Below are positions 1-64,000 of a stretch of DNA of 64,000 nt, in pieces. Numbering within the stretch: the stretch's first letter is position 1; each line of letters begins with the position of its first letter. Made by a program: the position numbers and the translations under genes. The stretch comes from Nitrosomonas eutropha (GTDB lineage Bacteria; Pseudomonadota; Gammaproteobacteria; Burkholderiales; Nitrosomonadaceae): the NCBI RefSeq assembly GCF_003201195.1, contig NZ_QICQ01000002.1:62001-126000 (forward strand), written 5' to 3'. Below the pieces are notes generated by a model, which did not search any database, had not been told where the DNA came from, and saw nothing but the letters and a program-made list of their open reading frames with translations.

Positions 1-5
1 TCATT

Positions 6-82
6 CGGGGTGTAGCTCAGCCTGGTAGAGTACTGCGTTCGGGACGCAGGAGCCGGAGGTTCAAATCCTCTCACCCCGACCA
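6..82 (+). tRNA. tRNA-Pro (anticodon CGG)
   Basis: The sequence folds as a 77-nt cloverleaf. The acceptor stem pairs 6-12 with 72-78, and the anticodon stem CTGCG/CGCAG encloses a seven-base loop with CGG in the middle, which reads proline codon CCG. A T-loop of the form GGTTCAAATCC is present. The terminal CCA is encoded at 80-82. The anticodon assignment rests on reading the loop by eye. Confidence 0.95.
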
Positions 83-604
83 AATAAGCTTGCAACTCGA
101 CCCGAAAATCACAGTTTACTACCAGACGCAATGTTGACATGATCCACAGTATCGTTATCAGGTTCCTGAGTAAATCAAATATGCCTTGCAAGTCGTGAAA
201 GCAGCAAAAATGTCGTCAACGCCACAGCACGCCAAATCTTTCATACGTGATTTGCACAATATAAGGTTTGGCGCTTGCGTTTAAATGATTCCTTCCAAAA
301 CAAGTCTCTGCCAAAACAAGTCTCTGCCAAAACAAGTCTCTGCCAAAACAATCTGAAATCGCGATACAATTTTTTGAAGATCTGATAATTGTTAAAGGCA
401 TTGACATTGACTATTAAGGTTTTAGTAGAAGAATCTCCCACCTGATTATCTTCTGCAAAACAAACAGATAAGGGGTTAAAACTCAAAAAGTAAACGCGGA
501 TTTTTGTCCGGCATATTTAGGAATTCCACGATATCCGCTGAAGAATTGTCACCATCCCTAAATTAATTAGGTGACGATTAACTATTTAATTGAGGATATT
601 GGAA
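83..604. other. Non-coding stretch with a short tandem repeat
   Basis: No convincing gene is seen here. The stretch is AT-rich and contains one array of 16-bp direct repeats (listed separately). Short minus-strand open frames exist only because the repeat lacks stops in those frames. A Shine-Dalgarno-like GAGG just before 605 serves the next gene. Confidence 0.6.
295..351. repeat. 16-bp tandem direct repeat, about 3.5 copies
   Basis: The unit CCAAAACAAGTCTCTG occurs head to tail at 295-310, 311-326 and 327-342, followed by a partial fourth copy CCAAAACAA at 343-351. The complete copies are identical. There are no spacers, so this is a simple tandem array and not a CRISPR. Function is unknown; replication slippage could change the copy number. 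Confidence 0.9.
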
Positions 605-1024
605 ATGGAAATCACTTGTTATCGCGATCCTGAAATCAAACGGGAAAAAAGGACGTTACCAGCAACCACCTATAACCTGGCTATCCAGTTATTTGCTCGC
701 TGCGGAGCAAAAAATCTATTCATACCTATCCGAAGTATGCAATATTTAGCTATTATTGATCGTGAGGAATTTGTATTTATTGATGGCCAGCGCAAATGCT
801 GGGTAGATATTGCTTGGCAAAATTTCCATTCACATGAACGTGAATCACTTGATCAACCCATTGAATATGAAGCAGTTTATTATCAGGAAGATCAAACAGC
901 GGTTATGCGCCGCCTGCAAAGAGAATTTCCACTTGCTTTGTATGCAATGATGGCAAAACAAACCCCTCACAACCCGGCAAAAATAATCAAGTTCCGACCC
1001 AAAGTTTCTACAGATAACGCTTAG
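605..1024 (+). CDS. Conserved hypothetical protein, 139 aa
   Basis: I do not recognise this protein. It is soluble, with no signal peptide or membrane segment, and mildly basic at the C-terminus (KIIKFRP). The middle holds two hydrophobic, beta-like stretches (FIPIRSMQYLAII and EFVFIDGQ) followed by aromatic-rich sequence. I place the start at ATG 605 because GAGG at 592-595 lies nine bases upstream. The frame stays open upstream to a TTG at 590, which overlaps that ribosome-binding site. The gene stands alone downstream of the tRNA, with a 229-bp AT-rich gap after it in which I see no gene. Confidence 0.6.
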   Translation: MEITCYRDPEIKREKRTLPATTYNLAIQLFARCGAKNLFIPIRSMQYLAIIDREEFVFIDGQRKCWVDIAWQNFHSHERESLDQPIEYEAVYYQEDQTAVMRRLQREFPLALYAMMAKQTPHNPAKIIKFRPKVSTDNA

Positions 1025-1253
1025 TGATAAAAGCAGGGAATATTTACAGTGAGAAAGTATTCCTGAAATATATATTCATGCCGTCAAGCATATAAAACTA
1101 CAACTTGTCAGTTGCGTATTTTACTATGTGCCGCAGCGGTTGCTGCATCATCCCTGGCATGTGCTTGAACAAAAGGCAGATGACATAAAAACATTAGGCG
1201 CGCGACTAATGTATGATTATTAAATAATGGTTTTTTAATAGAAACTTCGGAAC

Positions 1254-2657
1254 ATGGCTACTACCGCGTCGACACTGATCATACCCGTTGAGAACCAGGT
1301 TCGTGAACTGGATGCAAAACTCCTGTTATCTTGCGTGGCTGCCGAACGCGGATTCCCGGTTGTTATCGGTTCTCGTGCCTACATTCATTTTGAAGTTGCT
1401 TCGCTACCACGCGGCATATATCTTGCAAAAAGTATGCGCAGGTTGAGTAATTCCATATTCCGGATCCTTCGCATGCTTGGCCACGAAATTGTTGCTTGGG
1501 AAGAGGAAGCACTGGTTCATCCTCCGGCAGATACCTATTTCTCGCTACGGTTATCTCCCGTTACGATGAAAAATGTTTCTCATTTCTTTGCCTGGGGTCA
1601 GGAGAATTCTGATCTCATCAAACAATATCCGCAACTTCCGGAAAATTTACCCATTCACATAACCGGGAATCCGCGAGGCGACATCTTGCGACCAGAAATA
1701 CGCGCCTATTTTTCAGCAAAGGTAGAGCACTTACGTGAAACTTATGGCAACTTTATCCTGATCAATACCAATTTTTCCAGTGTTAATCCTTTTATTCCCA
1801 GTATCGGAATGTTCATTTCGGGTAAAAATGGAGAAAAAACATCCCGGCGCGGACAGGGTGGGATCGGCTTAAGTGACGAATTTGCCGAAGGGTTGTGGCA
1901 CCACAAGAAAGCCATACTGGAGAGTTTCAAGCAGCTTATCCCAGCATTGGAGCGCGCTTTTCCTGATGTAACTATTGTTGTCCGCCCTCACCCAAGTGAA
2001 AATTTACAGGTTTATCACAATATTGCTGCCCAATGTCGCCGGGTAAAGGTTGCAAATAAAGGTAATGTCATCCCCTGGCTTCTGGCTTCGAAAACAATGA
2101 TACACAATGGCTGTACAACCGGACTAGAAGCTTATGCCCTAGGTGTACCTGCCATTTCTTATCTGGCTGCTTTCAATGAATAATACTACGACTATGATTT
2201 CCAGGGATTGCCTACCAAACTTAGTTATCCGTCGTTTAACTTCGACGAACTTGAAGAGACCTTATCCCGGATTTTGCGTGGTGAATTGGGTGTTGCAGAT
2301 GGAGAAGAACGCAAGAAACTTATTGATTATTATTTGACAGCACAACAAGATCGCCTGGCATGCGAGCGTATCGTGGATGTACTGGAGGACAGTGGCTATG
2401 CTCGATCTCAGCCAGCAGCAAGCTCTATTGCAAAATACATGGTGGGTTGGGCGCTTGCCAATCTGAAAACAACATTAACCCAGTTATATATGCGCCGCCC
2501 GGGACCAAACCGGCTTTCTTATCACAACCATCGTTTCCCTGAAATTTCAGTCGCCCAAATCGAACAAAAAATTGCACAATTTGGCCATTTACTGAATCGT
2601 TTCCAAACGATAAAGGTTATACAACACTCACGGTATCTGTTCAAAATCAATACTTGA
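1254..2657 (+). pseudogene. Surface carbohydrate biosynthesis protein, interrupted by an in-frame stop
   Basis: The product resembles the surface-carbohydrate/capsule biosynthesis family with a glycosyltransferase-like or CDP-glycerol-transferase-like fold. Features include the C-terminal phosphosugar-type segment RPHPSEN, then HNGCTTGLEAYALGVPAI. The frame runs from ATG 1254 to a TAA at 2181-2183. It then continues in the same frame with plausible family sequence (YYDYDFQGLPTKLSYPSF onward) to the stop at 2655-2657. A single nonsense change therefore splits an otherwise open gene of about 467 codons. The first 309 residues could still be made. The gene may be a recent pseudogene; a sequencing error or suppression is possible but less likely. 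Confidence 0.7.
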
Positions 2658-2781
2658 TAGATACAAAGAGATAAAAAACAGTGTATCCCTGGAATATTTC
2701 TAGCAGACATCACGAGTAAAAGGGCTCGGTTTCAGAAAAACTCCAATGCCTTCCTCCCGCAGAACATACCCAATAACCCGA

Positions 2782-3084
2782 TCAAGATTCATCACTAAGA
2801 TCCGTATCCCATCCGCTATTCCTTGCAATAGCTATTCTCTGTTCATATAAAACAGAATGTCGCTGCTGCAATTCTGGCGGCAAGAGGCTGGGAAGATGTG
2901 AGTAAGGCTCCCATGCGGCGTAAACTTCTTCATAAAGAACCTGCATCCGAGACATATTCCATCCCGTACAGGTTTCACTCTCGGGCAATATACCAAAAAC
3001 CCACGCATCAATTACGATACGCCCCAAGGGAGTCAGTCCTCCAGCTGCATCCTGATCCACTCCCGAGTAACCTTTCTCTCTCAT
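2782..3084 (-). CDS. CbbN-like small protein, downstream of the cbbO relic (100 aa)
   Basis: This is an intact 100-residue frame starting at ATG 3084, 18 bases downstream of the stop of the cbbO relic on the same strand. It is soluble, contains several aromatic and acidic residues, and has no recognisable motif. From memory, the Rubisco operon described in Nitrosomonas europaea is cbbLSQON, with a small uncharacterised cbbN after cbbO. Position and size here match that arrangement, but I have not confirmed sequence similarity. It is odd that this frame is intact while the cbbO ahead of it has several frameshifts. Transcription is uncertain because its ancestral promoter appears to have been lost. 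Confidence 0.5.
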   Translation of the reverse strand: MREKGYSGVDQDAAGGLTPLGRIVIDAWVFGILPESETCTGWNMSRMQVLYEEVYAAWEPYSHLPSLLPPELQQRHSVLYEQRIAIARNSGWDTDLSDES

Positions 3085-3102
3085 AAACTATCCTCAGTCA
3101 GA

Positions 3103-4290
3103 TTAACGAGTCAATCCCGCATACAACGGCAGTCTCTCCGGCAACCGCATAACATGATCCACCACCATATAGTTGCGCATCCCAAATATTCTGGATACAT
3201 ATTGATCAGCATGCGAATCAAGGCTCTTGCAAAAGGTTAATATCCCAGAACGCCCTGCTTCCTCTACTGCCTTTTTGGTATCGAACCGCAGATATTGCGG
3301 GTCACGCACATCGACGTCCGCCAGTTCACCATCAGTAATAACGAACAGTAACTTCATGGCAGAGTGCTGCATTTTCAAGAAATGGCTCGCGTGGCGTATA
3401 GCCGCTCCCATACGGGTAGATAGCTGGCCAGTCATGCGGGGCAATCCGCATCTTGGGAATTTAATCGTATGGCTGATCAAAATCCTTGAAACGGTAATAC
3501 TGAACATCATGTCGGCCATCCGAACAAAAACCATGGATTGCGAAAGGATCCCCCACCCGGTTAATGGCACCTGCCAATAGCACAGTTGCCTGTCTAGTCA
3601 AATCCAGTACGGAATATTCATGACCATTCACCTTGTTGTTAGTGGATTCCGACAAATCTAGCAATACTAATACTGATATATCATGCACTTTACGCACGGC
3701 ACGCATCATGACGCGCGGATCTGGATGCTGCCCCATACGTATATCAGTGAACGAAGAAATCGCTGCATTAATATCAATTTCATCCCCATCCTCCAGCTTG
3801 CAAATACGTTATACACCTTGAGGCTGCATCGCATCAAGCAAGAATTTCATGCGATGAATTTCCTTTTTATACTGAGTAGCAATGTCGTCAATAACCTGAA
3901 TATCTCCTGGCTTTGGACGTTTTTCCTGAATCGTTGACCATTCAGGTCGTTCCAATCGAATCTTGTAATCCCACTCGGAATAATAATGAGGCGAAGCAAT
4001 CCGTTCCTTACCCACATGGTGTTATAGGAAATGCCGTTATCTTCATATGGAAAAAGTTCAGAATCCAATATCCATACTTCGTTGGCATCATCGCCACATC
4101 GCCAGCAAATTCGCATTCTGTTTCATTAATAAATTCCATCAAACTGACTCGTCTGCAAACCTGCTTCGGCGTGCCATATCCGGCAGCAATCGAGAGCGCT
4201 CAAATCAAACTCCTCAAACTCCCAGAAATAGTGATTATCGTCACGATAAGAAGCTGTCAGCACATCCGTTCTGATTGAACGGTATCTTCT
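3103..4290 (-). pseudogene. Decayed 3' half of an ancestral cbbO gene
   Basis: Several frames on this strand line up in order with residues of about 415-786 of the intact CbbO at 6419-8779. The segments include YRDDN (near 4240), GDDAxEVW (near 4090), EWDYKIRLERPEW (near 3975), MGQHPDPRVMMR (near 3730), LLDLSES (MIDAS, near 3660), FAIHGFCSDGRHDVQYYRFKD (near 3500) and HADQYVSRIFG (near 3200). The frames shift between segments, with at least four breaks, so no full protein can be made. The 5' half is missing. Sequence differs throughout from the intact island cbbO, so this is not a fresh duplicate. It is best read as a remnant of an older Rubisco operon. Confidence 0.88.
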
Positions 4291-4404
4291 TGGCCATAAT
4301 TTCATGAGCAAGCTACACCAATATACTGGTATATCTGGTTATCATCCTGAATCACTCCGGGTTTTGAGGAGACTCTAGCCTTTAAGAGAATAGAGCCATA
4401 AATA

Positions 4405-4875
4405 AACAAAATCAGCTTTCCCTGGAAGTAAAAGAACGGGCAGTCCGGTTGGTGCAGGAGCATCGTCAGGAATATTCCTCACTGTAGGCAGCGGTTGAAT
4501 CGATTCCACCCAGAGGATTGGCTGTGTGCCATCTACATTGCTGGATTGGGTCAAGCGTAGTGATGTGGCGCGACGGTGTAACATCCGGTGAACGTGAACG
4601 CATCAAAGCCATGGAGCGTGAGATCAAGGAGCTGCGCCGTGCCAACGATATTCTAAAGACAGCCAATGCTTTTTTCGCCCAGGCGGCGCTCGACCACGAA
4701 CTGAAGAAAGAAACGCCTACATTGATCAGCATCGGGACCTGTGTGGGATCGAGCTGAGTGATGCCATGCGAATCCGGTTTAATCCGGAATAGATAATCTT
4801 TTCCATACTTGCTCCAGTAATGCGGCTGTGCGGCGCGACGATACCTTGTGCTGCATCCTAATAAGATCTTTCGCA
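4405..4875 (+). mobile_element. IS3-family insertion sequence relic (orfA and start of orfB)
   Basis: Pieces of an IS3-type OrfA are readable in shifting frames. They include LEVKERAVRLVQEHRQEYSS followed by a stop, [13 protein letters not shown] in another frame, then [37 protein letters not shown], whose last part is the typical OrfA leucine-zipper end. An OrfB start ([13 protein letters not shown]) follows near 4713 in a third frame, and then it degrades. No complete transposase or clear terminal inverted repeats remain. It sits between the old cbbO relic and the first gene of the GC-rich island, that is, at the island junction. Confidence 0.8.
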
Positions 4876-4904
4876 CACGCTGCTATTGGTGAAACGAGTT
4901 CTAA

Positions 4905-5729
4905 TCAGCTAAGCCAGCGCTGCACAAAAGCGTCGATGACTTCGCGCACTGACTCGGACTTGACCACCAGGCCCAAGTCGATCATCTCGGAAGCTACCGA
5001 TTGCCCCGTATTGTACGCCGGCACCGGGCCGGGGATGATCTGGTTGGTTTCTTCGTGGAAAAACACTGCAGCGACGACGCCTGCAAACCAAATCGAGCGT
5101 GCGCCGTCTCCGCGCGGGCGCAACGGATCGTCGCGCACCACAAATACCGGACTGCCGCTCGATCCCGGGTACACTGCGGCATCGATCAAAAATTGTTTCT
5201 GGCCCTCGAAATTGAGTTCCAGCGGCGTAGCAGTGGTACCTCTGCGCAAAATAGGCATCAGGTTGACCACATCCCACATGCCGCTAGGATAGCCGACGAA
5301 TAGCACTTCCTCAAGTGCGTCGAAGCCGCGTGTGGCGGCGGCATCGGGAATGCTGGCGCTGTCGATGGCGTGGTAGTACAGCTCTATGCCCAGCTCCCGC
5401 GCAGCGCGCTCTAATGGGCGCAACGGCACGATGGCCAGGTCGACCTCGGGGTCGGAGTGGAAAAACCAGGCCGCTGTAAAGTCGTCGATGTTGAGTTGAA
5501 AACGCTCGCCGAACGCAGGTTTGCCGTCACGCGCCTGCGTGAACACCAGCCCACCCCGGCGCACTCCCTCGACCAGATGCCGGTTGGTAACGATGAACGG
5601 CGTCGTGCCATTGGCATGACTGTGGGTGATAATGAACGCGGTTCCCGAGCCAGCGCTGCCGTCTTCGAGTTCGGAGTCCACGCGCACTGTGCAAAACAGC
5701 AGACGCTTGGCGATTGAGTCGATTTCCAT
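4905..5729 (-). CDS. Cytosolic trypsin-like serine protease at the end of the carboxysome operon
   Basis: This 274-residue protein has the hallmarks of a chymotrypsin-fold protease: GSGTAFII, the histidine motif VTNRHLVEG (about residues 47-55), the aspartate motif EVDLAIVPL (about 94-102), and the serine motif YPGSSGSPVF (about 187-196). All three catalytic residues appear present, so it may be active. It has no signal peptide and should be cytoplasmic. It lies 44 bp downstream of csoS1D on the same strand, so it is probably the last gene of the carboxysome operon. I know of no described carboxysome function for such a protease. Shell or scaffold processing is conceivable but is only inference from position. 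Confidence 0.85.
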   Translation of the reverse strand: MEIDSIAKRLLFCTVRVDSELEDGSAGSGTAFIITHSHANGTTPFIVTNRHLVEGVRRGGLVFTQARDGKPAFGERFQLNIDDFTAAWFFHSDPEVDLAIVPLRPLERAARELGIELYYHAIDSASIPDAAATRGFDALEEVLFVGYPSGMWDVVNLMPILRRGTTATPLELNFEGQKQFLIDAAVYPGSSGSPVFVVRDDPLRPRGDGARSIWFAGVVAAVFFHEETNQIIPGPVPAYNTGQSVASEMIDLGLVVKSESVREVIDAFVQRWLS

Positions 5730-5773
5730 AATACATATACACTATATAGGTGGTTCGGTAGCGTCGCGCCGAC

Positions 5774-6406
5774 TCAGGGATGGGCGGCGGCGCGCTGGTT
5801 CAGTTGCTCTATCGCCGCTACTGCGGCATGCTGCGCAGCCTCGGCCTCAGCCTCAGACCCCATCATGGTCAGTCGGCCGAAGCTGCCGAAGGGTTTGACA
5901 TCCACCAATGTGACATGCGCAGCCTTTTCAGCTTCATTCGCGGCATAAATGATGTATCCAGCTGGCTCTACTTCGAGGATGAACATGCTCTTCCCCGGTA
6001 ACAGCATCGAACCCTTGCGCAGCTGACGATTGATCAGCGTAGCGTGATCAGGAGTGATGGCGCGGATGATCTCGTTCCAGGCGATTTTGCAGCGCAGCCG
6101 CGATTCCATTGTAATGCCAAGTTGCTGCAGGACCGCATCTCCGGCGGCAAGCACTTCGCTTTGATTACGGTAATGGAGTTCCATCGATCCGAACGCGCGC
6201 TCCACCACCTGCTCGCCCATGCGCACATTGGTTTTTTTCAGCGCGATATCTGAAAGGTGATGGACCGCCATGCCGGGAGCAACTTCGATCCACATGCAGG
6301 CGTCGCCCGACACCGGCAGAAAGCCTTGCGACGAGGTGGCGAGATAAGATGCGAGCTGCGGTTGCAGTGCGTCGAGAAATACGAAGGTACGCAAGCTTAT
6401 TTTCAT
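5774..6406 (-). CDS. csoS1D: CsoS1D, tandem-BMC carboxysome shell protein
   Basis: The 210-residue product is a fusion of two BMC domains, forming pseudohexameric trimers in the alpha-carboxysome shell. The opening segment [18 protein letters not shown] and the closing segment with [16 protein letters not shown] match the CsoS1D pattern. The pair Glu69-Arg70 (ERAF) corresponds by position to the residues reported to gate the large central pore in the Prochlorococcus protein, whose N-terminus is about 50 residues longer. The ATG at 6406 follows the cbbO stop by 12 bases, indicating co-transcription. Its likely role is gated passage of larger metabolites such as RuBP and 3-phosphoglycerate. Confidence 0.92.
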
Positions 6407-6418
6407 TGCATGGCGCCC

Positions 6419-8779
6419 TTAACGTGTGAGGCTCATGTAGAGCATCGGCAATTTCTCCGGCAGGCGCTCGACTTCGTCAATGACGGTGAAGTTCTTAGCT
6501 CCAAAAATACGCGACACATATTGGTCAGCATGCGGATCGAGGGATAACGCATACACCGTAATGCCCTTACGCGCGAGTTCTTCGACTGCATGTTTAGTAT
6601 CATAGCGCAGATATTGCGGGTCGTGCACGTCGTTGTCGGCCGGTTCGCCGTCGGTGATGACAAAAATTACCCGCTTGGATTTGGGCTGCTGCGCCAGATA
6701 ATATCCAGCGTGACGCAGCGCTGCGCCCATGCGTGTAGAAAAATGGCCCTTCATGCCGGCTAAGCGAGCCTTGGCGATGTCACCATACGGCTGGTCGAAA
6801 TCTTTGAAACGATGATAATGCACGTCGTGCCGTCCATCGGAGCAAAAGCCATGGATCGCAAATGGGTCGCCGATGCGATCGAGCGCGTCGGCGAATAACA
6901 CTGTGGCTGCGCGGGTGAGATCCATTATCGTGTAGTCGTGTCCGCGCACCTTGTCGTTGGACGATTCGGACATATCCAGCAGTACCATCACTGCAAGCTC
7001 GCGCAGCGTGCGCTTGTACCGCATCATGATGCGCGGGTCCGGTGGTTGGCCCATGCGGATGTCGATCATCGCGCGCACTGCGGCGTTGATATCGAGATCG
7101 TCGCCGTCCTCTACGTGCCTGATGCGCTGCATGCCTTGTGGCACCATCGATTCGATCAGGAATTTCAGCCGTGAGATCACTGGCTTATTTTCGATGATGA
7201 TGTTCTCGATAATTGCGAGTTCGCCCACGGGTGGATGGTGTTCGAGCACGGTGACCCAGTTCGGGCGTTCGAGCTGAATCTTATAGTCCCACTCGGGATA
7301 ATGGAAAGGCTCGGAAATCGGTGGTCGACCTTCGAGTTCGTTGATGCTGACGCCGTCATCGAACAGATATTCGGTCGGCAGTTCCCAGACTTCCTGCGCG
7401 TCATCACCGGCAAACTCGTTATCCACCTCGTTGACCATTTCCATCAGGTTGACTTTTTTGCGTACCTGCTGCCGCGTCTGCCAAGTAGCCTCCAGTGCCT
7501 GTGCCTCGTCGTACTCTTCGAGCTGCCATACCGCTCGGTTGTCGTCTCGGTAGATCGCGCTCAAGCGGTGGTCGGTACGGTTGTTGAACTCGGGTAGCGG
7601 CAACTCGAACAGCTTGTGCGACAAGTCTATGCCGAGGTTCCAGCTTGTCTGATTGGTCGAAAGATCGGTCTGTGCGCGAAACGCCACCACGGCCTCACGC
7701 ACCCACGGATGAGGATCGTGGCTCTGCTCTTCAAGCAGGGCGCGGCCCAGGCGGTCGAGCAATTCGCCGATGCTCTGCGGCTCACGAGAGTAATCGAACA
7801 CCGGATGCAGCATCAGCCAAGCTTCGCGCATGTTCGGAAACTGCCGGATTGACAGCTCCTCGACCCGCGCATCTTCGAATACCTCAATCACCGCCATTTG
7901 CGCTGGATGCAACATCTGCATGGACAGCGGCTGTTGAGTGAACACCAGATGCGCAGCACAATGGTTAACTGCGGCGCGGTAGATCTCTAGTGCCGGCACG
8001 CATTGCTCGGGCGGCGTATCGGGGCCCAGTGGCTTGTAATTGTCGTAGGCATCGGCAATATGAATGACGTAATGCTCAATGTAGGGCTTCAACTCTTCAC
8101 GGCTTTCGTAATCGCCGGAAGTAGGGCGCAGGAAAAAATCACGTCCCCACATTGCGCGCTGATAGATGTTCAAACGACGCTGAATGTCGACGAACAGCGT
8201 GCCCTTGCGCTCCTGCTGCAGCACAGCCAGCGCGTCGGCGCTTTGCAGAGAAAAGTACGCTACCTGACCGTCTAAATCGCTGCGATACGCCTGTGCACCC
8301 CACTGCACCCAGCGCCGCAAGCCGCCCAGAGTGAGCTGGGTAAGCAGACGGTCCAAGTTTTCCAGCATCGGTCGCAGGCCGCGAGGCGCCTGGGCCAGCA
8401 TGATCTCGAGCACCTTCAGATAACTGACGAATAGGCCGGCATCGCTCAAGCGCTGTGCCGCTAATGGCGCAGTGCCGACGATCAGCGCAAGCACATGGCC
8501 CGAGGTCTTGGATGCCATGCCAAGAAGGAAGTTGACTAGGTCAGGCAGTACTTCCTCACCCACTCCGCGCGCCAACTCGGGCATGGATTGGATGAAACCG
8601 ACCACAAGGTCCTCCCCGCGGCCGAGGTGATGCAACGCGACCGCTCCTTTGAGGTAGTTATCTAAGCCACGCGGCGTGAGTGCGCGCGCCGCCTCGTTCC
8701 AAGACGCGCGCAGCAGTTCCTGCGCACTGCCGGGTAGCTCGTCGAGCAAACTCTGGAATTCTTCAAGGTGAATAGCCAT
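6419..8779 (-). CDS. cbbO: CbbO, VWA-domain adaptor of the CbbQO Rubisco activase
   Basis: This 786-residue protein is full length for CbbO. A long helical N-terminal region is followed by a C-terminal von Willebrand A domain. That domain has a MIDAS motif DMSES near residue 600, and downstream GFCSDGRHD and FVITDGEPADND supply the other metal-site residues. CbbO works with the AAA+ ATPase CbbQ to remove inhibitory sugar phosphates from Rubisco. It starts 22 bases after cbbQ in the same direction, so the pair is probably co-expressed. A decayed relative lies at 3103-4290, but this copy has no breaks. Confidence 0.95.
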   Translation of the reverse strand: MAIHLEEFQSLLDELPGSAQELLRASWNEAARALTPRGLDNYLKGAVALHHLGRGEDLVVGFIQSMPELARGVGEEVLPDLVNFLLGMASKTSGHVLALIVGTAPLAAQRLSDAGLFVSYLKVLEIMLAQAPRGLRPMLENLDRLLTQLTLGGLRRWVQWGAQAYRSDLDGQVAYFSLQSADALAVLQQERKGTLFVDIQRRLNIYQRAMWGRDFFLRPTSGDYESREELKPYIEHYVIHIADAYDNYKPLGPDTPPEQCVPALEIYRAAVNHCAAHLVFTQQPLSMQMLHPAQMAVIEVFEDARVEELSIRQFPNMREAWLMLHPVFDYSREPQSIGELLDRLGRALLEEQSHDPHPWVREAVVAFRAQTDLSTNQTSWNLGIDLSHKLFELPLPEFNNRTDHRLSAIYRDDNRAVWQLEEYDEAQALEATWQTRQQVRKKVNLMEMVNEVDNEFAGDDAQEVWELPTEYLFDDGVSINELEGRPPISEPFHYPEWDYKIQLERPNWVTVLEHHPPVGELAIIENIIIENKPVISRLKFLIESMVPQGMQRIRHVEDGDDLDINAAVRAMIDIRMGQPPDPRIMMRYKRTLRELAVMVLLDMSESSNDKVRGHDYTIMDLTRAATVLFADALDRIGDPFAIHGFCSDGRHDVHYHRFKDFDQPYGDIAKARLAGMKGHFSTRMGAALRHAGYYLAQQPKSKRVIFVITDGEPADNDVHDPQYLRYDTKHAVEELARKGITVYALSLDPHADQYVSRIFGAKNFTVIDEVERLPEKLPMLYMSLTR

Positions 8780-8801
8780 AATGCGAGACCCATGTCGCCC
8801 A

Positions 8802-9725
8802 TCAGAAGTAGGTGGTTACAGCCGCATCAAGCGCATCGCGCATGTCAGGGTCGTCGGTGATCGGTCGCACCAGGGCGACGCGGCACGCCGCCAGCGGCGC
8901 CACGCCCTGCGCGATCAAACGGCCGGCATAGATCAGCATGCGGGTAGAAATGCCTTCGTCGAGCCCGTGTCCTTTCAGGTTGCGCGCACGCTCAGCAATA
9001 TGCACCAGGTTTTTCGCCACGTCCATACTCACGCCGCTTTCATGCGCGATGATCTCGGCCTCAACTTCATGTTCCGGATAGTTAAAATCTAAGGCGCCGA
9101 AACGCTGCTTGGTTGATTGTTTGAGATCTTTCATCAGGGACTGGTAACCCGGGTTGTACGAGATAACGACTTGGAAATCGGGGTGCGCCTCGATGATCTC
9201 GCCTTTTTTCTCCAATGGCAGAATGCGCCGCGTATCGGTCAGTGGATGAATCACAACCGTGGTGTCTTGCCGTGCCTCGACCACCTCGTCTAGATAGCAG
9301 ATCGCACCATAACGCGCCGCCAGCGCCAGCGGTCCGTCCTGCCAGCGCGTACCGCTGGTGTCGAGCAAGAAGCGGCCGACCAAGTCGGAGGCAGTCATGT
9401 CTTCGTTGCATGCCACAGTGATCAACGGTTTGCCGAGCTTCCACGCCATGTATTCGACAAAACGGGTCTTGCCACAGCCGGTGGGTCCTTTGAGCATCAT
9501 GGGCATACGCACCGAGTACGCTGCCTCATACAGCGCAACTTCATCGCCGGTGGCGCGATAGTACGGTTCGCGGGTCACACGATAGCTGTCGAGTGAACTC
9601 GATGTCGGCGCAACGACGGCCGTTGCCGGCAGCGACATCGCTTGCGCCTCCTGGGTTGAAGTCGTGGAACGGTAGGATGCATTCCACCGGGGCATATAGG
9701 TTCGCGTCAGGTTTTCGTTACTCAT
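8802..9725 (-). CDS. cbbQ: CbbQ, MoxR-type AAA+ ATPase of the Rubisco activase
   Basis: This is a AAA+ ATPase of the MoxR branch. Walker A is GPTGCGKT at about residues 78-85 and Walker B is ICYLDEV at about 140-146, followed by a sensor region with [11 protein letters not shown]. With CbbO it forms the motor that remodels Rubisco. I chose ATG 9725 (MSNENL). The frame extends to a TTG at 9752, and a later Met (MSLPATA) would give the more usual short N-terminus. The start is therefore uncertain, and a 29-residue polar extension ahead of MSLPATA may or may not be translated. It lies 33 bp after mcdB. Confidence 0.93.
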
Positions 9726-9758
9726 AATGATATCCAGAATTCTTCGGTTCAACCGGGC

Positions 9759-9953
9759 TTAGTCCGGCCATACGCGGTCAGGAAAAAGCGCCTGAGCGCT
9801 CGAAACCGGCTCAGCGGTTTGGCGAACCGGTTTGGCTTGTATGTTTGTTTGCTTGGTGTCTTCGGCTACCACACGCGGCGCAACAGCCTTGGAAGGCGTG
9901 GTAGATCTTGCCTGGCGCACACTACTGGTAAGCTTGTCTTTTATGTTGGTCAT
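9759..9953 (-). CDS. mcdB: McdB-like carboxysome positioning adaptor (64 aa)
   Basis: This small protein is polar and apparently disordered, rich in Thr, Ala, Gln, Pro and Lys, with no hydrophobic core. Its start overlaps the mcdA stop by four bases (ATGA, 9950-9953). Alpha-carboxysome McdB proteins are small, low-complexity, encoded next to a ParA-type McdA, and carry a tryptophan within the last few residues that matters for carboxysome association. Here Trp62 is third from the C-terminus (RVWPD). Position, composition and that Trp support the call. Sequence similarity in this family is weak, so direct confirmation is needed. Confidence 0.78.
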   Translation of the reverse strand: MTNIKDKLTSSVRQARSTTPSKAVAPRVVAEDTKQTNIQAKPVRQTAEPVSSAQALFPDRVWPD

Positions 9954-10579
9954 GATGTAACAATCTCCTGGATGATGGCTTCAATTTCTGCGGCGGCGGC
10001 TTGCCCGCGCGCACCCATTTGAAACACAGATACGCCTTCGAGCGCAGCCGTTTTGTAGATGCTACGCCGACGTATCGAGGTTTGCAGCACCGGCAGTCCG
10101 AACTCAGCCAGTGCTTCTTGCATCGCCGCTGATAGCGCGCTGCGCGCTTCAATCTGATTGAGTAGCAGAAAGGCTCGCAGATTTGAACAGCGTTTGCGCA
10201 CCTCGTCGATCTCCTGCGGCAAACGCAGGCTGGCCCACAGGTCCACAGGCGAAGGCAGGACCGGGATCAGCGCGATATCGCAAGTCAGGAGCGCAAACAT
10301 AGCGGCGCGGGTGTCGACCGATGGCGGGCAGTCAAGCACGATATAGTCGAAGGCACGGAATTCCTTGCGCAAATCGGGCAGGACAACGCCTAGTCGAAGC
10401 TGCTTGACCGTAGCAGGAAAGGCCTTAGTGCCGGCCGTCGCCCATTGCGTGGCCGAGGACTGCGGGTCAAGATCGACCACTACTACTGATGCCCGCCGCG
10501 CCAGCCCAGCGGCAAGGTTCATTGCCACCGTAGTCTTACCGACACCGCCCTTTTGGTTGGTGATCGCGATGACACGCAT
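9950..10579 (-). CDS. mcdA: McdA, ParA-type ATPase for carboxysome positioning
   Basis: A ParA/MinD-family ATPase of about 209 residues. It has a deviant Walker A KGGVGKTT at residues 10-17, the Walker A' region VVVDLDPQSSATQW, and Walker B YIVLDCPP. McdA coats the nucleoid and, with McdB, spaces carboxysomes along the cell. I chose ATG 10579 (MRVIAITNQ), the usual ParA beginning. A GTG at 10594 overlaps the upstream acRAF stop as GTGA and could be the real, translationally coupled start, adding five residues. The gene sits between acRAF and mcdB, as in other proteobacterial cso operons. Confidence 0.92.
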   Translation of the reverse strand: MRVIAITNQKGGVGKTTVAMNLAAGLARRASVVVVDLDPQSSATQWATAGTKAFPATVKQLRLGVVLPDLRKEFRAFDYIVLDCPPSVDTRAAMFALLTCDIALIPVLPSPVDLWASLRLPQEIDEVRKRCSNLRAFLLLNQIEARSALSAAMQEALAEFGLPVLQTSIRRRSIYKTAALEGVSVFQMGARGQAAAAEIEAIIQEIVTS

Positions 10580-10590
10580 GTCAACCACGA

Positions 10591-10869
10591 TCACTTCCCC
10601 TGTTCAGCCAGCGCTGAGATGCGTGCGGCAAAAGTTTCATCCTGCGACGCGAAGACCTTGTCGTCAGCCGGTTCGAGCGTGACGTTAACGTAGGTGGTAC
10701 CGAAACTAATATTCTGTGGATGCCGCTTGAACTCATCGCACAGAACCGACAAGGCATCGAGAAATGCGCGCGTCTGGGCATAACGCTCGAAGGAAAAGCG
10801 CCTATACAACGTCGGCGGCTTGTCGCGCCGCTCCCAGCCTTGCAATTCGTCACTCATGTCAAAGCTCAT
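10591..10869 (-). CDS. acRAF, pterin-dehydratase-like Rubisco assembly factor
   Basis: A 92-residue protein of the pterin-4a-carbinolamine dehydratase fold. The active-site double histidine of true dehydratases is replaced (KRHPQN instead of a HHP motif), while the following beta-strand region FGTTYVNVTLEP is kept. That is the signature of the alpha-carboxysome Rubisco assembly factor, which helps CbbL/CbbS assemble after chaperonin folding. Its ATG at 10869 overlaps the stop of the ferritin-like gene as ATGA, so translation is probably coupled. Confidence 0.88.
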   Translation of the reverse strand: MSFDMSDELQGWERRDKPPTLYRRFSFERYAQTRAFLDALSVLCDEFKRHPQNISFGTTYVNVTLEPADDKVFASQDETFAARISALAEQGK

Positions 10870-11288
10870 CCGGATTTGGTATGCGCAATGTGTTCTAGAT
10901 GCTCCTGCTCCTGCGCTAACAACGATTGGAACAGTGCTATCGAGTCCTGGTCACGCAAGCGCTGTGCATGCATTAGCGCATTGACATAAAGTTGGACGGC
11001 CTGCACTTCCATTTGTTGGTCGTGAGCGAATAATTCCTGTGCATTGCGGCCCAAGCGAACAACGGGCAACTGTCCGCCACAAGGAGCCACGCCAAGTAGG
11101 ATCTGACGCTCAATCAAAAGTTCAGCATGTTCCAGCTCTTCCATAGCTTCGGCGCGCAGGTGTGCTGCAAGTTCCACATCCCCCCAAAGACGCGCGAGCA
11201 CGCTTTGTGCGAGGTATTGCTGGACTGCTCCCATCTCGTGGTTGAGAGCGCGTGCCAGCCACCCTAAGGTTCTCGGATCGACAGCCAT
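10866..11288 (-). CDS. Carboxysome-operon ferritin-like (bacterioferritin-type) protein
   Basis: An approximately 140-residue helical protein of the ferritin/bacterioferritin superfamily. It contains carboxylate-histidine motifs typical of a diiron site: ALNHEMGAVQQY, AMEELEHAELL and EQEHLEH. Homologues occur after the csoS1 genes in many cso operons, and their role in the carboxysome is unknown. I chose ATG 11288 (MAVDPRTLGW). An in-frame TTG at 11312 overlaps the stop of the preceding csoS1 gene and would add eight residues. It overlaps acRAF by four bases. Confidence 0.87.
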   Translation of the reverse strand: MAVDPRTLGWLARALNHEMGAVQQYLAQSVLARLWGDVELAAHLRAEAMEELEHAELLIERQILLGVAPCGGQLPVVRLGRNAQELFAHDQQMEVQAVQLYVNALMHAQRLRDQDSIALFQSLLAQEQEHLEHIAHTKSG

Positions 11289-11308
11289 GGCAGGAAACGA
11301 TCCGTCGA

Positions 11309-11656
11309 TCAACTAAGCGTGGAAGTGATCTCGGCATCGCGGCCGCCGCCACCACCGCCGCTGACGTCTGGCTTGGTCGGCAGTATGCCTTCAACTTCAC
11401 TGTGCACGCGAGCAATAATGTGCGCAGCCACCAAGCCGTCACCCACACGCTCGCAAGCATCAGCGCCTGCACGAACTGCGGCGTTGACCGCGCCGGTTTC
11501 GCCACGCACCAGCACAGTGACGTAGCCGCCGCCGACGAACTGCCGGCCAATCAGACGCACCTCCGCTGCCTTGGTCATCGCATCGGCCGCTTCGATCGCG
11601 GGAACCAAACCGCGGGTTTCAATCATTCCCAGGGCAATGCCGTTTACGTTAGCCAT
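11309..11656 (-). CDS. csoS1B: CsoS1 hexameric shell protein with C-terminal extension (CsoS1B-type)
   Basis: A single BMC-domain shell protein of 115 residues, with the typical core ALGMIETRGLVPAIEAADAM and GDGLVAAHIIARVHSEVEG. Beyond the core it carries a glycine-rich tail (VSGGGGGGRDAE) of about 20 residues that the neighbouring paralogue lacks; this resembles CsoS1B of Halothiobacillus. Hexamers of this protein form shell facets with a small central pore. A 121-bp stretch is base-for-base identical to the next csoS1 gene, suggesting gene conversion. Confidence 0.93.
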   Translation of the reverse strand: MANVNGIALGMIETRGLVPAIEAADAMTKAAEVRLIGRQFVGGGYVTVLVRGETGAVNAAVRAGADACERVGDGLVAAHIIARVHSEVEGILPTKPDVSGGGGGGRDAEITSTLS

Positions 11657-11697
11657 GTTACTGTCCTCGTAGTTGTTTCAAGAAAGGTAGGGGGTTC

Positions 11698-11994
11698 TTA
11701 GGCACTCGGAGTCCTGGGCAATATGCCCTCAACTTCACTGTGCACGCGAGCAATAATGTGCGCAGCCACCAAGCCGTCACCCACACGCTCGCAAGCATCA
11801 GCGCCTGCACGAACTGCGGCGTTGACCGCGCCGGTTTCGCCACGCACCATCACGGTAACGTAGCCGCCGCCGACGAACTGACGCGAGATCAGACGTACTT
11901 CAGCAGCCTTGGTCATCGCATCGGCCGCTTCAATCGCGGGAACCAGACCGCGGGTTTCAATCATTCCCAGGGCAATGCCCATTATTTCTGCCAT
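11698..11994 (-). CDS. csoS1A: CsoS1 major hexameric shell protein (CsoS1A/C-type)
   Basis: A 98-residue BMC protein with the compact size of the major CsoS1A/CsoS1C shell protein: ALGMIETRGLVPAIEAADAM at the start and HSEVEGILP near the end. It has a strong ribosome-binding site, AAAGGAG, six bases ahead of ATG 11994. This suits a highly expressed structural protein. The 108-bp gap from csoS4B is the longest between csoS4A and the end of the operon and could hold a booster promoter, but I do not see a convincing one. Confidence 0.94.
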   Translation of the reverse strand: MAEIMGIALGMIETRGLVPAIEAADAMTKAAEVRLISRQFVGGGYVTVMVRGETGAVNAAVRAGADACERVGDGLVAAHIIARVHSEVEGILPRTPSA

Positions 11995-12102
11995 TTTCTT
12001 ACTCCTTTAGTCAAAAAATTGGTTAAACTGCCACTTCTCTGCACTCAAGCGCCCGCCATGCGTGCGCCTTTTGCTCTATACGCGTAATATATACACGTCT
12101 GT

Positions 12103-12351
12103 TCACGCTTCGTCCCAGCCTTCGATGATGCCGCAGATCGTGAGATCAGTCGTCGTCCTCTGGTCTGGCATCGCATACCTAGCGGCGCTGCCCAGCGTAG
12201 TAAACACCCATTTTCCCGGTGGGGCGCCGACCGCGTCGGACGCCACCATGATTTCACCCTTCTGCCCTTTTAGTACGCGCAGCGATGTCGAACCGAGTCC
12301 CGGAACACGCCGAGTGCAAACCAGTTCACCGACGACGCGCCAGATCTCCAT
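12103..12351 (-). CDS. csoS4B: CsoS4B pentameric vertex protein
   Basis: An 82-residue bacterial microcompartment vertex (BMV, Pfam EutN_CcmL) protein. The pattern VVGELVCTRRVPGL, then SDAVGAPPGKWVF and a C-terminal LTICGIIEGWDEA, is typical. Pentamers cap the twelve vertices of the carboxysome. Its ATG shares one base with the stop of csoS4A (TGATG at 12349-12353), so the two vertex proteins are translationally coupled. Confidence 0.93.
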   Translation of the reverse strand: MEIWRVVGELVCTRRVPGLGSTSLRVLKGQKGEIMVASDAVGAPPGKWVFTTLGSAARYAMPDQRTTTDLTICGIIEGWDEA

Positions 12352-12608
12352 CAGATCGCCTCCGGATTCCAGTGGTCGATGATACCAACGATCGTTAGAT
12401 CGGAGGGAAAATCCTTGGCACCAGCCGCATCTCTAGCTGCTGAAGAACCGACACAGATTACCCAGTCTCCCGGGATGCAGCCCACCGCATCGACGGCTAC
12501 ACTGCGCGTTCCGCCGGGTTTGTCCTGCACGACCAGCAGCGGGCGATGTCCAAAGCCGTCGATGCGGTTGGTCGACACCAGGGTTTTTTCGACTCGCATG
12601 ATTCGCAT
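12351..12608 (-). CDS. csoS4A: CsoS4A pentameric vertex protein
   Basis: An 85-residue BMV-family protein: VEKTLVSTNRIDGFGHRPL at the N-terminus, DAVGCIPGDWVICVGSSAAR in the middle and LTIVGIIDHW at the end. It is encoded directly after csoSCA (20-base gap) and before csoS4B, the conserved order in alpha-carboxysome operons. It forms pentamers at shell vertices. The ATG at 12608 is the only reasonable start. Confidence 0.94.
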   Translation of the reverse strand: MRIMRVEKTLVSTNRIDGFGHRPLLVVQDKPGGTRSVAVDAVGCIPGDWVICVGSSAARDAAGAKDFPSDLTIVGIIDHWNPEAI

Positions 12609-12628
12609 AGCGTTTTAGTCCTCAATAC

Positions 12629-14158
12629 TCAATGGTTCGCTGCAACTTCGTCAGCCACAAAGTCGCAGCGCTCGTCGCCAGCGCGCTCACTCACCGCGAT
12701 CGCGCAATTAAGTAGACCCTTGGCAACCAGATCGGGATAGCGCGCCTCGATCGCATCACGCACCCGCCGACCGCGCTCAACCGCGCGCGCGCGCGATTCG
12801 GGAATCCGGGCATCATATTCGAAATGCACCAGCACTGGGACCGGCAGACCGTGTGCGACATTGAGCTTGGCGAAGATATCGATCCCGACATCCATATCGG
12901 GCGCCCCTTCCTCGATGGTGTCGAGATGGGCGAAATAAAACAGGTTGCGCAATTTTAACGACCGAACCGCGTCGCCAGCGACGATGCACTCCTCGTCGTG
13001 CCCGATAGTCGCGTAGCGACCGGTATGATGCTTGATGACGTATTCGATCTGCGACAGATTAGCTTCGGCCAGCGCAGACACCAAACGGCGCATGCCATCA
13101 TTCATCCGCCCTTGGCCTTGGCCCCAACCGCCGGTATTCTCGACGTCGGCGATTATCTCGGCGACGCGCGCGCGCGCCACCTCGGCGGATAGCCCAAGCG
13201 TCTCGCGGTAGATCTTCACGGTTTCGATGTAGCGATGCGAATTGACGTCGCCGTACGCATCGGGAAGATGAATGCGCAAAGCGTCTAGATCGGTATCGAC
13301 TCCGATCAACAGCACGTCGGGCGCGGCGCCGATGCCGAAACTGCGATCGATCGCCTCACGTAGTTCATCCAGGCGGCCGAGTGCCGCCTCGGTGGCTTGG
13401 CGATCGTTGCTGCCATGCGCGGCGCAACCGTCACCGTTATGCGAGGAGCTGCTGAAGTGGTAGACGGCGATCTTGAGATAGTCCAGACGCTCGCCATCGA
13501 CCATCGCGCCTGACAGTCGCTCGACTTCGCGCTGCGCCCAATCGCATACATCGGCTTCAATGTCGAACAGCGCGCCCGCATAAGCCTTCACCTGCACATT
13601 AGGCCCAGGTAAAATGCGCAACACATAAGGGCTCATACCCTGCAACCGACCATCCGAACAGGGGCTGATATCCACTGTGTGATAACCGCAGGATCGCAAG
13701 AAGTTTTCATCGAGCGGTATGCGCTGACGCCAGCCAGCCTGCTCGGTTCGCGCATTATCGACGCACGACTTCAGGACGCTGAATATGCAGTGCGAATGCA
13801 GGGCCGATAAATCCAACCCGCACACCCAAGCATCCTCAAACATCTTCGACGGCAGATCAAAACCGAGTTGTTCGTGGGCGAGCTGCTGCGCGCGCTCGGT
13901 GAAATCCTTGTCGTGCTGATGCATGGAGATGCGTTTGAGCACCTCGACGATACGGGTGAAGCGCGAGCGTACCGTCCGCTCATAGTCGAACAATAGGCGA
14001 TTAAGGTCGCGGTCGACAAGCGAGTGTTCGCAGATCTGCCCGCTACTGATCACGCAAGCAGGATGTTCGAGCACCTCTGCGATACCGCTCTCATTGGCCA
14101 CATCGATCGGCCCAACGCTACTGCGTCGCAATGCCTGCATACGTTGTCGTGTATTCAT
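12629..14158 (-). CDS. csoSCA: CsoSCA (CsoS3), carboxysomal carbonic anhydrase
   Basis: A 509-residue carbonic anhydrase of the beta-related epsilon type that converts bicarbonate to CO2 inside the shell. The active-site motif CSDGR gives Cys167, Asp169 and Arg171. His234 (in AVYHFS) and Cys245 (in GDGCAAH), eleven residues apart, complete the zinc ligands. This matches the Cys-His-Cys arrangement of the Halothiobacillus enzyme. ATG 14158 is preceded by GAGG with good spacing. An upstream extension of the frame to 14257 overlaps csoS2 and is unlikely. The N-terminal arm would carry the recruitment peptide. Confidence 0.95.
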   Translation of the reverse strand: MNTRQRMQALRRSSVGPIDVANESGIAEVLEHPACVISSGQICEHSLVDRDLNRLLFDYERTVRSRFTRIVEVLKRISMHQHDKDFTERAQQLAHEQLGFDLPSKMFEDAWVCGLDLSALHSHCIFSVLKSCVDNARTEQAGWRQRIPLDENFLRSCGYHTVDISPCSDGRLQGMSPYVLRILPGPNVQVKAYAGALFDIEADVCDWAQREVERLSGAMVDGERLDYLKIAVYHFSSSSHNGDGCAAHGSNDRQATEAALGRLDELREAIDRSFGIGAAPDVLLIGVDTDLDALRIHLPDAYGDVNSHRYIETVKIYRETLGLSAEVARARVAEIIADVENTGGWGQGQGRMNDGMRRLVSALAEANLSQIEYVIKHHTGRYATIGHDEECIVAGDAVRSLKLRNLFYFAHLDTIEEGAPDMDVGIDIFAKLNVAHGLPVPVLVHFEYDARIPESRARAVERGRRVRDAIEARYPDLVAKGLLNCAIAVSERAGDERCDFVADEVAANH

Positions 14159-14168
14159 CTTCGTATCC

Positions 14169-16868
14169 TCAGCCGCGCGCTCCGCCCGAAATGGTAATGG
14201 TTGCGCCTCTATCGGTATTGCCGGACGAACCAGTAATGACCGATTCAGGCACTTCAAGACGCTCGAGCTCGCGGAATTTCACTGCGTTGACACCGACGCC
14301 ACGCGGTTGGCCGCGCATCGAAGGGTTGCGTACCAGACTGGACGAGCCCTCGGTACCGGTAACTCGAGGGTTTGCATTCCAAGCATCACCCGAAATACGC
14401 ACTCCCTGCTGACTACCTTCACCGCTCAGTCGCTGCGCAGCAGCGACGACTTCATCCAGTTGCACCTGGCTACGAGACGTGTCGCTATGCCGGAACTCCG
14501 GCGTTCCGGTAATCAGACCATCGGCCTTGTTGATCGTCCCGGTTATGCGTAAATTGCTCAGCACACTGCCGGTGAGATTATCTCCCTGGCACTCACGCCC
14601 CGGACTCTGGATCTGGCGCTGACGCGACGGCGGCACAATGCTGAAATCCTTCGGTGCAGGCGGCCGTGGCGCGACATCAAAAGTGCGTCCGCGCGCAACG
14701 AAACGACTGCTAGTTGCGCATTGGTCAGGCATATTATCCAGCCCAAGATATGGTGTGCCCGAAATCGGCTCGCAAGCGCCGCGCTCATCGCCGGTCATGC
14801 GCGACCCGCCTGCACCTGGACGGTCACCGGTCACGACGCTGGCTGGAATCACGGCGCTGTCGCGTACGCGCGCCGCCTGAGCATCGAGGCTCGGAGCCGG
14901 GCAAAATTCCTGAATTTGCGACATTCCTGCATACTGTACGCCGCTGATGGGGGCGCAGGTGCCGGCTTCGTTGCCGGTGACGTTGGCAGCACGGCCCGGA
15001 TAGCTGCCGGAAACTGGTTGGCCTTGCAATGTACTGTCGAAGACGACCTTATTCACGGGTTGTACTGTAGATGATTGCCCTGGCGGGCAAACAGCTGCAA
15101 GTTGTTGGGTGCCGATATAGTCGGTGCCGGTGACGGATTTGCACCCGTAAGATTCGTCACCCGTCAACTTTGGGCCGGGAGCAACCTCCGAACCAGTAAT
15201 GGTATGACCAGCGAGGGTATGCATCGTATTGACTTTGTTCGGCCCGGACGCATCGCAAAGCCCCGCAAAATCGGCCGTAGTGTAATACTGGCTTCCGGTG
15301 ATCGCTCGGCAGGAACCTGTCTCGTTGCCGGTTACCTTGGACGAACGGTCGACGGCAGCACCCGAGATGGCTTGCGCACCGCGTGTTGACATCACACTGA
15401 CCTTGCGCGGCGCTGCCGGCGCATTGGTATGGCACAAGTCGCGAAACTGTTCGGCGGAGAGATATTCGGTGCCTGTGATCGCACGGCAGCTACCGGCTTC
15501 GTCGCCAGTGAGGTGTTCGCTACGGCCTACCAGGGTGCCCGTGATAGTCTTGCCCGAACCGGTGTGCGTAATTGCAACCTTGTCCGGTGCATTGTCGTTT
15601 TCTGGCGGACGGCCGTAGCAGGTACCGGTGATCGATCGATCAGCACCGTACTCTGCGCCGGTGATTTTGCGCGGCCGATCGACCAGGGAGCCAGACACGG
15701 CCATGTCCTTGTTGGTGAAAGCCAGTGCGACTTTCTCCGGCGAGGGCGCCGGGCGTGTGCCGCAAAACTGCTGGAAGCGCTCGGCGGACAGATATTCGGT
15801 GCCGGTCACGGGATGACAAACACCCGCTTCGTCACCCGTGGCCTTGGTCGAGCGACCGAGCGCTATGCCTGTGATCTTTTGCTCGCGCAAGGTGTGGCTC
15901 ATCTCAACCTTGGACACGCCTGGTTCGGCGCGTACACCGCAGATAGTTTGAAACTGTTCCGCGCCAATATATTCGGTGCCGGTGATACTGCGGCAGGATC
16001 CCGATTCGTTGCCGGTGACTTTGATGCTGCGCTCGACCATGGTACCAGTCACGGTTTGACCGGACAAAGTATGCCCTTCCTCGACCTTCATCGGCACTTG
16101 CTTGGCATCGCGCGTCTTGACCCGTCCGCTTGGCCTGGAAGCAGAAGCAGCGCTGTTCGACAGACCGGCGCGCCCCGCGAGTGACTGCACGCGACGATGC
16201 TGCTCCGCGATCTGTCTTCCGGTAGCGCCTTTGACCATCGCAGCTTGCCAATCCTGCCCCGGCATCGCAGCAGCAATCTTGGTCGCCTGGGCAACCCGCT
16301 TGAGCCCGGCTTTGCCATCTTGTGTCAACGCTGCGCGACGCATCTTGGCCAGCGCGCGCCCGGTCGCCTGCTCGGCGACGATTGTCGCACGCTGAACGCT
16401 TTCTTGCACCGCAACCCCGGCCACCGGCATTTCGGCGACTGCCCTGTGCCGAGTCTGGCATTCGCACTGCGCATCGCAATCGCACCTGATTGTGGCAAAC
16501 GGCTGTACAGCTGGACGCAAATGTGCACTCGGACGAGTATAATTTTTTGAAGCAGTTTGCAACGCTGCCTTGCCAACGCTGGCAAGCGCTTGTCGCCGCG
16601 CTCGCGCAGCCGATACGACTGCTGCCGACAAAGGCTCAGTGCGCGTCAAGACCTGCGCAGCCGATACTGCCGCAGCAACAGGAGCCTGCGAACCGTGCCA
16701 GGCAGTAGCAACCTTATCTGCATTCATGGCGACGTCTGCCCTGCTGCGCAGCACAGACGTTTTGGTAATGGCGGTTTTGCCTTGACGGGCCATCGCCTGG
16801 CGACGCTGGAGCGCCAGTGCGCGCCCGGACATGTTCGCATTGGCATAACTTGATTCAGCGATTGTCAT
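14169..16868 (-). CDS. csoS2: CsoS2, intrinsically disordered carboxysome scaffold
   Basis: An 899-residue repeat protein that links Rubisco to the shell. Four N-terminal Rubisco-binding repeats are visible near residues 16-33, 88-103, 171-189 and 217-236 (pattern ALxxRRxAMxxxGKxA). Seven middle repeats follow (about 260-660), each with VTGT/ITG motifs and a conserved Cys pair in the form GSCRxITGTEY. The C-terminal region (about 665-899) ends with GATITISGGARG, the conserved shell-anchoring peptide. A cysteine cluster CDCDAQCEC lies at about 129-137. ATG 16868 has GAGG five bases upstream; an earlier ATG at 16892 lacks one. Homologues make a short form by ribosomal frameshifting; I could not assign a slippery site here. 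Confidence 0.95.
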   Translation of the reverse strand: MTIAESSYANANMSGRALALQRRQAMARQGKTAITKTSVLRSRADVAMNADKVATAWHGSQAPVAAAVSAAQVLTRTEPLSAAVVSAARARRQALASVGKAALQTASKNYTRPSAHLRPAVQPFATIRCDCDAQCECQTRHRAVAEMPVAGVAVQESVQRATIVAEQATGRALAKMRRAALTQDGKAGLKRVAQATKIAAAMPGQDWQAAMVKGATGRQIAEQHRRVQSLAGRAGLSNSAASASRPSGRVKTRDAKQVPMKVEEGHTLSGQTVTGTMVERSIKVTGNESGSCRSITGTEYIGAEQFQTICGVRAEPGVSKVEMSHTLREQKITGIALGRSTKATGDEAGVCHPVTGTEYLSAERFQQFCGTRPAPSPEKVALAFTNKDMAVSGSLVDRPRKITGAEYGADRSITGTCYGRPPENDNAPDKVAITHTGSGKTITGTLVGRSEHLTGDEAGSCRAITGTEYLSAEQFRDLCHTNAPAAPRKVSVMSTRGAQAISGAAVDRSSKVTGNETGSCRAITGSQYYTTADFAGLCDASGPNKVNTMHTLAGHTITGSEVAPGPKLTGDESYGCKSVTGTDYIGTQQLAAVCPPGQSSTVQPVNKVVFDSTLQGQPVSGSYPGRAANVTGNEAGTCAPISGVQYAGMSQIQEFCPAPSLDAQAARVRDSAVIPASVVTGDRPGAGGSRMTGDERGACEPISGTPYLGLDNMPDQCATSSRFVARGRTFDVAPRPPAPKDFSIVPPSRQRQIQSPGRECQGDNLTGSVLSNLRITGTINKADGLITGTPEFRHSDTSRSQVQLDEVVAAAQRLSGEGSQQGVRISGDAWNANPRVTGTEGSSSLVRNPSMRGQPRGVGVNAVKFRELERLEVPESVITGSSGNTDRGATITISGGARG

Positions 16869-16969
16869 AAGAACCTCAGCACTTGAGTTCATTTTAGGCG
16901 GCCGCTGGTCGCACTGAGTAGTTTGATTTCATGCAACCAGAACCCGCCCCTGGGATGGATCCGCTCGTT

Positions 16970-17296
16970 TTAGCGGTAAACAACAAAAGCCACGCCCTGA
17001 CTTTGCGAGTAGTTATCATAAGCGATGAAACGTACCATTTGATCAGGAAATTCGCGATGGCAGGCCTCAATCTCGGCCAGCACAGCATCGACCGATTGCT
17101 CGCCGAACATCGGCAGCTTCCACATATGCCAAAAACTCTCCTTGGCAGACGTTCCTTTGACAGCGTGCTCAACCGCAGGATTCCAGCCTTGAGCAAGGGC
17201 ATAGGCGATCTGACGGCGCACCTGCTCGGGCGTCATCTGGGGAAGATACGAAAAGGTTTCGTATTTTTTTGTTAAGTGATAGGCTTGAATGGCCAT
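16970..17296 (-). CDS. cbbS: Rubisco small subunit, form IA
   Basis: A 108-residue small subunit with the typical [10 protein letters not shown] opening, [10 protein letters not shown] in the middle and a C-terminal [18 protein letters not shown]-type ending. It assembles with CbbL as L8S8. It lies 84 bases after cbbL, with AGGATA ahead of ATG 17296. A 101-bp gap separates it from csoS2. Its location directly before csoS2 marks this as the carboxysomal (form IA) Rubisco. Confidence 0.97.
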
Positions 17297-17380
17297 AGCT
17301 ATATCCTTTCAAAATTAGGAATCGAATCCGATCGCCGCAGTCTCACTGGAACGCAGATCGATCGAATTTGGTTTGAAACA

Positions 17381-18802
17381 TTACTTGTGGGCAATGTCGA
17401 GCTTGTCAACCGTGTCAAACTCGAACTTGATCTCTTTCCACGTTTCCATGGCGATCTTCAGTTCGGGCGAATGCTGAGCCGCGGCGGTAAGGATCTCGCG
17501 ACCTTCTTTCTCGATCTGACGGCCTTCATTACGCGCCTGTACGCAGGCTTCGAGCGCAACGCGGTTAGCGTGTGCACCTGCAGCGTTGCCCCAAGGATGA
17601 CCGAGCGTGCCGCCGCCGAACTGCAACACCGAATCGTCACCGAAAATGGCAACCAGCGCAGGCATGTGCCACACGTGGATACCGCCGGACGCGACGGCGA
17701 AAGCGCCGGGCATCGAACCCCAATCCTGATCAAAGAAGATACCGCGCGAACGGTCTTCCGGTACGAAGGATTCGCGCAGCAGATCGATCCAACCAAGAGT
17801 GGAGGCGCGATCACCTTCCAGCTTGCCCACCACGGTACCGGTATGCAAGTGATCTCCGCCGGACAGGCGCAGAATCTTGGTTAGCACGCGGAAGTGGATA
17901 CCGTGATGCGGGTTGCGGTCGAGCACGGCGTGCATGGCGCGGTGAACGTGCAGCAACATCCCGTTGTTACGGCACCAGTTCGCCAGACCTGCGTTAGCGC
18001 AAAGGCCACCGGCGAGGTAATCGTGCATGATGATCGGCGCACCGATCTCTTTGGCGAATTCTGCGCGCTTGTACATTTCTTCAGGCGTTGGCGCGGTGAC
18101 GTTCAGATAGTGACCCTTACGCTCGCCGGTCTCGGCCTCAGCCTTCAGAGTGGCCTCCTGCACGAACTCGAAACGATCGCGCCAGCGCATGAACGGCTGA
18201 GAATTAATGTTCTCGTCGTCTTTGGTGAAGTCCAAGCTGCCGCGCAAACACTCATACACCGCACGACCGTAGTTCTTGGCCGACAGGCCCAGCTTAGGTT
18301 TGATGGTGCAGCCCAGCAGCGGCCGACCATACTTGTTCATCTTGTCACGCTCCACCTGGATGCCGCTCGGAGGGCCGCCGCAGGTCTTCACGTATGCGAT
18401 CGGGAAACGCACGTCTTCCAGACGCAAGGCGCGAATCGCCTTGAAACCGAATACATTGCCCACCAGAGAGGTGAACACGTTGACCACAGAACCCTCTTCG
18501 AACAAGTCGATGGGGTACGCGACGAAAGCATAGAAGCGAGCATCGTCACCGGGAACATCCTCGATGCGATAGGCGCGACCCTTGTAGTAATCGAGATCGG
18601 TCAGCAGGTCGGTCCACACTGTGGTCCAAGTACCGCAGGACGACTCTGCGGCTACCGCCGCCGCCGCCTCCTCGCGATCGACGCCAGACTGTGGGGTAAT
18701 TTTAAAACACGCTAGAATGTCAGTGTCTAGCGGCACGTAATCCGGTTGCCAGTAAGTTTGTCGGTACTCCTTGACACCGGCCTGATAGGTTTTGATTGCC
18801 AT
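17381..18802 (-). CDS. cbbL: Rubisco large subunit, form IA
   Basis: A 473-residue large subunit, full length for form IA. The carbamylated lysine is Lys194 in [10 protein letters not shown], and the metal-ligand acids follow directly. Other active-site segments are [11 protein letters not shown], the [13 protein letters not shown] region with loop 6, and [10 protein letters not shown]. The enzyme fixes CO2 onto ribulose bisphosphate inside the carboxysome. AAGGAGT precedes ATG 18802. As first gene of the operon it is presumably transcribed from the region shared with the divergent cbbR. Confidence 0.97.
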
Positions 18803-19001
18803 GTTTTGACGACTCCTTAAAGCTCGCTGCTCGCGAGAACTAAACGACGAAGGAAAATTTGTTCAGCACAATCGACCAAGGCATCAATCCTGGTCTTAGG
18901 GATGGATTCATCGATTTGCTTGCAAACATAGTATCGAATGTAATCATAAAATACAACTCAATCTTCTGATAGAATGCATTAGATAAACTTATGTGAAAAT
19001 T
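18803..19001. promoter_or_regulatory. Divergent cbbL/cbbR control region
   Basis: A 199-bp AT-rich intergenic region lies between the divergent cbbL and cbbR starts. That is the standard place for CbbR operator sites and the cbb promoter. It contains several T-N11-A and TNA-type half sites, and a small hairpin CTCGC/GCGAG in the cbbL leader near 18823-18837. I could not pick a single convincing promoter by eye. Regulation by CbbR in response to NADPH or carbon status is inferred from the family. Confidence 0.55.
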
Positions 19002-19922
19002 ATGTATCTGACTTTTCGCCAACTACAAATTTTCGACGCTGTCATGCGTCGCCAGAGCTTCACGCGCGCGGCTGACGTGCTACATCTGACGCAACCTGCC
19101 GTATCAATGCAGATGCGGCAGCTCGAAGAGCAAGTCGGTGTACCCTTGTTCGACCAGGTCGGCAAACAAATCCAACCCACCGACGCCGGACGCGAGCTGC
19201 ACCGCCACGCGATTATCATTGCGGCGAAAATGCAGGACCTCAGCGCCGCAATGGAAGAATTCAGTGGCCTGCGCCGAGGCGAATTGGATCTAGTGGTGGC
19301 GAGTACCGCGAATTACTTCGCGCCCAAGTTGATTGCCGCATTCTGCAGACAGCACGCTAAAGTGCAGGTGCGACTGCGAGTGTCGAACCAGGAACAGATT
19401 CTGGACATGCTGACCACGTCGAACATGGATCTGGCGATCATGGGACAGCCACCGAAGAACTCAGAATTAGTCGCTCAAGCCTTTCTTGACAATCCACTGG
19501 TCATAATTGCCGCACCGACCCATCCGCTAGCTGCCAAGAGTCGGGTCGCACTCAAACACCTGGAGCGCGAAACCTTCATCACCCGCGAGCCTGGCTCAGG
19601 AACGCGCAAAGCGGCTGAGCGGCATTTCTCCCGGTACGGAGTAGAGTTTCATTCGGTAATGGAAATGAGTAGCAACGAGGCGATCAAGCAGGCGGTGCAA
19701 GCCGAATTAGGCCTGGGCATCCTATCCTTGCATACACTCGAACTCGAACTGGCGATGCAGCGACTGGCCATGCTCAACGTCGAACGCTTTCCGATTATGC
19801 GGCAGTGGTTCATCGTGCATCGCAAAGGCAAGCGGCTGTCGACCGTAGCGCAAGCCTTTCTTGACTTTCTGATTCGAGAGGCAAGACATCTGGCTTCGCT
19901 CCAGGATCCTGCTACCACCTAA
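19002..19922 (+). CDS. cbbR: CbbR, LysR-type regulator of the cbb/cso operon
   Basis: A LysR-family regulator of 306 residues. The N-terminal winged helix-turn-helix is clear (FTRAADVLHLTQPAVSMQ at about residues 20-37), followed by a substrate-binding-like effector domain. It is divergent from cbbL, as expected for CbbR. I chose ATG 19002 (MYLTFRQLQIF), matching the usual start; an in-frame GTG at 18993 would add three residues. Its TAA stop lies one base from the stop of the convergent PII-like gene. A decayed fragment of its 3' end recurs at 23600-23730. Confidence 0.94.
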   Translation: MYLTFRQLQIFDAVMRRQSFTRAADVLHLTQPAVSMQMRQLEEQVGVPLFDQVGKQIQPTDAGRELHRHAIIIAAKMQDLSAAMEEFSGLRRGELDLVVASTANYFAPKLIAAFCRQHAKVQVRLRVSNQEQILDMLTTSNMDLAIMGQPPKNSELVAQAFLDNPLVIIAAPTHPLAAKSRVALKHLERETFITREPGSGTRKAAERHFSRYGVEFHSVMEMSSNEAIKQAVQAELGLGILSLHTLELELAMQRLAMLNVERFPIMRQWFIVHRKGKRLSTVAQAFLDFLIREARHLASLQDPATT

Positions 19923-19923
19923 T

Positions 19924-20250
19924 TCAGGCCATGAACTTGACCGGACGGCCAACCTGGATATCGCTTACGAAAATCACTCCGGAATGAGCCTCGAAAAACG
20001 GCTGAAAGCCTTCGAGCAATGCATCGACAAGATTCGGTGACACCGCGACGATGATCATGATCAGCGCATCGTCCTCGTTGAACATCAAGTGTCCTCCGTA
20101 AAAACCTTGGCTACCCTTGCCCGAAAGATTGCCAACAATGGTGTAACCTTTTACATCAGCGCGATCAAGCAAGCTGGTAGCGAATTCGCGATGCTCGCCT
20201 GCGAGGATGATTTCTAGTTTTTTCAGGGGAGAGAGTTTGAACGTGCTCAT
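19924..20250 (-). CDS. PII-like carboxysome/DAB-associated regulator, copy 1
   Basis: A 108-residue protein of the PII superfamily, resembling the carboxysome-linked PII-like proteins (CPII type). It has a beta-alpha-beta start (KKLEIILAGEH), a T-loop-like segment KGYTIVGNLSGKGSQGFYGG, and an end with GVIFVSDIQVG. It lacks the uridylylated tyrosine context of classical GlnB. CPII proteins bind adenine nucleotides and bicarbonate, so a role in sensing inorganic carbon or controlling DabA/DabB is plausible, by inference. ATG 20250 overlaps the dabA stop as ATGA. The copy at 23736-24062 encodes the same protein. Confidence 0.85.
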   Translation of the reverse strand: MSTFKLSPLKKLEIILAGEHREFATSLLDRADVKGYTIVGNLSGKGSQGFYGGHLMFNEDDALIMIIVAVSPNLVDALLEGFQPFFEAHSGVIFVSDIQVGRPVKFMA

Positions 20251-23200
20251 GCTGTGACGACCTCCTCGGTGTATGTCGATTGGGATGCGGATATGAAATG
20301 TACTTGCCACTCGCCATCGTCGAAAACATAGGCCTGCATATCCTGCGTCGGATCGAGGATAATGGTACGGACCCATTGCCCCTGCACCAGACTCTTGACC
20401 TTGGCTACGGCCTCGATGGCGCGGCGCGCGAAGTCCAGCGGCGCTTCAATCATCACGATCAGGCGCAGGGGCTCGTGATAAGGCTGACCATGGCGCATCA
20501 CAGTCTGCGCCGGCAGCCCGGTGCGCAGATCGGACAGATTGCCGGTCATCACGCCAAAGCGCCCGGCAACGTTGTGATAAACCTTGCTGCCGCTGCCAAA
20601 ATGAGTGTTGTCGACGGTGGAGAAGTAGTGCTCCATATTGATCCACTGCCCCACTACCACCGGGCCGGCAAGAATATTTTCCAGCAGGCGTCCCTTGGGA
20701 TCGAGCTGCCAGTCATAGGATTGCAGAAAGGAACGTCCATGCAAATTGGCCTTCTGCGTTAAACCGCGTCGTCCCACGACGAAATACAGATTGCCCGACA
20801 ATCCCCACTCAGGTCGCACCTGCGACCAGTCGTGCGACATGACACGTACTATGCGATGAGCCTGAGCCGGTTTCAAGGTTTTTGCTTGCGGCAGCAGCGT
20901 CGGAACGCGTTCGGCTGCAGAAAGCCGCGACGCTGCATACAGACCGTTCCGCAAACGCTCCAGATACACCAGTAACCGCGGCGGCAAAAGCTCCAGATTG
21001 CATAACTCAACGGTATCGGTGGTAGTCGTGTGCAGCCCGGGAACGAACCAGGTGTCGGCGGGAATATCTACCCCAATGGTCCGAAGTTTCGCCCGTACTT
21101 CGGCTTTATTGGCCATTTGCGCCAGCACCCTGGCGCTGACCAGCCCGTTGCTGCCGCCGCAGGCGCCGCAATCGAGCGCCGATTCGTAGGGATTGTTTTC
21201 CGAATGGCTGCCGTGTCCGATGAGCAACACGAAACGCGAGAAATTGCGGGTCAGGCCAATCGAAGTCAGCGCGGTCCAGACATAGTTGACCTGCTCGTCG
21301 AGCGAAAAACCAATCCGCCCCAAACGCAGCATCTGGTAATTCGCATATGACGAATTGACACGGTAAACCTCGCGCACTTGCTCGATGAATCGTGCTTCGC
21401 GTTCCAAGGAAAGACCAAACTCGCGCACCAGTATCGTGGTGCCGCTGCAATGGCCCAGCGCCGTTTCGCGCAGCTCGCGAATCATGTCGTCGTTGACGCG
21501 CTCCCGCTCGATGCCCAGCTCAATACGCAAAGCATTGACGATCATCGCTCTCTGCAGAGCACGCACAATGGAGTCCGCTTGTTCGCGGCTGAGCTTGTCC
21601 AGCAACAAATGGGTGAACGGATGCGGTGCATCCAGCCGGCTGCGCCAACGGTGATAGGCCAACGGCGCCATGGTCTTGCCAATCAAATCGAAGCCGAACA
21701 GCGCTCCAATGGCCTCAACCGTGACAAAGGGAGAGATCACCGAACTCTTCAGATCGTGCAGCACATGGCCAAGGGTCGAGACAAAATCCTCTTCGTCGAA
21801 GTCGATTGCAGCGGAAATCTCGAGCACGAGATTTTTTGGCGTGACTATCGCCGGACACAAATGGGTTTCACTTCCTTTGCCGTAACCCAAAAAGCCCACG
21901 GGAACGCCAAAGAACCCAGCAATGCCGAACGTCAGGAAATCTCCGACGTTCTCCAGATTGCGCCGCAGTCGCTCAGAACGCACATCAATGCAAAACAGCG
22001 CCTGTGCAAAAGCGCGCTTCGGCACCGCCGGCTCGTCCGGGGTCACGATCTGGCTCAGCAGATGGTCGATGGCGCGCGCTTCAAGTGCACGCAGCCACAT
22101 CGACCCTTCCTGCACGGCAAAGCGCTGCAGCACCTCAAGGACTTCGGCGGCGCCCTGCGCTCCGAGCGCGGCCAGCGTCTGCACCGGTGTTCCAGCCTCC
22201 ATCGCGATTTTTTGCAGTATCTGGCCCTGCCGCTGCGCATGTACGCGTCGCCATTCTTTCGCGTAGTCCTCGGCCAGTCGAGCTATGCGATTCCCGCTGG
22301 ATCGCTCCAGCGCATCATCGATACGTTGGGCCCACCCAGGTAAAAGCTCTCCTGCGTGCAACGCGTAGCGCAATAGGGCACAGTCGCGCTGCTCGCGCAA
22401 AAAGGCGTCGAACGCAGGTCGGTTCGCGGGTGTTTTGCGATGCCGCGCGCTTTCCTCGATCAGCGCCAGCGCGAATACCAAGCGCACGGCAAGGAAATCG
22501 ACCAGATCGGCCGGGTGCTTGCGTCCCCAATGATAATGCTCGGCTCCCGAGCGCCAGCGGATAAAGCCGGCCCAACCATGCAGCCGTAACAGTTCGCGCG
22601 AAAAATACGCTTGCCAATGCTCTTCGGCAATGCCTAACGATTGCATGACGTGAACAATCGCGGCATCTGCACGTGGCGCCTGATCGAGGATACGCTTGAT
22701 CGCCAACCCGCGCAAAAACATGCGGCCGTTGCGCCGAGCAACATCAGCCCAGGCAGCGTAAAAACCCTGCTTCCGACCGGGCATGCGCCACGATGACTGA
22801 TCTTCGTCGAAAAAATCCAAACAGCTTTTGACCACCAGCTCGTCAAGCTCAGCAGCAAGATTGGTTCCCCACAGCGAATCGATACACTCGGTCAGCGGCC
22901 GCCAAGGAGGCAGATCGGCAAGCATCGCAGCATCCAGACCGGCTGCGATGGCGCTGCCATTTGGGATAGCCTGGCCAGCCAGCACTGCAGCGACGTCTTC
23001 GGCTGAGGCATGCGGCACATAGGGCGAGGCGTCGGTCGGCGCTTTGCGCACCGCGCTCAGCCAGCGCTGCCAGTCGATGCCACCGATACTGGGTGCGGTC
23101 TGCGCGAACTGCGCGGTAATCGCGTCGAGCATGCGCACATCGCCCTTGCCTTCGCGCAGATAATGCTGATAGGTAGTGCGTGGAAGGTACACGCGGGCAT

Positions 23201-23375
23201 GGAAAAGCCCGCGCGCAGCCTGAACCGCCTCTGTGAACGGCAAGCCTTCCAGCCCATGCAGGGGATTGTTGTGAATAAATGTGCGCATCGGCCAGAACAA
23301 CGGTACAGGCTCGGCAGCCACATAGACCGTGGCATGCACGCGCAAGATCTTGCCTAAGTTCAATGCATCAACCAT
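20247..23375 (-). CDS. dabA: DabA, DUF2309 inorganic-carbon accumulation subunit, copy 1
   Basis: A 1042-residue soluble DUF2309 protein, the carbonic-anhydrase-like subunit of the DAB bicarbonate accumulation complex. The zinc-site residues are present: Cys462 and Asp464 (FCIDVRSER), then His721 (LIGHGSHSE) and Cys736 (ALDCGACGG). I chose ATG 23375 (MVDALNLG) because GGAG lies six bases upstream; a TTG four codons earlier is in frame. It differs from copy 2 by only four bases that I can see, three of which change residues (Gly/Asp, His/Tyr, Ile/Val). Upstream is only a truncated membrane-protein gene, so expression probably depends on read-through from copy 2. Confidence 0.93.
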   Translation of the reverse strand: MVDALNLGKILRVHATVYVAAEPVPLFWPMRTFIHNNPLHGLEGLPFTEAVQAARGLFHARVYLPRTTYQHYLREGKGDVRMLDAITAQFAQTAPSIGGIDWQRWLSAVRKAPTDASPYVPHASAEDVAAVLAGQAIPNGSAIAAGLDAAMLADLPPWRPLTECIDSLWGTNLAAELDELVVKSCLDFFDEDQSSWRMPGRKQGFYAAWADVARRNGRMFLRGLAIKRILDQAPRADAAIVHVMQSLGIAEEHWQAYFSRELLRLHGWAGFIRWRSGAEHYHWGRKHPADLVDFLAVRLVFALALIEESARHRKTPANRPAFDAFLREQRDCALLRYALHAGELLPGWAQRIDDALERSSGNRIARLAEDYAKEWRRVHAQRQGQILQKIAMEAGTPVQTLAALGAQGAAEVLEVLQRFAVQEGSMWLRALEARAIDHLLSQIVTPDEPAVPKRAFAQALFCIDVRSERLRRNLENVGDFLTFGIAGFFGVPVGFLGYGKGSETHLCPAIVTPKNLVLEISAAIDFDEEDFVSTLGHVLHDLKSSVISPFVTVEAIGALFGFDLIGKTMAPLAYHRWRSRLDAPHPFTHLLLDKLSREQADSIVRALQRAMIVNALRIELGIERERVNDDMIRELRETALGHCSGTTILVREFGLSLEREARFIEQVREVYRVNSSYANYQMLRLGRIGFSLDEQVNYVWTALTSIGLTRNFSRFVLLIGHGSHSENNPYESALDCGACGGSNGLVSARVLAQMANKAEVRAKLRTIGVDIPADTWFVPGLHTTTTDTVELCNLELLPPRLLVYLERLRNGLYAASRLSAAERVPTLLPQAKTLKPAQAHRIVRVMSHDWSQVRPEWGLSGNLYFVVGRRGLTQKANLHGRSFLQSYDWQLDPKGRLLENILAGPVVVGQWINMEHYFSTVDNTHFGSGSKVYHNVAGRFGVMTGNLSDLRTGLPAQTVMRHGQPYHEPLRLIVMIEAPLDFARRAIEAVAKVKSLVQGQWVRTIILDPTQDMQAYVFDDGEWQVHFISASQSTYTEEVVTA

Positions 23376-23598
23376 GTCATGCTCCAAAGAGAAGCGGCCA
23401 CAATCACGGCCACGGCCAGCAACGCGGCCAGAACAGTCCAGAATACCGGGATGTCGTGCACTGCAGATTTGAAAACATATTCAGCGTGCGGCACTCCAAA
23501 CAGAAATCCCTGCCATATCTGCGCTCCCATCCAACTCTACAGCAGCCAAACGATGAGAACACTGACAACGGTCGCAGCATTACTCAGGCCCAGCAAAT
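23360..23598 (-). pseudogene. Truncated 3' fragment of the DAB-operon membrane-protein gene
   Basis: This corresponds to the last roughly 79 codons of the 266-residue membrane protein at 27172-27972, at a constant offset of 3812 bases. No start codon or N-terminal part remains. From 23376 to 23528 I see no base difference from the intact copy; between 23529 and 23598 there are about five. Beyond 23598 similarity stops and cbbR-like sequence begins. It is the upstream breakpoint remnant of the tandem duplication. Confidence 0.88.
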
Positions 23599-23599
23599 C

Positions 23600-23730
23600 G
23601 CGCTCAACGTCGCACACTTTCCGATTATACGGCAAAGTTCCATTCTTCATCTGATACATCTGTCGGATAGGGCTTACGTTTGATCATCTCAATAGAGTAA
23701 CTAACTCTTGGACAAAGTGCTTAACACATT
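23600..23730 (+). pseudogene. Decayed fragment of the cbbR 3' end at the duplication junction
   Basis: In the plus-strand frame the sequence reads ALNVAHFPIIRQSSILH. This matches MLNVERFPIMRQWFIVH near the end of CbbR (19772-19820). The remaining bases up to 23730 are too diverged to align by eye but are about the right length (131 versus about 148). Directly after it, identity with the DNA downstream of cbbR resumes at 23731, equal to 19919. The fragment shows that the duplicated unit originally began inside cbbR. Confidence 0.8.
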
Positions 23731-23735
23731 CTAAT

Positions 23736-24062
23736 TCAGGCCATGAACTTGACCGGACGGCCAACCTGGATATCGCTTACGAAAATCACTCCGGAATGAG
23801 CCTCGAAAAACGGCTGAAAGCCTTCGAGCAATGCATCGACAAGATTCGGTGACACCGCGACGATGATCATGATCAGCGCATCGTCCTCGTTGAACATCAA
23901 GTGTCCTCCGTAAAAACCTTGGCTACCCTTGCCCGAAAGATTGCCAACAATGGTGTAACCTTTTACATCAGCGCGATCAAGCAAGCTGGTAGCGAATTCG
24001 CGATGCTCGCCTGCGAGGATGATTTCTAGTTTTTTCAGGGGAGAGAGTTTGAACGTGCTCAT
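23736..24062 (-). CDS. PII-like carboxysome/DAB-associated regulator, copy 2
   Basis: Encodes the same 108-residue PII-like protein as the gene at 19924-20250; no amino-acid difference is seen from ATG 24062. The start overlaps the stop of dabA copy 2 as ATGA, so the enzyme subunit and putative sensor are translationally coupled in both copies. Only five bases separate its stop from the cbbR remnant. Having two identical genes suggests a dosage effect or continuing gene conversion. Confidence 0.85.
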   Translation of the reverse strand: MSTFKLSPLKKLEIILAGEHREFATSLLDRADVKGYTIVGNLSGKGSQGFYGGHLMFNEDDALIMIIVAVSPNLVDALLEGFQPFFEAHSGVIFVSDIQVGRPVKFMA

Positions 24063-27000
24063 GCTGTGACGACCTCCTCGGTGTATGTCGATTGGGATGC
24101 GGATACGAAATGTACTTGCCACTCGCCATCGTCGAAAACATAGGCCTGCATATCCTGCGTCGGATCGAGGATAATGGTACGGACCCATTGCCCCTGCACC
24201 AGACTCTTGACCTTGGCTACGGCCTCGATGGCGCGGCGCGCGAAGTCCAGCGGCGCTTCAATCATCACGATCAGGCGCAGGGGCTCGTGATAAGGCTGAC
24301 CATGGCGCATCACAGTCTGCGCCGGCAGCCCGGTGCGCAGATCGGACAGATTGCCGGTCATCACGCCAAAGCGCCCGGCAACGTTGTGATAAACCTTGCT
24401 GCCGCTGCCAAAATGAGTGTTGTCGACGGTGGAGAAGTAGTGCTCCATATTGATCCACTGCCCCACTACCACCGGGCCGGCAAGAATATTTTCCAGCAGG
24501 CGTCCCTTGGGATCGAGCTGCCAGTCATAGGATTGCAGAAAGGAACGTCCATGCAAATTGGCCTTCTGCGTTAAACCGCGTCGTCCCACGACGAAATACA
24601 GATTGCCCGACAATCCCCACTCAGGTCGCACCTGCGACCAGTCGTGCGACATGACACGTACTATGCGATGAGCCTGAGCCGGTTTCAAGGTTTTTGCTTG
24701 CGGCAGCAGCGTCGGAACGCGTTCGGCTGCAGAAAGCCGCGACGCTGCATACAGACCGTTCCGCAAACGCTCCAGATACACCAGTAACCGCGGCGGCAAA
24801 AGCTCCAGATTGCATAACTCAACGGTATCGGTGGTAGTCGTGTGCAGCCCGGGAACGAACCAGGTGTCGGCGGGAATATCTACCCCAATGGTCCGAAGTT
24901 TCGCCCGTACTTCGGCTTTATTGGCCATTTGCGCCAGCACCCTGGCGCTGACCAGCCCGTTGCTGCCGCCGCAGGCGCCGCAATCGAGCGCCGATTCGTA
25001 GGGATTGTTTTCCGAATGGCTGCCGTGTCCGATGAGCAACACGAAACGCGAGAAATTGCGGGTCAGGCCAATCGAAGTCAGCGCGGTCCAGACATAGTTG
25101 ACCTGCTCGTCGAGCGAAAAACCAATCCGCCCCAAACGCAGCATCTGGTAATTCGCATATGACGAATTGACACGGTAAACCTCGCGCACTTGCTCGATGA
25201 ATCGTGCTTCGCGTTCCAAGGAAAGACCAAACTCGCGCACCAGTATCGTGGTGCCGCTGCAATGGCCCAGCGCCGTTTCGCGCAGCTCGCGAATCATGTC
25301 GTCGTTGACGCGCTCCCGCTCGATGCCCAGCTCAATACGCAAAGCATTGACGATCATCGCTCTCTGCAGAGCACGCACAATGGAGTCCGCTTGTTCGCGG
25401 CTGAGCTTGTCCAGCAACAAATGGGTGAACGGATGCGGTGCATCCAGCCGGCTGCGCCAACGGTGATAGGCCAACGGCGCCATGGTCTTGCCAATCAAAT
25501 CGAAGCCGAACAGCGCTCCAATGGCCTCAACCGTGACAAAGGGAGAGATCACCGAACTCTTCAGATCGTGCAGCACATGGCCAAGGGTCGAGACAAAATC
25601 CTCTTCGTCGAAGTCGATTGCAGCGGAAATCTCGAGCACGAGATTTTTTGGCGTGACTATCGCCGGACACAAATGGGTTTCACTTCCTTTGCCGTAACCC
25701 AAAAAGCCCACGGGAACGCCAAAGAACCCAGCAATGCCGAACGTCAGGAAATCTCCGACGTTCTCCAGATTGCGCCGCAGTCGCTCAGAACGCACATCAA
25801 TGCAAAACAGCGCCTGTGCAAAAGCGCGCTTCGGCACCGCCGGCTCGTCCGGGGTCACGATCTGGCTCAGCAGATGGTCGATGGCGCGCGCTTCAAGTGC
25901 ACGCAGCCACATCGACCCTTCCTGCACGGCAAAGCGCTGCAGCACCTCAAGGACTTCGGCGGCGCCCTGCGCTCCGAGCGCGGCCAGCGTCTGCACCGGT
26001 GTTCCAGCCTCCATCGCGATTTTTTGCAGTATCTGGCCCTGCCGCTGCGCATGTACGCGTCGCCATTCTTTCGCGTAGTCCTCGGCCAGTCGAGCTATGC
26101 GATTCCCGCTGGATCGCTCCAGCGCATCATCGATACGTTGGGCCCACCCAGGTAAAAGCTCTCCTGCGTGCAACGCGTAGCGCAATAGGGCACAGTCGCG
26201 CTGCTCGCGCAAAAAGGCGTCGAACGCAGGTCGGTTCGCGGGTGTTTTGCGATGCCGCGCGCTTTCCTCGATCAGCGCCAGCGCGAATACCAAGCGCACG
26301 GCAAGGAAATCGACCAGATCGGCCGGGTGCTTGCGTCCCCAATGATAATGCTCGGCTCCCGAGCGCCAGCGGATAAAGCCGGCCCAACCATGCAGCCGTA
26401 ACAGTTCGCGCGAAAAATACGCTTGCCAATGCTCTTCGGCAATGCCTAACGATTGCATGACGTGAACAATCGCGGCATCTGCACGTGGCGCCTGATCGAG
26501 GATACGCTTGATCGCCAACCCGCGCAAAAACATGCGGCCGTTGCGCCGAGCAACATCAGCCCAGGCAGCGTAAAAACCCTGCTTCCGACCGGGCATGCGC
26601 CACGATGACTGATCTTCGTCGAAAAAATCCAAACAGCTTTTGACCACCAGCTCGTCAAGCTCAGCAGCAAGATTGGTTCCCCACAGCGAATCGATACACT
26701 CGGTCAGCGGCCGCCAAGGAGGCAGATCGGCAAGCATCGCAGCATCCAGACCGGCTGCGATGGCGCTGCCATTTGGGATAGCCTGGCCAGCCAGCACTGC
26801 AGCGACGTCTTCGGCTGAGGCATGCGGCACATAGGGCGAGGCGTCGGTCGGCGCTTTGCGCACCGCGCTCAGCCAGCGCTGCCAGTCGATGCCATCGATA
26901 CTGGGTGCGGTCTGCGCGAACTGCGCGGTAATCGCGTCGAGCATGCGCACATCGCCCTTGCCTTCGCGCAGATAATGCTGATAGGTAGTGCGTGGAAGGT

Positions 27001-27187
27001 ACACGCGGGCATGGAAAAGCCCGCGCGCAGCCTGAACCGCCTCTGTGAACGGCAAGCCTTCCAGCCCATGCAGGGGATTATTGTAAATAAATGTGCGCAT
27101 CGGCCAGAACAACGGTACAGGCTCGGCAGCCACATAGACCGTGGCATGCACGCGCAAGATCTTGCCTAAGTTCAATGCATCAACCAT
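24059..27187 (-). CDS. dabA: DabA, DUF2309 inorganic-carbon accumulation subunit, copy 2
   Basis: This is the copy next to dabB, so it is the one best placed for co-expression with the membrane subunit. It has 1042 residues and the same zinc-site pattern as copy 1 (Cys462, Asp464, His721, Cys736). ATG 27187 has GGAG six bases upstream and overlaps the end of the preceding membrane-protein gene by 16 bases. With the proton-conducting DabB it is expected to drive one-way hydration of CO2 to bicarbonate in the cytoplasm. The bicarbonate would feed the carboxysome encoded next door. Confidence 0.94.
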   Translation of the reverse strand: MVDALNLGKILRVHATVYVAAEPVPLFWPMRTFIYNNPLHGLEGLPFTEAVQAARGLFHARVYLPRTTYQHYLREGKGDVRMLDAITAQFAQTAPSIDGIDWQRWLSAVRKAPTDASPYVPHASAEDVAAVLAGQAIPNGSAIAAGLDAAMLADLPPWRPLTECIDSLWGTNLAAELDELVVKSCLDFFDEDQSSWRMPGRKQGFYAAWADVARRNGRMFLRGLAIKRILDQAPRADAAIVHVMQSLGIAEEHWQAYFSRELLRLHGWAGFIRWRSGAEHYHWGRKHPADLVDFLAVRLVFALALIEESARHRKTPANRPAFDAFLREQRDCALLRYALHAGELLPGWAQRIDDALERSSGNRIARLAEDYAKEWRRVHAQRQGQILQKIAMEAGTPVQTLAALGAQGAAEVLEVLQRFAVQEGSMWLRALEARAIDHLLSQIVTPDEPAVPKRAFAQALFCIDVRSERLRRNLENVGDFLTFGIAGFFGVPVGFLGYGKGSETHLCPAIVTPKNLVLEISAAIDFDEEDFVSTLGHVLHDLKSSVISPFVTVEAIGALFGFDLIGKTMAPLAYHRWRSRLDAPHPFTHLLLDKLSREQADSIVRALQRAMIVNALRIELGIERERVNDDMIRELRETALGHCSGTTILVREFGLSLEREARFIEQVREVYRVNSSYANYQMLRLGRIGFSLDEQVNYVWTALTSIGLTRNFSRFVLLIGHGSHSENNPYESALDCGACGGSNGLVSARVLAQMANKAEVRAKLRTIGVDIPADTWFVPGLHTTTTDTVELCNLELLPPRLLVYLERLRNGLYAASRLSAAERVPTLLPQAKTLKPAQAHRIVRVMSHDWSQVRPEWGLSGNLYFVVGRRGLTQKANLHGRSFLQSYDWQLDPKGRLLENILAGPVVVGQWINMEHYFSTVDNTHFGSGSKVYHNVAGRFGVMTGNLSDLRTGLPAQTVMRHGQPYHEPLRLIVMIEAPLDFARRAIEAVAKVKSLVQGQWVRTIILDPTQDMQAYVFDDGEWQVHFVSASQSTYTEEVVTA

Positions 27188-27972
27188 GTCATGCTCCAAA
27201 GAGAAGCGGCCACAATCACGGCCACGGCCAGCAACGCGGCCAGAACAGTCCAGAATACCGGGATGTCGTGCACTGCAGATTTGAAAACATATTCAGCGTG
27301 CGGCACTCCAAACAGAAATCCCTGCCATATCTGCGCTCCCGCCCAACTCCACAGCAGCCAAACGATGAGAACACTGACAACGGTCGCAGCATTACTCAGG
27401 CTCAACAAATAGATCATCGCGAAAAATACAGGAAATACCGGCGCGCCGAGGGCGGCGAGAACTGAGAGCGTGGTTGCCGCACCCAGACGCGGCATCGCCC
27501 GCGCCAAGCCCGGCCGCAGGCCGACGTAGACATCACCCCAGCGGTTGCACAAGCAATGACTGACCAGAGCTAGCGCCAGCACGGTCACAGATAGGCATGC
27601 CATTACCGCGCTCAGCTCTATTGCGCCGGCCCCGCCAATGACGCCGATCCAAGCCAGCGCCCAGGCCGAGCTCGCATAAAATCCGATCCAGATGTCGAGA
27701 TCGCGAGTCGACAGCATACGCCAAGCGTAGAAAAGAGATGTGCCGGTTGCCCACGCAAGCACGGCAGATGTCCATGCCTGTGAAAGATGCATGCTGGCTC
27801 CGGAAATCAGCCACACGCCGATTTGCGGCCAAATCAGCAGCAAGGCTGCGCGCAACCACACCAAGCGCACCGCACGCAATACGGTGTTGAAAACCATGCT
27901 AAACGGGAATAGCGGCAGAAAAAAAACTGCCAACAATGCCATCAGTGAGATCATCATCGGTGTCGTCTCCAT
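27172..27972 (-). CDS. Uncharacterised multi-pass membrane protein of the DAB operon
   Basis: A 266-residue, strongly hydrophobic protein with about eight predicted membrane segments, for example MALLAVFFLPLFPF near the start, LSVTVLALALVSHCL in the middle and VFWTVLAALLAVAVIV near the end. I do not recognise a family. It starts three bases after dabB and overlaps dabA, so it is embedded in the DAB operon and probably works with that complex, perhaps as an extra transmembrane partner. The classical two-protein DAB system lacks an equivalent that I know of. A truncated copy lies at 23360-23598. Confidence 0.8.
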   Translation of the reverse strand: METTPMMISLMALLAVFFLPLFPFSMVFNTVLRAVRLVWLRAALLLIWPQIGVWLISGASMHLSQAWTSAVLAWATGTSLFYAWRMLSTRDLDIWIGFYASSAWALAWIGVIGGAGAIELSAVMACLSVTVLALALVSHCLCNRWGDVYVGLRPGLARAMPRLGAATTLSVLAALGAPVFPVFFAMIYLLSLSNAATVVSVLIVWLLWSWAGAQIWQGFLFGVPHAEYVFKSAVHDIPVFWTVLAALLAVAVIVAASLWSMTWLMH

Positions 27973-27975
27973 GAA

Positions 27976-29670
27976 TCAAACCCAGCGCAGCCATACGTTC
28001 ACGCGCTTGGAGCCGTCTTGTAGCATGCGCCCCAGACGCGCAAACACATCAACCACGTAGAACTCGCGCGAGAACAAAGCGTAAAGATTGAGGTAAACGA
28101 TATTCCTGACCCTCGAACGTCCACCCATATTCGAGGAGTCAGCGTACAAAATGACGAGCCATGCTGCCACCAAGATCAAGGTCAGCACCACCACGATGAT
28201 ATCGAAAACAATCAGATCGACTCCTGCTGCGGCATATATCGCATTTACCAGAGTTGCGTCGGGATAGAGGAACTGCTCGAACAGATGCCCTATTATCGTA
28301 TAACCCACAACGACGATGACAAACGACAGGAAGATCATTCCCATCAACCGCCATGGATTCTCGGTAGACAAACGGTGAATCGAGAAAAAGACCTGGGCAC
28401 CCGTGATCCAGCCGAAAAACAGCAGAATGACCGCCCCTTGCTTATGCACGAAATCAGCTGCCACCAGCAGATGCGAAAAGCCGAGCACGAAGGCCGGAAC
28501 TAGCACTGTCACTGCCAATGCGACCAACCAAGGCAGGCGCACCAAGCGCAGCGGCTTACGTTCGACTACCGAGGTGTAGATATCGTCAGGAGGCACGCCA
28601 TCGTTGCGGCGCGCATCGCTGATCACACCACCCGACCCGAGAAACAGCGTAGCCTTGAACAGACCGTGGGCAACAAGATGGTACACTGCGAGCGAAAATG
28701 CTCCGAGCCCGCACTCCATCACCATGAAACCCATCTGACCCATCGTTGAGTAACCCAGCGATTTCTTGATATCGTTTTGCGTGAGCATCAGTGCCGATCC
28801 AATCAGCGCGGTCAACAATCCAACCGTGAACACCACGTGCAGCACGTCCGACGTGTGTACGAACAAGGGGGCAAAACGGTTGAGCAAAAAGCCGCCGGCG
28901 TTGACGATACCGGCATGCATCAGTGCCGACACCGGGGTTGGCCCCTCCATTGTGTACGGCAACCAGGAATGCAGCGGAAACTGCGCGGAACGCGCAAACG
29001 CAGCCAACGCCACCAGCATCGCTGCAGTGCTTGTCGCCGGCCAGCCGGCGACTGTCACGTCGGGATTGGCCGCGATGCGCGCGAACAGTTCGGACAACTG
29101 CATCGTGCCGTAAGCGTGTCCAAGCACAAGAGCCGCCCCGAGCAAAGGCAGGTCGCCGGCGCGATAGGTGATGAAAGTCCAGAACGCATAGCGTCCGCTG
29201 GCCGCGCGCGTGGTGTCGTGTCCCAGCAGGAAGTACAGTAGCACCCCCACCAGGAACCAGGACATGACCAGCGTGAGCAAGTCGGATGCGCACACCAGCA
29301 GCAAAATGTTCGCCGTCATCAGGTCCAGCAACGCGAAGAACCGCGCATAGCTGGGCTCGTCAGCCATATACTGCACCGCGTACATATGCACGATCAAACT
29401 AATGCCCGAGACCAGTATCGCCATGACTACGGCTAAGTGGTCAAGGATTAAGGTCAGCGGCCCGGCGCGCAACACCAGGACCTGTTCAGCCGGCATTTGC
29501 AGTACCGCAATCAAGAGGGCCAGCGCCAGCAGCAGAGTCAATCCCATGAAACCTGTGCTGATCCGCGCAGCCAGATGCTTGGCGGAGCGAGACATCAACG
29601 GTGCGGCGACGGCAGAAAGAACCGGCAGGGCCGGCAAAGCCACTAGACAAAACGCGACCCAATCGTTCAC
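27976..29670 (-). CDS. dabB: DabB, NuoL/MrpA-like membrane subunit of the DAB complex
   Basis: A 564-residue proton-conducting transporter of the NuoL/NuoM/NuoN-Mrp family, with about 14 membrane segments. The family core EGPTPVSALMHAGIVNAGG and the following KKSLGYSTMGQMGF are well kept. In the segment matching TM5 of NuoL, the usual WEG motif reads WFL, so the conserved glutamate is absent. It is paired with dabA and not with other complex I genes, so it is DabB and not part of respiratory complex I. I chose GTG 29670 (after GAGG); the frame is open upstream to a GTG at 29739. Confidence 0.9.
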   Translation of the reverse strand: MNDWVAFCLVALPALPVLSAVAAPLMSRSAKHLAARISTGFMGLTLLLALALLIAVLQMPAEQVLVLRAGPLTLILDHLAVVMAILVSGISLIVHMYAVQYMADEPSYARFFALLDLMTANILLLVCASDLLTLVMSWFLVGVLLYFLLGHDTTRAASGRYAFWTFITYRAGDLPLLGAALVLGHAYGTMQLSELFARIAANPDVTVAGWPATSTAAMLVALAAFARSAQFPLHSWLPYTMEGPTPVSALMHAGIVNAGGFLLNRFAPLFVHTSDVLHVVFTVGLLTALIGSALMLTQNDIKKSLGYSTMGQMGFMVMECGLGAFSLAVYHLVAHGLFKATLFLGSGGVISDARRNDGVPPDDIYTSVVERKPLRLVRLPWLVALAVTVLVPAFVLGFSHLLVAADFVHKQGAVILLFFGWITGAQVFFSIHRLSTENPWRLMGMIFLSFVIVVVGYTIIGHLFEQFLYPDATLVNAIYAAAGVDLIVFDIIVVVLTLILVAAWLVILYADSSNMGGRSRVRNIVYLNLYALFSREFYVVDVFARLGRMLQDGSKRVNVWLRWV

Positions 29671-29876
29671 GACAGATATGTCCTCGATAAAGGGAAAGAG
29701 AAATGCGTCAAGATGTGGACCCGCTCTTCCGGATTGCACTGGACGCCCGTTTCTGAACCGAGGCGAACCCTATCCATCCATTCGCATCGGCAATGCCATC
29801 CTAAAGGCAGTCAAAGGATAATGAAAATTTGAAATTCTTATTTAGAACATAAGAAAAAATTATGCTTTACCCGGGC

Positions 29877-30701
29877 AGTGTAGTCACAAGATATTTGCCC
29901 CAAGAGCGATACACCTGATTTGCACGGCAGTAAGAAAGGGAGAGGTATTTTTAGCATATCGTGTAGCAATACCACGCCATCTTTTTAGATGAAGGAAAGT
30001 ATTTTCAAAGAGATACCTCAGTTTATACAATTCATTATCATAATGATCTTTGCATTTTCCTATTTTTTTGGTGGAATAACAACGTTCATCTTCTGTTTTT
30101 TCGCCTGTTCAATAATGAACATTACTGTCATAACCGTAATCAGCCAATAGATAATCGACATCGATTCCTTCAATCAGGTGGCCAGCTTGCGTGCAATCAG
30201 CAGTGGCATCTTGCGTGACAAGGATTCTGATCGGCATACCATGCGCATCCACAGCCAGATATATTTTGGTGTTGAGCCTCCTTTTGTCCGACTCATATCC
30301 TGATTACCACCTCTGGCTCCACTGGCATGGGGGTGAACCTTGCAGTGGCTGGCATCAATCATCAGCCATTCATAATCTGGGTCATCAATCAGAATTTCCA
30401 GCAACTTTTCCCAGATACCCTTATCATGCCAGCGAATAAAGCGGCGATGGGTGTTGCTCCAGCCTCCGTAGTCCGGCGGTAAATCCCTCCATGGAGCGCC
30501 TGTTCTTATATCCAGAAAACAGCATTGAAAATCGACGATTATCTGCAGCCACCTCTCCCTATACTCCTTCGCACCCCGGTAAATGACCCTCCAGCAATGC
30601 CCATACCTTATCCGAAATATCATGTCTGCGATGTGATTGTGTCATATGAAATCCTTTTGTTTTTTAAAAGAATCTCAAATTTTTAATCTCATGACTACAC
30701 T
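29877..30701 (-). mobile_element. IS5-family insertion sequence, inactivated
   Basis: The ends carry a perfect 10-bp inverted repeat AGTGTAGTCA (29877-29886 and, inverted, 30692-30701), giving an 825-bp element. The minus-strand transposase begins near 30645 (MTQSHRRHDISDKVWALLEG). It meets a TAG and frame changes in the first third, then continues as WSNTHRRFIRW and LMIDASHCKVHPHASGARGG, an IS5-type DDE region. Further frame changes follow before the far end (RWRGIATRYA). It cannot make a full transposase. I see no target-site duplication, as if one flank was lost by rearrangement. Confidence 0.85.
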
Positions 30702-30707
30702 ATCTAA

Positions 30708-30971
30708 AAACTTCGCGATGGTGGTTTTGATTTTGTTGTTTCCGACTGGAACATACCCAATATGGATGGATTAGCCATGTTACAAAATGTCCGTGCGGAT
30801 GATGCATTGAAAGACATCCCCGTGCTGATGATCACCGCCGAAGCCAAGAAAGAAAACATTATTGTCGCGGCTCAAGCCGGCGCAAGCAGGTATATCGCCA
30901 AACCTTTTACTGCAGCCACACTCGACGAGAAACTGAACAAAATTCTTCAGAATATGGCGGTACATGCGTAA
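30708..30971 (+). pseudogene. cheY truncated at its 5' end by the IS5-family element
   Basis: The remaining frame begins a few bases after the IS end and reads [20 protein letters not shown]. It then gives the CheY C-terminal half with [14 protein letters not shown] and the lysine motif [15 protein letters not shown]. The phosphoacceptor Asp is in VVSDW. Roughly the first 40 residues, including the acidic metal-binding pair, are absent, and no matching piece lies on the far side of the IS. A downstream ATG (30763) could give only an inactive fragment. Confidence 0.88.
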
Positions 30972-31013
30972 ACCTGGAGTTTTTATTGATTAGTCAATAG
31001 GTATTGCCAAAAA

Positions 31014-31615
31014 ATGAACAGCAGCTTGGATACTAATGAAAAAATTGTAGATCATCTGAAATGGGTTACGAGAGTGATATACAGTTGATTGGCCGAGCTT
31101 GGACATGATCAGCGTTTGCAACAAATTACATTATTAGCAAAACAACTCAATCTGCCAAATCTACTCCGTTCGCGGTAGAGGATGCCAAGCCCATCCTTGA
31201 GAATCTGTCTGCAAACGCCGAAAGTTTACATAAATTATGGAAGCAGATACCTGAAGAAACCGTAACCACCATAGCAAACGAACCTGTTATACATCGTGCA
31301 CTCAAGCAGACTCTTGATTTTCTGAATGAAGTTCCGGATCAAACGGCTGCCACACAAATCTATCTGACAGAAATTCTGGCAGCACAAAACTTTCATGATC
31401 TGACAGGCCAGTTTGTCCAGAGAATCTTGCAAACAATTGAAACAATTGAGAGGGGAAACTCAACAATTGTTGGGAGATACTCCGGCCAGCAAAGAAATAG
31501 CAACCAAACCGAGTAACAATCTATTAAACGGCCCGGAAATTAACCCAAAAAACAAGAAGATGTTTACGTCAACCAGGCACAGGTTAATGATCTGCTGGCA
31601 AAATTGGGATTCTAA
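31014..31615 (+). pseudogene. Decayed cheZ (CheY-P phosphatase)
   Basis: The start MNSSLDTNEKIVDHL is followed by frame breaks. The conserved CheZ motif AAQNFHDLTGQFVQRI is readable near 31385-31430. The gene ends with QVNDLLAKLGF at 31583-31615, which is the C-terminal CheY-binding helix of CheZ. At least two frameshifts prevent a full product. It follows the truncated cheY by 42 bases, the usual cheY-cheZ order, so both signal-output genes at this locus are dead. Confidence 0.85.
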
Positions 31616-31673
31616 AATCATTATTACAAAAGCAGTTTCTAACTAATGGGGGATAGTTACGTCTTAAAGATGA

Positions 31674-31850
31674 TTACTTGTCATAAAACGTAACTATCCC
31701 TGTATCCACATCGTACATTCCACCTTCCAAAGCAATTTCCTTGTTATCCAGCAAAGTAGTCAGATTGCCCAGTTTGATACCGTGGCACGCGCCCTTGACT
31801 GCACCACATTTGGAATTCACCTGTTTCTCAATATCACTCCTGCATGTAGA
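31674..31850 (-). pseudogene. Beta-carbonic anhydrase remnant (C-terminal part)
   Basis: The minus strand reads NSKCGAVKGACHGIKLGNL. This carries the CGAVKGA zinc-cysteine motif of beta-carbonic anhydrases, which normally follows a histidine three residues earlier. It then continues with TTLLDNKEIALEGG and ends with MYDVDTGIVTFYDK and a TAA stop. The normal 60-80 residues between the two parts are missing. Upstream DNA to about 31900 is too decayed to read. The His ligand position reads NSKC instead of GHTKC. No functional enzyme can be made. Confidence 0.8.
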
Positions 31851-32024
31851 AAAACGATGATAGCCATTTGTGAATCGTTCGATACAAGGCTCGGGGAGGG
31901 TTCAATACTTTATAAAAACAGGTAAAAAAATTTCTGTATGTTGGATGCATGTCGGGCAAAGGGCGACGAAGCGGCAGAGTTATTTCCAGGCTTCCAGAAA
32001 CAGATAAACGATCAACTGCAATTT

Positions 32025-32621
32025 TCAGGGTGACTTATCCGCATTTCTCAAAAGAACCAGTACAGCGCCACTTCCCCCATGTTCAGGCAGCGCCTGGCAA
32101 AAAGCGAGCACATCATCATGGCGCATCAGCCAGTTGCCTGTCAGAATTTTTAGTACCGGTCTGCGGTTCTTTGAACTGAGTCCTCTGCCATGAATAACAC
32201 GTACACAGCGATATCCCTGCAAAATAACAGCCTCCAGAAATGTCATCAATACCCGATACGCCTCATCCCGATTTAATCCATGCAGATCAAGTTCATCCTG
32301 AATAGACCAATATCCACGCCGTAGCTTGCGCAAGGTATATCGCTGCAGACCAGGACGGGCAAACGACCATTCATCACCCTCTCCTATCTCTTGCTGATGA
32401 CCGCCGGGCAAGTCATGGTCAACACAAGGCAGGATTGGTACATGAGGTTGAATAAACAGCCGGCGTTTTGATTGAGAAAGCATCACTTTCCTCCCAGTCT
32501 TGGCAAGCGGTTTAACTCCCTGCATAGCCTCGCGGAACAAGGCAGCAGCATCATGGATAGTCTCCTGACTGGATGACGGGTTATCCTTCTCTATACGTAA
32601 ATATGCGGACAGAAAATTCAT
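32025..32621 (-). CDS. Smr-domain protein
   Basis: A 198-residue protein whose C-terminal half is a Smr domain: the DLHGLNRDEAYRVL motif at about residues 112-125 and VIHGRGLSS about 30 residues later. Smr domains, found at the end of MutS2 and in stand-alone SmrA/SmrB proteins, bind or nick nucleic acids; SmrB cleaves mRNA at collided ribosomes. Which role applies here cannot be told. ATG 32621 lies five bases after the trxB stop, so the two genes are likely co-transcribed. Confidence 0.88.
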   Translation of the reverse strand: MNFLSAYLRIEKDNPSSSQETIHDAAALFREAMQGVKPLAKTGRKVMLSQSKRRLFIQPHVPILPCVDHDLPGGHQQEIGEGDEWSFARPGLQRYTLRKLRRGYWSIQDELDLHGLNRDEAYRVLMTFLEAVILQGYRCVRVIHGRGLSSKNRRPVLKILTGNWLMRHDDVLAFCQALPEHGGSGAVLVLLRNADKSP

Positions 32622-32626
32622 GGCAC

Positions 32627-33607
<981 letters not shown>

Positions 33608-33618
33608 TTAATTACAGG

Positions 33619-36210
33619 TTAAAGATTGCGTTCCACCCAGCCCGCCACACTTGTCAGAGCTTGCGGTAGCTTGTCTGGCAGCGTCCCGCCGGCCTGCGCC
33701 ATATCCGCACGCCCGCCGCCTTTCCCGCCCACCTGTTGCGCAACAAAGTTGATCAGGTCACCTGCTTTGAGCTTTGCTGTCAGATCATTGGTTACACCGG
33801 CAATAAGCATTACTTTATCGTCTTCGATGGTACCCAGCACGACAACACACGATTTCAACCGACTCTTGAAATTATCCAGTGTTTCACGCAATGTTCTAAC
33901 GTTCACATTTTCCAGCGCTGCCGCCAACACTCGTATTCCCTTGATTTCCTGCGCCTGCTCAATCAGGGAAGAACTTTGCATGCCAGCAAGCTTCGATCGC
34001 AAAACTGTGATTTCCTTCTCTACTTGTCTGACATGATCCAGCACTTGGGATAACTTCAGAGCAGCTTCGTGTGGTGCTGCCTTGAGCACATCGGAAACCT
34101 GTTGCAACTGTTGCTCCTGTTGCTGTGTGTAAGCCAATGCAGCCTCACCCGTCAATGCTTCAATCCGGCGAATACCCGCTGCCACGCCAGATTCAGCAAC
34201 AATCCGGAAGAAACCGATATCGCCACTGTGTTGCACATGAGTACCACCACATAGCTCGGTTGAAAAATCGCCCATTGATACAACACGTACCGTATCACTG
34301 TATTTTTCACCGAATAATGCCATGGCACCTTGCTTGACGGCCTCATCATAGGCCATCAACTGTGTCGCCACCTCATGGTTCTTACGGATTTGCGCATTGA
34401 CGAGATTTTCAACCTGGCGAATCTCGTTTGCCTGCATAGCACTGTTATGGGAAAAATCGAAGCGCAACCTATCAGCATCAACCAGTGATCCTTTTTGCGT
34501 GACATGATTACCCAATATCTGGCGTAATGCAGCATGCAGCAAATGTGTCGCGGAATGATTGTAGGCAGTATTGATTCGAGCAATCGGATTAACCCTGGCG
34601 ATCACCCGATCACCTGTCACCAGCCGACCACTACTCAGCATTCCGGCATGGCCAAATACCTTGGCCTGAATTTTCTGAGTATCTTTTACGGTAAAAGTGC
34701 CGCTACCTGACAGAAGTTCTCCGCTGTCGCCGGCTTGGCCACCTGATTCTGCATAAAAAGGAGTCTGATCCAGCACAACCACAGCTTCATCACCGGCCTC
34801 TATGAAATCCACATGGCTGCCTTCCTTATACAACACCAAAATATGCGCTTCATGCTGCAACGTTTCATAGCCGTGAAACTCGGTTGGTAATCCAACATAT
34901 TCAAGACCCGCCTGCATAGTGAATTTGCCGCTGGCACGTGCGCGATCCCGTTGTTGGGCCATACACATCTCAAATCCGGCCAGATCAATTCCACCTCCCC
35001 GTTCACGAGCAATATCCGCAGTCAGATCAACCGGAAAACCGAAGGTATCGTACAGACGGAAAACAACATCGCCCGGAAGCATATTACTTTCCCGAGCCAA
35101 TGCTGCTTCCAGCACTCCCATGCCATTCTCCAGTGTTTCAGCAAAACGTTCTTCTTCCTGCCTGATAACAGCGATCACATGCTTCTTGGCAGCCATCAAT
35201 TCCGGATAGGCCTGCCCCATGACATCAACCAGATCATCCACCAGCAAATGAAAAAAGGACTGTTTCTGTCCGAGCCGGTATCCATGCCGAATGGCGCGAC
35301 GCAGGATACGCCGCAACACATAACCTCGTCCTTCGTTGCCTGGAATCACACCATCCGTAATCAGGAAAGCACAGGCACGGATATGATCAGCAATAACCTT
35401 GAGCGAGTTGTTTGACAAATCCTGTTCACCGGTCACTCTGGCAGCCGCTTCAATCAAACAGCGAAACAGGTCGATTTCATAATTGCTGTGAACCTGTTGC
35501 ATAACAGCTGCAATACGCTCCAGACCCATGCCAGTATCCACCGATGGTTTGGGTAAAGGATGCAGCTCGCCACTGGTATCGCGGTTATATTGCATGAATA
35601 CCAGATTCCAGATTTCGACATAACGATCACCATCTGCATCCTCGGATCCGGGTGGGCCACCCGCCACTTCCGGGCCATGATCATAAAAAATTTCGGAACA
35701 GGGGCCACAAGGCCCTGTCTCCCCCATCTGCCAGAAATTATCTGATGTTGCAATACGCACCAGCCGGGAAGGAGCAATCTTCACCTCATTCAGCCAGATA
35801 TCCGCTGCTTCATCATCCTCCGCATATACAGTTGCCCATAGCTTATCCTTGGGAATATTTAACGGACCGGTCAGAAATTCCCAGGCAAACAAAATAGCAT
35901 TACGCTTAAAATAATCTCCAAAGCTGAAATTACCGAGCATTTCAAAAAAAGTATGATGCCGCGCGGTATAACCTACATTTTCCAGATCATTATGCTTGCC
36001 ACCTGCACGCACGCAACGCTGGGCACTGACGGCACGAACGTAAGGGCGTTTATCCTGACCAAGAAACACGTCCTTGAATTGCACCATACCTGCATTGGTA
36101 AACAGCAAGGTGGGGTCATTCCCTGGCACCAGCGGACTGGATGGCACGACGACATGCCCATGTGTCTCAAAAAAATCAAGAAATTTCTGCCTGATTTCAC
36201 TGCTTTTCAT
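33619..36210 (-). CDS. alaS: Alanyl-tRNA synthetase
   Basis: A class II synthetase of 863 residues. The order is an aminoacylation domain beginning [14 protein letters not shown], an editing domain with [12 protein letters not shown] and [13 protein letters not shown] as zinc ligands, and a C-terminal [15 protein letters not shown] segment. ATG 36210 is preferred because it gives the standard start and has GAGG eight bases upstream. An ATG at 36231 overlaps the recX stop and would add seven residues. Confidence 0.96.
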
Positions 36211-36227
36211 CCTGAAAACCTCATGAC

Positions 36228-36668
36228 TCAATTCTCTATTTCCCGAGCATCACACAAAACCCTGCTTATCACTTCGGAAGGAAAGCCTTTTCCTGCCAAA
36301 TAACGAATTTGCTTCCCTCGTTCCGCCGGAGTAGACGGAACCCCGCCAAATTTTTTGTACCAAAGCGCTCGTGCACAGCAAAATTCTGTTTGCTCAAAAT
36401 CTTTCATGGCAGCTTCAATCAGATGATCGGTAATTCCCTTCATTTGCAACTCATAGCGTATTCGCCTGCTTCCATATTTACGACTGCGCGTATGGAGAAT
36501 CTGCTCAGCTGCCCTTTCATCTGACAGTAGTTTTTGCTGCTCAAGTCTGTCAAGAATATTTTTTATTTCTGCAAGTGTGCACTCATGGCGCGATAGCTTT
36601 CTTTCCAGCTCCTGCCGCGAATACTCCCGTCGGGCAAGATATCCCAGCGCGCGCGTATATAAATTCAT
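36228..36668 (-). CDS. recX: RecX, RecA modulator
   Basis: A 146-residue helical protein with the RecX pattern: [19 protein letters not shown] at the start, [19 protein letters not shown], and [11 protein letters not shown]. RecX binds RecA filaments and limits their activity. It sits two bases downstream of recA in the same direction, the usual recA-recX pair. It overlaps or abuts alaS depending on the alaS start. Confidence 0.94.
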
Positions 36669-36670
36669 CT

Positions 36671-37702
36671 TTATTCGCTGGGAGAAGGTGGAACAGTCCG
36701 GTTATTTGTTTCAGCAAGGTCAACTGCCGCACGTATTTTCTGTTCAATCTCATGTGCAAGATCCTTGTGCTCTTTCAGGTAGTCACGCACATTATCTCTG
36801 CCCTGCCCGATTTTCTCACCATTATAGGAATACCAAGCGCCGGCTTTCTCGATCAGTTTATGCAACACACCCAGTTCTATAATCTCGCTCTCGCGCGAGA
36901 TGCCTTCGCCGTACAAAATAGCGAAATCTGCCTGTTTGAAGGGAGGGGCAACCTTGTTTTTAACGACCTTGACACGGGTCTCATTACCAACTATTTCTTC
37001 ACCACGTTTAATTGATCCGGTACGACGAATATCCAGGCGAACGGAAGCATAAAATTTCAGCGCATTACCACCCGTGGTTGTTTCCGGATTACCAAACATC
37101 ACACCAATTTTCATGCGTATCTGATTGATAAAAATTACCGTGGTGTTGGTGCGCTTGATATTGGCGGTCAGCTTACGCAAGGCCTGCGACATTAACCTTG
37201 CCTGCAACCCCATCTGCGGCTCGCCCATTTCTCCTTCTATTTCAGCGCGGGGCGTCAGTGCCGCAACCGAATCGATTACAACAATATCAACCGATCCGGA
37301 TCGAACCAGCATATCCGTGATCTCTAGCGCCTGTTCACCGTTATCTGGCTGGGAAATCAGCAATTCCTGTACGTTAACGCCGATTTTTTGAGCATACTGT
37401 GGATCCAGTGCATGTTCTGCATCAATAAAAGCGGCTGTTCCACCAAGCTTTTGCATTTCTGCTATCACCTGCAGCGTCAGGGTAGTTTTACCTGAAGATT
37501 CCGGACCGTAAATCTCGATAATACGCCCGCGCGGAAGTCCGCCCACACCCAGTGCAATATCCAAACTCAGCGAACCGGTAGATACCACCTGGATATCTTT
37601 AGCCACATCGCTATCACCAAGCCGCATGATTGAGCCCTTGCCATACTGTTTTTCAATCTGCGCTAGTGCAGCCGTAAGTGCCTTATTTTTGTTTTCGTCC
37701 AT
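36671..37702 (-). CDS. recA: RecA recombinase
   Basis: A 343-residue RecA with Walker [10 protein letters not shown] at about residues 65-73, the MAW motif region, and Walker [13 protein letters not shown]. It is full length with an acidic C-terminal tail. It is the first gene of recA-recX-alaS. A 253-bp divergent gap separates it from adk; I did not find a clear LexA box of the CTG-N10-CAG type there. Confidence 0.97.
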
Positions 37703-37941
37703 AGCTATCCCCGAAAAAGACAGCTGAAATTATCGCATATTCAATCTGTAAAAAACGCCATCCAGCATCAACTGCTATGCCGACGCGCTAAATGCCCCCA
37801 AAAACTTCAAGCCACTGGCTGGCCTGAGATATAATTCACAGCAAAATCTACAGAGCAGAATGCCGATTTGTCTAACACCGATTACTCACAGGACATCTAT
37901 GGCACGCGTAGCTTCAGGATGGTTAACATCCAGATAAAAAT

Positions 37942-37949
37942 AAAGGAGG
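37942..37949 (+). promoter_or_regulatory. Strong Shine-Dalgarno site that fixes the adk start at an ATT codon
   Basis: AAAGGAGG ends six bases before ATT 37956. The adk frame has a TAA at 37941-37943, so no ATG, GTG or TTG lies between that stop and the conserved RIILLGAPG. The strong site with ideal spacing points to the ATT as the initiation codon. Confidence 0.8.
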
Positions 37950-37955
37950 CCAATC

Positions 37956-38630
37956 ATTCGTATCATCTTACTAGGCGCACCAGGCGCGGGCAAAGGCACG
38001 CAGGCAGGTTTTATCCGCGAACATTTTTCAATTCCACAGATTTCCACCGGCGATATACTCCGCAATGCTGTAAAAGCAGGAACCGAGCTAGGCATAATGG
38101 CAAAAAAAATCATGGAATCTGGCGGCCTGGTTTCGGATGAAATCATTATTGATCTGGTCCGACACCGAATTGAAGAACCTGATTGCACTAACGGCTTTTT
38201 GTTTGATGGCTTCCCCCGCACCATTCCTCAGGCCGATGCACTTAGAACGGCCAATGTGCATATAGACTATGTCATCGAAATCGATGTGCCTGATGCTGAG
38301 ATCATAAAACGTTTATCAGGCCGCCGCGTACACCCGTCCTCGGGCCGGATTTACCATATTGAATTTAACCCGCCAGCAGTTGCTGATCGGGATGATGTGA
38401 CTGGCGAAGCGCTGGTTCTGCGTGATGATGACCGGGAAGAAACCGTGCGCAAACGTCTGCAGGTCTACCATGAGCAGACTCAGCCATTGGCTGGATACTA
38501 CCTTGAATGGTCAAACAGTAGCGATCCCGATGCACCAGGTTACGTCAAAATTGCCGGAACCGGCAGCGTGGAAACCATACAGGAAAATATTCTCGCAGCG
38601 CTCAAACAAACAGGACAAGCGCTTCTTTGA
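37956..38630 (+). CDS. adk: Adenylate kinase with an apparent ATT start codon
   Basis: A 224-residue adenylate kinase (AMP + ATP to 2 ADP). The P-loop [10 protein letters not shown] is at residues 7-16, the AMP-site ISTGDILR near 30, GFPRT near 84, and a long LID segment follows with [18 protein letters not shown]; the LID lacks zinc cysteines. The universal beginning MRIILLG appears here as ATT CGT ATC ATC TTA CTA GGC, with a strong Shine-Dalgarno sequence six bases before the ATT. An upstream in-frame stop rules out a longer protein. Either AUU is used, as in infC, or the base is a mutation or error. Confidence 0.92.
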
Positions 38631-38800
38631 ACCGTTCCCTGTTCCAGACCAGATCATTTGCTGAAAAATGACTAACGTAAACGTCGGGCAGATTGTAACT
38701 ACCTGATCAGGCAGCTGGTTTTTCAAAGACTTCTGCTGCGTGACATTTATTTACACGATACGCGGACGAGAAACAGGTTTTGATCAACCAGGAGTGGAGT

Positions 38801-40060
38801 ATGACTATAAAAAATGCATTCTATGCCCAATCTGGCGGTGTAACGGCTGTAATCAATGCTTCAGCGGCAGGTTTACTGGAAACAGCACGTGCACACCCGG
38901 ATAAAATTGGAAACGTTTATGCCGGTCGCAATGGCATTATCGGGGCACTCACTGAAGACTTAATTGATACCGGCTCAGAGCCCCTCGAAGCAATCCGGGC
39001 ATTGCGCCACACACCATCCGGCGCTTTTGGCTCCTGTCGCTACAAACTGAAAAGCCTTGAAGATAACCGACGGGAATACGAACGTCTGATAAAAATATTC
39101 AAGGCCCATAATATCGGCTACTTTTTCTATAACGGTGGCGGCGATTCGGCCGATACCTGCCTAAAAGTCTCACAGCTGGCCGATACACTCGGCTATCCAA
39201 TCCAGGCAATTCACATACCCAAGACAGTTGACAATGATCTGCCCGTCACGGATTGTTGCCCAGGGTTTGGTTCAGTTGCCAAATATGTAGCTGTTTCCAT
39301 GCTGGAAGCCAGTTTTGATGTCGCCAGTATGGCCAAGACTTCAACCAAAGTGTTCATTCTGGAAGTGATGGGGCGTCATGCTGGATGGATTGCAGCCGCA
39401 GGCGGGTTGGCGTCCAGCAAGGATCGTCATGTCCCAATTATCATCCTGTTTCCAGAAGTTACATTCGATGAAGAGAAATTCTTGGCCAAAACGGATCGTT
39501 ACGTCAAGGAATACGGTTATTGTACGGTGGTGGTATCAGAGGGAGTGAAAGGAGCTGACGGCAAATTTCTGTCCGATCAGGGATTGCGCGATGCGTTTGG
39601 ACATGCGCAGCTGGGTGGTGTGGCGCCAGTAATCGCAAATATGGTCAGAAATGGCCTGGGATTAAAATATCATTGGGGAGTCTCGGATTATCTGCAGCGT
39701 GCTGCCCGGCATATTGCTTCCCGAACAGACGTGGAGCAAGCCTACGCCACAGGCAAAGCTGCCGTGGAATATGCAATTGCCGGATACAATTCGGTGATGC
39801 CGACTATCGAACGCATCTCCAATTCGCCCTATACCTGGAAAATCGGTATGGTTGAACTTTCCAAAGTTGCCAATGTAGAAAAAATGATGCCAGCAGACTT
39901 TATCAGTGAAGATGGCTTTGGCATTACCGACAAATGCCGCGAATATCTCAGCCCTTTAATCGAGGGGGAAGACTATCCACCCTACAAGAATGGACTGCCC
40001 GACTATATTCGGCTTAAAAATACGGCAGTTGCTAAAAAGCTGGCTGAGTTCAAAATTTAA
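38801..40060 (+). CDS. pfp: Pyrophosphate-dependent 6-phosphofructokinase
   Basis: A 419-residue phosphofructokinase of the PPi-using type. The phosphate-binding motif GGGDSADT has Asp where ATP enzymes have Gly. PKTVDNDLPVTD and MGRHAGW are the catalytic and sugar-binding segments. It interconverts fructose-6-phosphate and fructose-1,6-bisphosphate reversibly and can run in the Calvin-cycle or gluconeogenic direction while making PPi. ATG 38801 follows GGAGTGGAGT; an earlier ATG at 38780 would add seven residues. The H+-pyrophosphatase gene follows, linking both to PPi metabolism. Confidence 0.93.
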   Translation: MTIKNAFYAQSGGVTAVINASAAGLLETARAHPDKIGNVYAGRNGIIGALTEDLIDTGSEPLEAIRALRHTPSGAFGSCRYKLKSLEDNRREYERLIKIFKAHNIGYFFYNGGGDSADTCLKVSQLADTLGYPIQAIHIPKTVDNDLPVTDCCPGFGSVAKYVAVSMLEASFDVASMAKTSTKVFILEVMGRHAGWIAAAGGLASSKDRHVPIIILFPEVTFDEEKFLAKTDRYVKEYGYCTVVVSEGVKGADGKFLSDQGLRDAFGHAQLGGVAPVIANMVRNGLGLKYHWGVSDYLQRAARHIASRTDVEQAYATGKAAVEYAIAGYNSVMPTIERISNSPYTWKIGMVELSKVANVEKMMPADFISEDGFGITDKCREYLSPLIEGEDYPPYKNGLPDYIRLKNTAVAKKLAEFKI

Positions 40061-40213
40061 TCTGTTTTGTTTTTTAGCAGTAAGAGCATATAAAATATGT
40101 GTTTAAGCTATATATGCTCAAGCTGTTCACGATTTTGATTGTAGATTGATGCGGGGCTATCAGGCCTGGCTCCGTACATATTTAGGATGGTCTGATTTTA
40201 ACTGGAGTTCTTT

Positions 40214-42271
40214 ATGGCAAACGGTTTAACGATTGCAATCTGCAGCGCGATACTTGCCCTGATTTTTAGTGGCCTGTGGATTCGGCGTATCTACGCACAA
40301 CCCGCGGGCAATGCGCACATGCAGGAAATTGCAGCCGCCATACAGGAAGGTGCGTCGGCTTACCTCAAGCGACAATATCTAACCATTGGTATGGTAGGTA
40401 TGGTTTTATTCCTAATTATCGGCTTGACACTTTCCTGGGATACAGCCTTTGGTTTTGCGCTGGGAGCTATACTTTCCGGCCTGGCCGGTTTCATGGGCAT
40501 GAATGTCTCGGTTCAGTCCAACGTTCGGACAGCTGAAGCCGCACGCAGCGGATTGAGCGAAGCGTTGGCCATCGCCTTCCGTGGCGGTGCTGTAACCGGG
40601 ATGCTGGTTGTGGGGCTCGGCTTGCTTGGTGTAGCCGGTTATACAGCGTTGCTGGTCAATGGCGCAGATGTAAGTAGCAATATCAGCAACCTCATCCACC
40701 CACTGATTGGTTTTGCTTTTGGTGGCTCACTCATTTCAATTTTCGCACGGCTGGGTGGTGGTATTTTCACGAAAGGCGCGGATGTTGGCGCTGATCTGGT
40801 CGGTAAAGTCGAAGCCGGAATCCCTGAAGATGATCCGCGCAACCCGGCAGTGATTGCAGACAACGTAGGCGACAATGTAGGTGACTGTGCCGGGATGGCA
40901 GCTGATCTTTTTGAAACCTATGCAGTCACAATCATTGCAACAATGTTGCTGGGTGCTTTATTGTTCCAGACCGAAACTGGCAATGCAGTAGTCTACCCAC
41001 TCGCACTGGGTGCAGTATCCATCGTTGCTTCAATTATCGGTTGCTATTTTGTCAAGATGCGTGAAGGCGGCAAGATCATGAACGCCCTGTATCGCGGACT
41101 GGCAGTTGCCGGTGGAATTGCTTTCTTCGCTTATTTGCCGATAACCGTATGGTTTATGGGGGGAGCAACCTTGTCACTGGGCGGTGTCGAAGTCGGAGGC
41201 GGCGAGTTGATCATGCGTCTGTTTGCCAGTACAGCCGTTGGCCTGGCTCTAACCGGTCTATTAGTTATCATCACCGAATACTACACTTCTACCGAATATC
41301 CACCAGTACAGCATATCGCCAATGCTTCCACCACCGGGCACGCTACCAATATCATCGCCGGGCTCGGCGTGGGCATGCGTGCTACTGCAGCTCCTGTGCT
41401 AGCAATCTGTGCAAGTATCATCATTGCCTATTCACTCGCCGGTCTTTATGGAATTGCGATCGCTGCAACCGCCATGTTATCCATGACCGGGATCATCGTA
41501 GCACTGGATGCCTATGGTCCGATTACTGACAACGCTGGCGGTATTGCTGAAATGTCGGGTATGCCCGAATCCGTCCGTGCCATTACCGACCCGCTGGATG
41601 CGGTAGGCAACACCACCAAGGCTGTTACCAAAGGCTACGCGATTGGCTCGGCCGGCCTGGCTGCACTGGTGCTGTTCGCCGATTATACTCACGGACTAGA
41701 ACATGCTGACAAACTGCTTACCTTTGATTTATCTAATCACCTGGTGATTATTGGGTTATTTATTGGCGGCATGGTCCCTTTCTTGTTTGGTGCAATGTCG
41801 ATGGAAGCGGTTGGTCGTGCAGCAAGCTCCGTTGTGATTGAAGTACGTCGCCAATTCAAAGAAATCCCGGGAATCATGGATGGTACGAGTAAACCTGATT
41901 ACTCCCGTGCGGTCGATATGCTGACCAAGGCAGCGATTCGGGAAATGATCATTCCATCCTTGCTGCCTGTACTGATACCAGTGCTGGTCGGAGTTTTCCT
42001 CGGCCCGCAGGCTTTGGGAGGTGTATTGATGGGCTCAATCATTACGGGCTTGTTCCTTGCTATCTCCATGACTGCTGGTGGCGGAGCATGGGATAATGCA
42101 AAGAAATATATCGAAGACGGAAATTATGGTGGCAAAGGCAGTGATGCCCACAAAGCTGCTGTAACGGGTGATACGGTTGGTGATCCTTACAAGGATACTG
42201 CGGGCCCGGCTATTAACCCACTCATCAAAATTATCAATATCGTAGCACTACTGATTATTCCGCTGCTATAA
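40214..42271 (+). CDS. hppA: K+-independent H+-translocating pyrophosphatase
   Basis: A 685-residue membrane pyrophosphatase with about 16 transmembrane segments. The substrate-binding motifs are [39 protein letters not shown] and, near the end, [15 protein letters not shown]. The segment [17 protein letters not shown] has Lys where K+-dependent enzymes have Ala, so it is the K+-independent class. It pumps protons with PPi or, in reverse, makes PPi. A strong terminator follows. Confidence 0.95.
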
Positions 42272-42298
42272 TTAGAAGTTAGGCTCCACTGCCAAAAA

Positions 42299-42323
42299 GC
42301 CCACCAAATCTGGTGGGCTTTTT
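42299..42323 (+). terminator. Rho-independent terminator after hppA
   Basis: A perfect 8-bp stem, GCCCACCA/TGGTGGGC, with a 4-base loop is followed by five Ts. A run of As on the other side means it could also work in the opposite direction. It lies 27 bases after the hppA stop. Confidence 0.93.
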
Positions 42324-42643
42324 CGTACATCCTGCAAAAAGATCCATTCAAAGATAAAACGCTCTATTTATCAGTAAACGTATTCAGAATCCCAGATTAA
42401 TAATCTACAATACCAGCTCTATTCCACGTTTTAACTATTGGCCTCTCTACTCATCTTCACTCGCACGAGGTTAGATAATTTTTAAACTAATTCTGTCTTA
42501 CAGCACCCTTCTGGATACTACAAACAAAGATAGAAATTTTCACATACGAAAGGCAGAAACTGATCTGCTGTCAAGCAGAGGCATCCACACTTGCAATAGC
42601 TCGCACATTTCCTACCACCACATGCTGCCGGAATTTATGGTTT
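42324..42643. other. Intergenic region without recognised features
   Basis: About 320 AT-rich bases lie between the hppA terminator and the end of the DUF192 gene. I see no open frame of convincing composition, RNA gene or repeat. Confidence 0.5.
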
Positions 42644-43069
42644 CTATAGTCCGATCATCCGATCACCCACTTTGATCTTTCGTGCTGCAAACCAACCAGA
42701 ATTCATTTCAAGTGCATATCGTGCTGCACTGGTCGAGCAGTGTGGAGCGAGTGTTTCAGATGCCATTTCAGCGAGATTGATGATCTTTCCCGTTTTATCT
42801 AAGAAAGCGACACTCAAAGGGATAACGGTATCTTTCATCCACATGCAATGAATACCGGGAGCTGGAAAAACAAAAAGCATACCACTATTTTTTGGCAGAT
42901 TACGTCGATGCATCAGCCCAATCATGCGAGCCGAGGCAGTATCCGCCAGCTCGACAGTAATTACGTGATCCAGAATACTGAGCTTCATGATTGGCAATTG
43001 TTGATTTTCGGCACCGGCTGTATTCAATACACTGATTATCAACAGTACAGTGAAACAGGCTCTCAGCAT
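42644..43069 (-). CDS. DUF192 family secreted protein
   Basis: A 141-residue DUF192 protein with an N-terminal signal peptide (hydrophobic [15 protein letters not shown], cleavage probably near residue 20). Family motifs include [37 protein letters not shown] and [10 protein letters not shown]. The function of the family is unknown; it is probably periplasmic here. Its ATG overlaps the end of dut by seven bases, suggesting co-transcription with dut and coaBC. Confidence 0.88.
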
Positions 43070-43512
43070 TTGCCGGTACTACCGAATCCCCGCTCTCCGC
43101 GCTGACTGTGCTGAAAATCATTCACCACATTAAAGCTGGCTTGTATCACCGGAACGATGACCAGTTGCGCAATCCGCTCCAATGGCTCCAGTGCAAATGT
43201 AGTCTGTCCCCGATTCCAGCAGGAAACCAGGATTTGTCCCTGATAATCCGAATCAATCAGCCCCACCAGATTGCCCAGCACGATTCCATGTTTATGCCCC
43301 AAGCCGGAACGTGGCAGAACCACGGCAGCGAAACCAGGGTTAGCTAGATGAATAGCTATCCCGGAGGGAATCAGGAGTGTCTCACCCGGGTGAATCTCAG
43401 TGCGTTCATCAATGCAGGCGCGCAAATCCAGGCCAGCCGATCCGGGTGTGGCATAACCGGGAAAGCAATCTTTCAGACGTGGATCGAACAGTTTGATATC
43501 AACTTGTTTCAT
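43063..43512 (-). CDS. dut: dUTP pyrophosphatase
   Basis: A 149-residue trimeric dUTPase with all five conserved motifs visible, including [28 protein letters not shown] and the C-terminal [10 protein letters not shown]. It hydrolyses dUTP to dUMP, preventing uracil entry into DNA and supplying thymidylate synthesis. It follows coaBC by nine bases, the common coaBC-dut order. Confidence 0.96.
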
Positions 43513-43521
43513 TGCGATAAT

Positions 43522-44727
43522 TCATCCTTTGTGTTTATCGTAGAGGCCGGCAATGTGCGCCATCACCAGCCTTGCTTGTGCATTCTTGTCAGCTCTTGGC
43601 AAATAATGTGATCCGTCATCATCCAGTAGAATCAGTGCACTCTCATTTGTGCCAATGGCTTCTACAGCATTGTTAGCAACAATCAGTGGTAATTTTTTCC
43701 TTTTTCTTTTTTCTTCCGCATATTGTTGGACGGCATCCGTTTCTGCCGCGAATCCGACACAAAACGGAGGATTGGACAGGCTGGCCACATATTGCAAAAT
43801 ATCCGGATTGGGAATCAGTGTCAGTGTAATATCCGCCGCTGTCTTTTTCAGCTTGAAAGAATGCTGTTCAGCCGGACGGTAATCCGCAACTGCTGCCACA
43901 CTGATAAAGATATCACTGCTGCTCACTTCATCTTTGACAGCAGCAAACATTTCTTCAGTACTAACAATACGAATAAGTTTGTGGACGGCCGGAAATGGCA
44001 GGCAGATTGGGCCGCATACAAGCGTCACTTGTGCTCCAGCTGCAAGCGCAGCTTGCGCAATTGCCAATCCCATTTTCCCGGAACTCCGGTTGGTTAACCC
44101 CCTGACCGTATCAATCGCTTCAAAAGTAGGCCCGGCTGTAATCAGTACCCGCCTGCCATCAAGATATTTGGGCTGGAAGAAACTTTGTACCGCATCCAGC
44201 AAATTCTTCGGCTCCAGCATGCGCCCTGTCCCGGTTTCTCCACAAGCCTGATAACCACTACCCGGGCCGAGTACTGTGATCCCATCCTGTTGCAAGGTAG
44301 CCAGATTACGTCGAGTTGCAGCGTTTTCCCACATTTGTAAGTTCATGGCGGGGGCGATCAGCAAAGGACAGTTTCGTGCTAAACAAAGCGTAGAAAGCAA
44401 ATCATCAGCCAAGCCATGCGTGATTTTGGCAATGAAATCCGCACTCGCTGGTGCAATCAAAATCGCATCTGCTTCCCGGGAAAGATTGATATGTGCCATG
44501 CTGTTTGGTACATCAGTATCCCAAAGCTCAGTAAATACTTTTTTGCCTGTTAACCCCTGAAACGTGGCTATGCCGACAAACCGGCAAGCAGATTCAGTCA
44601 TTACAACCTGTACCTCCACTCCTTCCTGCATCAGCAACCGGGTCAGTTCTGCTACCTTATAGGCAGCAATACCGCCTGTTACTCCCAATAACAGGCGCTT
44701 TCCTGCAAGCGAGCAAGTTGAAATCAT
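43522..44727 (-). CDS. coaBC: Bifunctional CoaBC (phosphopantothenoylcysteine synthetase/decarboxylase)
   Basis: A 401-residue two-domain enzyme of coenzyme A synthesis. The N-terminal flavin-dependent decarboxylase has LLGVTGGIAAYK, the active-site histidine in SMAHINLS, and APAMNLQMW. The C-terminal CTP-dependent synthetase begins near ITAGPTFEAIDTVRGLTNRSSGKMG and contains FAAETD. It is the first gene of coaBC-dut-DUF192 and is divergent from radC. Confidence 0.95.
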   Translation of the reverse strand: MISTCSLAGKRLLLGVTGGIAAYKVAELTRLLMQEGVEVQVVMTESACRFVGIATFQGLTGKKVFTELWDTDVPNSMAHINLSREADAILIAPASADFIAKITHGLADDLLSTLCLARNCPLLIAPAMNLQMWENAATRRNLATLQQDGITVLGPGSGYQACGETGTGRMLEPKNLLDAVQSFFQPKYLDGRRVLITAGPTFEAIDTVRGLTNRSSGKMGLAIAQAALAAGAQVTLVCGPICLPFPAVHKLIRIVSTEEMFAAVKDEVSSSDIFISVAAVADYRPAEQHSFKLKKTAADITLTLIPNPDILQYVASLSNPPFCVGFAAETDAVQQYAEEKRKRKKLPLIVANNAVEAIGTNESALILLDDDGSHYLPRADKNAQARLVMAHIAGLYDKHKG

Positions 44728-44860
44728 GACAATAAATCTATATTCAGTTGGTTAGATATATTTTTGAATAAAAACAAATAGCTATTCATTTTTACCCAGA
44801 ATGACCGTTCATTCGTATCACTAAATTAAACACACTCATTTTTACAGGATTCATTTAAAT

Positions 44861-45535
44861 ATGGCAATCTCAGACTGGCCGGAAGCCGAACGTCCACGGG
44901 AAAAGTTAATCCAGAAAGGTGCAACCGTACTTTCCGATGCGGAATTACTGGCTATTTTTCTGCGTACCGGGATTACCGGAAAAAGTGCAGTTGAGCTGGC
45001 ACGCAATCTGTTGACTCATTTTGGCAGCCTGACAAAACTATGTGCAGCGAATTTACACGAATTCAGTAAATTGCCTGGAATGGGGCCGGCAAAATTTGCA
45101 CAATTGCAGGCAGTTATGGAAATGGCAAGACGTGCACTGGCAGAAGAGCTCAAAAGCGGTGACATTATGGATTCACCACAGTCTGTGCGCAGTTATCTCC
45201 GTCTTAGCCTGGGAGGAAAGCCACATGAAGTTTTTGTCGGTATTTTTCTGGATGCCAGACACCGAACCATAATGATCGAAGAACTATTTCGCGGTACACT
45301 CACCCAAGCCAGTGTTTATCCACGTGAAGTAGTCAAGCGCGCCCTGTATCATAACGCAGCCGCCATGATTTTTGCGCACAATCACCCTTCCGGAGTTGCC
45401 GAACCCAGCAGGGCAGATGAAATGTTGACTCAATCTCTCAAACAGGCGCTTGCGCTGGTGGATGTGAAAGTGCTTGATCACTTTGTAATTGGCAATAATG
45501 AAACCGTATCATTTGCAGAACGGGGCTTGATTTAA
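44861..45535 (+). CDS. radC: RadC family JAB-domain protein
   Basis: A 224-residue protein with an N-terminal helix-hairpin-helix region ([12 protein letters not shown]) and a C-terminal JAB metalloprotease-like domain. The zinc motif is [14 protein letters not shown]. Despite the name, a DNA-repair role is not established; members are often linked to mobile DNA. Here it lies in a stable housekeeping setting just upstream of rpmB, the common radC-rpmB-rpmG order. Confidence 0.93.
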
Positions 45536-45603
45536 ATTGAAAAAACATATCTCTACAAGCTATAATGCAAGGCTTCAGTATTTTAATGACAGGAGTTAGT
45601 AAC

Positions 45604-45840
45604 ATGGCGCGTGTATGTCAAGTCACGGGAAAGCGTCCCATGAGCGGCCATCATGTCTCTCATGCAAACAACAAAACCAAACGCCGCTTTCTGCCCAACC
45701 TTCAGTCACGCCGCTTTTGGTTAGAAAGTGAAAATCGCTGGATACGTTTACGTCTTACCAATGCCGCGTTACGTACCATAGATAAAAACGGCATCGATGT
45801 AGTAATTGCCGACATGCGTGCGCGCGGAGAACGTATCTGA
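45604..45840 (+). CDS. rpmB: 50S ribosomal protein L28
   Basis: A 78-residue basic protein with the L28 start [20 protein letters not shown] and the NLQSRRFW segment. An in-frame upstream extension to 45565 is not needed: ATG 45604 is the family start and is preceded by AGGAG. It forms an operon with rpmG. Confidence 0.97.
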
Positions 45841-45880
45841 TTGACACTCGGCAAGACGACGAACCAAGGAAGGTGTATTT

Positions 45881-46036
45881 ATGCGTGAAAAAATAAAACT
45901 GGAATCCTCAGCAGGTACTGGTCACTTTTATACCACGACCAAAAACAAGCGTGCCAACCCGGAAAAGTTGGAGCTCAAAAAGTTTGATCCGGTAGCAAGA
46001 AAACATGTTATGTACAAAGAAACAAAACTAAAATAA
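45881..46036 (+). CDS. rpmG: 50S ribosomal protein L33 (zinc-free type)
   Basis: A 51-residue protein starting [20 protein letters not shown] and ending in lysine-rich sequence. It has no cysteines, so it is the C-minus (zinc-independent) form of L33. AAGGAAGG precedes ATG 45881. It follows rpmB by 40 bases and is followed by a terminator. Confidence 0.96.
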
Positions 46037-46051
46037 ATTATTACCAGCAAT

Positions 46052-46078
46052 AAAAAACCCGCTTTTAGCGGGTTTTTT
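46052..46078. terminator. Bidirectional terminator between rpmG and the desaturase gene
   Basis: A short stem, CCCGCT/AGCGGG at 46058-46072, is flanked by A6 on the left and T6 on the right. It can stop transcription from both converging genes (rpmG on plus, desaturase on minus). Confidence 0.92.
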
Positions 46079-46117
46079 ATTGCTTAACTTACATCCTTCC
46101 GAAGCAGAAAGAAAGTA

Positions 46118-47305
46118 TTATGCATAGCATCTTAGTCTGCGTGAAAAATTCTCCAGCAGCTCAATACCACTTTCTTCTGCGCGCCGACACCAGTCTTCAA
46201 GTTGCTTGAGCAACTCATCCTTGGTTGCCGCTGACCGTTCCCATATCGCAGACAGCTCTTCTCTCATACGATAAAGCGTATCCAGCTTCTGAGTATGGCT
46301 CAACACCTGATCCAGCTTGGTACGTTCCTCTTCCTTCAAGGTTTTCGCATCAGCCAGTATCCAGTTTTTCAGAGTTGAGCCATCTACACCAAGCTCAACC
46401 GCTGCTTGCTGTAAAGATGACAGCTCATTCTTGAATGCAATTTTCAATGATTTGGTATATTTCGCTAACACCTCATATCGATGGGAAATAACCGCCTGCA
46501 ATGTCTCCAGATCACACTGGGTTTTGGCTTTATTAAGTTGCAGCTTGGGAGCTGTTTTTTTCACCTTCGCCAATCCCATCATTTCCAGTATGCGGATATA
46601 CATCCAACCGATATCAAACTCATACCACTTGTTGGACAATCTGGCAGAGGTTGGGTAGGCATGGTGATTATTATGCAACTCTTCCCCACCAATCAATATC
46701 CCCCATGGGCTAATATTGCGACTCGCATCCCCAGGACGGAAATTGCGATAACCCCAGTAGTGGCCAATGCCGTTGATGACACCCGCTGCAAATACCGGTG
46801 TCCACATCATTTGTACAGCCCAGATCGATAAACCGATCGGACCGAACAATACCACATTGATGATTAGCATTAATGCGATACCTGCCACACTATGTTTGGA
46901 ATACACATTACGCTCCATCCAATCATCCGGGGTACCATGCCCGTAGCGATCAAGTGTTTCCTGATTTTTGGCCTCGATCTTGTAGAGCTCTGCTCCTTCA
47001 CTCAATACCTTTCTAATCCCAAAAATTTGCGGACTGTGAGGATCATCCACAGTTTCACATTTTGCATGATGCTTCCGATGGATTGCCGCCCACTCCTTAG
47101 TTACCATCCCAGACGATAACCACAGCCAGAAACGGAAAAAATGGCTAGGTATGGGGTGCAAATCCAATGCCCGATGTGCCTGATGACGATGCAAAAAGAT
47201 AGTAATACTGGCAATCGTTATGTGGGTAAACACCAGTGTCACAATAATATATCCCCACCACGGCAGATCAATAAGTCCAGTTAACAATACCGATGCGATA
47301 TCCAT
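46118..47305 (-). CDS. Membrane fatty-acid desaturase with a C-terminal helical extension
   Basis: A 395-residue acyl-lipid/acyl-CoA delta-9-type desaturase. The three histidine boxes are HRHQAHR (39-45), HRKHH (76-80) and HNNHH (211-215), with four hydrophobic segments around them. It introduces a double bond into membrane fatty acids using O2. About 130 residues after the catalytic part (from about 260) form a charged, helix-rich tail (for example KTLKEEERTKLDQVLSHTQK) not needed for catalysis in shorter homologues. Transcription is convergent with rpmG. Confidence 0.92.
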   Translation of the reverse strand: MDIASVLLTGLIDLPWWGYIIVTLVFTHITIASITIFLHRHQAHRALDLHPIPSHFFRFWLWLSSGMVTKEWAAIHRKHHAKCETVDDPHSPQIFGIRKVLSEGAELYKIEAKNQETLDRYGHGTPDDWMERNVYSKHSVAGIALMLIINVVLFGPIGLSIWAVQMMWTPVFAAGVINGIGHYWGYRNFRPGDASRNISPWGILIGGEELHNNHHAYPTSARLSNKWYEFDIGWMYIRILEMMGLAKVKKTAPKLQLNKAKTQCDLETLQAVISHRYEVLAKYTKSLKIAFKNELSSLQQAAVELGVDGSTLKNWILADAKTLKEEERTKLDQVLSHTQKLDTLYRMREELSAIWERSAATKDELLKQLEDWCRRAEESGIELLENFSRRLRCYA

Positions 47306-47427
47306 ATCTGTAAATGTTCTCCTTTGTAATCATAAATTATTCTATAACAGCTCAATCTAAATAGATGCTACTTATTAGTCAAGAAATTTCATAAGATTCT
47401 CGAAAAGAAGGTGGATCAAATAGAAAG

Positions 47428-50148
47428 TTAATGCGCCTGATCCCAATTTTTCCCAACCCCGACCTCAACCTTTAATGGCACATCCAACTTAAACGTATTT
47501 TCCATCAATATTATTAGATTTTCCTTAACTACAAATAGTTCATCCTCAATCACCTCCAACACCAATTCATCATGTACCTGCATGATCAATTTACTTTGAA
47601 GCGGCGCTTTTACCAGCCATTGATGTACGGAAATCATTGCTAATTTAATAATATCAGCAGCTGTACCCTGCATTGGGGCATTAATCGCCGCCCGTTCAGC
47701 TCCCATCCGGCGATTATGCTGGCTACTGCGAATATCAGGTAGCTGCAGTCTTCTTCCCAGCACAGTTTCAACATATCCATTCTGTCTCGCAAGCTCTCTT
47801 GTACGTTGCATGTAATCTGCCACTCCTGGGTAACGCGCAAAATAACGATCAATAAACGCTCGCGCAGCGCTACGATCAATACCCAGCTGGGTGGCCAGCC
47901 CAAATTCCGACATGCCATAAATCAGACCAAAATTGATGACTTTAGCGTAGCGGCGCTGCTCTGCATTCACCTGACCAACAGAAATGCCAAATACCTCGGC
48001 AGCAGTAGCGCTATGAATGTCCTGCCCTCCCAAAAATGCCCGTATCAACCCAGCGTCCTGGGAAATATGCGCCATGATACGCAACTCAATCTGGGAATAA
48101 TCTGCTGAAATAATATACCAGCCACTCGGAGCAATAAATGCCTCACGGATACGCCTGCCTTCCGGTGTGCGTACCGGAATATTCTGCAAATTGGGATCGT
48201 TACTCGCCAGGCGACCGGTAACTGCCACCGCCTGCGCATAATTTGTATGGACACGACCGGTCTGTCTATTCACCATTTGCGGTAGCTTATCGATATAAGT
48301 CGATCTGAGCTTGGCAAGACTCCGGTAATCCAGCAAGATCTTGGGTAACGGATAATCCAGAGCCAGCTGTTGTAAAACTTCTTCATCAGTGGATGGCGCA
48401 CCTTTTGGTGTTTTTTTAATAACTGGCAACTTATGCTGCCCAAATAAAATCTCTTGTATCTGTTTAGTTGAGTTCAGATTAAAAGCACGGCCAGCCAGGG
48501 AATGGGCCTGCTGCTCAAGTATGACCAGTTGCCGCGCCAGTTCACCACTTTGCTCCCGTAGAAGATCGGTATCAAGCAACACACCATTACGCTCTATCCG
48601 GAACAGAACCTCCAGCAATGGCATTTCAATCTGCTGATAAATATGTCCAAGATGAGCATCCTTACTGATGATTGGATACAAAAAATGATGCAGACGCAAG
48701 GGAATATCAGCATCTTCAGCAGCATAAATCCCCGCTTGTTGAATTTCCACCTGTTCAAACCCGATACGCTTTGCGCCCTTCCCGGTTACATCATCATAGC
48801 TGATGGTCTGGATATCCAAATGTCGGCGGGCCAGACTGTCCAGATCGTGTGACAGATGGGATTCCAGCACATACGATTGCAACAGCGTATCGTGCGCGAT
48901 TCCGTTCAGCATGACCCCATGGTTAGCAAACACATGCCGATCGTATTTCAGATTCTGCCCTACCTTGGGTATATCACTATTCTCCAGCCAGGGCTTCAAC
49001 CGTTGCAGTACCTGTTCACGATTTAGCTGTGAAGGCACACCCTGATAATGATGTGCCAGCGGTATATAAGCTGCGTGCCCCGGCTCCGTACATAACGAAA
49101 GCCCCACCAGTTCAGCCTCCATTGGATTCAGGCTGGTTGTTTCGGTATCAATCGAAACCAGTTCAGCAGACTCGCATTGCTGGACCCATTCTTCAAATTG
49201 GGAATCAGTCAGGATGATTTGATAATCCCGGCTATCGCTGTTTCTTTCTCCCGGCACTAATGGATCATACATAGGTATAGTTGCTGGGCCTGTTTCAGAA
49301 TCTGATTGCCTGAGTTCACGTAACCAACTTCGGAATTCAAGATGCTCATAAAGCGCCATCAACCGAGCAACATCAAGAGGAGCAGCAACCAGATCCTGCC
49401 AACCCATTGCAAGCGGAACATCGCACTTGATTGTTAGCAACTCTCTTGAAACCTGTAACCAATCCAGTGCCTTGCGCAAATTTTCACCCACCACACCCTT
49501 TATTTCATGTGCATGTGCGATCAGATTATTCAACGAGCCATATTGATTAAGCCATTTCACCGCAGTTTTGGGGCCTACTTTTTCTACGCCGGGAATGTTA
49601 TCTACACTATCCCCCACCAACGCCAGAAAATCGATGATTTGCGCAGGCATCACACCGAATTTTTGCAGCACACCCGCCTCATCCAGTGATTCACTATTCA
49701 TGGTATTTACCAGTCGTATACCTGGCGCAACCAATTGCGCAATATCCTTGTCACCCGTCGATATAACACATTGTATCCGTTCACCTGCTGCACGTCTGGC
49801 CAGCGTACCGATGACATCATCCGCCTCGACCTGCTCTTCCACCAGCAGCGGCCAGCCCATTGCCCGGATACAGGCATACAAGGGATTTATCTGGCCAGCC
49901 AAATCTGCCGGCATCGGCGGACGGTTTGCTTTATATTGCGGATAAATCTCTTCCCGGAACGTTTTACCTTTTGCGTCAAACACACACGCGCTATAATCTG
50001 GCTGGTATTCCTTATACAAGCGACGCAGCATATTCAGTACGCCATAAATTGCACCAGTCGGTTCATTCAGGCGATTACGTAAATCGGGCAACGCATGAAA
50101 GGCACGATACAGGTAAGAAGAGCCATCAACCAGCACGAGTGTTTTCAT
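47428..50148 (-). CDS. polA: DNA polymerase I
   Basis: A 906-residue three-domain enzyme. It has an N-terminal 5'-3' exonuclease (LVDGSSYLYRAFHA, DKDIAQLV), a 3'-5' exonuclease with the DxE motif in VSIDTETTSLNP (about 330), and a polymerase domain with SADYSQIELR and the catalytic VHDELVLEV near the end. All proofreading and polymerase motifs look intact. ATG 50148 is only 15 bases from the divergent LOG-family start. Confidence 0.97.
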   Translation of the reverse strand: MKTLVLVDGSSYLYRAFHALPDLRNRLNEPTGAIYGVLNMLRRLYKEYQPDYSACVFDAKGKTFREEIYPQYKANRPPMPADLAGQINPLYACIRAMGWPLLVEEQVEADDVIGTLARRAAGERIQCVISTGDKDIAQLVAPGIRLVNTMNSESLDEAGVLQKFGVMPAQIIDFLALVGDSVDNIPGVEKVGPKTAVKWLNQYGSLNNLIAHAHEIKGVVGENLRKALDWLQVSRELLTIKCDVPLAMGWQDLVAAPLDVARLMALYEHLEFRSWLRELRQSDSETGPATIPMYDPLVPGERNSDSRDYQIILTDSQFEEWVQQCESAELVSIDTETTSLNPMEAELVGLSLCTEPGHAAYIPLAHHYQGVPSQLNREQVLQRLKPWLENSDIPKVGQNLKYDRHVFANHGVMLNGIAHDTLLQSYVLESHLSHDLDSLARRHLDIQTISYDDVTGKGAKRIGFEQVEIQQAGIYAAEDADIPLRLHHFLYPIISKDAHLGHIYQQIEMPLLEVLFRIERNGVLLDTDLLREQSGELARQLVILEQQAHSLAGRAFNLNSTKQIQEILFGQHKLPVIKKTPKGAPSTDEEVLQQLALDYPLPKILLDYRSLAKLRSTYIDKLPQMVNRQTGRVHTNYAQAVAVTGRLASNDPNLQNIPVRTPEGRRIREAFIAPSGWYIISADYSQIELRIMAHISQDAGLIRAFLGGQDIHSATAAEVFGISVGQVNAEQRRYAKVINFGLIYGMSEFGLATQLGIDRSAARAFIDRYFARYPGVADYMQRTRELARQNGYVETVLGRRLQLPDIRSSQHNRRMGAERAAINAPMQGTAADIIKLAMISVHQWLVKAPLQSKLIMQVHDELVLEVIEDELFVVKENLIILMENTFKLDVPLKVEVGVGKNWDQAH

Positions 50149-50163
50149 CAAATAAGGACCTTT

Positions 50164-50883
50164 ATGAGTTTACAAGCAAAGTTGGGGGATGCCCTTACCC
50201 TGGAAAAACCCTGGTCAGCCAGAGAATCATGGCGGGTTTTCGGTATTGTGGCAGAATTTGTTGAAGGCACGGAGCGACTCGAATGTATCCAGCCCGCCAT
50301 CAGTATTTTTGGCAGCGCCAGAACTCATCCCGACCATCCGCATTATAAATTAACCGAAGCAATTGCAAGACAATTGTCGGATGCTGGATTCTCAGTCATA
50401 TCCGGTGGAGGGCCAGGCATTATGGAAGCTGCCAACAAAGGCGCTTTTTATGGCAAATCTCCCAGTGTAGGGCTAAACATTCAGCTACCACACGAACAAC
50501 GCCGCAACGTTTATCAGGATATCAGCCAGACTTTCCGCCATTTCTTTGCTCGCAAGTATATGTTCATCAAGTTTGCAACTGCCTACGTCGTGATGCCGGG
50601 TGGATTCGGCACACTAGATGAACTAATGGAAGCACTGACCCTAGTCCAAACTGGAAAAACCCGCAAGATGCCAATCATTCTGGTCTGCTCAGATTTCTGG
50701 CAGGGAATAATAGACTGGTTTCGCCAGGTACTCGTCCAGGATAATTTCATCTCTCCAGAAGATATGGATCTCATTCAAATTGTTGATGAACCCGCTCAAG
50801 TCGTAGACGCAATTTTCCGTTACTACGAAACTTCCGGGTTTGAGCCTTCAGCTACTGAACGTAACATACAACTCAATCTTTGA
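50164..50883 (+). CDS. LOG family protein (TIGR00730, nucleotide 5'-monophosphate phosphoribohydrolase-like)
   Basis: A 239-residue Rossmann-like protein with the LOG signature PGGFGTLDELMEALTLVQTGK and an earlier SGGGPGIMEAANKGA. LOG proteins cleave the ribose-phosphate bond of nucleoside monophosphates; plant members activate cytokinins. The bacterial role is usually nucleotide salvage or unknown. ATG 50164 (MSLQAKLGD) follows AGGACC. The frame continues upstream into polA but without a better start. Confidence 0.9.
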   Translation: MSLQAKLGDALTLEKPWSARESWRVFGIVAEFVEGTERLECIQPAISIFGSARTHPDHPHYKLTEAIARQLSDAGFSVISGGGPGIMEAANKGAFYGKSPSVGLNIQLPHEQRRNVYQDISQTFRHFFARKYMFIKFATAYVVMPGGFGTLDELMEALTLVQTGKTRKMPIILVCSDFWQGIIDWFRQVLVQDNFISPEDMDLIQIVDEPAQVVDAIFRYYETSGFEPSATERNIQLNL

Positions 50884-50943
50884 CATCGACAGATTTATTT
50901 CATCAGACAAATACCAGAATATTCCAACCATCCGGATATCAGC

Positions 50944-51324
50944 ATGAGGCCAGTAATTATTTTATTTTTCTGCAGCAATCTGGTCTGGATATCCTCTTTG
51001 GTATTCGCACAAAACAAACCGCAACCGGATAACCTGATTCCATTACCAGAGATTCCAGAACCTCCTTCTAGCGGCGAAGAGAGTGTCCTTCCCCCCGAAC
51101 TGGGGCTGGATCCATCTCTTGAGCCAGAAATAACAATCCATGAAGGAAAAGACAGAACAATCGAGGAATATCGTGTTAATGGTGAGTTATACATGATCAA
51201 AATCACCCCTCGAATCGGAAAACCTTATTACCTCCTGAACCGGCGCAGTGCTGCCGGCATAACTCACCCTGGGGATATGGGATCTGGTGTAAGTGTTCCA
51301 ATGTGGGAGATTTACCGCTTTTGA
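50944..51324 (+). CDS. DUF2782 family periplasmic protein
   Basis: A 126-residue protein with a signal peptide (VIILFFCSNLVWISSLVFA, cleavage after Ala at about 23). A proline- and acid-rich spacer follows (LPEIPEPPSSGEE), then a compact domain RTIEEYRVNGELYMIKITP ending WEIYRF, as in DUF2782. Function is unknown. In betaproteobacteria it commonly sits between polA and thrB, as here. Confidence 0.85.
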   Translation: MRPVIILFFCSNLVWISSLVFAQNKPQPDNLIPLPEIPEPPSSGEESVLPPELGLDPSLEPEITIHEGKDRTIEEYRVNGELYMIKITPRIGKPYYLLNRRSAAGITHPGDMGSGVSVPMWEIYRF

Positions 51325-51417
51325 GCAAGATTCACCGGAACCTGAGCGATCTCCAGTAAACTTGCTGGTTTATTTGCCATCCCATCCTTTACAAACTGCC
51401 TTTTCAGTACTTCATTC

Positions 51418-52368
51418 ATGTCTGTTTTCACCCCGGTTACCAAAAAGCAACTTGCCGTCTGGCTGCAGAATTACTCACTTGGATCACTGACTGATTTGCA
51501 GGGTATTTCATCCGGAATCGAAAATACCAATTATTTTGTTACCACGACACAAGGCAAATTTATTCTCACTCTGTTCGAGAAGCTAACCAGCACTGAATTG
51601 CCCTTTTATCTCAATCTGATGGCGTATCTCTCCGAGCAGGGTATTCCCTGCCCCAAACCTATTGAATCACAAGATCACGCTTTGCTAGGTACTCTCAATG
51701 GCAAACCGGCCTCTATTGTGAGCTTTCTACCCGGGCAATCCATGACACAAATCAGAGAAGAACAATGTGCACAGGTCGGAGAAATACTCGCCAAAATGCA
51801 CCTGGCAGGACTAAACTACAATGGTAAAAACAGAAACCCGCGCGGACTGGATTGGTGGCAAACTGCTGCTGGAACAGTCATGCCCTTCCTTTCCCGCTCG
51901 GAGCAAAGCCTGCTCGATGAGGAGTTGCAATTCCAGATAAAGCAGCGCACAACCAACCTTCCTCAAGGCATTATCCATGCCGATCTTTTCCGTGATAACG
52001 TTTTATTTACATCCACCGGCATTGGCGGAATTATCGACTTCTACTTTGCCTGTAATGATGCTTTACTATACGATCTGGCTATTACTGCAAACGACTGGTG
52101 TACGCTTGGGGACGGCGTAATGGACAAAGCGCGCATGCATGCCCTCGTGAAGGCCTACCAGGCCGCCCGACCATTAACAGCGGAAGAATACCCTGCCTGG
52201 CCTGCTATGCTACGGGCAGGTGCACTGCGTTTTTGGTTATCACGTCTATATGACTATTATCTGCCTCGCCCGGGTGAGTTGACACATAAAAAGGATCCAG
52301 AATACTTCAGAAAAATTCTGGAATATCATCTGACCAATCCGAGTGTACTACCCTCTCTTCAGGCTTGA
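51418..52368 (+). CDS. thrB: Homoserine kinase (ThrB, APH-fold type)
   Basis: A 316-residue kinase of the aminoglycoside-phosphotransferase fold, the form of ThrB found in proteobacteria such as Pseudomonas and Nitrosomonas. It shows [11 protein letters not shown] (substrate loop), the catalytic [12 protein letters not shown], and the metal-binding GGIIDFYFA. It phosphorylates homoserine in threonine synthesis. It follows the DUF2782 gene by 93 bases. Confidence 0.94.
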
Positions 52369-52458
52369 AGCCAAACAGATTATCGTTATCCTTTTCACAT
52401 ACGCTCTATAAACAATTAAAATTCTGGCCGGGCGTACTTTAATTACTGGAGAAATACG

Positions 52459-53250
52459 ATGGAAGCACGATATGTACGCGGAAAACAGGGATTACAGTGG
52501 ATTTTGAGTGGTTTTTACTTTTTCCGCCAGGCACCCCTTAACTGGATCTTTCTATGTTTTACTTATTTGCTGATCGGAACGACGCTGGGGCTTATCCCTT
52601 ACCTGGGGAGTCTTGTCGGCATATTGACCGTACCTGTCTTTGTGGCCGGCATTATGGCTGGATGCAGGCAGCTGGATCTAAACGGTAAACTGGAACTGGA
52701 ATATCTGTTTTACGGATTCAAGAAATATACCCTACCCCTTATTACGATCGGTGGAATTTACCTGGTCGGTGATGTTCTGATTACTGGGTTCTTCATGCTG
52801 CGTGGAGGAGATGCCGCCATTGACATGTGGCTGCATGGCAAACGATTTGATGAAACCGAGCTGGCCGGGGTCATGAACGACATATTATCTGCTACTTTAT
52901 TTTCCCTGCTACTAACTATTCCGCTGCTGATGGCAATCTGGTTTGCTCCCATGCTGGTGATCTTTGAGAAAATGCCCCCTCTCATCGCTATACGTAAAAG
53001 TTTTTTTGCGTGCCTGAAAAATCTCTTTGCTTTCCAGATTTACTTTATTGTCCTGTTTATTCTTGCCATGCTTTCAGCCATGCTCTACGGACTTGGTTTC
53101 ATCGTATGGTTCCCGGTTGCATTTGCCTCAGCATATGTCAGCTACAAGGATATTTTTCACTACGAACAAGACGAAAATACCAGATCTGATCAGGACACAG
53201 GTGGAAACAAGGAAAATATCAGCCAGATTGAGAACGATGAACCAAAATAA
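52459..53250 (+). CDS. BPSS1780-like integral membrane protein
   Basis: A 263-residue protein with about six transmembrane segments, for example IPYLGSLVGILTVPVFVAGIM and ILFLLLTIPLLMAIWF-type stretches. A charged, probably cytoplasmic C-terminal tail follows (DENTRSDQDTGG). The start LQWILSGFYFFRQAPLNW is typical of this uncharacterised family, common downstream of thrB in betaproteobacteria. Function is unknown. It converges with the helicase gene, leaving only six bases between the stops. Confidence 0.82.
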   Translation: MEARYVRGKQGLQWILSGFYFFRQAPLNWIFLCFTYLLIGTTLGLIPYLGSLVGILTVPVFVAGIMAGCRQLDLNGKLELEYLFYGFKKYTLPLITIGGIYLVGDVLITGFFMLRGGDAAIDMWLHGKRFDETELAGVMNDILSATLFSLLLTIPLLMAIWFAPMLVIFEKMPPLIAIRKSFFACLKNLFAFQIYFIVLFILAMLSAMLYGLGFIVWFPVAFASAYVSYKDIFHYEQDENTRSDQDTGGNKENISQIENDEPK

Positions 53251-53256
53251 TCCAAT

Positions 53257-55503
53257 TTATAAAGGAACCAGTTTTGCATAGGTAAGTGAGAGCCATTTTG
53301 TACCTGTCTGGTGGAAATTCACCTGAACCCGCATATCAGATCCATTGCCCTCATAATTTACAATAGTGCCCGTACCAAATTTTGTGTGTGATACCTGCTG
53401 ACCAATATGCAACCCCGCCGTATTCAGTCCTTGCGGGGCCACCCTGACTGCTGCTGAAACTGGTGTATGCTTCCCTCTTCCTTGGCGAGAATAGGCAGTG
53501 CTAACAGTATTTTGTCCGGTTCCTGACAGTCCCTGCCGATACCCTGCTCCAGAAAAACCGGATGATCGCAACCTTTTCAGCAACTCCTCCGGAATTTCAT
53601 CAACAAACCTGGAAGGCACATTCACCCGTACCTGGCCGTGTAACATACGGCTCTCTGCATAGCTCAGATACAAGCGTTGACGCGCGCGCGTCATTGCCAC
53701 ATACATCAGACGTCTTTCTTCTTCCAGCCCATTCGGCTCATTACGACTGTTTTCATGAGGAAACAACCCTTCCTCCAGGCCACTGATAAATACTGAATGA
53801 AATTCCAATCCTTTTGCAGCATGCACTGTCATCAATTGAACTGCATCCTGATAGCCCTCCGCCTGATGCTCACCACCTTCAAGTGAGGCATGTGCCAGAA
53901 AAGCCGTGAGACTGTCATCTTCGGCTTCATGCACAAAACTGGTCGCAGCATTGACCAGCTCTTTAAGATTTTCCAGGCGCTCATTGTTACCCTCACGCTC
54001 AGCCTGGTAATGTGCCACCAGCCCACTCTGATCCACTACACGCCGGATTATTTCCGGCAACGGCTGGCCTTCACATGCCTGCTGCATGGATAGAACCAGA
54101 TTAACAAAACCTGCTATCCCTCTTCCTGGCTGGTCACCCCTGGTGGTAACAGCTTTCCTTCCCTCGCATACCTTAAGTGCCGCTTGCCAAAGACTGGTTC
54201 CAAGTATTTCCGCCTGGTCCTGCAATTGCTCCAATGTGCGTGCACCAATTCCTCTGGGAGGAAAATTGATAACCCGCAGTAGGGCATTGTCATCATCCGG
54301 CGAAGCAACCAGTCGCAAATAAGCCAGTGCATGCTTTACTTCCTGCCGATCGAAAAAACGCATACCACCGTAAACACGGTAAGAAATAGATGCATTGAAC
54401 AAACCGTGTTCCAGCACCCGTGATTGCGCATTGGAACGATAAAGCAGAGCTATCTCGGAGAGGGACAATCCTTCAGCGTGCAGAGCCTTGATTTCATCAA
54501 CAATAAAGCTGGTTTCATCCACATCCGTAGCGGCGTAATAAATCCGCACAGACTCACCTTTCCCCGCAGCAGTCCACAGATTCTTACCTAGACGCCCTTT
54601 GTTATTCTCGATCAGTGCATTGGCTGCGTCCAGAATATTGCCTTGCGAGCGATAATTCTGTTCCAGTCTGATAATTTTGGGTACACTGAAATCTTTCTCA
54701 AGATCACGCATATTTCCAACATGCGCTCCCCGGAATGCATAGATGCTTTGGTCATCATCCCCGACAGCAAAAATAGCAGCATGTTGTTGTGAGCCCGAGC
54801 CTGCCAGTAATTTGATCCATTGATATTGCAATCGGTTGGTATCCTGAAATTCATCTACCAATATATGTTCGAAACGGCCACGATAATGGTCCCGTAGAAT
54901 TTCATTGCGACTCAACAACTCATAGCAACGCAGCAACAGTTCTGCAAAATCAACAGTACCTCCCCGCATACTGACAGCTTCGTACACCTGATAGCATTCA
55001 GCCAGAGTCCGATTGAAACTGCCACGCGTATCAACCTGTGAGGCTCGTAATCCTTCTTCCTTGGCGTTATTGATAAACCATTGCAGTTGTCTGGGTGCCA
55101 GCACTTTTTCATCCAACGAACGCTCTTTCAGTATTCGCTTGATAACAGCCAGCTGATCGGCCATATCCAGTATTTGGAATGCCTGCGGCAGCCCTGCATC
55201 TTCATAATGGGCACGCAGCATGCGATGACACAAACCATGAAATGTGCCAATCCACATGCCACGAATATTGATAGGCAGCATCGTGCTGATACGCGCGACC
55301 ATTTCACGTGCCGCTTTATTAGTGAATGTAACTGCCAGAAGATTCTGCGGCTGAGTAAGGCCTGATTGCAGTAAATACGCAATCCGTGTAGTCAGCACTC
55401 GGGTTTTGCCACTTCCGGCACCCGCCAGTATCAGAGCGGACTGGTGTGGCCAGGTTACGGCTTCCAGCTGTTCCGGGTTGAGATCAGTAAGTAGAGCAGT
55501 CAT
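53257..55503 (-). CDS. uvrD: UvrD/Rep-type DNA helicase
   Basis: A 748-residue superfamily 1A helicase. The motifs are AGAGSGKTRVLTTR (Walker A, about 30-43), ILVDEFQDTN (Walker B), AVGDDDQSIYAFRGA, a central EQNYRSQ, and VQLMTVHAAKGLEF. The C-terminal segment with GTGTIVNYEG matches the Tudor-like end of UvrD/PcrA that contacts RNA polymerase. Acts in repair and replication restart with 3'-5' polarity. The name uvrD is favoured over rep because of that C-terminal region. Confidence 0.92.
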   Translation of the reverse strand: MTALLTDLNPEQLEAVTWPHQSALILAGAGSGKTRVLTTRIAYLLQSGLTQPQNLLAVTFTNKAAREMVARISTMLPINIRGMWIGTFHGLCHRMLRAHYEDAGLPQAFQILDMADQLAVIKRILKERSLDEKVLAPRQLQWFINNAKEEGLRASQVDTRGSFNRTLAECYQVYEAVSMRGGTVDFAELLLRCYELLSRNEILRDHYRGRFEHILVDEFQDTNRLQYQWIKLLAGSGSQQHAAIFAVGDDDQSIYAFRGAHVGNMRDLEKDFSVPKIIRLEQNYRSQGNILDAANALIENNKGRLGKNLWTAAGKGESVRIYYAATDVDETSFIVDEIKALHAEGLSLSEIALLYRSNAQSRVLEHGLFNASISYRVYGGMRFFDRQEVKHALAYLRLVASPDDDNALLRVINFPPRGIGARTLEQLQDQAEILGTSLWQAALKVCEGRKAVTTRGDQPGRGIAGFVNLVLSMQQACEGQPLPEIIRRVVDQSGLVAHYQAEREGNNERLENLKELVNAATSFVHEAEDDSLTAFLAHASLEGGEHQAEGYQDAVQLMTVHAAKGLEFHSVFISGLEEGLFPHENSRNEPNGLEEERRLMYVAMTRARQRLYLSYAESRMLHGQVRVNVPSRFVDEIPEELLKRLRSSGFSGAGYRQGLSGTGQNTVSTAYSRQGRGKHTPVSAAVRVAPQGLNTAGLHIGQQVSHTKFGTGTIVNYEGNGSDMRVQVNFHQTGTKWLSLTYAKLVPL

Positions 55504-55566
55504 ATAAGAGGGAACAGCCGAATTTCCCGTCTGCTATCAGAGCCAGACGGGGGGATATCAGAAAAA

Positions 55567-56439
55567 CTATTTCTTGCTTTTTGCCACCAGATCCAGAATC
55601 AGCGGCGTTAGAATCAATTCAATTGCCATACCCATTTTGCCACCAGGAACAACGATAGTATTGGGACGGGACATAAACGATCCGTTTAGCATGCTAAGTA
55701 GATAAGGGAAAAAATCAGCACCGTGATAATCACGAAAACGGATAACGACCATACTTTCATCCAGTGCAGGAATATCCCGTGCAATGAATGGATTGGAAGT
55801 ATCAACTGTTGGCACACGCTGGAAATTAATGTGTGTACGTGAGAACTGAGGGGTAATGTAATGAACGTAATCGTGCATGCGACGCAGAATGGTATGTGTC
55901 ACCGCTTCGCACGAATACCCTCTCGCAGCAGTATCACGGTATATTTTTTGAATCCATTCCAAGTTAACAATTGGAACCACACCCACCAGCAGATCTACAT
56001 ACTGGCCGACATCCGCTGTATCACTCTTCACTCCGCCATGCAGACCTTCATAGAACAACAGGTTTGTGCCAGGTGCAATTGTCTTCCAGGAAGTAAATGT
56101 ACCGGGTTTCTGATTGTAGGGTTTGGCTTCCTCTTCATTATGCAGATAAAGACGAATTTCTCCAGATCCACTTTCTCCATATGTCCGGAATAAGGTTTCC
56201 AACTTTTCAAACTCATTGGCTTCCGGACCAAAATGGCTGATAGGCCGCCCGCCACTCTTTTCCGATTCTTCAACCACTCGCTTCATGGATTCACGGTCAT
56301 AACGATGGAAGCTGTCACCTTCTACCACAGCAACATTCAGTCGTTCACGCCGAAAAATATGCTCAAAACTTGCCTTGACAGTAGATGTTCCGGCTCCGGA
56401 AGATCCAGTTACAGCGATAACAGGGTGTTTCTGCGACAT
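55567..56439 (-). CDS. prkB: Phosphoribulokinase
   Basis: A 290-residue class I (proteobacterial) phosphoribulokinase with the P-loop GSSGAGTSTVKASF, then VVEGDSFHRYDRE, and FYEGLHGGV. It makes ribulose-1,5-bisphosphate, the substrate of the CbbL/CbbS encoded in the island. It is unlinked to that operon and has backbone-like composition, so the rest of the Calvin cycle predates the carboxysome genes. The gene is flanked by unrelated housekeeping genes. Confidence 0.95.
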   Translation of the reverse strand: MSQKHPVIAVTGSSGAGTSTVKASFEHIFRRERLNVAVVEGDSFHRYDRESMKRVVEESEKSGGRPISHFGPEANEFEKLETLFRTYGESGSGEIRLYLHNEEEAKPYNQKPGTFTSWKTIAPGTNLLFYEGLHGGVKSDTADVGQYVDLLVGVVPIVNLEWIQKIYRDTAARGYSCEAVTHTILRRMHDYVHYITPQFSRTHINFQRVPTVDTSNPFIARDIPALDESMVVIRFRDYHGADFFPYLLSMLNGSFMSRPNTIVVPGGKMGMAIELILTPLILDLVAKSKK

Positions 56440-56558
56440 TTGTTTTTATCTCCTAAATATAAAAAATAATTTCCAGCAATTAGTAGACAGCTATTCAGTC
56501 ACCGCATAGCGAATGATGCTGCTCATCAGCCTGCAGTTACCAATGAATTCGATATTCT

Positions 56559-57350
56559 TCATTTAGTACAATGTGGATTTTTCCCTGCAATATTCGCTTG
56601 TTTCTGTAATTGTTGCGCTTTTGGTAAATATGCCTGCAGATTCTGGATACGGGACGCGTGCGAAGGGTGGGTGGAAAGGAATTCTATCGGTGCATCCTGG
56701 CTGGCCTGCTCCATCTTTTGCCACAGTTTTACACTTTCCGACGGGTTGAATCCTGCCTTGGCCATCAAGTCCAGACCAATCATATCCGCCTCGGATTCCT
56801 GTAATCTGCTATACGGCATAATAATCCCATACTGTGCCCCAATCCCCAGCAAACCGATTGCAGTTTGCCCCAACGTAGATTGAGGTGCAGCAACTGCCTG
56901 GACAAGCGATATTCCCAGGTTTGTTCCAACCTGTTGAGATAAACGTTCATTACTATGGCGAGCCATCACATGCCCGACTTCATGACCAATGATAACTGCC
57001 AGCTGATCCTGGTTATCCACCAGATTGAGTAAGCCAGTATGCACACCAATTTTCCCACCAGGCAACGCAAATGCATTCAGTGACTGGTCTTTAAATACGA
57101 CCACTTCCCATTCACCCCCCACTTCCCGGGTAATTGCGCTGGCAACACAACTGACAAACCGATTACTCACCGCATCATGACTGATCTGCTTTTCACGCTT
57201 CAAAGTATCAAATGCCTGTAGACCCATGCTGTTTACCTCTGTATCCGGCATAAATACAAGCTGCGTTCGGCCGGTAGGAGAAGTTGCACAGGCTGTCAGA
57301 AAGTTGATCCACAGGAAGGCGAACAATAACTTCATCATTAATGTACTCAT
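56559..57350 (-). CDS. M48 family metalloprotease lipoprotein
   Basis: A 263-residue periplasmic protease. The signal peptide ends in a lipobox LTAC (Cys at about 21). The zinc motif HEVGH (within VIIGHEVGHVMARHSNE) is followed by the Glu ligand in LQESEADMIGLDLM. It resembles the outer-membrane LoiP/YcaL group, which degrades misfolded envelope proteins. An in-frame second methionine (MKLLF) could be the start, as it leaves a more standard signal peptide. Confidence 0.92.
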   Translation of the reverse strand: MSTLMMKLLFAFLWINFLTACATSPTGRTQLVFMPDTEVNSMGLQAFDTLKREKQISHDAVSNRFVSCVASAITREVGGEWEVVVFKDQSLNAFALPGGKIGVHTGLLNLVDNQDQLAVIIGHEVGHVMARHSNERLSQQVGTNLGISLVQAVAAPQSTLGQTAIGLLGIGAQYGIIMPYSRLQESEADMIGLDLMAKAGFNPSESVKLWQKMEQASQDAPIEFLSTHPSHASRIQNLQAYLPKAQQLQKQANIAGKNPHCTK

Positions 57351-57461
57351 TCTTCTCTCCCGACCATAACCAGATATAAATCGATCATATGTTCAGCCCC
57401 AATTCAGAGCAAATCCCCTGCGCGGATTATCAATCAACAAGAATACAAATGGATGCACTAA

Positions 57462-58559
57462 TCATTCTTCTGCTCCCAGCTCCAGCGCCCGTTTACGCGA
57501 CTGCTCAGCATCCTCTTCGGAAGGTTGCCGGACAACCCAGCCTGCTAAGTGTGTTTGAATCATGTCTCTCATCGCTTTAATCCACTCCGGATGTTCATTG
57601 AGGCTGGGAATGTAGTGAAATTCCCCCCCTCCGGCCTCGGTAAAGGTTGTTTTACCTTCCATTGCGATTTCCTCGAGTGTTTCCAGACAGTCCGAGACGA
57701 ATCCTGGGCAGACAACATCCACCCGCCCGGTTTCCTGTTTGCCTAATTCTTTTAGAACTTCTGAAGTATAGGGACTCAACCACTGAGAAAAGCCAAAACG
57801 CGACTGGAAGCATACTTGATACTGGTCATTCGTTAGTTCCAGTGCCTCAGCCAGTAATCGCCCGGTTTTTTGACATTCACAATGATAAGGATCGCCCATC
57901 TCCAGAGTTTTACGCGGCACACCGTGAAAGCTGATAACCAGCTTGTCAGGCCTCCCGTGTTTCTCCCAGTAATCACGAACATTCTGCGCCAATGCTGCAA
58001 TATAGCCCGGATCATCGTGGTAGTGCTTGACGGTGCGAATATCAGGGATATTACGCATCTTTCCCAACTCAGTAAAAACACTATCCAATGCACAACCGGC
58101 GCTACTGGCAGCATACTGGGGAAATAATGACAGCACCAAAATCCGGCTGCAACCCTGCTCTCTCATCCGCTGTAACCTCTCTGCGATAGATGGATTGCCG
58201 ACAATCATTGCATATTCAACTATCGGAACCGAATTGAGCTGTTTCTTCAGTAAAGCTGCGACAAGTTCTGTCTGACGCTCGGTATGTATTTTCAGTGGAG
58301 AACCTTCTGGCGTCCAGATTTGCGCATACTTCTTTGCTGATTTACCTGGCCGGATATTCAAAATAATACCGTTCAGAATAAGCCACCACAACCAGCGCGG
58401 GAACTCCACAATACGAGGCTCACTCAGAAATTGTCTTAGATAGGTTCGCAGGGACTTGGCATTCGGAGCATCTGGCGTACCCAGATTAATCAGCAGAACA
58501 CCGACTCTATCAATTGAACCGTGTTGATAAGCCGGCTCCGGTAATATTATTCGTGACAT
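57462..58559 (-). CDS. hemH: Ferrochelatase
   Basis: A 365-residue ferrochelatase, inserting Fe(II) into protoporphyrin IX. It shows [14 protein letters not shown] at the start, the active-site histidine in [17 protein letters not shown], and the conserved [16 protein letters not shown]. Haem supply matters greatly in ammonia oxidisers, which are rich in c-type cytochromes. It follows hrcA by 19 bases on the same strand. Confidence 0.96.
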
Positions 58560-58578
58560 AAAAATAGAGGGCGGGATA

Positions 58579-59595
58579 TTACGACAGATTATTTGAAAGC
58601 AGGCGGGCAGTTATATCAACAATAGGGATAATGCGCTCATAAGCCATACGTCGTGGACCGATCACCCCCACAGTACCTACAATTTTACCTTCCATTTCAT
58701 AGGGTGCAGTTACCACACTGATCTCTTCCAGCATGGTTTCATCAGACTCACCACCAATAAAGATTTTAACGCCGCACGCCTGGCGACTTAATTCCATTAA
58801 CTGCAACAACTTTGATTTTCGCTCAAACAGCTCGAATAATTGTTTCAAACTAGACAGATTTTCCGATAAATCACGAACATCAAACAGTTTGTGTTCTCCG
58901 GCAATCACCACTGCTTCACTGCTTTCCTGCAGCGCAGCATTACCTATTTCTATTGCCGCATTCATAAGATCTGTCATATTCCGGCGCAACTGTGTCAATT
59001 CGTGCTGTAACCCGGAACGAATTTCTTCCAGCGCACAACCAGCATAGTGCTGATTGAGAAAATTCCCAGCCTCAATTAGGTCAGACTGGTTATAAACCGT
59101 TTCAGTAAAAATAATCCGGTTCTGAACATCCCCCTCTGGCGTTACCAGAATCAGGAGAATCCGTTTTTCAGATAATGGCACAAATTCAATATGGCGAAAT
59201 ACCGCCCCTCCCATTCGCTTGGGTGTTACCACCACACCAACAAACTGGGTCAAATCTGAAAGCAAGCGAGAGGTAACATTAATCAAATGCGATGGGTTAT
59301 TTGGGTGCATCCGGTTTTCCAGTAGAGTAATCTGTTCATTATCCAGAGATTGCACCACCAACAAGGTATCAACAAAAAAACGGTAGCCAAGTGTGGTTGG
59401 CATACGCCCGGCAGATGTATGCGGGCTGGAAACAAACCCCATTTCCTCCAGATCAGTCATTACATTACGAATCGTGGCCGGACTCAGATCCAGTCCTGAA
59501 AACTTGGCGAGCGAACGCGAACCAACAGGTTGGCCTTCATGGATATACCGTTCAACCAAGGTTTTAAGCAGAATTTTCGCGCGTTCGTTAAGCAT
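58579..59595 (-). CDS. hrcA: HrcA heat-inducible repressor
   Basis: A 338-residue repressor that controls groESL or dnaK operons by binding CIRCE elements. The winged-helix N-terminus has [21 protein letters not shown] and the [15 protein letters not shown] segment. The C-terminus ends with [18 protein letters not shown], typical of the family. No CIRCE element is evident in the short gap to nadK. Confidence 0.95.
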
Positions 59596-59811
59596 ATATT
59601 TATTTTACACGAATCGGTCCTGCCACGAGCAGAGACAGCCTAAAGCGGGGATTTCAAATGCTACATATAAGTGGAATACAGTTTTTCAACTCATTTTTAC
59701 TTTTTTGGGATAGGCTACGGTAATATCCAGTACTTACAATCACTTGAATTCATCCTGATCACCTGCAGCAGGAATCCGGATATTTTTACTGTTCCACCTC
59801 CCTTTTCATAC

Positions 59812-60702
59812 ATGGGCAGCACTTTATTCAAAACAATCGCATTGATCGGGAAACACAAAAATCCCGATATCATGACGCCTCTGCTGAATCTGGCAGAATA
59901 TCTGACTGATCGGGGCACCAGCGTGGTACTGGATGATTTAACAGCCGCGCATATTGGCAAAAACCAATATCCCGTAGTGGCTCTGGAAGAAATCGGCAGA
60001 CAGGCTGATCTTGCAATTGTGCTGGGGGGAGATGGCACCATGCTTAATATTGCTCGTACACTTGTTCCATTTAGTGTTCCGTTGATCGGTATCAATCAGG
60101 GCAGATTAGGATTTCTGACAGATCTTACAGTCGATACCATGTATGCAACCCTGAATGACATGCTAGCGGGCCAATTTATTGTAGAGAACAGGATGCTGCT
60201 CACCACCGAAGTCACACGTCATGGGGAAAGCGTCTTTAAAGAACTGGCTTTCAACGATGTAGTGCTTCATCGCGGCATCAGCAGTGGCATGATCGAGCTT
60301 GAGGTCCATATCAATGGAGAATATGTTTATTCTTTAAGATCAGATGGCCTCATTATTGCAACCCCTACCGGATCAACAGCCTATGCACTTTCCTCCGGTG
60401 GGCCGATCCTGCACCCAGGACTCAACCTGATGATATTGGTTCCTGTCTGTCCGCATACACTTAGCAACCGTCCGATCGTAATCGGTGCAGATGCAGTCAT
60501 TGAAATCAAAATTCATTATACAACTGAGACAAAGATCTATACAGATAGCCATTCCTGGTTTGATCTGGGCGAGCATGACAGAGTACTGGTTCGGCGCTGT
60601 CCGGAAACAATAAAACTTCTGCATCCCGTCCATCACAGTTACTACCGTATGCTGCGGGAAAAACTCGGTTGGAGCAGCATCCTTCAGAAAAATAGCCGTT
60701 AG
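59812..60702 (+). CDS. nadK: NAD kinase
   Basis: A 296-residue NAD kinase making NADP+. Key motifs are GGDGTML (near residue 68), NQGRLGFLTD, and TPTGSTAYALSSGGPI. I chose ATG 59812 (MGSTLFKTIALIGKHKNP); the frame is open for 47 codons upstream, but those residues do not look like the family. The hrcA-nadK-recN neighbourhood is common in betaproteobacteria. Confidence 0.94.
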   Translation: MGSTLFKTIALIGKHKNPDIMTPLLNLAEYLTDRGTSVVLDDLTAAHIGKNQYPVVALEEIGRQADLAIVLGGDGTMLNIARTLVPFSVPLIGINQGRLGFLTDLTVDTMYATLNDMLAGQFIVENRMLLTTEVTRHGESVFKELAFNDVVLHRGISSGMIELEVHINGEYVYSLRSDGLIIATPTGSTAYALSSGGPILHPGLNLMILVPVCPHTLSNRPIVIGADAVIEIKIHYTTETKIYTDSHSWFDLGEHDRVLVRRCPETIKLLHPVHHSYYRMLREKLGWSSILQKNSR

Positions 60703-60711
60703 TATCCATCC

Positions 60712-62373
60712 ATGTTGCAAAACCTATCTATTCAGAATTTCGTTATAGTTGATTACATTGATCTGCTCTTCAAACCCGGTTTTACCGTTCTGACAGGTGA
60801 AACAGGTGCAGGAAAATCCATTCTAATCGACGCACTGGAACTTGTATTAGGCAGACGCGCCGACACAAGTCAAATCAGGCATGGCTGTAAACGTGCCGAA
60901 ATTACCGCACAATTTGATGTAAGCGCCATTCCTGCGCTACAGACATGGTTACAGGAGAATGCACTGGAAGACGAAACCGGCATTTGTCTGCTGCGCAGAA
61001 TCATGGAAACCAGCGGACGTTCGCGTAATTTCATCAATGGACACGCTGCCACCCTGCAACAATTGCGAACAGCAGGTGAATGGCTGGTTGATATCCATGG
61101 TCAACATGCACACCAGTTGCTGATGCAGGGCCACAAACAGCGCGAACTGCTCGACACCTGGGCCGGTGAATCAGATCTTGCCCGGCGAGTCGCCTCCTCC
61201 TATCGGCACTGGCAAGATCTATGTCAGCAAAGACTCTCGTGGAAACAGCAAAGCGAGCAAAATATACGAGAGCACGAACTTCTGTCATGGCAACTGCAGG
61301 AACTGACTGCTCTGCACTTTTCATCTGAAGAATGGGAAACCCTGCAAGCAGAACACAACCGGCTGACGCATACAGCCAGCCTGCTGGAAACTGCTCAGTC
61401 CAGTCTGGAAGCATTATCGGAAAGTGAAGCAGCGGTATTGCCACAACTTAGCGCAGTGATCACCCACCTACGCAGCTTGTCGAATATTGACAAAACACTC
61501 GAACCAATTTGCAGCCAGTTACAATCATCACAAATACAACTTCAGGAAGCAGTATATGAACTGAAATACTATCAGCAACATCTGGACATTGATCCCCGCA
61601 AGCTGCAGGAAATCGAGACACGTATTGCTGCTATCCATGGAACGGCCAGGAAATATCGCGTCTCTCCGGAAATGCTACCGGAGCTATTGGAAACAACCAG
61701 ACAGCGTCTGGAGGTAGTGGGAAACATTTCAAACAACGAAATGTTGGCAGAAGCAGAGAAATCTGCTCGCAATGATTATAAAAATCTTGCAGACAGATTA
61801 AGTCAGGCAAGGCAGAGTGCGGCAAATCAGCTGTCCGAGCAAGTCACAGAATCCATGCAGGCGCTGGCAATGGACGGTGGTCGCTTCAATGTGGCATTGA
61901 TACCAGTGCCATCGGGCAATCTGCATGGCCTGGAGCAGATCGAATTTCAGGTATCCGCCCACAAAGATCTGCCATTGCGGCCACTGAATAAAGTAGCCTC
62001 TGGCGGTGAGTTATCGCGTATCAGCCTGGCGATTCAGGTTATTACAAGCAAGATTGGCACCACTCCCACTCTTATTTTTGACGAAATAGACACCGGCATA
62101 GGTGGACGCATCGCTGAAATAATCGGTAAATTGCTGCATCAACTGGGAGAAACGCGGCAGGTAATCAGTATTACTCATCTTCCGCAGGTAGCGGCCAAAG
62201 GCGATCATCATTGGCGTGTATCTAAAACTGCCGGAATAGATGATAACCAACTGCCAGCTAGCCATATTGCAGAACTTGATGCAGCAGAAAGAGTTGAGGA
62301 AATTGCTCGTATGCTGGGTGGTGAAAATCTGACCGCTACCACACTTCAGCACGCAACAGAAATACTGGGTTAG
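60712..62373 (+). CDS. recN: RecN, SMC-like DNA repair ATPase
   Basis: A 553-residue protein with an N-terminal Walker A GETGAGKSILIDALEL (about residues 29-44). A long central coiled coil follows, then the C-terminal ABC signature ASGGELSRISLAI and Walker B LIFDEIDTGIGG. RecN joins broken DNA ends in double-strand break repair. It starts nine bases after nadK and is probably co-transcribed with it. Confidence 0.96.
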   Translation: MLQNLSIQNFVIVDYIDLLFKPGFTVLTGETGAGKSILIDALELVLGRRADTSQIRHGCKRAEITAQFDVSAIPALQTWLQENALEDETGICLLRRIMETSGRSRNFINGHAATLQQLRTAGEWLVDIHGQHAHQLLMQGHKQRELLDTWAGESDLARRVASSYRHWQDLCQQRLSWKQQSEQNIREHELLSWQLQELTALHFSSEEWETLQAEHNRLTHTASLLETAQSSLEALSESEAAVLPQLSAVITHLRSLSNIDKTLEPICSQLQSSQIQLQEAVYELKYYQQHLDIDPRKLQEIETRIAAIHGTARKYRVSPEMLPELLETTRQRLEVVGNISNNEMLAEAEKSARNDYKNLADRLSQARQSAANQLSEQVTESMQALAMDGGRFNVALIPVPSGNLHGLEQIEFQVSAHKDLPLRPLNKVASGGELSRISLAIQVITSKIGTTPTLIFDEIDTGIGGRIAEIIGKLLHQLGETRQVISITHLPQVAAKGDHHWRVSKTAGIDDNQLPASHIAELDAAERVEEIARMLGGENLTATTLQHATEILG

Positions 62374-62400
62374 ACAGATCAAATCAACCGCAATAGAATT

Positions 62401-62826
62401 TTATTCCACTTTTTCTTTCTGCTCCTCGGCTGATGCGACGTAGGTAATCAGCTTCTCCGGTTGCGAGTTCTCATGACAAACCATTTTTCCTTCAACTACA
62501 GCACCTTGGTGAATTTTTATAGTTTTGTAGTAAATATCCCCGGTGATTTTTGCACCAGGCTGTAGTTCAAGACTCTCATCGGAGTGAATCGGTCCTTTGA
62601 CGATTCCATTAATCACCAGATACGGCACCTTGATTTTTCCTTCAATCACCCCTTGTTCACTCAACACAAGCAAGGAATGCTGCTTATTGCCCGCCGCCAT
62701 GATGCTACCGCTGATACGGCCATCAACCCGCAATCCGCCAGCAAACTGGATATCACCGGTAATCACGGTATTTTCCCCGATTAACGTATCGATATCACTG
62801 ACTACCCTACGTTTTTTTCCGAACAT
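62401..62826 (-). CDS. Bactofilin family cytoskeletal protein
   Basis: A 141-residue bactofilin (DUF583/CcmA). A central beta-helix of repeats spaced by about 10-12 residues contains INGIVKGPIHSDE, GAKITGDIYYK and GAVVEGKMVC. Short polar tails flank it. Such proteins polymerise without nucleotide and localise cell-wall or envelope enzymes. The start overlaps the end of the preceding DUF6776-like gene by 20 bases, so the two are a transcriptional pair. Confidence 0.93.
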   Translation of the reverse strand: MFGKKRRVVSDIDTLIGENTVITGDIQFAGGLRVDGRISGSIMAAGNKQHSLLVLSEQGVIEGKIKVPYLVINGIVKGPIHSDESLELQPGAKITGDIYYKTIKIHQGAVVEGKMVCHENSQPEKLITYVASAEEQKEKVE

Positions 62827-63574
62827 TCCCCGATTCCTTTTGAGATAACTGAATCGTTTTTGTCAGCACTGCTTCATTTAAACCATTCTCATAGATAAAA
62901 ACCTGCAAATTTTTCACTACCGTATCAGCTGGTATTTGGAAGCTTTTCTCCAGTCTGTGGTAGAAGCGAAAATTTATTGGAAATTCTTTGGATGCATTCT
63001 CGTCTACAAGAGAAATGAATTTTTCTTCACCATTCTGAAGCAACCCAACCACAAACTCCAGTTTACCGTTGAATTCTTTTGAACGCTGACTACCTTGGGC
63101 AAGTAATAGTGTATACAGGTATTCACCAGGAAGCTGACCTTGTTCAAGCGTAAAACGATGAATAACCAGTTCGGCGCCAGGTAAATCCTCATTACCGGAA
63201 ACCATCTGCTGAAATAAGCTCAGGTCCTCTCTCAGGCGCTCATTTTCCTCATCCAGAGACTTAACCTGCTTTACCAGATCAGCGCGGGTCGCGTTGCTGA
63301 TCTGCAGCTGCCTGACAAGCTCTGCAAGCTGTGAGCAAAGAGCAGAATCATATTTCTCTAGACAACTGTTCGATTCCAGTATCTGTTCGAGAACCGGATC
63401 GGCTACAACGTTACTGGCTGGTTGAGCCGCTCCCTGCCCGACCATGTACATTCCATAAGCAAGCAAGGCTACCAGTAATATCCCAATAGCCGCTATCAGC
63501 AAACGTCGATACCAGGGAACATGAGGACGTATAACCACCCTGGGTGCATTAATATTTTTTTTGTTATGCAGCAA
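62807..63574 (-). CDS. DUF6776-like membrane-anchored coiled-coil protein
   Basis: A 255-residue protein with a short basic N-terminus and one transmembrane segment (LIAAIGILLVALLAYGMYMV, about 26-45). A coiled coil follows (about 85-125, ADLVKQVKSLDEENERLRED), then a C-terminal beta-rich domain. It is bitopic, with most of the protein in the periplasm. The apparent start is TTG 63574, supported by AAGGGA five bases upstream. Pairing with a bactofilin suggests an envelope or cell-shape role, but this is inference. Confidence 0.8.
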   Translation of the reverse strand: MLHNKKNINAPRVVIRPHVPWYRRLLIAAIGILLVALLAYGMYMVGQGAAQPASNVVADPVLEQILESNSCLEKYDSALCSQLAELVRQLQISNATRADLVKQVKSLDEENERLREDLSLFQQMVSGNEDLPGAELVIHRFTLEQGQLPGEYLYTLLLAQGSQRSKEFNGKLEFVVGLLQNGEEKFISLVDENASKEFPINFRFYHRLEKSFQIPADTVVKNLQVFIYENGLNEAVLTKTIQLSQKESGNVRKKT

Positions 63575-63674
63575 TTCGTTCCCTTATTCTTTAGAAATTC
63601 CCAGGGTATTACTATGCATATATTATCTGCAATATGACGTTCTTTCAGTCACTTCACTCTTTAATCACAAACTG

Positions 63675-64000
63675 CTAGGGTAGCAACGGAATATGCTGAA
63701 TGCCCATCTTCTCTGGCAGCCCATACATAATATTCATATTTTGAACAGCCTGTCCGGCAGCCCCTTTAACCAAGTTGTCAGTAACCGAGAGTATTACCGC
63801 AGTATCGCCATTCCGGGGACGATGAACTGCAATCCGGCAGAAATTTGAACCACGTACAGAACGTGTTTCCGGATGGCTGCCTGCTGGAAGAACATCAACA
63901 AAGGGTTCATTAGCGTAACGGCTTTCATATAAAGCTTGTAAATCAACATCTCGGGTCAGTCTTGCATACAATGTGGCATGAATGCCCCGAATCATTGGGG
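63675..64000 (-). CDS. argC: N-acetyl-gamma-glutamyl-phosphate reductase, 3' part (cut by window end)
   Basis: The last 108 or so residues of ArgC are seen; the gene continues beyond the window. Visible family features are [13 protein letters not shown], the [11 protein letters not shown] segment, [12 protein letters not shown] and the near-terminal [20 protein letters not shown]. It catalyses the NADPH-dependent third step of arginine synthesis. The conserved end [12 protein letters not shown] fits the normal C-terminus, so the gene is not truncated here. Confidence 0.94.

Follow-up and report, generated by a model that had tools for sequence, protein, structure and literature searches.

Bacterial genes known to start with a codon other than AUG, GUG or UUG are few according to the passages of PMC5472188 and PMC9410913 that deal with them, infC being the widespread case; infC and pcnB are the precedents for starts of the AUH class, i.e. 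AUU, AUC or AUA (PMC9410913). In Streptomyces, sigR starts with GTC and is repressed by IF3 (PMC5472188), and in vitro, the share of full-length peptide made from AUU with the CAU anticodon becomes smaller when more IF3 is present (PMC10158994). A literature search covering openly licensed PMC papers found no report of an AUH start in adk. Every adk copy that we read from the Nitrosomonas family of betaproteobacterial ammonia oxidizers carries an AUH codon in place of the expected AUG, which suggests that translation initiation of this gene is held back or regulated, as in infC. The family-wide extent of this start is new here and goes beyond the preliminary description of the locus.

The start site of adk in Nitrosomonas eutropha

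The window, that is, the whole stretch of DNA that was analysed, comprises 64,000 nt of Nitrosomonas eutropha (contig NZ_QICQ01000002.1 of assembly GCF_003201195.1, positions 62,001-126,000 of the forward strand). It contains the gene for adenylate kinase (Adk), which is essential in E. coli, with the following features:

37941-37943, + strand: in-frame TAA stop upstream of adk, ending the frame five codons ahead of ATT
37942-37949, + strand: Shine-Dalgarno (SD) sequence AAAGGAGG, separated from ATT by six bases (37950-37955)
37953-37955, + strand: ATC codon directly 5' of ATT, which would be an alternative AUH start but is spaced by only 3 nt from the SD
37956-37958, + strand: ATT initiation codon of adk; AUH is found at this column in 121 of 121 matched family genomes
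37956-38630, + strand: adk, adenylate kinase, 224 aa plus stop (PF00406, E = 7.4e-55)

The frame reads TAA AGG AGG CCA ATC ATT CGT ATC ATC TTA CTA GGC and continues beyond GGC with GCA CCA GGC GCG GGC AAA GGC ACG CAG; its translation contains the P-loop GxPGxGKGTQ, and the match to the PF00406 profile scores 185.8 bits against a cut-off of 26.8. Downstream of the in-frame stop, no ATG, GTG or TTG precedes the P-loop, and the earliest in-frame canonical codon is the ATG at 38097, which is codon 48 and lies past the P-loop. Because the stop at 37941 closes the frame and the first ATG comes only after the P-loop, an intact Adk cannot be made from any canonical start in the window; the gene thus has a start other than AUG, GUG or UUG and lacks a usable canonical one. 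The preliminary description had read adk as starting with a non-canonical ATT, with AAAGGAGG six bases before it and with upstream starts blocked by the TAA; all three readings hold, and its coordinates were right, the codon proper being 37956-37958. It had also named a second functional adk as one finding that would undo this reading. A PF00406 search of the whole genome (2.67 Mb in 85 contigs, 99.99% complete) returned a single adk match, and the 950-bp adk DNA occurs in one copy.

The genome groups with Nitrosomonas. In the named-locus listing, which may omit the window's own records, the closest Adk (96% identity in 135 residues) is that of the MAG "N. eutropha BJ4", followed by that of N. 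eutropha Nm24 at 95% and that of N. europaea ATCC 25978 at 91%.

Distribution of AUH starts within and outside the family

A protein search of the family Nitrosomonadaceae matched 121 of 125 genomes, and the start region was examined in all 121 (in L161, from a partial gene); the adk match was absent in four genus-mates that are 75-91% complete. Codon 1 is ATC in 67 genomes, ATT in 37 and ATA in 17, and none of the 121 carries ATG, GTG or TTG at the Met-1 column, i.e. the non-canonical class is conserved in the lineage in every matched genome (121 matched of 125). The AUH class is kept across four genera, here g1 to g4: the 81 genomes of g1, which is Nitrosomonas judging from the names of matched loci, comprise 44 ATC and 37 ATT, the 23 of g3, which we take to be Nitrosospira, all have ATC, and g2 and g4 have ATA throughout (8 and 9 genomes, respectively). 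An SD-like motif is located 4-10 nt ahead of codon 1 in 117 of the 121 genomes (GGAG or GGGG in 116, GAGG only in one), that is, a strong Shine-Dalgarno at normal spacing; the four members without it form one clade (support 0.943). The neighbouring genes recA and pfp served as controls in 46 genus-level loci, a set in which some genomes appear twice because they come from two collections: an ATG start was seen for recA at all 46 loci and for pfp at each of the 45 where this gene was located.

The codon preceding codon 1 takes 14 different forms across the 121 genomes (ATC in 30, GCT in 29, ATA in 14, ATT in 10, ACC in 10, and nine others). Given this lack of conservation, the ATC at 37953-37955 is a less likely start than ATT. 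In g3 (L171-L193), adk opens with three AUH codons in a row (ATC, followed by ATA, ATC or ATT and finally ATC or ATT) and Arg-2 is missing, such that the start could be the first or the second of these, being AUH either way; the surrounding sequence, aata ATC ATA, is similar to that of g2 and g4 minus one codon. A second adk-like match was seen in L162 (G048:C32; 45% identity, ATG start) and another, a 72-residue partial, in G124:C77; these extra matches are possibly contamination, which is listed at 6% for G048.

Ammonia monooxygenase was found in 11 of 25 entries (3 of 3 in g1, 3 of 8 in g2, 3 of 3 in g3, 2 of 9 in g4, and neither of two from the nearest outgroup family) and was undetected in many g2 and g4 draft genomes. 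Since all four genera have members with this enzyme, the AUH start of adk coincides with the family of ammonia oxidizers.

Outside the family, no AUH start was observed among the 38 order, 29 class and 62 named loci that were read. The order search matched 388 of 399 genomes, 13 of them from the family; among the other 375, 38 mostly high-scoring loci were examined, of which 37 start with ATG and one has an in-frame ATG five codons upstream. The class search matched 134 of 140, and the best 29 loci other than the window's have ATG (27) or GTG (2). Of 78 named loci, the 16 closest to Nitrosomonas adk, which are not independent of the set of 121, comprise 12 ATT and 4 ATC; the remaining 62 comprise 48 ATG, 5 TTG, 3 GTG, 5 in which a canonical codon is located upstream at a distance of two to five codons, and one broken frame. 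The earlier claim that an ATT start is unusual for adk is thus strongly supported, with 0 AUH among the loci read outside the family.

To look for further AUH-start genes, 464 kb of the genome itself and 400 kb from G079 were scanned by coding score. Besides adk, this flagged one dubious frame under the stricter threshold (268 and 258 gene-like frames, respectively) and two under the looser one (375 and 318); recall in simulations was only 19-23%, with infC scoring below detection, so that the scan says little about the specificity of AUH to adk. A comparison of orthologues between the two stretches (28 non-overlapping pairs) yielded nine flags, among which only adk was convincing by eye; five of the other eight fall in a near-identical stretch of C11. 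In this stretch (G000:C11, ~11-22 kb; L335, L336), many frames are ~90-100% identical to those at ~339-349 kb of G079, against ~85% for adk of the two, and it may be mobile and have been shared recently. Searching plasmids with Adk contributed nothing further.

Possible function and origin of the AUH start

We consider it reasonably probable that the conserved AUH start, being discriminated against by IF3, holds Adk synthesis at a low level and/or couples it to the IF3:30S balance. The AUH codon (AUU here) would be positioned by the strong Shine-Dalgarno and read, with a third-position mismatch, by the ordinary initiator tRNA (CAU), which would place fMet there. Initiation would be inefficient and IF3-sensitive, the properties for which the AUH class would have been retained since the family ancestor, and Adk output would be low and/or would track the ratio of free IF3 to 30S subunits, like that of infC. 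From the analogy with infC, sigR and the in vitro IF3 titration, IF3 would be expected to restrain initiation at the AUH codon of adk, and the sensitivity of this start to IF3 in these cells appears likely; a regulatory benefit, beyond low output alone, is a good deal less certain, though conceivable. More speculatively, IF3 might control an energy enzyme in this way, the AUH start coupling equilibration of the adenylate pool to the IF3:30S ratio, and a small regulon including infC might link the capacity for translation with the energy charge in organisms subject to repeated starvation and recovery.

A limit set on adk by initiation fidelity, through IF3, would fit the conserved AUH class and the start of infC in the window genome, where this gene (L219) begins with ATA behind GGAGG. 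Across the family, the window genome included, infC starts with AUA in 30 and with AUC in 2 of 39 loci (32 of 39), and 7 were not parsed. Within the genus, 18 of 20 infC starts are non-canonical (16 ATA, 2 ATC), with no canonical codon ahead in frame, and 2 were not parsed, one chance motif match each having been dropped in L220 and L217; among the loci of the other genera, ATA is the start in 14 of 19, one of these with a GTG far upstream, and 5 were not parsed. At ~1450-1485 of L219, a seven-codon ORF (ATG GAT TTA CGG AGG GTA CCA TAG) overlaps with its end the ATA start of infC, and coupling is possible. Tyr-75 and the RGRE region matter for IF3; in the window genome, the IF3 frame is intact and the protein looks ordinary. 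The initiator tRNA, with anticodon CAU and a GGG/CCC anticodon stem, looks ordinary as well. An unusual initiator tRNA was rejected as a candidate: from 41 tRNA matches, 30 were taken as loci and 29 of these run through ARAGORN, which yielded three CAT tRNAs, one with initiator features.

An alternative account, which keeps some weight but which we judge unlikely, is that the AUH start is real and merely sets a constant low output of Adk, without regulation by IF3. A strong SD joined to a weak start would set such an output, the AUU start of E. coli pcnB is described as limiting its translation (in a title cited in PMC9410913), and the use of all three AUH codons perhaps indicates that only inefficiency matters. 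However, a weaker SD or a GUG or UUG start would serve equally, and GUG and UUG occur at codon 1 in 0 of 121 genomes; furthermore, an AUH start should be IF3-sensitive if IF3 behaves as it does in E. coli.

We regard it as improbable that the start is a frozen accident, inherited from the family ancestor with the SD compensating fully and with no selection either way. In a maximum likelihood tree of the proteins (43 family and 38 outgroup genes), all 43 family genes form a single clade (support 98) from which every outgroup gene is excluded; thus, one origin of the AUH start is sufficient, as an accident would have it. In the nucleotide tree of adk, five ATG outgroup genes (L229, L230, L231, L234, L245) group with g2-g4 (support 0.945), their exact position beside g2 having support 0.0; taken at face value, this tree implies two origins or one reversal of the AUH start, and we prefer the protein tree on this point. 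When the nucleotide tree was pruned to the family (120 genomes, L161 left out), at least 10 changes of the third base of codon 1 were counted, never to G, which speaks against neutrality. All 33 fourfold sites of adk carry G in at least one genome, although these sites undergo about threefold more changes (mean 30 vs 10) and the comparison with codon 1 is not rate-matched. The accident gains some room from neutral simulations of sites that change about equally often (8-14 times), in which G was absent in about 1-29% of runs, depending on the rate and the transition bias. Published reconstructions weigh against it, favouring changes to AUG: start-codon changes toward AUG outnumber those away from it, and 1 of 61,358 ancestral AUG starts switched to AUU (PMC5622118). 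These patterns are suggestive of selection against AUG at codon 1 of adk.

It is highly improbable that translation of adk begins elsewhere, whether at an upstream canonical codon, at a downstream TTG or through a frameshift from an upstream frame. GTG or TTG does occur within 12 codons upstream in 14 of the 121 genomes (TTG at −7 or −8 in nine, GTG at −4 in four and at −2 in one), and the first downstream canonical codon is codon 5 or 6 in 35. However, the interval between the stop and codon 1 lacks any canonical codon in 82 of 121 (in 38, there is one somewhere upstream in frame, and L202 runs off the fetched DNA), and the nine upstream TTG codons lie 5' of the SD, the spacing of which suits codon 1. 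An Adk started at codon 5 or 6 would presumably lose its first strand; in the other genomes, the first downstream canonical codon is codon 11 (one genome) or falls between codons 34 and 48 (85 genomes: codon 34 in 78, codons 47-48 in 7), in those 85 past the P-loop. Exceptions are the four-genome Nitrosomonas clade without an adk SD (L147, L151, L157 and L159 of G038, G062, G033 and G039), with an in-frame GTG (GTG AAA GAA ...) at −4 relative to their ATT or ATC, and L190, with an in-frame GTG two codons upstream of codon 1. To judge from these sequences, both may have shifted to a GTG start with a short extension, which in the four-genome clade would be a possible return to a canonical start with four additional residues. 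Upstream ORFs ending near the adk start gave no signal of coupling (73 of 121 in the family vs 27 of 38 in outgroups), RNA folds around the start showed nothing unusual in five Nitrosomonas sequences (z from −1.27 to 1.59), and the sole match in a promoter scan was on the minus strand. Finally, comparison of the start in relatives, which the preliminary description had proposed, rules out a sequencing or assembly error in the window genome, AUH being present in all 121 matched family genomes, several in single contigs, including the named strains N. eutropha Nm24 (L033), N. europaea ATCC 25978 (L034) and N. nitrosa Nm90 (L037). We are highly confident that AUH is the start codon of adk.

Comparison of adk with infC, pcnB and sigR

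If the family keeps AUH on adk, control by initiation fidelity would extend past translation factors and sigma factors, and, provided that our reading of a start held back by IF3 is true, adk would offer a case in which an action of IF3 on metabolism can be tested directly. In practical terms, gene finders limited to AUG, GUG and UUG may truncate the Adk of these nitrifiers, codon 34 being the next canonical codon in 78 of 121 genomes.

Among the known systems, adk resembles infC, which is under IF3 autocontrol, in that an AUH start follows a purine-rich SD and is conserved over a wide group. It differs from infC in two respects: the product of adk is not a translation factor, so that an autoregulatory loop is impossible, and the AUH start of adk is confined to one family among the loci read. 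With pcnB of E. coli, which is translationally limited (PMC9410913), adk shares AUU on an enzyme gene outside translation; however, pcnB is nonessential (PMC9410913), whereas adk encodes a central energy enzyme and its AUH start is kept in four genera. The start of sigR is GUC rather than AUH, and its repression by IF3 is experimental (PMC5472188), whereas that of adk is proposed by analogy. Nevertheless, adk and the sigR gene of Streptomyces have in common a non-canonical start that is conserved in a lineage, preceded by a strong ribosome-binding site and located in a gene other than infC (PMC5472188).
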